A stretch of 32,498 nt of DNA from Candidatus Woesearchaeota archaeon (GTDB lineage: Archaea; Nanobdellota; Nanobdellia; Woesearchaeales; CG1-02-33-12): NCBI GenBank assembly GCA_017610275.1, contig JAFCCI010000004.1, forward strand, positions 1-32,498, read 5' to 3'. Under the pieces are notes generated by a model that saw only the letters and a program-made list of their open reading frames with translations, did not search any database and was not told where the DNA came from. Shown here piece by piece: positions 1 to 32,498 of this stretch (within the stretch, counting starts at the first letter, position 1; the number at the start of each line of letters is the position of its first letter). Both the position numbers and the translations under genes were made by a program.

Positions 1-1
1 A

Positions 2-184
2 TTTGGCAAATATGTTGATGAAGAATATAGGGACTATTTTTATAATGGAATAGGTTCTTACATTGGTTTAATGTTTAATTATAACCTAACAAGGGCCAAT
101 GAAGAATGTAATAAACTTAATGAAAATAGTATTTACTGTAATCAGGGATTAAATGAATATATTAATGAGACTGTTTATAGTTGA
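2..184 (+). CDS. C-terminal part of a hypothetical protein, truncated by the window edge
   Basis: Open frame from base 2 to TGA at 182-184: ...FGKYVDEEYRDYFYNGIGSYIGLMFNYNLTRANEECNKLNENSIYCNQGLNEYINETVYS*. No family recognised. Confidence 0.5.
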   Translation, partial: FGKYVDEEYRDYFYNGIGSYIGLMFNYNLTRANEECNKLNENSIYCNQGLNEYINETVYS

Positions 185-246
185 CTATAAAAAATTAAAC
201 AACAATTAGGAAAATATTGATAATAAAACAAAGAGGTTAAAGCTTC

Positions 247-2052
247 ATGATTAATGGTCAAAATCAAAAACTTATATTTGATAAATACTATGTGCTTCTT
301 TTTCTATTACTAACAGTTTTGATATTTTTTAATTTTAGTTGGATAAAAAATGATGAGAGACCAATAAGCTGTGAAGATGAAATTCTATTAGGCTCCTCAA
401 CAGATTTATATCTCAAAAATTTATACGGTTTAGAGTTTTATAAAGAACTTTTAGATTTAAATTATCCTCCATTTATCCCCTTTTTGATACAAATCTCTTT
501 TAAAATATTTGGACCCTCATTTGATAGTGCATTATATGTTAATTTGATTTTCTGGCCAGTCTTGGTTTTATCATGCTTTTTTCTTGGAAAAAAGTTTTAC
601 AACAAAAAAACAGGACTTCTAGCTGCTTTTATACTATCAACCCTGCCCCCAATCATAATCTATGGCTTATCTTTTGGTATATGCCTTTTAGCAAGATACA
701 CAAGTCTGCCATATATAATTGTTCCACCAGTACTTTTTATTTTGTTTAAACCAAATCCCATTAAAAATTTTTGTTCTACTAAGCAGCTCTTTAAAACACT
801 ATTTAGGATAAACATGAAAAACAATATAACTATTATAACAAAAATAATCCTTTCTTTATTATTTATTTATTTTGCCTTTTTTAGTAAATTCTATCTGAGA
901 AATACTTTCTTAATAATTTTATTGCTTTTGCTGGTATTGCTAATTATCTTAACAAAAAAATCAATTATAAATAACTTTATAGATTCAATGATTCTTGCAT
1001 TTGTGACAGCCATAATATGGTATGCTAATAAATTTTTTTCCTTAATAAGTATGTATTTACCACAATTTGTCCAATTCACATCAAATAATCCATTAAGCAT
1101 AACTAGTAATATTTTCTTTTATCTAATATTCTTGATTAATTACCAGTTAGGATTCCTAAATTTTGTAATCCTTATTCTTGTTGGTATATTTTTTTCTGTT
1201 AGATATTACAAACAAAGAAGAATTGATGAACAGGATTTGTTATTATTCCTTATTTTTTTAATTCCGTACATATTTTATATATTTGTTCCTGCAAAGAATC
1301 TTCTAGTTACAACATCACTTTTAATACCCATCTCCTTTATTATGGCTAAAGGAATTTTTGAATCTCCAAAAATCATAAAAGCTATCTTTCTAGTTGTTGT
1401 AATTTTTGGAGGATTATTTTATCTTTTACCCTTTCAAAGCTTCAATAGGACAATATCATTTGATTTAGGTACCCCATTATGGTTACAAATAACCTTTGCT
1501 CCAAAGAACATCATTAAAACAAAAGTTATTGATATTTTTTCTAAAAAAGATGACCTTTCAAGAGATTTTTCAAAAAATTCAAAATTTTATACCTTAAAAG
1601 ACCAACAACAGATAAAAGATATATCAAAGGTTATCTATGCAATTTTAAGTACAAAAAATCGTAGAGATACTAGTATTTTTTTTTTATATTATGATAATTA
1701 TATTTATTCTAATGTATTAAATTATTATCTTAGTTTGATGAATATTTCTTCTTCATCTTTTGATTATAATAACCACAAGTTTTATGATAAAATGAATATC
1801 CCAATCAATTTTTCACACTCAAAAAACCAAGAGAAAGTTTTTGAGTGGATATACAATTTTGATTTTGTTATAGTTCCAGCTCATCATAAAAAAATTGATA
1901 TTCCTTTTCGTTCTTTTAATAAAAATTATTATGTAATTCATTCATATATTTTAAATTCAGAAGAATTTAAGAAAAACTTTAAGTTGGTTTATAAAAGTAA
2001 TATTTCTGATCAAAAAGCAGTAGGACTTTATGAAAATAAATTTCTTAATTGA
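247..2052 (+). CDS. Multi-pass membrane protein, GT-C/GT39-like (ArnT/PMT-type) glycosyltransferase
   Basis: 601 aa, many TM segments, acidic residues (NDERPISCEDE) in the first extracytoplasmic loop, YPP motif, AGxLAAFxLSTLPP region and soluble C-terminal domain. Upstream AGAGG Shine-Dalgarno-like sequence. Confidence 0.7.
   Translation: MINGQNQKLIFDKYYVLLFLLLTVLIFFNFSWIKNDERPISCEDEILLGSSTDLYLKNLYGLEFYKELLDLNYPPFIPFLIQISFKIFGPSFDSALYVNLIFWPVLVLSCFFLGKKFYNKKTGLLAAFILSTLPPIIIYGLSFGICLLARYTSLPYIIVPPVLFILFKPNPIKNFCSTKQLFKTLFRINMKNNITIITKIILSLLFIYFAFFSKFYLRNTFLIILLLLLVLLIILTKKSIINNFIDSMILAFVTAIIWYANKFFSLISMYLPQFVQFTSNNPLSITSNIFFYLIFLINYQLGFLNFVILILVGIFFSVRYYKQRRIDEQDLLLFLIFLIPYIFYIFVPAKNLLVTTSLLIPISFIMAKGIFESPKIIKAIFLVVVIFGGLFYLLPFQSFNRTISFDLGTPLWLQITFAPKNIIKTKVIDIFSKKDDLSRDFSKNSKFYTLKDQQQIKDISKVIYAILSTKNRRDTSIFFLYYDNYIYSNVLNYYLSLMNISSSSFDYNNHKFYDKMNIPINFSHSKNQEKVFEWIYNFDFVIVPAHHKKIDIPFRSFNKNYYVIHSYILNSEEFKKNFKLVYKSNISDQKAVGLYENKFLN
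551..661 (+). repeat. Nucleotide-identical tract shared between the two tandem GT-C genes (copy 1; copy 2 at 2428-2538)
   Basis: By-eye alignment shows about 110 nt identical (tctggccagtcttgg...ccctgcccccaatcataatc). It continues after a 12-nt indel for about 68 nt with one mismatch. Confidence 0.9.
1105..1265 (+). repeat. Second near-identical tract shared between the tandem GT-C genes (copy 2 at 2802-2962)
   Basis: Both copies are 161 nt with about four substitutions, inside otherwise strongly diverged sequence. Confidence 0.85.
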
Positions 2053-2120
2053 AAATCAATATCTTTATAAACAAAAAAATAATTAATTGAATTTATTATT
2101 ATAAAAAAGAGGGTAATTAT

Positions 2121-3752
2121 ATGAATCTTGGAAATATAAGAATAAAGTTCTATATTTATTACATACTTATTTTTTTATTGATTACAATTCCCATATTGGT
2201 TAATCTTAACTGGATAATGGAGGATGAGAGACCAATGAGTCACGAAGATGTACAAATATTAGGTATTTCGTCAAGTTTATATGCAAAAAACCTGAATGCT
2301 TTGAATTTTTGTAAGGAAGTTTTTTCTTTAAAATGTCAGTATCCCCCACTTATTTTATCATTAGTCTATTTATCTTTTAAAGTGTTTGGTCCTTTTGATA
2401 ACAGCGCACTTTATCTTAATCTTTTTTTCTGGCCAGTCTTGGTTTTATCATGCTTTTTTCTTGGAAAAAAGTTTTACAACAAAAAAACAGGACTTCTAGC
2501 TGCTTTTATACTATCAACCCTGCCCCCAATCATAATCTTTTCCTTGCTTTATGGCTTATCTTTTGGTATATGCCTTTTAGCAAGATACACAAGCCTGCCA
2601 TATATAATTGTTCCACCACTTTTCTTTATTTTCTTTAAGAAAAGAGTCATAAAAAAACTTGTTTTAAAAAATTTTGTGGTTTCAATGATTACTGCGTTTA
2701 TAATAACCTTTCCTTGGTATGCTAATAAACTTAATTTTCTTATAAAAATTAATTTAGTGCGATTTGTTAGTAGTACATCAAAAAGTGTGTTAAGCACTAT
2801 TAGTAATATCTTCTTTTATCTAGTATTCTTGATTAATTACCAGTTAGGGTTCCTAAATTTTGTAATCCTTATTCTTGTTGGTATATTTTTTTCTGTTAGA
2901 TATTACAAACAAAGAAGAATTGATGAACGGGATTTGTTATTATTCCTTATTTTTTTAATTCCATACATCTTTTACACTTTTATTCCACTAAAAAATTATT
3001 TAGTGACAACACCCTTTTTAATACCTCTTTCCTTTATTATAGCTAGAGGAATATTAAAATTTCCAAAGACCTTAAAATATGTTTTACTTTTTATTGTAAT
3101 TATTGTGGGATTATTCTACTCTTTACCAATCCAAAGCTTCAACAGAACAATAACAATTGATTTAAGTATTCCATTATGGGTAAAAACAGATTTCTCTAAC
3201 AAAGAAATTATTCAAACAAGTAGAATCAACATTCTTTCAAAAAAAGACATGGATATATCATTGCTTTTTTCAAAAAATTCAAAATTTTATACCTTTAAAG
3301 ACCAACAGCAGATAAAAGATATATCTAAGATTATCTATTCTGTGCTGATTACTAAAAATAAAACAAAAGTAGATGTATTTTTTTTATATAATGATTTTTA
3401 TATTTATCCTTATGTATTAGATTATTATTTAGATCTGGTGAATATATCATCTGAATCTTTTTCCTATTCTTTTAATAATTTTTACAATACACTAAATATT
3501 CCAACAAAAATTATATATCAAAAAAACCAAGAAGACGATTTTGAATGGATATACAATTTTGACTTTCTTATAGTGCCAGAAATGAGTAAGAAGAGTGAAC
3601 CTAATTTTCCTTTTTTTAGTGAAAATTATTATGCAATTTTCTTATACCTTACAAATTCTGAGAGATTTAAAAAAAACTTCAAGTTGATTTATCAAAGCAA
3701 TGTTTCTGATAAAGAAATAGTAGAACTCTATGAGCATAAAAACCTTAACTGA
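2121..3752 (+). CDS. Tandem paralog of the preceding GT-C-like membrane glycosyltransferase
   Basis: 543 aa with the same architecture (MEDERPMSHEDVQ, YPP, FWPVLVLSCFFLGKKFYNKKTGLLAAFILSTLPP). Long near-identical DNA tracts shared with 247-2052. Confidence 0.7.
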   Translation: MNLGNIRIKFYIYYILIFLLITIPILVNLNWIMEDERPMSHEDVQILGISSSLYAKNLNALNFCKEVFSLKCQYPPLILSLVYLSFKVFGPFDNSALYLNLFFWPVLVLSCFFLGKKFYNKKTGLLAAFILSTLPPIIIFSLLYGLSFGICLLARYTSLPYIIVPPLFFIFFKKRVIKKLVLKNFVVSMITAFIITFPWYANKLNFLIKINLVRFVSSTSKSVLSTISNIFFYLVFLINYQLGFLNFVILILVGIFFSVRYYKQRRIDERDLLLFLIFLIPYIFYTFIPLKNYLVTTPFLIPLSFIIARGILKFPKTLKYVLLFIVIIVGLFYSLPIQSFNRTITIDLSIPLWVKTDFSNKEIIQTSRINILSKKDMDISLLFSKNSKFYTFKDQQQIKDISKIIYSVLITKNKTKVDVFFLYNDFYIYPYVLDYYLDLVNISSESFSYSFNNFYNTLNIPTKIIYQKNQEDDFEWIYNFDFLIVPEMSKKSEPNFPFFSENYYAIFLYLTNSERFKKNFKLIYQSNVSDKEIVELYEHKNLN

Positions 3753-4530
3753 TTTCTTCAGACACTTCCAACTGGATATCATCCAATAATAATGTGCATT
3801 CAGAATTCATAGCTATTTCTATTCCAATGGCTATTGTCCCTTCCGGTACGATAGTAATTAATTTTTTTTCAATCCATTTTGTTAAACAATTCATATTATC
3901 TAAAACTTCTAAATCTTTATGCTTTCCATAGTTGTCTAAACTCATAAGAGAAAAACGATGTGCACACCCCTTATACCAATAACTCATTTTTAGTTTAGTT
4001 CCTGGCTTAATCCCCATCCAGATAGAACTTTTATAATCACAAGGTTCATCTAAACTTGTTGATTGAGGTTTTGTATCATAGTAACTCATACAAGGGGGAT
4101 TAGAACAAATTACCTGAAAGCTTTGTGGAGAAGAGTGATACTCTCTTCTATTTAATGTTCTTTTTGATTTAGAGTCCTTATTCTGTTTGCTACCATCAGA
4201 TGTACTCCAATAGTTTATACCTTCAGAGAAATTTGAATTTTCTAAGATATTTTCTCCAGTGAAATGATTTTCAAAATAATTAATTATTTCTAAAATTTCT
4301 TCTTTCTCATTATCTTGCTTCCTATCTTCTGCCTTATCAAAATCAAACTCCCTAAATTTAAAACCTTTATTTGTATATGTATAGATAGAAATAATTATAA
4401 TAAATCCAATCAAAAATATAATAATCAATGTCTTCAAATTAATTTCTTCTTCACATTCATTTTCTTCTTCTTCTTCAAAAAAATCATTAATTTTTTCCTT
4501 TGCTTTTTTTATCAAATTCTTTTTTCTCAT
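3745..4530 (-). CDS. Single-pass membrane protein with an extracytoplasmic beta-sandwich, CBM_4_9-like domain
   Basis: Acidic N-terminal cytoplasmic segment (EEEEENECEEE), one TM helix, then ENSNFSEGINYWS...LLLDDIQLEV, typical of carbohydrate-binding jelly-roll domains. Several Cys in the exported part. Confidence 0.6.
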   Translation of the reverse strand: MRKKNLIKKAKEKINDFFEEEEENECEEEINLKTLIIIFLIGFIIIISIYTYTNKGFKFREFDFDKAEDRKQDNEKEEILEIINYFENHFTGENILENSNFSEGINYWSTSDGSKQNKDSKSKRTLNRREYHSSPQSFQVICSNPPCMSYYDTKPQSTSLDEPCDYKSSIWMGIKPGTKLKMSYWYKGCAHRFSLMSLDNYGKHKDLEVLDNMNCLTKWIEKKLITIVPEGTIAIGIEIAMNSECTLLLDDIQLEVSEEIS

Positions 4531-4581
4531 AAAAGACCTCTTTTTAAAGAAATTTTTAGGTAATATAATAATATGGATTAA

Positions 4582-4602
4582 ATATTTAAACCTTTGGTTT
4601 TT
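4582..4602 (-). promoter_or_regulatory. Archaeal BRE/TATA promoter upstream of the 3745-4530 gene
   Basis: Minus strand reads AAAAACCAAAGGTTTAAATA, ending about 50 nt upstream of the start codon. Confidence 0.55.
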
Positions 4603-4961
4603 AATTTTGGTTTCTGTTACCTCAAAAGATACTTCCTAAAACTTATCATATTTAACTTACTCCATATTTCTTCAAAAATTATATAATTGGAACTTATATA
4701 AAATATTTCCAATTGAACTGCTTTATATAGTTTTTTTGTGTTATTGAGACTTTTTGTTACATATTCTGTTTTGTAAGTTAAAAAGAATCTTTCTACTTTA
4801 TTATTTGTTTTGTTAACTCTTACTATACAATATTTTATTCATAACAACTTAGTTTATACATAATAATTGCAAAATAAGATTATTATATATGCTTTAAAAA
4901 TATGATAGCCCACCAATACAAGTCCGATAAGTATTTAAATTAACAGATATATTTTAACTCT

Positions 4962-6398
4962 ATGAATGTGCTTTTAATTTACCCTCCTTATTCTTTTAAG
5001 GAGTTATACCCTAATTTCATGATAAAAAATAAGAAAGGATTTGGTTTAATACCTGGACCTTTAATACCTTTAGGTTTGTTGTACATAGCGGCTATATTGA
5101 GAGAGAAAAATCACAAAGTCTCCTTTATTGATGGAGCATTTCATAATTCTCAAGAAATAATAAATTATACCAAAAGAATAAACCCCGGCATTATCGGCTT
5201 AAGTATTTGTACTGCTGCATGGAAAAAAACAAAAAATTTTATTAAGGAATTAAAAGACCAATTGCCAAATTCAATGATAATTATAGGCGGTCCACATCCA
5301 ACTGCGTTAAGAGAAAGATGCATGCAAGAATGCCCTGCTGTAGACTTTGTTTGTGTTGGGGAAGGCGAGCTAACTTTATTAGAGTTATGCAACTCATTAG
5401 ATAGAAAGAATAAAACAAATATTAAAAAAATAAAAGGAATTATATGGAAAAATAAAAACAAAATAATTAGAAATCCTTTAAGAGAACTTATTAACAATTT
5501 AGATACGTTGTCCTTCCCTGCTCGCGATTTAGTAAACAACTCACAATACATTCCTGCAGTGAGCCAATATAAAAGATTACCAAACACAATCATGATAACA
5601 TCTAGGGGATGCCCTTATAATTGCAAATTTTGTGATTCTACTACATTTTATCGTGAGATGAAAATTCCTTATAGGGAGAGGAATGTGCAGAATGTTATTG
5701 AAGAAATAGAAAGTCTTGTAACAAACTTTAGAATAAAAAACATAATCTTTTTTGATGAAACTTTCACATACAATAAAAAACGTGTTTTATCTATTTGTGA
5801 TGAATTAATAAAAAAGAAAATAGACATAACATGGTCAGCAAATTCTAGAGTTGATACAATAAATAAAGAACTTCTAAAAAAAATGAAAAAAGCAGGATGC
5901 TGGAAGTTACTTTATGGAATAGAATCTGCTGTTCAAAAAAATCTTAATAATGTAAACAAAGGAACAAACTTGATGCAGATTAAAAAAGCAATTCAGATTA
6001 CTAAAAAAGCAGGAATTAAGACATTTGGAAATTTTATACTTGGTTTACCTGGAGAGACATATGAAGATGGCTTAAGAACAATAAAGCTAGCTTGTACTCT
6101 AAATCTTGACTATGCAAAATTCAAGGTTATGACTCCTTTTCCTTCTACGGAAATTTATAAAAACAGCAAAAATTATGGAAAAGTTTTATCTTTTTCAGAT
6201 ATGGATACCCACACTGTATCTTTTATTCCTTATACCATGACAAAATCAGAATTGGAAAGATTATTCCAATTGAGTTATCAAAAATTTTACATGCGACCTT
6301 CATATATAATTAAAAAGTTTTTTGAAATGAGAACCTATGAAGATTTTAAACAAAATTTTAAAGCTTTCCGTGCTTTTTCCCACATTGAGGTTCACTAA
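4962..6398 (+). CDS. Cobalamin-binding domain radical SAM protein
   Basis: N-terminal B12-binding-like fold (LLIYPPYSF...PLGLLYIAAILRE...GGPHPTALRE...GEGELTLLEL). Radical SAM motif RGCPYNCKFCDS (CxxxCxxC). Confidence 0.9.
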   Translation: MNVLLIYPPYSFKELYPNFMIKNKKGFGLIPGPLIPLGLLYIAAILREKNHKVSFIDGAFHNSQEIINYTKRINPGIIGLSICTAAWKKTKNFIKELKDQLPNSMIIIGGPHPTALRERCMQECPAVDFVCVGEGELTLLELCNSLDRKNKTNIKKIKGIIWKNKNKIIRNPLRELINNLDTLSFPARDLVNNSQYIPAVSQYKRLPNTIMITSRGCPYNCKFCDSTTFYREMKIPYRERNVQNVIEEIESLVTNFRIKNIIFFDETFTYNKKRVLSICDELIKKKIDITWSANSRVDTINKELLKKMKKAGCWKLLYGIESAVQKNLNNVNKGTNLMQIKKAIQITKKAGIKTFGNFILGLPGETYEDGLRTIKLACTLNLDYAKFKVMTPFPSTEIYKNSKNYGKVLSFSDMDTHTVSFIPYTMTKSELERLFQLSYQKFYMRPSYIIKKFFEMRTYEDFKQNFKAFRAFSHIEVH

Positions 6399-7381
6399 TG
6401 AAAAAAATATCCATTATTATTGCTGCTTATAATGCTGAAAAGACAATTGTAAATTGTATTTTATCTTTAAAGAAACAAATATACCCCCAATTTGAGGTTA
6501 TTGTGGTTAATGATGGTTCAACTGATAATACTGAAAAAATTTTAGAAAAAATAAAAGGAATAGAAATAATCTCACAGAAAAATAGGGGTTCTGGTGCTGC
6601 AAGAAATGTTGGAGCAAAAAAAGCAAGAGGAGATATACTTGTTTTTACAGATTCTGACTGTGAAATAAGAGATAAATTTTGGCTGAGAAACATAGCCTCT
6701 GTTTTTAATAATGACAATAAGATAGCAGCTGTTGCTTCATGTTATAATGGCAGCGTTGGGAAGAAGTTTATTGAGGAATATGCTTTTCTTGAACTTGCAT
6801 ATAGGTTAAGAAACATGCCACATGAGGTTTCAACTGCACCATCAAACAATATGTCATGCAGGAAAGATATTTTTATTAAAATAGGTGGTTTTCCAGAGCA
6901 AAAAAAGTTTATTTCTTCTGAAGATGTACTTTTTTCTTATAATATAAGCAGAATAGGCAAGATAATCTGGAAAAAAGAGTTGGGAATTTATCATCAATTC
7001 AGAACTACTTTACACAGATATCTAAAACAACAAGAAGGCTTTACTAAATCTACTATTTGTTTATTTCTTAATTATCCTAACTTATTGTTCAATATAACCC
7101 ATCATAGTACTACAGTTTATGTAGAAATATTCTTAACTTTTATTCTTTTGCTAAGTTTATTAGCATCTTTTTTCATGTTAGATTTTTTAATCTTCTCATT
7201 TGGACTTATTCTTGGAGTTATTCTATTAAACATAAATTTCTTAATATTTTTAAAGAAGAAAAGAAATTATATATTTCTTATTAAAAGTGCTTTTGTGATT
7301 TTTGCCCGAAATATTGCTTATATTTCCGGCATATTTAAAGGATTATTAAAATTTGTGATGCTTATAGGTAAAAGTAATTGA
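6398..7381 (+). CDS. Family 2 glycosyltransferase with C-terminal TM segments
   Basis: MKKISIIIAAYNAEKTIVNCILSL...VVNDGSTDNT...FTDSDCEI. Start codon overlaps the upstream stop (TAATG). Confidence 0.9.
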   Translation: MKKISIIIAAYNAEKTIVNCILSLKKQIYPQFEVIVVNDGSTDNTEKILEKIKGIEIISQKNRGSGAARNVGAKKARGDILVFTDSDCEIRDKFWLRNIASVFNNDNKIAAVASCYNGSVGKKFIEEYAFLELAYRLRNMPHEVSTAPSNNMSCRKDIFIKIGGFPEQKKFISSEDVLFSYNISRIGKIIWKKELGIYHQFRTTLHRYLKQQEGFTKSTICLFLNYPNLLFNITHHSTTVYVEIFLTFILLLSLLASFFMLDFLIFSFGLILGVILLNINFLIFLKKKRNYIFLIKSAFVIFARNIAYISGIFKGLLKFVMLIGKSN

Positions 7382-7586
7382 AACCTTTTAAAAAGGTGAG
7401 TCAGGTTGCAGAATATAATACCCTAACTAGAATGATAACTTTTATAACACTAACACAAGATTTATCATAACAAAAGGAGTACTATTGATTTGGATGAAGA
7501 AGAATAGCTAATATGCAATATGTTTATTATGGATTGTATTCAATGGAAATATATTTTATGACAATAACTTTAATTACACTAATTGG

Positions 7587-7850
7587 ATGAAGAAAAATTG
7601 CCCTGGAGTGGTTCATGTTGATGGGGTAGCAAGACCTCAGCTGTTAAGCAATGAAGATAATCCAAGCTTTTACAAAATAATTGATGAATACAGAAAACTG
7701 GCAGGAATACCAAGCATCATAAACACAAGCTTTAACATACATAAAGAGCCAATAGTCTGCTCGCCTGCAGACGCTGTAAGGGCATTTAAGATTGGTCATT
7801 TGGATTATTTGGCTATTGGAAACTATATGGCAAAAAATGAAGAAATTTAA
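7587..7850 (+). pseudogene. C-terminal fragment of a NodU/CmcH/TobZ-family carbamoyltransferase
   Basis: PGVVHVDGVARPQLLSNEDNPSFYKIIDEYRKLAGIPSIINTSFNIHKEPIVCSPADAVRAFKIGHLDYLAIGNYM matches the conserved family C-terminus (HVDGTARxQ, LNTSFNxxxEPIVCxPxDA). Only 87 aa remain of a roughly 500-600 aa family. Confidence 0.85.
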
Positions 7851-9585
7851 ACCAAACAAATACCTTATAATATTAATATTTATTATAATATTTCATGCTA
7901 TTCTTAATTATACAATTTTATCAATTGACAACACCTACATGGTTTATGATGAGTCAAATGCCTATACATTCAGCTTGAGAATTTTTAATCTAGTTAAATC
8001 AAACCCAATTAACCTTTTTTATTATTTTATGAATGACCAATGTACTTACCCCCCCTTGATGCACCTTGCCTCAACACCTTATTATGCTTTGTTTGGCACA
8101 ACACAGGATATCTCAGCTTTCAGTAATATCACTTTTTTTATAATACTAATCCTTGCTACATATAGTATTGGAAAAAATCTTTTTAATGATAAAATTGGAA
8201 TCTTATCTGCCATTATAGTTTCTTTCTTTCCAGGGATATTTGCCTTTTCAAGGGTTTATATGGTAGATTTTCCATTAGCAGGCATGGTAACTCTTAGTTG
8301 GTATTTTTTACTCAAAACAAAAAATTTTACAAACACAAAATACTCTTTATTATTTAGTATTTCGGCTGGATTGGGTATGTTAACAAAATTTACTTATTTT
8401 ATTTATGTTTTACCATATTTTATTTTTTTGTTGCCATGGATTTCTAATTTTTTCAAACAATCACCCAATCAGTTAAATTTAAAGCAGAAAAAAACAAAAT
8501 TATTTAATCTAACTTTAGCATTAGTGATTTGCTTAGGCATACCTTCTTTTTGGTATTTTTTTAATTTAAAAAGAATATTATTGCATCACATAGCCTTTAA
8601 CAAAGCATACATTGCACAAATAAATTTAAATTATAATTTCGGGTTTATCCTCAAAAGATTTGATTTTCTTTTTATTGACTCATCAAACCAAACAGGTATT
8701 TTCTTTTTTGTAATATTTTTGTTATCATCACTTTATGCAATACTTAATCTTAAAAAGATAAAAACATCGTATCTTTTGCTGTGGTTTTTTATTCCAATAT
8801 TCTTTCTTTTAATGAACACTTTTTGGTTATCCGGAAGGTATATCCTGCCAGTTTTACCTTCAGTAGCAATCCTAATTTCTTTCTTCTTATTTCGAGCCTT
8901 TCAATATATTAAAAACAAATTTAATCTTAAAGAAACAAAACATTGTTGGGAATTTTTTTTATGTATTTTAATCTTAATATGTTTATTAAGTTATTTTAAA
9001 ACATGTTTTCCTGTAATTTATCTCGGTAGTGCAAATGAGGGCTTTGATTTTATGGAGGATTTTATAGATGATGGCATGTTGAAACCAGCTGTTGTTATAC
9101 AAACACCAGACCAAATTATAGCTTTATTAAATCTTTCAGAACCCGATAGAACAGGTATAAAAGAAAATATCTTAATAACACCAAATACTCCTCTATTAAC
9201 TGAAATATGTAATCAAATAAATAAGGATTGCAATCAACAATTTTATAGCCCCTTTAAGGAAGTCTGTTGTGCTTGCAAACCACTTAGTTTATGTATTACT
9301 GGTGGCTTTAATTTTTGTGATGAAATAGAGCTGGGTAACATATCTACAATGGAATATTACTTTGAAAGTGCTGATATTATTATCACAAAAAATAATGGAA
9401 CATTTGGGTTTGAGAACATATTAAATAATAATATATTAATGGAACAATTTATAAAACCCATGTTTGATTTGCAAGAAAAATACCTTATCAATTTTACTCT
9501 TATATACCAAAGTAAACCAAATCCAAAAGATAACTACTCAAGCATTTTGATTTACAAAAGATTGAACAATTCAGGAAAATCTTAG
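7837..9585 (+). CDS. GT-C/GT39-like membrane glycosyltransferase
   Basis: Likely start MKKFKPNK at 7837; the ORF-track start at 7792 lies inside the carbamoyltransferase remnant. First-loop DE motif (MVYDESNAY), YPPL, second acidic motif RVYMVDFPLAG, multiple TM segments. Confidence 0.75.
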   Translation: MKKFKPNKYLIILIFIIIFHAILNYTILSIDNTYMVYDESNAYTFSLRIFNLVKSNPINLFYYFMNDQCTYPPLMHLASTPYYALFGTTQDISAFSNITFFIILILATYSIGKNLFNDKIGILSAIIVSFFPGIFAFSRVYMVDFPLAGMVTLSWYFLLKTKNFTNTKYSLLFSISAGLGMLTKFTYFIYVLPYFIFLLPWISNFFKQSPNQLNLKQKKTKLFNLTLALVICLGIPSFWYFFNLKRILLHHIAFNKAYIAQINLNYNFGFILKRFDFLFIDSSNQTGIFFFVIFLLSSLYAILNLKKIKTSYLLLWFFIPIFFLLMNTFWLSGRYILPVLPSVAILISFFLFRAFQYIKNKFNLKETKHCWEFFLCILILICLLSYFKTCFPVIYLGSANEGFDFMEDFIDDGMLKPAVVIQTPDQIIALLNLSEPDRTGIKENILITPNTPLLTEICNQINKDCNQQFYSPFKEVCCACKPLSLCITGGFNFCDEIELGNISTMEYYFESADIIITKNNGTFGFENILNNNILMEQFIKPMFDLQEKYLINFTLIYQSKPNPKDNYSSILIYKRLNNSGKS

Positions 9586-10251
9586 TTTAATTAAATCATT
9601 AATAGCTTTAAAAAACCTTTTAGGAGAGTTATATTTTGCTTTTTCATATTTTCTATGATGATTCCTTACGTTAACCTCTCCAACCTTATAGCCTTTCTTT
9701 GCTAATATTAATGGGATAAACCTATGCATTCCTTCTGATAATCCAAAATTTTTTATTGATTCTTTTTTATATACCCTTAATGTACAGCTTGAATCATGAA
9801 TTTTTAAGTTAAATAGAAACCTAATTAAAAAATTGAATATTTTTGAAGGAATATTTTTTACAAATAAAGAATCTTTTCTCTTGTACCTCCAGCCACATAC
9901 AACATCATAGCCATTGGACAGCTTTTTCAGTAGTTTTTTTATATCTTTAGGATCATTCTGCAAGTCCCCATCCATTGTAATTACTACTTTACCAGAAGCT
10001 TTTTTAAAACCAGAATTAAGTGCTGATGATAGGCCTTGATTTTTAGTTGAGTGGACTATAATAATATTCTTGTTTTCGTTTTTTATCTTATTAATGTTAA
10101 AAAGAGTTTTATCAGTAGATCCATCATCAACAAAGATCACCCCATAAGATTTTTTTATACTGTTTAACTCATTTTTTAATCTATTAAATAATGGAAAAAT
10201 ATTTTTTTCTTCATTATACACCGGGATTATAACACTTAAATATTGGCTCAT
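9571..10251 (-). CDS. Family 2 glycosyltransferase, dolichyl-phosphate mannose synthase-like
   Basis: MSQYLSVIIPVYNEEKNIFPLFNRL...FVDDGSTDKT...MDGDLQNDPKDI...VCGWRYKRKDS. An alternative TTG start at 10263 would overlap the asnB stop. Confidence 0.9.
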   Translation of the reverse strand: MSQYLSVIIPVYNEEKNIFPLFNRLKNELNSIKKSYGVIFVDDGSTDKTLFNINKIKNENKNIIIVHSTKNQGLSSALNSGFKKASGKVVITMDGDLQNDPKDIKKLLKKLSNGYDVVCGWRYKRKDSLFVKNIPSKIFNFLIRFLFNLKIHDSSCTLRVYKKESIKNFGLSEGMHRFIPLILAKKGYKVGEVNVRNHHRKYEKAKYNSPKRFFKAINDLIKLRFS

Positions 10252-10259
10252 AAAGGCTG

Positions 10260-12179
10260 TCAAACAGAAAGTATATTTAAAGGTTTGCTTGAGTCATTCT
10301 CAATATAGGTTTTATGCCACATGGTAAGTGTTAGCAAGCTCCATATCTGCCTTGGGTAATATAACCTTAGTAACCGGTTGTGTTTTAAAATAGTTTTATG
10401 AGAGCTACTCTTCTGATAATCTAGTAATTTTAAAATAAGTCTTTTGTTGAAATTTTTATTTAAAAAGTCAGATTCTAAAAAGAGGTTATCTGTTATATAA
10501 TCAAAGTCCTTTTTGAACCAAAAGTCAAGAGGCACAAAGAATCTCTGTTTTTTTCTTTTTATAATTTCTTTAGGAACCTTTTTTATCATTGCTTTTTTTA
10601 AGATAAATTTTTCATTAAAGCCATTTAGTTTTAGTCTTGGTGGTATTTTAGATGAGAATTCCACCATTCTATGGTCTAAAAAAGGAACTCTTGCTTCAAT
10701 AGAGTGTGCCATTGACATTCTGTCTAGTTTTATTAGCATGTTGTTTGGAAGCCATGTTTTAATATCTGAAAGCAACATCTTATTAAGTAAATCATAAGAA
10801 TTTTTGAAATGATGACTAACTGATTTTAAGTCAGAGTCTAGATTACCTATTTTTTTTATTAAATCCCTAGAATATAAAAGTTCTTTCTCTGATTTATCAA
10901 ATATAGATAATAGTTCAACATAACTTTTGGGAGTGTTGCTAATAGTTGATAAATAGTTTGATAACTTAATAAAAAAAAATTCTTTTGGCAAAAGTTTAAT
11001 AAGTCCTAGGATTAAGTTTTTTTGAACAAACTTTGGAACTGTTTTGTTATAAGTTTTTGCAAGATTCATTATTTTATACTGCTCATAGCCTGCAAAGACC
11101 TCATCTGCTCCTTCACCAGTTAAAACTACCTTTACTGACTTGCTGGCCTTTTCAGCCAAAACATAGTTTAGGACTGCTGTGGGGTCAGCAACAGGTTCAT
11201 CCATATGCCATATAACCTTAGGCAATAATTTAATTATGTCTGGAGTTATTGTTATTTCCTTATGGTTTGTGTTAAAGAATTCTGAGGCAGCTTTTGCATA
11301 TTTAAGTTCATTATCTGGACAATCACAAAAACTTAAATTGAAGGTCTTTACCTGCTTATCTGAGAATTCGTTAGCGTATGACAAAATAGCAGTTGAATCA
11401 ATACCTCCAGATAAAAATATTCCTAATGGAACATCAGAGATTAGTCGTTTTTTAACAGAATCTCCAACTAAATGTTTAAGACTATTAGCATAATAATCAA
11501 TTTTTTCATTAGTTGGGCAAAAGTCCAAATTCCAATATTTATTTATTTTGATTTGTTTGTTTTTATAAATTAATATGTGGCCTGGCAATAATCTATTAAT
11601 GCTTTTTAGGATTGTTTTTTCGCCAGGAATATATCTAAATGTAAAAAAGTTGTTTAATCCTTTGTAGTCAATCTCTTTTTTAAACTCTTTATACTGCAGA
11701 ATTGATTTTATCTCTGATGCAAAAATCAGTTTTTCATTATGTAATGTGTAATACAACGGCTTTATCCCAAGCCGATCTCTTGCCAATAAGAGCTTTTTTT
11801 TATTTGAGTCCCACAATGCAAATGCAAACATACCATTAAAATGATTAACACAGTTGTTACCATATTCCTCGTATGCATGCACTATGACTTCTGTATCACT
11901 ATCAGAATAAAACCTGTGCCCTCTTTTTTCTAAATCGCTTTTTAATTCTTTAAAATTGTAGATTTCACCATTAAATGTTACCCAAATTGATTCATCTTCA
12001 TTATGTATTGGCTGGTGGCCTTTCTTTAAGTCAATAATGCTTAAGCGCTGATTAGCAAGACCAATATTGTTATCTATAAAGAAACCGCTATCATCAGGAC
12101 CTCTATAATCCATGATATGGTTCATTCTTTTCAAAAGTTTCTTGTCATTTAAACCATAAAATCCACAGATGCCGCACAT
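10260..12179 (-). CDS. asnB: Asparagine synthase (glutamine-hydrolysing)-type amidotransferase
   Basis: MCGICGFYG N-terminal nucleophile Cys; RGPDDSGFF; LANQRLSIIDL; SGGIDSTAIL ATP motif; EARVPFLDHRMVEF. Confidence 0.93.
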   Translation of the reverse strand: MCGICGFYGLNDKKLLKRMNHIMDYRGPDDSGFFIDNNIGLANQRLSIIDLKKGHQPIHNEDESIWVTFNGEIYNFKELKSDLEKRGHRFYSDSDTEVIVHAYEEYGNNCVNHFNGMFAFALWDSNKKKLLLARDRLGIKPLYYTLHNEKLIFASEIKSILQYKEFKKEIDYKGLNNFFTFRYIPGEKTILKSINRLLPGHILIYKNKQIKINKYWNLDFCPTNEKIDYYANSLKHLVGDSVKKRLISDVPLGIFLSGGIDSTAILSYANEFSDKQVKTFNLSFCDCPDNELKYAKAASEFFNTNHKEITITPDIIKLLPKVIWHMDEPVADPTAVLNYVLAEKASKSVKVVLTGEGADEVFAGYEQYKIMNLAKTYNKTVPKFVQKNLILGLIKLLPKEFFFIKLSNYLSTISNTPKSYVELLSIFDKSEKELLYSRDLIKKIGNLDSDLKSVSHHFKNSYDLLNKMLLSDIKTWLPNNMLIKLDRMSMAHSIEARVPFLDHRMVEFSSKIPPRLKLNGFNEKFILKKAMIKKVPKEIIKRKKQRFFVPLDFWFKKDFDYITDNLFLESDFLNKNFNKRLILKLLDYQKSSSHKTILKHNRLLRLYYPRQIWSLLTLTMWHKTYIENDSSKPLNILSV

Positions 12180-12219
12180 GATTTTTTAATTAATCAACTT
12201 ATATAAATTATTGTTGTTT

Positions 12220-13620
12220 TTATCTGGAAAACACCATGCTCAAAGCAGCCTTAAAATCCCTTCTAAGTTCATCAAATGATTTTGTTCTTAAAATCTTTTT
12301 CATTAGCTGAGATAGCCTGAAATAAAATTTTATGTAAGCTTTTCTAACCTCTTTTTCTATTTCTTCTTCTGATAATTTACATTTATACCTTGGCAATATT
12401 ATCCTGTTTTTTTCATTTAATATGAATTTTTTCCAGTAGTCATAACCTAACTGTGGTTTTAACATTTCATACAATTCTGTTCCAGGCAAGGTGCTAACTT
12501 TTGAGAACTGGGCATAATCCAGATTAAGCTCTTTTGCAAACTTAACTGTTCTTTTAATTGTCTCTTTTGTTTCTCCAGGACTTCCAATCATAAAATACCC
12601 AAAGGTCATTATATTATTCTTTTTTGTTAGTGCAATGTTTTTTCTAATAATTTCAAGGTTTATGCCTTTCTTTAATGTTTTTAATATAGACGGAACACCA
12701 GATTCAATGCCATAATATATTCTGTAACAGCCAGCTTTTGACATTTCCTTAAGCATTTCATCATCAACTGTGTCTACCCTTGACCTGCAAGACCATGCTA
12801 TATTTATGCCTCTTCTTCTAATTTCTTTGCATATATCAACAACATGTTTTTTATTAATAGTAAATTCAGGGTCAAAGAAATCTATTTCCCTTATATTATA
12901 ATTGTTGTAGCATTCCTCAATCTCATCAACAACATTCTTTGCAGACCTCATTCTATAAATCTGATTTCCCTGCTCACAATATATACAATTAAAAGGACAA
13001 CCTCTTGCAGTTATCATTGTTGCAAAATTTCTCTTTTTTGAAACAAAAGAACAGTATCTTTCATTAGGAAGTTGATCTCTTAAAGGAAAAGGAATTTTGT
13101 CAAGGTCTTCTACAAGTTCTCTTTTTTGGGTTACTATTACATTTTTTCCTTCTTTGTAGCATATTCCTTTTACATCCTTTAATGGATTACCTTTATCTAG
13201 AGCACTCAATAACTCAGGCATAGTTTCTTCTGCTTCACCTATAATTCCATAATCTATCTCATCATGAGACATTGTTTCTTGGGGATAAAGGCCCATATGT
13301 GCTCCACCCATAAAAACCTTTAAACCAGTGTTTTCCTTAAGATATTTAGCCCATTTCAAAACAGAATAAAATAAGTATGTTGTAACTGTAAATGCTAGCA
13401 AATCTGGATTAAAATCCCTTACTTTCTTTAATACCTCTTGCTTAGAAAGATGAAGTGCATTTGCATCTATCAGTTTAACTTTGTGGCCAGCATGCTGCAA
13501 AATTCCTGCTACGTATGACAGGCTTAATGGCGGAAAAAGCCCATAGTTATCTGCAACTGCCTTAATATTTGGCTGGTTTTCTATATTCCCAAACGGGGGA
13601 TAAATTAGTGCTATTCTCAT
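12220..13620 (-). CDS. Cobalamin-binding domain radical SAM protein (paralog of 4962-6398)
   Basis: MRIALIYPPFG...; RGCPFNCIYCEQ; FFDPEFTINKKHVVDICKEI parallels FFDETFTYNKKRVLSICDEL of the other copy. Confidence 0.9.
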   Translation of the reverse strand: MRIALIYPPFGNIENQPNIKAVADNYGLFPPLSLSYVAGILQHAGHKVKLIDANALHLSKQEVLKKVRDFNPDLLAFTVTTYLFYSVLKWAKYLKENTGLKVFMGGAHMGLYPQETMSHDEIDYGIIGEAEETMPELLSALDKGNPLKDVKGICYKEGKNVIVTQKRELVEDLDKIPFPLRDQLPNERYCSFVSKKRNFATMITARGCPFNCIYCEQGNQIYRMRSAKNVVDEIEECYNNYNIREIDFFDPEFTINKKHVVDICKEIRRRGINIAWSCRSRVDTVDDEMLKEMSKAGCYRIYYGIESGVPSILKTLKKGINLEIIRKNIALTKKNNIMTFGYFMIGSPGETKETIKRTVKFAKELNLDYAQFSKVSTLPGTELYEMLKPQLGYDYWKKFILNEKNRIILPRYKCKLSEEEIEKEVRKAYIKFYFRLSQLMKKILRTKSFDELRRDFKAALSMVFSR

Positions 13621-13710
13621 CTTATAGACAAATTAACAATTAATATAAAAACATATTTATTTTTTAATTAAATAAGAAAGATTTATATTAAACAAAATTT
13701 TTAGTTGAGA

Positions 13711-13827
13711 TACAAACTTTAACATATATGCCAAATCGTTTGCTCACCTAAAGATGCTATAAGAGAATTTAAACTAAGCAATTTGGATTATTTAGCTATT
13801 GGAAACTATCTAGTAAAAAATGAATGA
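13711..13827 (+). pseudogene. Short frameshifted C-terminal remnant of a carbamoyltransferase
   Basis: (D)TNFNIY... then, after a frame change, IVCSPKDAIREFKLSNLDYLAIGNYLVKNE*. Parallels NTSFNIHKEPIVCSPADAVRAFKIGHLDYLAIGNYMAKNEEI of the 7587-7850 remnant. Confidence 0.8.
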
Positions 13828-15490
13828 AAAAAACAAAAAAAAACTCTGTGTTATCATAATAACTATTATTATCCTGTTCCATGCAATAAATAACTTTATT
13901 ATCCTAAAAAATGATAATATAGGGTTAATTGGTCATAGTGGGGCTAATTCTGTTTATATTATTAGGATTATTAACTTCATAAGAAATATTTTTGAATTTA
14001 AACCAACAATGTTTCCATTTTATTATGATCCTCCTTTATTTTTTTTGAGTGCATCTTTTTTTTCTTTTATATTTAAATTTGGAACAAATTTTGATATGAT
14101 TATCCTCGTTAATAATATTTTTTATTTATTCATATTAATAACATTTACTTACTTAATTGGGAAAGAAATAGGTAATAGATTAGTAGGACTTTTTTCAGCT
14201 TTTTTAATTTCATTCTTTCCTGCAATATTTGGTTATTCAAGATTTTCCAGTCCAATGTTGGCTTCAGCCGCAATATTGACAGCAACTATGTTCTTTTTAA
14301 TAAAAAGTAATTATTTTAGAAACGGAAAAAGTACAATTCTCTTTGGAATAATGACTGGTCTTGGTATGCTAACAAGATGGTCCTTTATATTTTATATTAT
14401 AATCCCAATATTTGTTTATTGTTTAATATTCATGACAATAGCTAGAAATAAAGGATATAACAAAAAAAAGATTGCACAGAACATATTAATTGCTTTTTTT
14501 ATTTTCCTAATAATTTCTGTTCCGTGGTATATCCTTTCAGTTAAGAATTCTATAAACCAATACATTTCTTCAGATGACTATTACAAAGAATGTAATAATA
14601 AATTTATTTTTTTGGTTTATAGGGTTTCTCAAACGAACAAACTCAATTTTTTCAAGCAGTATTTATATTCTTTAAAAAACTTTAGTTTAAGAATTCCAAT
14701 ATATTACCTCTTTTTAATATCTTTATTTATTTCATTGTTTATGTTTGATAAAAATATATTATTTCTTCTAATCTGGATTTTTTCGCCATTTATTTTTTTT
14801 ATCAATACATTTCACGAATCTTCAAAGTATTTAATACCTGTGCTTCCTGCAATTGCATTACTTATTTCTTATACTATATTAAACATTAAAAAGTTTGTTA
14901 GAACAAGAAAAAAATTAATGCTTTTTGTGAAATACTTAATTACTTCTTTTATATTCTTAACTATTGTTTTTAATATGTATTCCTTTTTTGTTATTTCATA
15001 CCAAAAACCCAATAATAGGTTTACAAGTATTGATTCAGATTATCGACATAAGACTGGGCTTTTACATGCAGAAAGGATTGACTGGAGTATGGACAAGATA
15101 TTATCTATTATTAACACAAATTTCCCAAATAAAAAAGAAATGAATATTTTGGTTATTGTTCCAAGATGTACAACATTTTCTTCTAATATGTATTTTATAG
15201 AAAGATTAAACCATAATTTTAAAGTTGATTTTTTATTTGAGTGTGATAAGGAGAAAGTGCATGAAAACACTTACGAAAACTTGATAGACACGGCAGACTT
15301 AATTTTTGTTGGCAATAGATTCAGTTATAGTGGTGAGGTCCAAAATCTCCCAGATACCAACCCTTGTTATTTCTTAGAATATAATTTATTTAAATATGAA
15401 TTTGAAAAAAAAATAACTCAATTTAAGTGCATAGATGAATTTGATTATAATCAACCAATGAATATTTCAATAATTGTTTATAAAAAATAG
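13820..15490 (+). CDS. GT-C/GT39-like membrane protein, paralog of 7837-9585 with degenerate acidic motifs
   Basis: Same topology and conserved blocks (GxLSAFLISFFPAIFGYSR; GLGMLTRWSFIFYI). First-loop DE is replaced by HS and second-motif VDFPLA by SSPMLA. Confidence 0.7.
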   Translation: MNEKNKKKLCVIIITIIILFHAINNFIILKNDNIGLIGHSGANSVYIIRIINFIRNIFEFKPTMFPFYYDPPLFFLSASFFSFIFKFGTNFDMIILVNNIFYLFILITFTYLIGKEIGNRLVGLFSAFLISFFPAIFGYSRFSSPMLASAAILTATMFFLIKSNYFRNGKSTILFGIMTGLGMLTRWSFIFYIIIPIFVYCLIFMTIARNKGYNKKKIAQNILIAFFIFLIISVPWYILSVKNSINQYISSDDYYKECNNKFIFLVYRVSQTNKLNFFKQYLYSLKNFSLRIPIYYLFLISLFISLFMFDKNILFLLIWIFSPFIFFINTFHESSKYLIPVLPAIALLISYTILNIKKFVRTRKKLMLFVKYLITSFIFLTIVFNMYSFFVISYQKPNNRFTSIDSDYRHKTGLLHAERIDWSMDKILSIINTNFPNKKEMNILVIVPRCTTFSSNMYFIERLNHNFKVDFLFECDKEKVHENTYENLIDTADLIFVGNRFSYSGEVQNLPDTNPCYFLEYNLFKYEFEKKITQFKCIDEFDYNQPMNISIIVYKK

Positions 15491-15503
15491 AATCTTAATT
15501 AAT

Positions 15504-16661
15504 CTAGAAATTCTTAATAGCAACATCATAGGCCCTTAAAAGATTATCTGCAGTTACATCCCATTTATACTCTTTCTCAGCTCTTTTTCTTGTTTTCTTC
15601 TCACACTCTTTTCTTAACTTTTCATCTTCAAGAAACCTTAATATGCCTTTTGCAAGTGAGTAAACATTGCCTGGCTCCGTCAATATGCCACAACCATCAA
15701 GCATTGTTGGAACCTCACCAACATTGCTGGCAACAATTGCCTTGCCCGATGCCATATACTCAACTATCTTTAATGGGCTTTTGCATTTTGTTATATCATT
15801 ATCCTCAAAACATGCAACAGCAACATCTGCTGCAGCTATATACCTTGGAACAAGCTTATATTCAATCGCACCAGTGAATATTACTTTATCATCAACTCTC
15901 AGTTCTTTTGCCAAATCCTTTAATCTTCTTAAATCAGCTCCACTGCCAACAATCATAAAAACTGTATTTGGCTTTTTAGCAGATATAATCCTTACTGCCC
16001 TTAATAAAAGCTCTGCATATTGCCCCCCATGTAACTGACCAAGGTATAACACAATCGGAGAATTTATACTATATTTCTTTTTTATGTCCTTGCCATCAAT
16101 CTTTGGATTGAATTTTTCAAGGTCAGCGCAGACATGCGCTTCAACTATTTTATCTTCCTTTGCTCCTCTTTCCAGAGCCAACCTTTTTATATTTTCACTT
16201 GATACAGATATTGTATCAACCAATCTTGTAATAAGTGTTTCCATAATATTAAGATAAATCCCTACAATCCAGGAAGGGGGGCTGAATTGATATATCTTTA
16301 ACTCCCAGTCATCCCAGTCATAATGGATTGGTTTATTCCTTAAATAAGCTGCAAATAATGCTGGCAAAGAAGCAATTGCAAAGCACTTCTGAAAATGGAT
16401 TATATCAACATCTTGAGCCAACTTCCACATTCTTACTATATTTTTGAGAAAAGACCATTTTCCCCTGTTGAATGGAATTGCTTCAAACTCCTTAAATTCC
16501 TTGCACCTTAACTTACCCCTCTCATGAGCTGGCAAGGGAAAATAAACTAATTTAACATTATGGCCTTTCTTGACAAACTCATGGGCAATTGAAGTGATCC
16601 TCACTGTCCACGGCTCTGAACTAGAGTAAATGTCATGTGGATGTATCATTAAGATATTCAT
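15504..16661 (-). CDS. Family 4 (GT-B) glycosyltransferase
   Basis: MNILMIHPHDIYSSSEPWTVRI...VLYLGQLHGGQYAELLLRAV...PLKIVEYMASGKAIVASNVGEVPTML. Confidence 0.92.
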   Translation of the reverse strand: MNILMIHPHDIYSSSEPWTVRITSIAHEFVKKGHNVKLVYFPLPAHERGKLRCKEFKEFEAIPFNRGKWSFLKNIVRMWKLAQDVDIIHFQKCFAIASLPALFAAYLRNKPIHYDWDDWELKIYQFSPPSWIVGIYLNIMETLITRLVDTISVSSENIKRLALERGAKEDKIVEAHVCADLEKFNPKIDGKDIKKKYSINSPIVLYLGQLHGGQYAELLLRAVRIISAKKPNTVFMIVGSGADLRRLKDLAKELRVDDKVIFTGAIEYKLVPRYIAAADVAVACFEDNDITKCKSPLKIVEYMASGKAIVASNVGEVPTMLDGCGILTEPGNVYSLAKGILRFLEDEKLRKECEKKTRKRAEKEYKWDVTADNLLRAYDVAIKNF

Positions 16662-16667
16662 TTTATC

Positions 16668-18101
16668 TCATTGTAAATATCCTAAGCTTCTTAGATTCTC
16701 CTTTGTAAGTTCATCTAAAGATTCTTTCTCAGGATTTATATCAGAACGAATAGGATAGTTCTTTAACCAATTCCTTAAGTTATCCCTCATCTTATCTCTT
16801 ATAGAAGAAATCTCTAAAGAATCATCTTCTATAAGATTATTATGTTCGTCCGGAAGAAAATATAATTCTTCTTTCCCATTTTGATGTAGAATATATTTTA
16901 TGTTTTTATTAACTTCCCGAATACTCCACGCTTCTGGAAAATAAGAATATATATATTCCCTTTTTATATCTTTATCTCTCATGATTCCTTTTATATCCTT
17001 ACCATCAAACTTATTTTCATTAGAAAAGTACCAGATAGGATTTATTATACTTAAAATTGTAGGCACAATATCTATAGATGAAACTACTTCTGGAATTTTT
17101 TTGCCTCCCTTAAAATATTTACTATCTTTAATAATTAAAGGTATACTTAATACTTCATCATAGATATTTTCTCCATGGTCACAATACACATTATGTTCAC
17201 CTAAAGATTCTCCATGATCTGCAGTCAATATAATTATAGTGTCTCCCGGTAGTTCTTTAAGCAACCTTCCAATATGAAAATCTGTGTAAAGTATTTCGCC
17301 ATCATAGCGAGCAACATAGTAGTTAAAGTAATATTTATCTTTATGAAATGCTATTTTTGGTATATATCCTTCACTTAAATAAGGGTCAACATCTTTTCTT
17401 GGATTTACTTTCAGTTTCTTATCATTTCTTTTCCACAAATTATCCTCCTTGAATACTCTAAAGAATTCTTCAGGAGCAAGGTAAGGTGCATGGGGATCAA
17501 TATAATGTACCCAAATAAAAAAAGGATCTGTATTAGAATAATTGTTTAAAAAACCAATAACTTCGTCTGTTGTTTGCGCTGCATCTCCTATATAATTTTT
17601 GTGTATATCAAATCCTCTCTCAAAACCTGTAGAAAGAGCATAATGTGCATTATTTAAAAAAGCAGCATTAAAGTAACCAAATTCTTTAAGGTACTCTCCT
17701 AATGTGAGAAATCTCTTATCTAAAATACCTCCAGCTTCATCACTCCCAGAAATCATTAAATATTTTCCTGTTAGTAACCCTACAGAAGAATATGCGGTAG
17801 AAGAAGATGTAGCTGAACAATTTGAAAAATAAACTCCTTCTTTTGCCAATCTGTCAATATTTGGAGAAGTATTTCTTTCATATCCATAACATCCTAAATG
17901 ATCTGGCCTCAATGCATCAATAGTAATAAGTATTATATTGCAATCAGGACATTTATAATCTTCACTAGCCCCATCAAAAGAAACCTCATTATCAAAATTC
18001 TTTCCAGATTGATTAAATAGGATAACTAAAAATATTATAATTAAGGCTAATAAGAAAACAGCCAATTTTTTCTTTTTTATCCTTCTCTTTTTCTTATTCA
18101 T
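16668..18101 (-). CDS. Membrane-anchored sulfatase/alkaline-phosphatase-superfamily enzyme
   Basis: N-terminal TM; NIILITIDALRPDHLGCYGYERNTSPNIDRLAKEGVYFSNCSATSSSTAYSSVGLLTGKY; ADHGESLGEHNVYCDHGENIYDEVLSIPLII. Thr rather than Cys at the apparent nucleophile position. Confidence 0.9.
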   Translation of the reverse strand: MNKKKRRIKKKKLAVFLLALIIIFLVILFNQSGKNFDNEVSFDGASEDYKCPDCNIILITIDALRPDHLGCYGYERNTSPNIDRLAKEGVYFSNCSATSSSTAYSSVGLLTGKYLMISGSDEAGGILDKRFLTLGEYLKEFGYFNAAFLNNAHYALSTGFERGFDIHKNYIGDAAQTTDEVIGFLNNYSNTDPFFIWVHYIDPHAPYLAPEEFFRVFKEDNLWKRNDKKLKVNPRKDVDPYLSEGYIPKIAFHKDKYYFNYYVARYDGEILYTDFHIGRLLKELPGDTIIILTADHGESLGEHNVYCDHGENIYDEVLSIPLIIKDSKYFKGGKKIPEVVSSIDIVPTILSIINPIWYFSNENKFDGKDIKGIMRDKDIKREYIYSYFPEAWSIREVNKNIKYILHQNGKEELYFLPDEHNNLIEDDSLEISSIRDKMRDNLRNWLKNYPIRSDINPEKESLDELTKENLRSLGYLQ

Positions 18102-18121
18102 TTTCTTTTTAGTTTATCCTT

Positions 18122-18244
18122 TTAAGATCCAGGAAATATATGAAACTTATGTATTTTTTCCCAGGCCAGTAAGTATAAATTGATTGTTAAAGTAAGAAAG
18201 AAAAGAAAAATCAGGATAAAAAATTTAAAAAATCTTTTTCTCAT
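18122..18244 (-). CDS. Predicted 40-aa single-TM microprotein
   Basis: Minus-strand ATG at 18244 to TAA at 18122: MRKRFFKFFILIFLFFLTLTINLYLLAWEKIHKFHIFPGS*. Basic N-terminus then hydrophobic helix; fills the gap between the SDR and sulfatase genes on the same strand. Not in the ORF track. Confidence 0.5.
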   Translation of the reverse strand: MRKRFFKFFILIFLFFLTLTINLYLLAWEKIHKFHIFPGS

Positions 18245-18258
18245 ATTCAATTACCTAG

Positions 18259-19305
18259 TTATTTAAACAAATCCTGATTATCTTTTGCCCAGTCCATAAG
18301 GAGTTGTATTCCTTCTTTGACGCTTATCTCTGGTTTCCATCCAAGTTTTTCCTTTACTTTTGTAGTGTCTGAGATGTAAACTTTCTGGTCAGATGGTCTC
18401 CAGTCCTTGAATGTCATATCCATATCATTTCCTGTTTTTTCCTTTAGAATATCCAGAAATTCAAGTAAGGAAATAGTATTTTCTGGTCCGCCACCAATAT
18501 TGAAAACCTCATGCTTTAGCTTGCTTTTAATGAATAGATCATATGCCTTTACAACATCATCTGCAAACAGCATATCCCTGACCTGCTTTCCATTGCCAAA
18601 TATGTTTATTGGCTTGTTTAGTAAAGAGGCAATTACAAACCATGCAACCCACCCCTGGTCTTCAAAGCCAAACTGTCTTCTTCCATAGATGCATGACATT
18701 CTAAAGCAAACTGTTTTCATGCCATATATTTTAGCATATTCCTGTGTATATAAATCTCCAACATATTTGCTTGCGCCATAAGGCGTATGCCCTGTGTGGT
18801 CAATGGGCATTTTTTCTGAAACTCCTTTAACACCATTAAAGACATATCTTGTTTCCTTTTCCTCTAAAGGGATTATATCAACATTTTCACCATACACCTT
18901 ATTTGTTGAGCAATAAACAAAGGTGGCATCAGAGCAATTTTGCCTTAGGCATTCAAGAACATTTAATGTTCCAAAAGCATTAATACTAAAATCCTCTTTT
19001 GGTATTCTGACTGATAAAGGGACTCCTGGCTGTCCAGCTGTGTGAATAACTGCATCAACACCTTCCTTAATAGCTTTTAATATATCTTCCTCATTTCTTA
19101 CATCTCCCTTGATTCTGGTGATATTTGGGTATTTTGTAAGATAATTCCAGTTGTATTCTACACTCTTCTTGTCTGAGCCAAAAAGCTTGGATCTCATCAG
19201 ATTATCTAGAATAATTACTTCATCACCATTCTTTGCATAATATTCTGCAGCATGGGAGCCAATCAGTCCAGCTCCTCCAGTCACTAAAACTCTAATTTTA
19301 AACAC
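18259..19305 (-). CDS. NAD-dependent epimerase/dehydratase, CDP-paratose 2-epimerase (RfbE/tyvelose epimerase)-like
   Basis: VLVTGGAGLIGSHAAEYY Rossmann motif; STNKVYG; YGASK; FRMSCIYGRRQFGFEDQGWVAWF resembles the RfbE signature YGGRQFxxxDQGWVGWF; GNGKQVRDMLFADD. Confidence 0.85.
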   Translation of the reverse strand: MFKIRVLVTGGAGLIGSHAAEYYAKNGDEVIILDNLMRSKLFGSDKKSVEYNWNYLTKYPNITRIKGDVRNEEDILKAIKEGVDAVIHTAGQPGVPLSVRIPKEDFSINAFGTLNVLECLRQNCSDATFVYCSTNKVYGENVDIIPLEEKETRYVFNGVKGVSEKMPIDHTGHTPYGASKYVGDLYTQEYAKIYGMKTVCFRMSCIYGRRQFGFEDQGWVAWFVIASLLNKPINIFGNGKQVRDMLFADDVVKAYDLFIKSKLKHEVFNIGGGPENTISLLEFLDILKEKTGNDMDMTFKDWRPSDQKVYISDTTKVKEKLGWKPEISVKEGIQLLMDWAKDNQDLFK

Positions 19306-19377
19306 CCCACTTAAATTAATCCCATTAGGAGAAACAAGATATTATTTAAACCTTTCTTTAATAAAATTACTGACTAT

Positions 19378-20928
19378 TTAAGTAATAACCTCATAAATAA
19401 AATTTTTATTGCTATAAACCTCTTTTAGCCAATTACAGTCTATTTTTCCTTTTGAAAATACAAGATTTGCTTTGTTTTCTTCAATAATTCTTCTTTTTTC
19501 ATTGCATCCAGAACTAAAGAATTCAATGCTTGCATTTAGGTTTTCACCCCTTAACTGTCCAGGGAGTATTGAAACAACATAATTTCTGCTTATTGGATAG
19601 ATTGTTGAGGACACAAATATTGGAGCCAAAACTGTATTATGTGAGCCATAGTTTTCCTCTATCCATTTGATTGCTTTATAATCTTCATCATCAATGATAG
19701 CATGGCTATATACCCTCCTTTTATCAATTAATTTGTAATGGCTTGAAAAAACACCAATAAAGATAATAATAACCAAGAAGGCTACTATTGGCTCTTCAAC
19801 AGCCCTGCTTAAAAAAGGTATTTTTAATTTTTTCATAAAATTTATAATATAACTTAAACCAATTGCAGACAATGGAATCAGGAACATCATTGCAAAATAC
19901 AGTGTCCTTTGATATGGGGAGAGAATAGTAAACCCAAACTTATTGAACATGCTTGTTAATCCTACTGTAATAAATGCAAAAAATACAAAAATCAAATATT
20001 TTTTTTGCTTAAATGAAATAATCATGCCTATTAATGCTAATATTGTTGAAATAATCCCATATAAGTATGGAAGAAAATATTTTATCTCTACCTTACCCCA
20101 GCCCTCCCTGAATATTAATGAGTTTATTATTTGGGCTTTGTTTCTTGAAAATGATATATAACGCCAAAAATAAATAAATGTAACAGTAATGACTAAAAGT
20201 ATAGTTATTGTAAGCAAAGCTGTTTTAAAATAGGATATCTTATCCTTATTTAACTTTTCGATTGCAAAGACTTCTTTTGTCCTGAAGTAAAATTCCCTTA
20301 GGATTCTAGGATTTAATAAGAAATATAAAAAGGCAATTGGTATAATTAGTGTTCCGCAAAGAGGATAAATTATGACTAGGCAGGCAGAGAGAATAATTGA
20401 TATAAATAATTTTTTTATATCACCATCTGATAATGCCCCTGTAAGCATCAATAAGAAGAGATAGATTAATGGAATGCATGCTGTCAATGGCGTAAAAAAG
20501 TTTATTCCCAGTATATTAACACTGCTTTTTAGGCTTGCAAAAAATAACATAGCAAAGATTCCTGTCCAAAAATTATTTGTTATCTTATTGACGAGAACAA
20601 ATAGCATGAAAGCTGATAAGCATACAAAAAGTGCAGGCAGAAATCCATAATGCCTTATAGGATCTATGCCGGTCAGTAAAAAAAGCTCAGACAGCAGTAT
20701 ATGAAATCCCGGCTCTAAGTTTTCATGCATTATTGGCTCAGCAAAATAAGGATTTGCTGAACTGAAACCCCTTTCTTCTATTATCTGCACTGATTGGGCA
20801 ATATGGTGGTATTCATCAAGATGCATTGGATAATTATAGCCAGAATGAAAATTATGCACTATTATAAAGATAAATATTAATGTTAAAATAATAATAAAAA
20901 ACTTGAATTTATTTTTTTTCAGAATCAT
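19378..20928 (-). CDS. Multi-pass membrane protein, probable GT-C-type glycosyltransferase
   Basis: 516 aa, about 10 or more TM segments; first-loop motif YPMHLDEYHHIAQS with acidic pair DE. Confidence 0.55.
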   Translation of the reverse strand: MILKKNKFKFFIIILTLIFIFIIVHNFHSGYNYPMHLDEYHHIAQSVQIIEERGFSSANPYFAEPIMHENLEPGFHILLSELFLLTGIDPIRHYGFLPALFVCLSAFMLFVLVNKITNNFWTGIFAMLFFASLKSSVNILGINFFTPLTACIPLIYLFLLMLTGALSDGDIKKLFISIILSACLVIIYPLCGTLIIPIAFLYFLLNPRILREFYFRTKEVFAIEKLNKDKISYFKTALLTITILLVITVTFIYFWRYISFSRNKAQIINSLIFREGWGKVEIKYFLPYLYGIISTILALIGMIISFKQKKYLIFVFFAFITVGLTSMFNKFGFTILSPYQRTLYFAMMFLIPLSAIGLSYIINFMKKLKIPFLSRAVEEPIVAFLVIIIFIGVFSSHYKLIDKRRVYSHAIIDDEDYKAIKWIEENYGSHNTVLAPIFVSSTIYPISRNYVVSILPGQLRGENLNASIEFFSSGCNEKRRIIEENKANLVFSKGKIDCNWLKEVYSNKNFIYEVIT

Positions 20929-20971
20929 TAAATTTCCTCATTGATTTTGAAGAATATTGAAGAATGCTTTT

Positions 20972-21478
20972 TTAGCTAAGGGGGCTTATCTTTTCTTCTT
21001 CAATGGCATTTTTTGCACATGTAACATGTGAGTCATCAATTTTGATTTTTGGCACAAATTTTAACTTTTTTATACTACCATACTTATTGAAATCATGCTT
21101 AATTTCCTTAATTAGAGGATAACCAATTTTTATTGACGATTGCTTTAATTCCATTATATTTGTATCTTTTTCTCCAATAACCCAAACTATAAGCTGGTCA
21201 ACATCATAACTTCCTGTATTAGCTATTGTGAATTTAACAAAACCATCTGAGCCAGTGCCGCCATAAAATACCTGTGGTATATTATTAACTTTTTCTACCT
21301 TTAGGTTCACATTAGCGCATTTTTCTATGCTTAGCAGCTCTGAACTTGAAGATTCTACATTTTTGCCCCAGCTCATAACAACTGCTCCAAGTGCAACTGC
21401 AAATGCTATTAAAAGAATGGTTGCAATCAAAGGTGAGACACCTTTTTTATTTTTTGTTATTTTATGCATGCTTTTCAT
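20972..21478 (-). CDS. Archaeal type IV pilin/archaellin-like protein with class III signal peptide
   Basis: MKSMHKITKNKKGVSPLIATILLIAFAVALGAVVMSWG: cytoplasmic basic stretch, KKG(V)SP processing context, hydrophobic N-helix. ATG at 21478 preceded by AAGGTG. Confidence 0.85.
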   Translation of the reverse strand: MKSMHKITKNKKGVSPLIATILLIAFAVALGAVVMSWGKNVESSSSELLSIEKCANVNLKVEKVNNIPQVFYGGTGSDGFVKFTIANTGSYDVDQLIVWVIGEKDTNIMELKQSSIKIGYPLIKEIKHDFNKYGSIKKLKFVPKIKIDDSHVTCAKNAIEEEKISPLS

Positions 21479-21495
21479 AAACAACACCTTTTTAT

Positions 21496-22920
21496 TTAAA
21501 TCTTTTCCTTTTTATGCATGACTATTATTAAAAAGTAAAGAGGAACAACAACTAATGCCAATATTAAACCTAAAAGTAAAAATAAAGTTCTGAGGCCATA
21601 TATCTGCGCAGCGTAAGCTCCCAGAGGAATCATAATAAGATACGGAATAGTAATTAACAGGCTGTATGTTGAAAAATATGCCTTTCTTTCTTTTTCTGAC
21701 ATAAGATCTGTTGTTAAGAGACCATGTGAAACCCCTACAATTGCTGCGCCAATAAAACCAATAAGGGTGCCTATTGAGATAGACAAAAGGTTTAGATTAT
21801 AATAATATGTGAGTGGCATGATTGCCATTAATAAGGTACCAAAAACAAGCATTGGAAATTTTCCATACTCCCTTGCATTATTTCTTGCAATAAATGGTGA
21901 AAATAATGATGTCATTATAGCAATCAGAAAAATCACAGCAACATTTGTAAACCCACCAAAATAACTGTATTTGAATGTTTCATATATGTAGATTCCATAG
22001 TAACAACTGCCTAATGTCTGCACAAAACCAGTGATTATAGTTGCAATAATTAATACTATTATTATTTTGTTTTTAGTGAAAACAGGGAGATTATCTTTTA
22101 AATTATCAAATAATATTCTTAGTTGTGTTAATGGGCTTCTTTTTTCAATGGATATTATTTGTCTTTCTTTTATAAAAGATAGAACATAACCTGATATGAT
22201 TGATGAGATTGCAGCAATCTCAAATGCAATAAGATAGCCAAAAATCCTAAATTTAAAGCCAAACAACGAAATTGGTGTTCCTATTGCAGGAAATTTGTCC
22301 ATCAAAAAACTAGCCAATAAAATACTTGCTCCTGTTATTATCAAGCCATATTGTGCTATATTCCTTAGCAGCCTGCTTCTCTCTTTTTTGAGGGTATCCC
22401 TGAAAAGTCTCTGGTAGAACTCTCCATATGAAACAGCGCCTATGCTGCCAATAAGAAGCGCAGCTGCAAACAATGGCACTGAATGAAGAACCCTTGCCAT
22501 GGCCATGAATATGAATGAAAAGCCAAATATTATTCCTGTTATGCCAATAAACCTTTTGCTTATTTGCCTTACTTTTGAATATTCATCCAGAAAAGAGCCC
22601 AAAATAATACTGAGAATGACTCTTAGGCCATTGATGGCACCAACAACAAAATAAGATGCCCCTGTATTAAAAAATAATATGTTTATGAACTGCTGGGAGC
22701 CAAATCCATAGCTGATTCTGTCAAAAAACTCTTTGAAGAAAATTTTTGTGATTTTTTTTGACTCATCAATTTTTTTATTATCTTGTGTTTTCTTAGAATA
22801 AGTACTGATTGCCTTTTCAATATCAGAAGATAAATGGCTTTTTTCTCTTAATTGAAGTTTTATTTCATCAGAAAAATTATCTTCCTTAACCTCTTTTTTT
22901 GCTTTGCTGCTAACTTTCAT
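21496..22920 (-). CDS. MFS-type transporter
   Basis: About 12 hydrophobic segments in two halves. The track start at 23049 is probably too long; MKVSSKAKKEVKEDNF at 22920 follows a BRE/TATA-like element at 22941-22960. Confidence 0.75.
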   Translation of the reverse strand: MKVSSKAKKEVKEDNFSDEIKLQLREKSHLSSDIEKAISTYSKKTQDNKKIDESKKITKIFFKEFFDRISYGFGSQQFINILFFNTGASYFVVGAINGLRVILSIILGSFLDEYSKVRQISKRFIGITGIIFGFSFIFMAMARVLHSVPLFAAALLIGSIGAVSYGEFYQRLFRDTLKKERSRLLRNIAQYGLIITGASILLASFLMDKFPAIGTPISLFGFKFRIFGYLIAFEIAAISSIISGYVLSFIKERQIISIEKRSPLTQLRILFDNLKDNLPVFTKNKIIIVLIIATIITGFVQTLGSCYYGIYIYETFKYSYFGGFTNVAVIFLIAIMTSLFSPFIARNNAREYGKFPMLVFGTLLMAIMPLTYYYNLNLLSISIGTLIGFIGAAIVGVSHGLLTTDLMSEKERKAYFSTYSLLITIPYLIMIPLGAYAAQIYGLRTLFLLLGLILALVVVPLYFLIIVMHKKEKI

Positions 22921-22940
22921 CAATAAAACAGCTTTCTTTT

Positions 22941-22960
22941 GTATATTTAAAGATTTCGTT
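22941..22960 (-). promoter_or_regulatory. Archaeal BRE/TATA promoter for the MFS gene
   Basis: Minus strand reads AACGAAATCTTTAAATATAC, just upstream of ATG 22920, which suggests a very short or absent leader. Confidence 0.55.
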
Positions 22961-23076
22961 TTATGTACAAAAAAGTGAAAACCAATATCTAAAGACATTG
23001 GATGAAGCTTTTTTGGCATGCTTAAAAATGCTCTGCATTTTTGGCACACCAGAAAACTAAGTTTTCCTTGTGTCCT

Positions 23077-23151
23077 AAAAATCCACCGTCAAAAGAAGAC
23101 TCCATCAAACCAACACTTTTGTGTATTTGTAGGAATTTTCTGTGGATTTTT
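23077..23151. repeat. Inverted repeat AAAAATCCAC ... GTGGATTTTT
   Basis: Perfect 10-nt arms at 23077-23086 and 23142-23151 with a 55-nt spacer, between the MFS gene and the 161-aa ORF. Confidence 0.7.
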
Positions 23152-23177
23152 ATGATATTAAAAAAGAAAAAGATTAA

Positions 23178-23663
23178 TTATTTTTTTGATTTGCTTTCTT
23201 CTATTTCATTGATTATATTATCAAGATTTTCAGGTGTTGCCTCAATTTCAATTACTTTTTTATCTGTTATCTTTTTTCCATCAATCTTTTTATATAGTGG
23301 TGCAGTTGTATTATATTCATTAACTACCTTTTTGAACTGCTCAATCTGTGCTGGTTTTATGTAGTTAAGCTTGCGTACGTTTTTGCCCCAGTATCCTGGG
23401 TCAAAAAGATGAGTTACAAGCGAAAATATAAGTTTAACCTTCTCAAAGAAATCTGGTGTTGAATATGACAACTTATCACTTATGTTTACTGGTTCTCCGT
23501 TTCCTCCTTTTACATAAAGGCTATCGTTATGTACTCCTGATATTATGTACTTAACTGGCTGTTCTATTTTACCTTCAATTGAAGGACATTTAGCAATGTA
23601 TTTTACTACCTTTGTTGTTTTCTCTTCAATACTTCCGTTATAGATTTCTATTTCTTTTTTCAT
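23178..23663 (-). CDS. Hypothetical protein, 161 aa
   Basis: Complete ORF; C-terminal half QIEQFKKVVNEYNTTAPLYKKIDGKKITDKKVIEI resembles the adjacent 24193 gene. Confidence 0.75.
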   Translation of the reverse strand: MKKEIEIYNGSIEEKTTKVVKYIAKCPSIEGKIEQPVKYIISGVHNDSLYVKGGNGEPVNISDKLSYSTPDFFEKVKLIFSLVTHLFDPGYWGKNVRKLNYIKPAQIEQFKKVVNEYNTTAPLYKKIDGKKITDKKVIEIEATPENLDNIINEIEESKSKK

Positions 23664-23719
23664 TCTTAAAAATCCGGTTTCTTTTCTTATGCTTAAAAAT
23701 TAAAAAAATAGAACTATCT

Positions 23720-24193
23720 TTATTTTACGATAAGTTCCAACTTAGATTTTTCTTCGTCTGAAAGGTCGTCTATTCCAATTTCTGTTTTTCTGTCAAGCAT
23801 GACCACTGTTTTTCCTTTAACTTTGTTAAGATTTCTAACAATAGTATTGTACTCATCAACACCTTTTCCTATTTCATCAACGTTTTTTCTTGTTATTCCT
23901 CCGTCTATGGATTTATGTGAGTATGCATCAATCAATGCTTTAAGTGCACTAAAAAAACCCACCTTGCTGACTTTTGCAGTATTATTTGCAAATGTTCCTT
24001 TTTTGTTCAAGTTGTATGTTGCAATTCCGTTTTCATCTCCTGCTACCTTAATTACATATGGTACGGCAACATCAACCTTAAGTCCTGCTTCTTCCTTCAC
24101 TTCAAACTCTGATTTAACTATCTCATATTTTTGAATTTTCCCAGGATTAATTTTAATCTGGACATTTCCTTTATACATTTTTATAACCCCCAT
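23720..24193 (-). CDS. Hypothetical protein, about 152-157 aa
   Basis: Complete ORF with upstream BRE/TATA at 24248-24267; contains GKGVDEYNTIVRNLNKVKGKTV. Confidence 0.75.
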   Translation of the reverse strand: MGVIKMYKGNVQIKINPGKIQKYEIVKSEFEVKEEAGLKVDVAVPYVIKVAGDENGIATYNLNKKGTFANNTAKVSKVGFFSALKALIDAYSHKSIDGGITRKNVDEIGKGVDEYNTIVRNLNKVKGKTVVMLDRKTEIGIDDLSDEEKSKLELIVK

Positions 24194-24247
24194 ACCCCTA
24201 TAAAATATATAGAGTAATATGTTATTTATATGAAAAAATTAGAATTA

Positions 24248-24267
24248 GTATATAAATCTTTTGGTTT
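24248..24267 (-). promoter_or_regulatory. Extended BRE/TATA promoter AAACCAAAAGATTTATATAC
   Basis: Upstream of the 24193 gene; identical 20-mer upstream of the 28832 gene. Confidence 0.65.
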
Positions 24268-24342
24268 CGTTACCACTATAAAATAGAAAATAAATTTTTA
24301 ATAGAGGGTTAAGACAAGTACCTAAATTAAAACAAAAAAGAA

Positions 24343-24573
24343 TTATTTCTTCTTTTCAGGCAGAGGCCGCTTAACAGTTATAGGCAAAACTCCTTTCTCA
24401 AACTCCATTTGTGATATCTTAACAGGATTGAAATGAATATCCTCAAGGTCAGTTTTACTTAGTTTAATAAGAAAAGGAGCGCCCATTGCAATCTGCAAGG
24501 CTCTTCCGCCAATCATCCTGGCTGTTTCATACTTTGTGTATTGTATTTCTTCATTAGATTTCTTAGCAGTCAT
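24343..24573 (-). CDS. rpoK: DNA-directed RNA polymerase subunit K (Rpb6 homolog)
   Basis: YTKYETARMIGGRALQIAMGAPFLI is the RpoK/Rpb6 signature. ATG at 24573 has GGTGAG upstream; the track start is GTG 24582. Confidence 0.93.
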   Translation of the reverse strand: MTAKKSNEEIQYTKYETARMIGGRALQIAMGAPFLIKLSKTDLEDIHFNPVKISQMEFEKGVLPITVKRPLPEKKK

Positions 24574-24582
24574 GGTTCTCAC

Positions 24583-25353
24583 CTACAAAAACTTTTTCAG
24601 CTCTTTTGATTTTTCTATTCCTATTCCAACCATTTTGTCAATATCTTCTGCTGTCAGGGGCTTGTCCCCGCCTTTCTGCAAAGCACATAAAGTGCCATCT
24701 TCTTCAACCTCAACTGTCAGCCTGGATTCAACTTTTTCCTCTTCTTCATAGGTTGGGTCCACAATAAAATGGTTGTCAATTTTTATGACAGTGCAGCTAA
24801 CAGGCAGTTTTTTCAATGGCAGTGATTCCTTTGTTTTCTTTTTGTAATCAATAACTTTTCCATCATATGAAGGAAACTTTGCATCCTGCAAGGCAGCTAC
24901 AACTGCAAGTGCAGATGCATCAAAAAGATTTCCATCATCATTAATTGGACATACATCAATTATAACAGACCATACCTTTTCTCCTTTTTTGATGCACAAC
25001 TTTTTTGTGTCAATAGCACCTGACTCCCTAATACCTCGGTCAACAACCCTTGCAATTTCTATTGATTGTATTCCTGGCGGGCCTGGCTCAAAATCTGGAT
25101 TTGATAAAGGCAATAGCTCCACATTAATCATCATTGTTCCTTCATTAGGTGTGTCAGGGTATGGCTCCATAATACTCATTTTAACACCTGCAAGAACTTC
25201 TGTATCTCCAATACTAACCTTTGCAGATCCCTCAGCATTTCCTGAGAATCCCTTTTCAACCTTTATTGGCCTATATTCATCTAACTTTCTTCCATCAAAC
25301 CTTATCCCCTTTTCAAGAAAATTTAAAATATGATCTTTTTGTTCTCTGCTCAT
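24583..25353 (-). CDS. rrp42: Exosome complex component Rrp42 (RNase PH-like, non-catalytic)
   Basis: FDGRKLDEYRPIKVEKGFSGNAEGSAKVSIGDTEVLAGVK; 4-bp overlap with rrp41. Confidence 0.95.
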   Translation of the reverse strand: MSREQKDHILNFLEKGIRFDGRKLDEYRPIKVEKGFSGNAEGSAKVSIGDTEVLAGVKMSIMEPYPDTPNEGTMMINVELLPLSNPDFEPGPPGIQSIEIARVVDRGIRESGAIDTKKLCIKKGEKVWSVIIDVCPINDDGNLFDASALAVVAALQDAKFPSYDGKVIDYKKKTKESLPLKKLPVSCTVIKIDNHFIVDPTYEEEEKVESRLTVEVEEDGTLCALQKGGDKPLTAEDIDKMVGIGIEKSKELKKFL

Positions 25354-26057
25354 TTTTTTACCTCATATTTCTTTTTTAAAGTATCTCTTTGTATCTTGTC
25401 TATCTCGCTGCAGGCTTTTTTTGCCATTTCAATAGCTTTTTTTAGGTCATCTCTTGAAAGATTTCCATCCATCTGCAATAAGGATATTTCGCCTGTTCTT
25501 GATATTACAGCCATAGGTATGTCTGCTACAGTTCCATCTTCATAGCTTTCCTCACTATAATCAATGTCAACAACAAGCTTGTCATCAACCCTTCCAATTG
25601 AAACTGCTGCTACCATATCTTTCATTGGAATGCCTGCATCTGCCAAAGCCATTGATGCTGCGCATATCCCTGCGCATCTTGTTCCGGCATCTGTTTGTGG
25701 TAATTCAATAAATACATCAACCACTGAATTTGGAAACTCAGTTAAGTCTACAACCGGCAAAATTGCCTTTTCTGTGACCATTGCTATTTCTTTTGCTCTC
25801 CTGTTTGCTCCCGGCCTTACCCTGTCTCCTACTGAGGAGAAAGGCATCATATTATAGTAACATCTTAATTTTCCTTCTTTTGGATTCTGCAGGAATTTTG
25901 GATGTATTTCCCTTGGTCCATAAACAGCAGCATATGCTACAGTTTTTCCCATTTTGAAGTAAGCAGAGCCGTCAGCCCTCTTTATTATGCCTGCTTTTGC
26001 CTCAGTAGGCCTTATTTCATCAAATTTTCTTCCATCGTTTCTTTTAGTGTAAGCCAT
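25350..26057 (-). CDS. rrp41: Exosome complex exonuclease Rrp41
   Basis: KRNDGRKFDEIRPTEAKAGIIKRADGSAYFKMGKTVAYAAVYGPREIHPK; RRAKEIAMVTEKA. Confidence 0.96.
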   Translation of the reverse strand: MAYTKRNDGRKFDEIRPTEAKAGIIKRADGSAYFKMGKTVAYAAVYGPREIHPKFLQNPKEGKLRCYYNMMPFSSVGDRVRPGANRRAKEIAMVTEKAILPVVDLTEFPNSVVDVFIELPQTDAGTRCAGICAASMALADAGIPMKDMVAAVSIGRVDDKLVVDIDYSEESYEDGTVADIPMAVISRTGEISLLQMDGNLSRDDLKKAIEMAKKACSEIDKIQRDTLKKKYEVKK

Positions 26058-26768
26058 TTATTCCACCTTTTCAATACTAATCTTCTTGTTAGTCTTCTTT
26101 TCTAAGAATGTTTTAATCCTTTCAGTAAGGCCGCTTATATGTGCCTCCTTTTCTATCATCTTTATTGTATTTACAACAATTATCTCATTTTCTGGCTGGC
26201 CATAGATCCAGATAACTCCATTCTGCCCAACAATTATGTTGCATTCAGTTGCATTTTTTATCATGCTGACCATTGAACCCCTTTTTCCTATAATCCTTGG
26301 AACCTTATTAGGATTAACATTTATTATCCTTCCTCCAGTGAGTTTCCTTAAGCTTGGGTTTTTCATTGATACATCAATTAATTTTTGGGATGTAACTTTC
26401 ACTATGCTTGTGGTAATATAATCCCCAATGTCATAATATTTAGTTAAATCTGCATCCCTTCTTATAAATTCTTTTGCTTCCTTAACTGAAAGCATTGCTG
26501 AATAAGAAGAGTTTATATCAAATGTCCAGCCACTCATTAATATGTTTGTAACCTTTGCAATAATTGTATCCCCTGCTTTTGGTATGTACCTTCCAGACAG
26601 GCGAAGTATTTTTATTAATCTTCCTTCAATATGTATTAGTCCCATTCTCGAAGCTAGTATTTTATCTTTGTCCCTGAATGTTCCTTCAGCAGGAAGGAAA
26701 TCCATTCCTTCTGCAAGCTCTTCACCAGGAGTTACTATTGTTTTGTCTTCTACTAATAATTTTCCCAT
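26058..26768 (-). CDS. rrp4: Exosome RNA-binding component Rrp4 (S1 + KH)
   Basis: VTPGEELAEGMDFLPAEGTF...GRIINVNPNKVPRIIGKRGSMVSMIKNATECNIIVGQNGVIWI. Confidence 0.95.
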   Translation of the reverse strand: MGKLLVEDKTIVTPGEELAEGMDFLPAEGTFRDKDKILASRMGLIHIEGRLIKILRLSGRYIPKAGDTIIAKVTNILMSGWTFDINSSYSAMLSVKEAKEFIRRDADLTKYYDIGDYITTSIVKVTSQKLIDVSMKNPSLRKLTGGRIINVNPNKVPRIIGKRGSMVSMIKNATECNIIVGQNGVIWIYGQPENEIIVVNTIKMIEKEAHISGLTERIKTFLEKKTNKKISIEKVE

Positions 26769-26784
26769 TTTTTCACCTTGTTGT

Positions 26785-27510
26785 TTATTTTGTCCTTAAT
26801 ATTTTTGTTTCAATCTCACCGTGAGTCATGCTGTTTAATTTGTCAAAGAAATCCTGTTTTAATCCAGCAGGCATCTCAACAACACATTTCCATGAACCAT
26901 CATTAAGCCATTCGTCCTTGATTATCTTTGAAAAACTCTTCACAACAGAATACATTTTTGCAGCATGAGTTGCAGGAATTTTTATTTCAATTTCGTCAAT
27001 TTCAAACTTTATTGGTAAAATAACCCTTAGTTTTTTTAATATCTCGTCTATCTGCTTTTCCTGGGGTTTAAATTCATCAATATGAACCTTTGCTTCCTCA
27101 AATGCATTTTCTATCCTTGTTATTGGATGAGGCAACCCTGTCTTGGGATCAATTCCATTGACATGTATGAAATTTATGATTTGTTTCTTTTTCTCATCCC
27201 GTAATTTCTGTTTGTATTCAGCTGTTAGCTGTATCTCACCTTCTTTTATTATGATTTTTGCAATTTCTTTTGAATCAATAGTATTAAATATTTCTTTCAT
27301 TCTGTTTTCAGATGCAAGCAATCCCTTTTTTGCATCAGCAAATATCTTCTCATTTATGGTTGCATCTTCTATGGCTATGTCTTTTCCCTGCTTGAATGCT
27401 ATTGCATTATCTGAGTTTATGACAACCTCAAAGTTTTCTCCACTTTTTTTTAATTTTGCAAGATTAACAGAGAATCTTTCCTTGTCATATGTTTGTTGCC
27501 CTTGAGCCAT
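26785..27510 (-). CDS. SBDS-family ribosome maturation protein
   Basis: YDKERFSVNLAKLKKSGENFEVVI...FIHVNGIDPKTGLPHPITRIENAFEEAKVHIDEFKP; typical SBDS position in the operon. Confidence 0.95.
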   Translation of the reverse strand: MAQGQQTYDKERFSVNLAKLKKSGENFEVVINSDNAIAFKQGKDIAIEDATINEKIFADAKKGLLASENRMKEIFNTIDSKEIAKIIIKEGEIQLTAEYKQKLRDEKKKQIINFIHVNGIDPKTGLPHPITRIENAFEEAKVHIDEFKPQEKQIDEILKKLRVILPIKFEIDEIEIKIPATHAAKMYSVVKSFSKIIKDEWLNDGSWKCVVEMPAGLKQDFFDKLNSMTHGEIETKILRTK

Positions 27511-27522
27511 TTTAAAAACACC

Positions 27523-28257
27523 TTATTTCTTTGATTTATATTCATTAAATATTTTTTCTATCTGAGCTGTTGTCATCTTCCTGAATTTTTTTTCATCTGT
27601 TTTTATATAAGCAGCATCTATTCTGCTTGCATTAAATTCTTTGCCCAAAACCTTGCAAAAAGTAGAAACTATAAGCTTAAATGCTTCATCAATGGTTATT
27701 GAATCTTTATATTTTTTATGCAATATTTCCTCGATTTCCGGCTCTTTCTCACCAATAGATGTTGCCTTGTACTGGAAGAAAATTCCTGTTGGGTCTGTCT
27801 CAAAAAGCTTTGGGGTTCCATTGTCAATGCCTGCTACAAGAATCGAAACGCCAAAAGGCCTTAGCCCTGCCTGCTGCGTGCATACCTGTTTTAGGTTGCA
27901 GATATCCTTTACAACAGTTAATGTATCTATTGGGCTGTCATATGTAACCTTATGCTGCTGAGCTTTCAGTTGAGCCATCTCAATCAGCACTCTTGCATCA
28001 GACAATATGCCTGCTGCGGTTGCAACAATGTGTTCATCAACCTTGAATATTTTTTCTATTGCTTCTGAAACTACAAGTGGGTCAACTATTCTTTTGTCTG
28101 TAACCAGTAAGACACCATCTTTACATACAATCCCAACAGCTGTTGAGCCCTGCCTGACTGTTTTCTTTGCATATTCAACCTGCAATAGCCTGCCGTCTGG
28201 GCTAAACATTGCAATTGACCTATCATAACCCATCATTTGATGCTGCATTTGTTCCAT
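27523..28257 (-). CDS. psmA: Proteasome subunit alpha
   Basis: MMGYDRSIAMFSPDGRLLQVEYAKKTVRQGSTAVGIVCKDGVLL; QQAGLRPFGVSILVAGID. Confidence 0.97.
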   Translation of the reverse strand: MEQMQHQMMGYDRSIAMFSPDGRLLQVEYAKKTVRQGSTAVGIVCKDGVLLVTDKRIVDPLVVSEAIEKIFKVDEHIVATAAGILSDARVLIEMAQLKAQQHKVTYDSPIDTLTVVKDICNLKQVCTQQAGLRPFGVSILVAGIDNGTPKLFETDPTGIFFQYKATSIGEKEPEIEEILHKKYKDSITIDEAFKLIVSTFCKVLGKEFNASRIDAAYIKTDEKKFRKMTTAQIEKIFNEYKSKK

Positions 28258-28273
28258 TTTAATACCTCATTTA

Positions 28274-28660
28274 TTACATAGCAAGATATTTTTTATCTGC
28301 TTTATTTATCATTCCTGAAACACCAACACTTTTTATAATTATCTGCTGTCTTTTAAAACTCTTTATTAATGTTAGCGCTGTTTTCAGATTGTCAGTATAT
28401 TTATTATTTACTTTTATCATGCCCTTTTGTTTTTTTTGGCTCCATTTGTCTGGCAAAACCCAGATTCCTGCTTTTGCTGTTTCAACTTCGCCTAAAAAGC
28501 TAAGTGAAGACTGCCAAATAAGGTTTGAAACATCTGAAAAAGATTTTATGTCCTTTTTAGAGATAATCTCAAATACCAAATATCTTTTTTTCTCTCTTAA
28601 GCTTGGTAGGACAGGTTTAATTTTCTTTGCCAATAAGCATCGCCCCAATAAATTTTTCAT
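28274..28660 (-). CDS. rnp2: Ribonuclease P protein component 2 (Pop5 homolog)
   Basis: VLPSLREKKRYLVFEIIS...; operon position. ATG at 28660 preferred over TTG 28720, which is at or before the expected transcription start. Confidence 0.8.
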   Translation of the reverse strand: MKNLLGRCLLAKKIKPVLPSLREKKRYLVFEIISKKDIKSFSDVSNLIWQSSLSFLGEVETAKAGIWVLPDKWSQKKQKGMIKVNNKYTDNLKTALTLIKSFKRQQIIIKSVGVSGMINKADKKYLAM

Positions 28661-28738
28661 AGAAAATTTTTCATAGAGAAAACAATTCTTTTTGCATTCG
28701 TCTTTCCTTTTCTCTAACAATAGAGAATAAATTTATTA

Positions 28739-28806
28739 TATATAAATCTTTGGTTTTTTAATAATTATTTACTTATTAGTAGTTAAAAAACCAAAAGATT
28801 TATATA
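28739..28806. promoter_or_regulatory. Divergent promoter pair forming a 23/24-nt inverted repeat
   Basis: Left arm TATATAAATCTTTGGTTTTTTAA (28739-28761), right arm TTAAAAAACCAAAAGATTTATATA (28783-28806), complementary except for one indel. Each arm is a BRE/TATA pointing outward. Confidence 0.8.
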
Positions 28807-28831
28807 CATCTTGTTATAATATAATCATATT

Positions 28832-29344
28832 ATGAAAAAACCAAATGTATCGGCAGCATATTTACATAGAGTGTATAGTAGTGATGAGCATCTTATTAAT
28901 TGTGCTTACTCTGGGTTGTTTGATGTTCCTTTAGATGATTTTTACCATGTTCTTGGTTTAGATGATGTAATGACTTTTGGAGCAGCATCATACAAAATCA
29001 AAAAATCCCATACTCACAATTCTTTTGTAAAATTTATGGAGTCAAAAAATATTTATGAAATATTTAAGGAAATTAATAAATCTCCTATTAATAATTATAA
29101 AAATGTTTTTCACTGGCTGAATAGCATAAAAAAACTAAAAAAAAGTGCAGATATTATTAAAGATAAACAATTAAATCCTTTCAGGGGGCAAAAGAACCTT
29201 GAAGCCAGGCTTAATCTGGTTAATCCAAAATCAGTGGAAGAATTCAAGCAGAACTTAGTAAAAAGAACACATAGGGACAGTTATCCAGCTCCTTGTAATG
29301 TTTACACAGAGATTGCAAAAATTATTAATAATTATAATCAATAA
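28832..29344 (+). CDS. Hypothetical protein, 170 aa
   Basis: Complete ORF with a strong archaeal promoter about 30 nt upstream; no family recognised. Confidence 0.75.
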   Translation: MKKPNVSAAYLHRVYSSDEHLINCAYSGLFDVPLDDFYHVLGLDDVMTFGAASYKIKKSHTHNSFVKFMESKNIYEIFKEINKSPINNYKNVFHWLNSIKKLKKSADIIKDKQLNPFRGQKNLEARLNLVNPKSVEEFKQNLVKRTHRDSYPAPCNVYTEIAKIINNYNQ

Positions 29345-29377
29345 AATAATCTAAAAAATTAAATTATTACCATAAAA

Positions 29378-30706
29378 CTAAGACCTAATTATTTCTAATA
29401 CCTTATCCCGCATTTCTTCCATCTTTTCTTTTGTTCTGGCCTCTAGATTAAGTCTTATTAATGGCTCTGTGTTTGAGGGCCGAACATTGAAATGCCAGTC
29501 ATCATAGTCAACTGATACTCCGTCCATGTGATAGATTTTTCCGTCGCTGAATTCCTGCTCAAGTTTTTTTAGCACAGCTTCTTTATCTTTTACCTTTGAG
29601 TTTATCTCTCCGCTGATGAAATAGTTTTCTGTTGGTTTTAGTATTTCTGAGAAAGGCTTGTTTTTTATGGAAATTAATTCAATCATCTGCAATGCAGGTA
29701 TCATTCCATTATCTGTGTAAAAATCATTATGTTTATAATAATAATGGCCTGTAACCTCACCTGCAAAGATGCCATCTTCTTCTCTCATGTACTGCTTAAA
29801 GAATGAATGGCCAACCCTGCACATCCTTGACCTGCCGTTATTTTCCTCAATCATGTCCTTCACAAACCAGCTTGCTCTCAGGTCATATAGTATCATTGCA
29901 TTTGGATGCTTTTTCAGCATGCTTTCAGCGAAAAGACCTGTTATGAAATCACCCTGTAAAAATTTTCCATTGTTACTAATGAAAAAACACCTGTCTGCAT
30001 CGCCGTCCCATGTTATCCCTAAGTCAGCTTTTTCCTCAATAACCTTTTTCATAATATCCTGCCTGTTTTCTAAAATCAATGGATTGGATTGGTGGTTTGG
30101 AAAAGAGCCGTCAAGCTCAAAATACATTGGAATTATTTCAATATTTGTTTTTTCAAATATTTTTGGCGCTATCATCCCAGCCATTCCATTTGAGGCGTCC
30201 ATAACAACCTTTAATGGCTTTATATTTTTTAAATTAACAAAGCTTAAGACAAAATCAGCATAATCTTCAAGAATATCTTTTTTTATTATCCTGCCTTTTT
30301 CAGCCTGCTTGAAATCATTTTTTTCAACTAATTTTTCTATTTCTTTTATTCCTGTATCCTCGCTTATGGGTATTGCCTTTTCTCTTGTAAATTTAATCCC
30401 ATTCCATTCTTTAGGATTGTGAGATGCAGTTACCATAAGGCCAGAATCAAAGTTATAGTTTGCGACAGCAAAATAAAGCATTGGTGTTGTTGAAAGACCA
30501 ATATCAATAACATCAGCCCCTTGGTCTGTTATTCCATCTGCTAATGCTTTGAACAATGAATCAGAGCTTAACCTCATATCCCTTCCAATAACAACATTTT
30601 TGCACTTTAAGAATTCAACAAGGGCTCTTCCAATTTTGTAAGCTATTTTTTCATTTATCTGTTCAGGATAAATACCCCTTATATCATATGCCTTGAATAT
30701 GCTCAT
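29378..30706 (-). CDS. Phosphomannomutase/phosphoglucomutase
   Basis: MSIFKAYDIRGIYPEQINEK; TASHNPKEWNGIKF; TWDGDADRCFF; RPSNTEPLIRLNLEA. Confidence 0.96.
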   Translation of the reverse strand: MSIFKAYDIRGIYPEQINEKIAYKIGRALVEFLKCKNVVIGRDMRLSSDSLFKALADGITDQGADVIDIGLSTTPMLYFAVANYNFDSGLMVTASHNPKEWNGIKFTREKAIPISEDTGIKEIEKLVEKNDFKQAEKGRIIKKDILEDYADFVLSFVNLKNIKPLKVVMDASNGMAGMIAPKIFEKTNIEIIPMYFELDGSFPNHQSNPLILENRQDIMKKVIEEKADLGITWDGDADRCFFISNNGKFLQGDFITGLFAESMLKKHPNAMILYDLRASWFVKDMIEENNGRSRMCRVGHSFFKQYMREEDGIFAGEVTGHYYYKHNDFYTDNGMIPALQMIELISIKNKPFSEILKPTENYFISGEINSKVKDKEAVLKKLEQEFSDGKIYHMDGVSVDYDDWHFNVRPSNTEPLIRLNLEARTKEKMEEMRDKVLEIIRS

Positions 30707-30735
30707 ACTATCACCTTTTTATATGTAGAATAATT

Positions 30736-31572
30736 CTATTTTATATCTTTCCATTCTTTTAGAGCTTTTTCATATCTCTCTATGTTTCCTGTGTCAAACC
30801 ACTGTCCGCTGAATGGGTATCCAAAAAGCCTTCCCATGTTTGCTAGTTTTGGAAAAACATCTTTTTCAAGCATTGTAAATCCCCTTGGTATCATATCGAT
30901 GACCTCTGGCTCCATTATGTAAAAACCAGAATTTATGAGTTTAGATGGTGCTTCCTCCTTTTTTGGCTTTTCAACAAATTCAAGAATTTTTGAGCCTGAG
31001 AGTCTTGCAACACCATATTTGCTTGGATCTTCAACAGTGGTTAGTGCAATTGTTACAAGTGCATTGCTTTCTTTATGTAACTGATACATTTCTTCTATAT
31101 TAATGTCTTTTAATTCATCTCCGTTTGAGACAATAAATGTTTCAGTAAGCATATTTTTTCCCAACTTTAATGGACCTGCTGTGCCCAAAGGCTCGTTTTC
31201 CTCTATGTAACTTAGCTTTATTCCAAATTTAATTCCATCAGTGAAATGTTCCTCAATCTTTTCCTTCATATGACCAACGGCCATTATAATATTTCTTATA
31301 TCATACTTCTTGAGCAAGTCAAAGAGATGCTCTGTGAGTGTTTTTCCATGCACAGGTATTAAGGCCTTGGGTATTTCGTATGTTATTGGCCTAAGTCTTG
31401 TTCCCTTTCCTCCTGCAAGTATAACAGCCTTTCTTGGAACATTTGCGCCAAGCGCTTTCATTATAAGAAGCTCTACTGCATGAGACCTGTTTTTAATTTT
31501 AAATCCATTTACTCCAGAATCCACTTTTTTCAGAATATTTGAGTCAAGTGTTAGTGTTACCCTTTCTTTCAT
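30736..31572 (-). CDS. Sugar-phosphate nucleotidyltransferase with N-terminal ribbon-helix-helix domain
   Basis: N-terminal MKERVTLTLDSNILKKVDSGVNGFKIKNRSHAVELLIMKAL (RHH/CopG-like), then AVILAGGKGTRLRPITYEIPKALIPVHGKTLTEHLFDLL. Confidence 0.9.
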   Translation of the reverse strand: MKERVTLTLDSNILKKVDSGVNGFKIKNRSHAVELLIMKALGANVPRKAVILAGGKGTRLRPITYEIPKALIPVHGKTLTEHLFDLLKKYDIRNIIMAVGHMKEKIEEHFTDGIKFGIKLSYIEENEPLGTAGPLKLGKNMLTETFIVSNGDELKDINIEEMYQLHKESNALVTIALTTVEDPSKYGVARLSGSKILEFVEKPKKEEAPSKLINSGFYIMEPEVIDMIPRGFTMLEKDVFPKLANMGRLFGYPFSGQWFDTGNIERYEKALKEWKDIK

Positions 31573-31614
31573 GTTTTTTTCAAAATTAAGGTTATATTTA
31601 AAGCTTTTGTTTTA

Positions 31615-31634
31615 TATGATAAAGTATGATAAGT
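31615..31634. repeat. Tandem direct repeat TATGATAAAG / TATGATAAGT
   Basis: Two adjacent 10-nt units just upstream of the minus-strand BRE/TATA (AAAGCTTTAAATATAA, about 31591-31606) of the RHH-nucleotidyltransferase gene. Confidence 0.6.
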
Positions 31635-31764
31635 TAATAAGAATTAATATTTGATAATACTAATTTAATTTAAATAACTGTTTACAATCTACAAAATTCA
31701 AAATAGAAAGATTTAAATATTAGAAGTGTTACCCTATAGTAATAACAAATGAGGTGTTTTAATC

Positions 31765-32498
31765 ATGGAAAAAAGTAATGAAATACTTAAAGAAGAAAAA
31801 GAATTAACTAACGTTGTGGAAGATTATCAACCAACTAATCCTATAGAAAATAATTCTATTTCAAAAGAAAATAGCAACAAAATTTATAACTGGTTAAAGG
31901 ATGCTTATGGCGGCTTATGCAAAGCTTCACTTGTAGTAGGAACTGTTGGATTTATTGGAACTAATTACAGCAAGGCACTTGAATATACAAGTAATCTTCA
32001 ATCTAATTTGTTGCAGAAATCTCTCGAAAATCCAGATATTCTTAATAATATTATATCTTCATCTTTAAATTCACAGTATTTAGATGATATACTTGTTGCA
32101 GGAGGGGCTGCTATATCTATTCTTGCAGCCAGAAATATTGCTGAAACATATAATCCTGTTGAAAAGGGATTAAACCTTGCTGGCAAGGGTGCTTACAAAG
32201 GATTAAAGTTTACAGGCAAATCTGCTTACAACGGAGGAAAATACTTTATAGATGGATTAAGAGATTTTGTTGGTGAAGGGTTAATTGCAGCTGTTGCACC
32301 AAAATCAAAATTGCGTCAAACAATTTCAACAAAAGATACTTATGAATCAAATATTATGAGGGATAACGAAAGAAACAGAAGAAAAATAAACAAAATTCAA
32401 GAATCAAAAATTAAAGATTCAGATAAAATTGTTGAAGATACTAACTTAAATCAGCAAAAAATAGAAAAATCTAATTATAAAATTCAAAAATTAGAAGA
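31765..32498 (+). CDS. Hypothetical membrane-associated protein, 5' part only (runs off the window)
   Basis: ATG at 31765, no in-frame stop to the window end (244 codons). Two hydrophobic segments, GKGAYKGLKF/GKSAYNGGKYF internal repeat, highly charged C-terminal part. Promoter AAAGATTTAAATATT about 31707-31721. Confidence 0.65.
   Translation, partial: MEKSNEILKEEKELTNVVEDYQPTNPIENNSISKENSNKIYNWLKDAYGGLCKASLVVGTVGFIGTNYSKALEYTSNLQSNLLQKSLENPDILNNIISSSLNSQYLDDILVAGGAAISILAARNIAETYNPVEKGLNLAGKGAYKGLKFTGKSAYNGGKYFIDGLRDFVGEGLIAAVAPKSKLRQTISTKDTYESNIMRDNERNRRKINKIQESKIKDSDKIVEDTNLNQQKIEKSNYKIQKLE

Follow-up and report, generated by a model that had tools for sequence, protein, structure and literature searches.

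The RHH-NTase fusion of a Candidatus Woesearchaeota archaeon is a protein of 278 amino acids that joins an N-terminal ribbon-helix-helix (RHH) domain to a sugar-1-phosphate nucleotidyltransferase (NTase). From comparative sequence analysis, we consider it probable (roughly 70%) that this protein combines the roles of trigger enzyme and one-component regulator and would autoregulate its own gene and, in many relatives, exert a TrmBL1-like control over gluconeogenesis and glycolysis. DNA binding by the fusion protein, its effector, and its regulatory sign are what we infer from these comparisons.

Gene, Locus, and Distribution

The window is the whole stretch of DNA analyzed here, 32,498 nt of the forward strand of contig JAFCCI010000004.1 (GCA_017610275.1, Candidatus Woesearchaeota archaeon, positions 1 to 32,498). 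The fusion gene lies at positions 30736 to 31572 on the minus strand and is an intact ORF with an ATG start. An earlier sequence-only reading had proposed an RHH domain fused to an NTase at this position, and the fusion is real by its ORF, its domain profiles, and its conservation in 90 of 194 genomes. The phosphohexomutase that was claimed downstream is present as well. It is a phosphomannomutase/phosphoglucomutase with Pfam PGM_PMM domains I-IV, encoded at positions 29378 to 30706 (minus strand) as the next gene after a gap of 29 bp. Among the loci of 68 relatives, 45 have a phosphohexomutase gene downstream of the fusion gene on the same strand, 10 have a divergent FBPase gene, and 9 have a GAPDH gene on the opposite strand.

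The 194 genomes sampled from the order belong to Woesearchaeota-type DPANN archaea, and each of the 90 that carry the fusion has it as the best match. A survey across archaea had been suggested as a check on the fusion; in the wider genome sample, it is also found in other orders of the same class. Judged by these genomes and by the residues that are invariant in 88 orthologs, the fusion architecture is not a product of chance. Searching 84,980 species genomes, with the seed peptides setting the limit of the search, brought up 13 fusions. Of these, 12 come from records labelled DPANN archaea, and the other, which matches a congener, is from a record labelled Methanosarcinales. The two bacterial matches in this search are without an RHH domain. 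The record named Methanosarcinales archaeon (L035, JAFCBX010000051.1) holds a copy that is 94% identical and has the same coordinates as in the congener G004, and the record is probably misnamed.

Elsewhere in the window, a short ORF at positions 7587 to 7850 resembles the C-terminal end of a carbamoyltransferase and is likely a gene remnant. Two large membrane proteins are encoded in tandem at positions 247 to 2052 and 2121 to 3752, and their near-identical stretches suggest a recent duplication and possible gene conversion. A pilin/archaellin-like protein with the N-terminus KKGVSPLIATILLIAFAVALG is encoded at positions 20972 to 21487, within the glycan gene region of the window.

Domain Architecture of the Fusion Protein

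The RHH domain spans residues 1-45 (positions 31438 to 31572, minus strand) and is recognized by NikR profile matches, AlphaFold2 helices, and ortholog conservation. Residues 3-41 match the NikR RHH models (NCBIfam E = 6e-4). When the N-termini of 14 orthologs are searched against the PDB as a profile, E. coli NikR is the best match (E = 9e-5); P. horikoshii NikR and a pair of antitoxins follow, at E > 0.01. These matches support the RHH domain that had been placed in the first ~42 residues. The Pfam RHH_1 model scores 14.3 bits against a cut-off of 20.5, and the domain would therefore be overlooked by a single-sequence scan. The HMM search that had been proposed for both domains succeeds for NTP_transferase (E = 1.1e-48) and leaves RHH_1 below its cut-off. 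The AlphaFold2 monomer model (mean pLDDT 87.5) has an extended N-terminus and helices at residues 11-20 and 29-40, followed by the NTase fold. The RHH strand is modeled as coil in the monomer and would pair only in a dimer. For the isolated 46-aa RHH piece, the model is of low confidence, and a fold search gave no significant match.

Residues R3, T5, and T7 of NikR contact bases. Residues R4, T6, and T8 of the fusion protein align with this triad, the strand in E. coli NikR being R3-V-T5-I-T7. Among 88 distinct orthologs, R4, T8, D18, R29, and S30 are invariant, and residue 6 is T, S, C, or A. With R4 and T8 present in 88 of 88 orthologs, the polar base-contacting strand residues of the RHH superfamily are kept; their loss in homologs, which the sequence-only reading had named as grounds for abandoning its proposal, is not what the orthologs display. 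In NikR, the RHH strands insert into the major groove at the half-site (PMC4486848). A Pfam scan of the fusion protein finds NTP_transferase as the sole domain after the RHH; no NikR_C nickel-binding domain follows, and none was found in the genome of the window. The same scan finds no TrmB-type DNA-binding domain, and the enzyme domain that it reports is not the proline dehydrogenase or P5C dehydrogenase of the PutA type.

The NTase domain spans residues 47-278 (positions 30739 to 31434, minus strand). Residues 48-273 match Pfam NTP_transferase PF00483 with 166 bits against a cut-off of 21. The signature motifs (the GGKGTRLRP loop, PK, NGD, and WFDTG) are present in the window protein and kept in most orthologs, in keeping with the complete NTase that had been claimed. 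The nearest solved structures are GMPP-beta (7d72) and tlr0611 (8x7s). No equivalog cut-off is reached for the substrate class, and the best matches are GMPP-type. Three fusion orthologs (L095, L096, and L102) have a damaged NTase G-loop and an intact RHH domain.

The Predicted Operator and Its Likely Reader

Alignment of upstream regions reveals a tandem repeat, which in the window reads TTATCATACTTTATCATATAAAAC. The predicted operator, TCATACTTTATCATAT, is a tandem direct repeat with a 10-bp period at positions 31614 to 31629 (minus strand), 57 bp upstream of the ATG. A TATA box, TTTAAATA, lies at positions 31595 to 31602 (minus strand), 27 bp past the start of the operator, and is conserved among five congeneric upstream regions. 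The operator consensus is TCATAC-N4-TCATAC, and most orthologs have it at the same position and with the same sequence. Among 58 distinct ortholog upstream regions, 33 agree with the consensus at 11-12 of its 12 half-site bases and 41 at no fewer than 10, where shuffled sequences lead one to expect ~0.1 and ~1, respectively. The repeat mostly starts at -56 to -60. The 25 regions that score below 11 include some with sites arranged differently and several with none. Fusion genes from other orders of the class often have palindromic half-sites (GTATTAC-N3-GTAATAC or GTATGAT-N3-ATCATAC) immediately behind their TATA box, a position that autorepression would predict.

Within the window, a single exact site precedes the fusion gene, and no second exact site was found. 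The glycan genes of the window were considered as targets and rejected, because they have no further exact site and the one match with one mismatch, at position 4076, is at chance level.

The operator of E. coli NikR is GTATGA-N16-TCATAC (PMC7055735), and its half-site is identical to the TCATAC that is repeated here. In the 194 sampled genomes, the strict form of the site (defined below) occurs in 23 of the 90 with the fusion and in 0 of the 104 without it (p = 4e-9, uncorrected for phylogeny). Homologous NTases without an RHH domain have no repeat upstream (0 of 14), and five of these homologs are 64-66% identical. Moreover, the half-site varies with residue 6 of the strand. TCATAC accompanies 57 of 73 orthologs with T6 and 2 of 15 with S6, C6, or A6 (p = 4e-6, uncorrected for phylogeny; 88 orthologs), and TATTAC/GTAATA is found in 10 of the latter 15. 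Two loci with an R-C-T strand (L020/L021) have TATTAC-N4-TATTAC. One ortholog, L025, has S6 yet TCATAC and is an exception to the pattern. The fusion protein is likely the reader of the TCATAC repeat because of the half-site match, the co-occurrence, the lack of the repeat before RHH-less homologs, the covariation with residue 6, and the altered promoter block of the paralogs described below. All of these comparisons are uncorrected for phylogeny.

It is very unlikely that the fusion gene and the sugar genes both answer to a different transcription factor with the TCATAC repeat as its site, the RHH serving oligomerization only. The repeat is assigned to the fusion protein indirectly, and such a factor would account for the co-occurrence if it had the same distribution. 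Against it stand a half-site that is NikR's own beside a strand triad shared with NikR, half-sites that vary with residue 6 and again in the K4-S6 paralogs, RHH-less homologs without the repeat, and the conserved contact residues. NikR itself was considered as the motif reader and rejected. It is absent from the genome of the window and from 176 of the 194 genomes, and the NikR proteins of three relatives have a different strand, e.g., RKGIAF.

Predicted Central-Carbon Targets in Relatives

A scan of 353 genomes from the order finds the strict form of the operator, ATCATACNTYATCATAC, at 49 sites, and a reversed control yields 1. The fusion gene accounts for 34 of these sites, and there the site very often falls between the fusion gene and a divergently oriented FBPase gene (GlpX or class I). 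Nine further sites lie at genes for PGI, enolase, FBP aldolase/phosphatase, GAPDH (three), PFK, transketolase, and GlpX, so that the fusion gene and sugar-metabolism genes together hold 43 of the 49. The remaining six are at an H+-pyrophosphatase gene, an aminotransferase gene, an apparent assembly duplicate, and three unclear genes. Target identities come mostly from NCBIfam; GAPDH was assigned by a family search, and transketolase, H+-pyrophosphatase, and aminotransferase were read from sequence alone. The strict operator at locus L268 adjoins the gene that resembles a membrane H+-pyrophosphatase. In two genomes of one genus (L118 and L162), a gene for a RadB-like recombinase has a TCATAC repeat 30 bp ahead of its TATA box.

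Slightly looser patterns add sites at the FBP aldolase/phosphatase gene of G112 and the GlpX gene of G098. A looser pattern gives ~50 matches in 53 fusion genomes against 18 in the reversed control. These control matches are too many for the looser pattern to stand by itself, and conclusions therefore rest on the strict pattern. A single genome typically has one or two strict sites, and the regulon is therefore assembled across genomes; PFK and enolase each contribute one site to it. In the genome and genus of the window, no convincing second target was found with one mismatch allowed, as most matches fall inside coding regions or beside unrelated genes. The genus does have one promoter-like pair of related sites near small proteins (G004/G005). 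In the genome of the window (~76% complete), the sole site found is the autoregulatory one, and family searches did not find GAPDH type II or FBP aldolase/phosphatase. The wider regulon therefore applies to relatives.

A narrower reading is that the fusion protein autoregulates its own operon, at most together with the divergent FBPase gene, and that all other sites are chance matches or belong to another regulator. The 34 of 49 strict sites at the fusion gene agree with it, as does the genus of the window, where no other convincing target was found. We regard it as unlikely, since nine strict sites at central-carbon genes, for seven enzymes in seven genome families, stand against a control count of 1, and several of them keep a fixed distance to the TATA box.

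The broader reading, in which the fusion protein would also control central-carbon genes, draws on this spacing. Genes for GlpX, class I FBPase, the FBP aldolase/phosphatase of G115, the GAPDH of G156 and G070, PGI, and the fusion protein itself have the start of the repeat ~26-30 bp ahead of their TATA box. At the PFK gene of G049 and the enolase gene of G148, which are two examples, the repeat starts ~34-36 bp downstream of the TATA box start. The GAPDH gene of G044 fits this rule less simply, its site lying between the TATA box and a small leader ORF. For TrmBL1 of Thermococcales, an upstream site leads to activation and a downstream site to repression (PMC4706686). By analogy with this position rule, the gluconeogenic genes are predicted to be activated and those for PFK and enolase to be repressed.

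The sequence-only reading had seen in the fusion a possible metabolite-responsive trigger enzyme that couples nucleotide-sugar supply to the transcription of glycan genes. The trigger-enzyme part gains strong comparative support from the conserved predicted operator, the covariation of operator and RHH, the lack of an operator where the RHH is missing, and the retained contact residues. Its target set changes; sites of the fusion's own subfamily are at its own gene and at genes for FBPase, FBP aldolase/phosphatase, GAPDH, PGI, enolase, and PFK rather than at glycan genes.

Paralogs with a Degenerate NTase

A paralogous branch of the fusion comprises 13 loci with a K4-S6-T8 strand (L002/L049 on contig 48 of the window's own genome, and L050-L061). 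The contig 48 paralog keeps the RHH domain and has lost the G-loop, PK, and W-x-D-x-G motifs; its NTP_transferase match is weaker (Pfam E = 5e-19). Most of the K4-S6 paralog genes are preceded by the block TATCTTAC-N4/5-TCCTAC-N4-TGCGAT, and the conserved promoter block of these paralogs is TTTAAATATCTTACCTTTATCCTACTTTATGCGATAAGTTTATATA, with TCTTAC/TCCTAC half-sites. A divergent UDP-sugar dehydrogenase gene is near the paralog in 9 of 13 loci, and in most relatives NTase and epimerase/dehydratase genes are also nearby. The degenerate-NTase paralog is probably a pure sensor-regulator. By this gene neighborhood, control of nucleotide-sugar genes, which had been proposed for the fusion, fits the paralog subfamily best. 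The window's genome has a third RHH copy on contig 6 (L004, positions 1405 to 2253), where the NTase is more decayed (Pfam NTP_transferase E = 0.006) and which adjoins an ATPase gene with a KH-like C-terminus.

The RHH domain is kept where the G-loop is lost or damaged, and the regulatory role therefore appears to outlive catalysis. This is also what would be expected if the fusion regulates transcription with an NTase that is a catalytically silent sensor in its own subfamily too. The paralogs without a G-loop and the three orthologs with a damaged one lend themselves to that explanation, which we nevertheless think improbable, as the signature motifs are kept in the window protein and in most orthologs.

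Proposed Mechanism and Significance

As a trigger enzyme, the fusion protein would act through both domains. The NTase domain would turn a hexose-1-phosphate and an NTP into a nucleotide sugar, or would at least bind that sugar. The RHH would dimerize, and its antiparallel strand (R4, T6, and T8) would enter the major groove of the TCATAC half-sites, so that two RHH dimers would sit on the tandem repeat, one helical turn apart. The bound DNA would contain TCATACTTTATCATAC. The proposal has three steps. Sequence comparison shows that the predicted operator precedes the fusion gene, usually with a phosphohexomutase gene next on the same strand. Its position in relatives shows the repeat upstream of the TATA box at gluconeogenic genes and downstream of it at those for PFK and enolase. 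Lastly, a substrate or product in the NTase site may alter the arrangement or the affinity of the RHH dimers. The NTase pocket would thus be a sensor of hexose-1-phosphate, NTP, or NDP-sugar, and carbon flow might thereby be tied to hexose-phosphate/nucleotide-sugar status.

In open-licence literature, we found no description of an RHH-NTase family, of its operator, or of a sugar-metabolism regulon for these archaea. We hold it about evenly balanced whether RHH-NTase proteins are an undescribed archaeal family that serves many Woesearchaeota-type DPANN archaea as a central-carbon regulator, with the active site as the sensor and with dead-site, re-tuned copies in control of nucleotide-sugar operons. 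If so, one architecture would have given rise to both trigger enzymes and pure regulators. The findings suggest that a sugar-activating enzyme itself turns sugar metabolism on and off in uncultured archaea of a large, symbiont-like group. Active enzymes, damaged enzymes, dead-enzyme paralogs, and RHH-less homologs form a natural series that illustrates a possible path from metabolic enzyme to transcription factor. The RHH strand residues and the DNA half-sites appear to vary in step. The fusion, its predicted operator, the target list, and the predicted regulatory direction can all be tested in vitro without culturing the organism.

Comparison with Known Systems

RHH regulators with sensor domains, such as NikR, and an RHH trigger enzyme, PutA, are already known. 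PutA is a proline catabolic trigger enzyme of bacteria that joins an N-terminal RHH to a metabolic enzyme, regulates its own gene, and is redox-gated. Its RHH-enzyme design is like that of the fusion, and its enzyme and operator are different. NikR is the nearest RHH protein by sequence and shares with the fusion the R-x-T-x-T strand, the NRS turn, and the half-site TCATAC. It differs in having a nickel-binding domain where the fusion has a C-terminal NTase. NikR half-sites are inverted and separated by N16, whereas those of the fusion are in tandem, 10 bp apart, and the predicted targets of the fusion are sugar genes. GMPP-beta and RmlA-type NTases share the fold and the active-site motifs; the coverage of the listed solved relatives excludes the RHH, and the fusion is without an additional C-terminal domain.

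Sugar regulators of the TrmB type have been described for other archaea (PMC10817205, PMC4706686). TrmBL1/Tgr and haloarchaeal TrmB share with the proposed role of the fusion the control of archaeal gluconeogenesis and glycolysis by sugars and the logic of sites upstream or downstream of the TATA box. TrmBL1 is a member of the TrmB family that reads TATCAC-N5-GTGATA and has no homology to RHH-NTase, and the likeness between the two is one of functional analogy.
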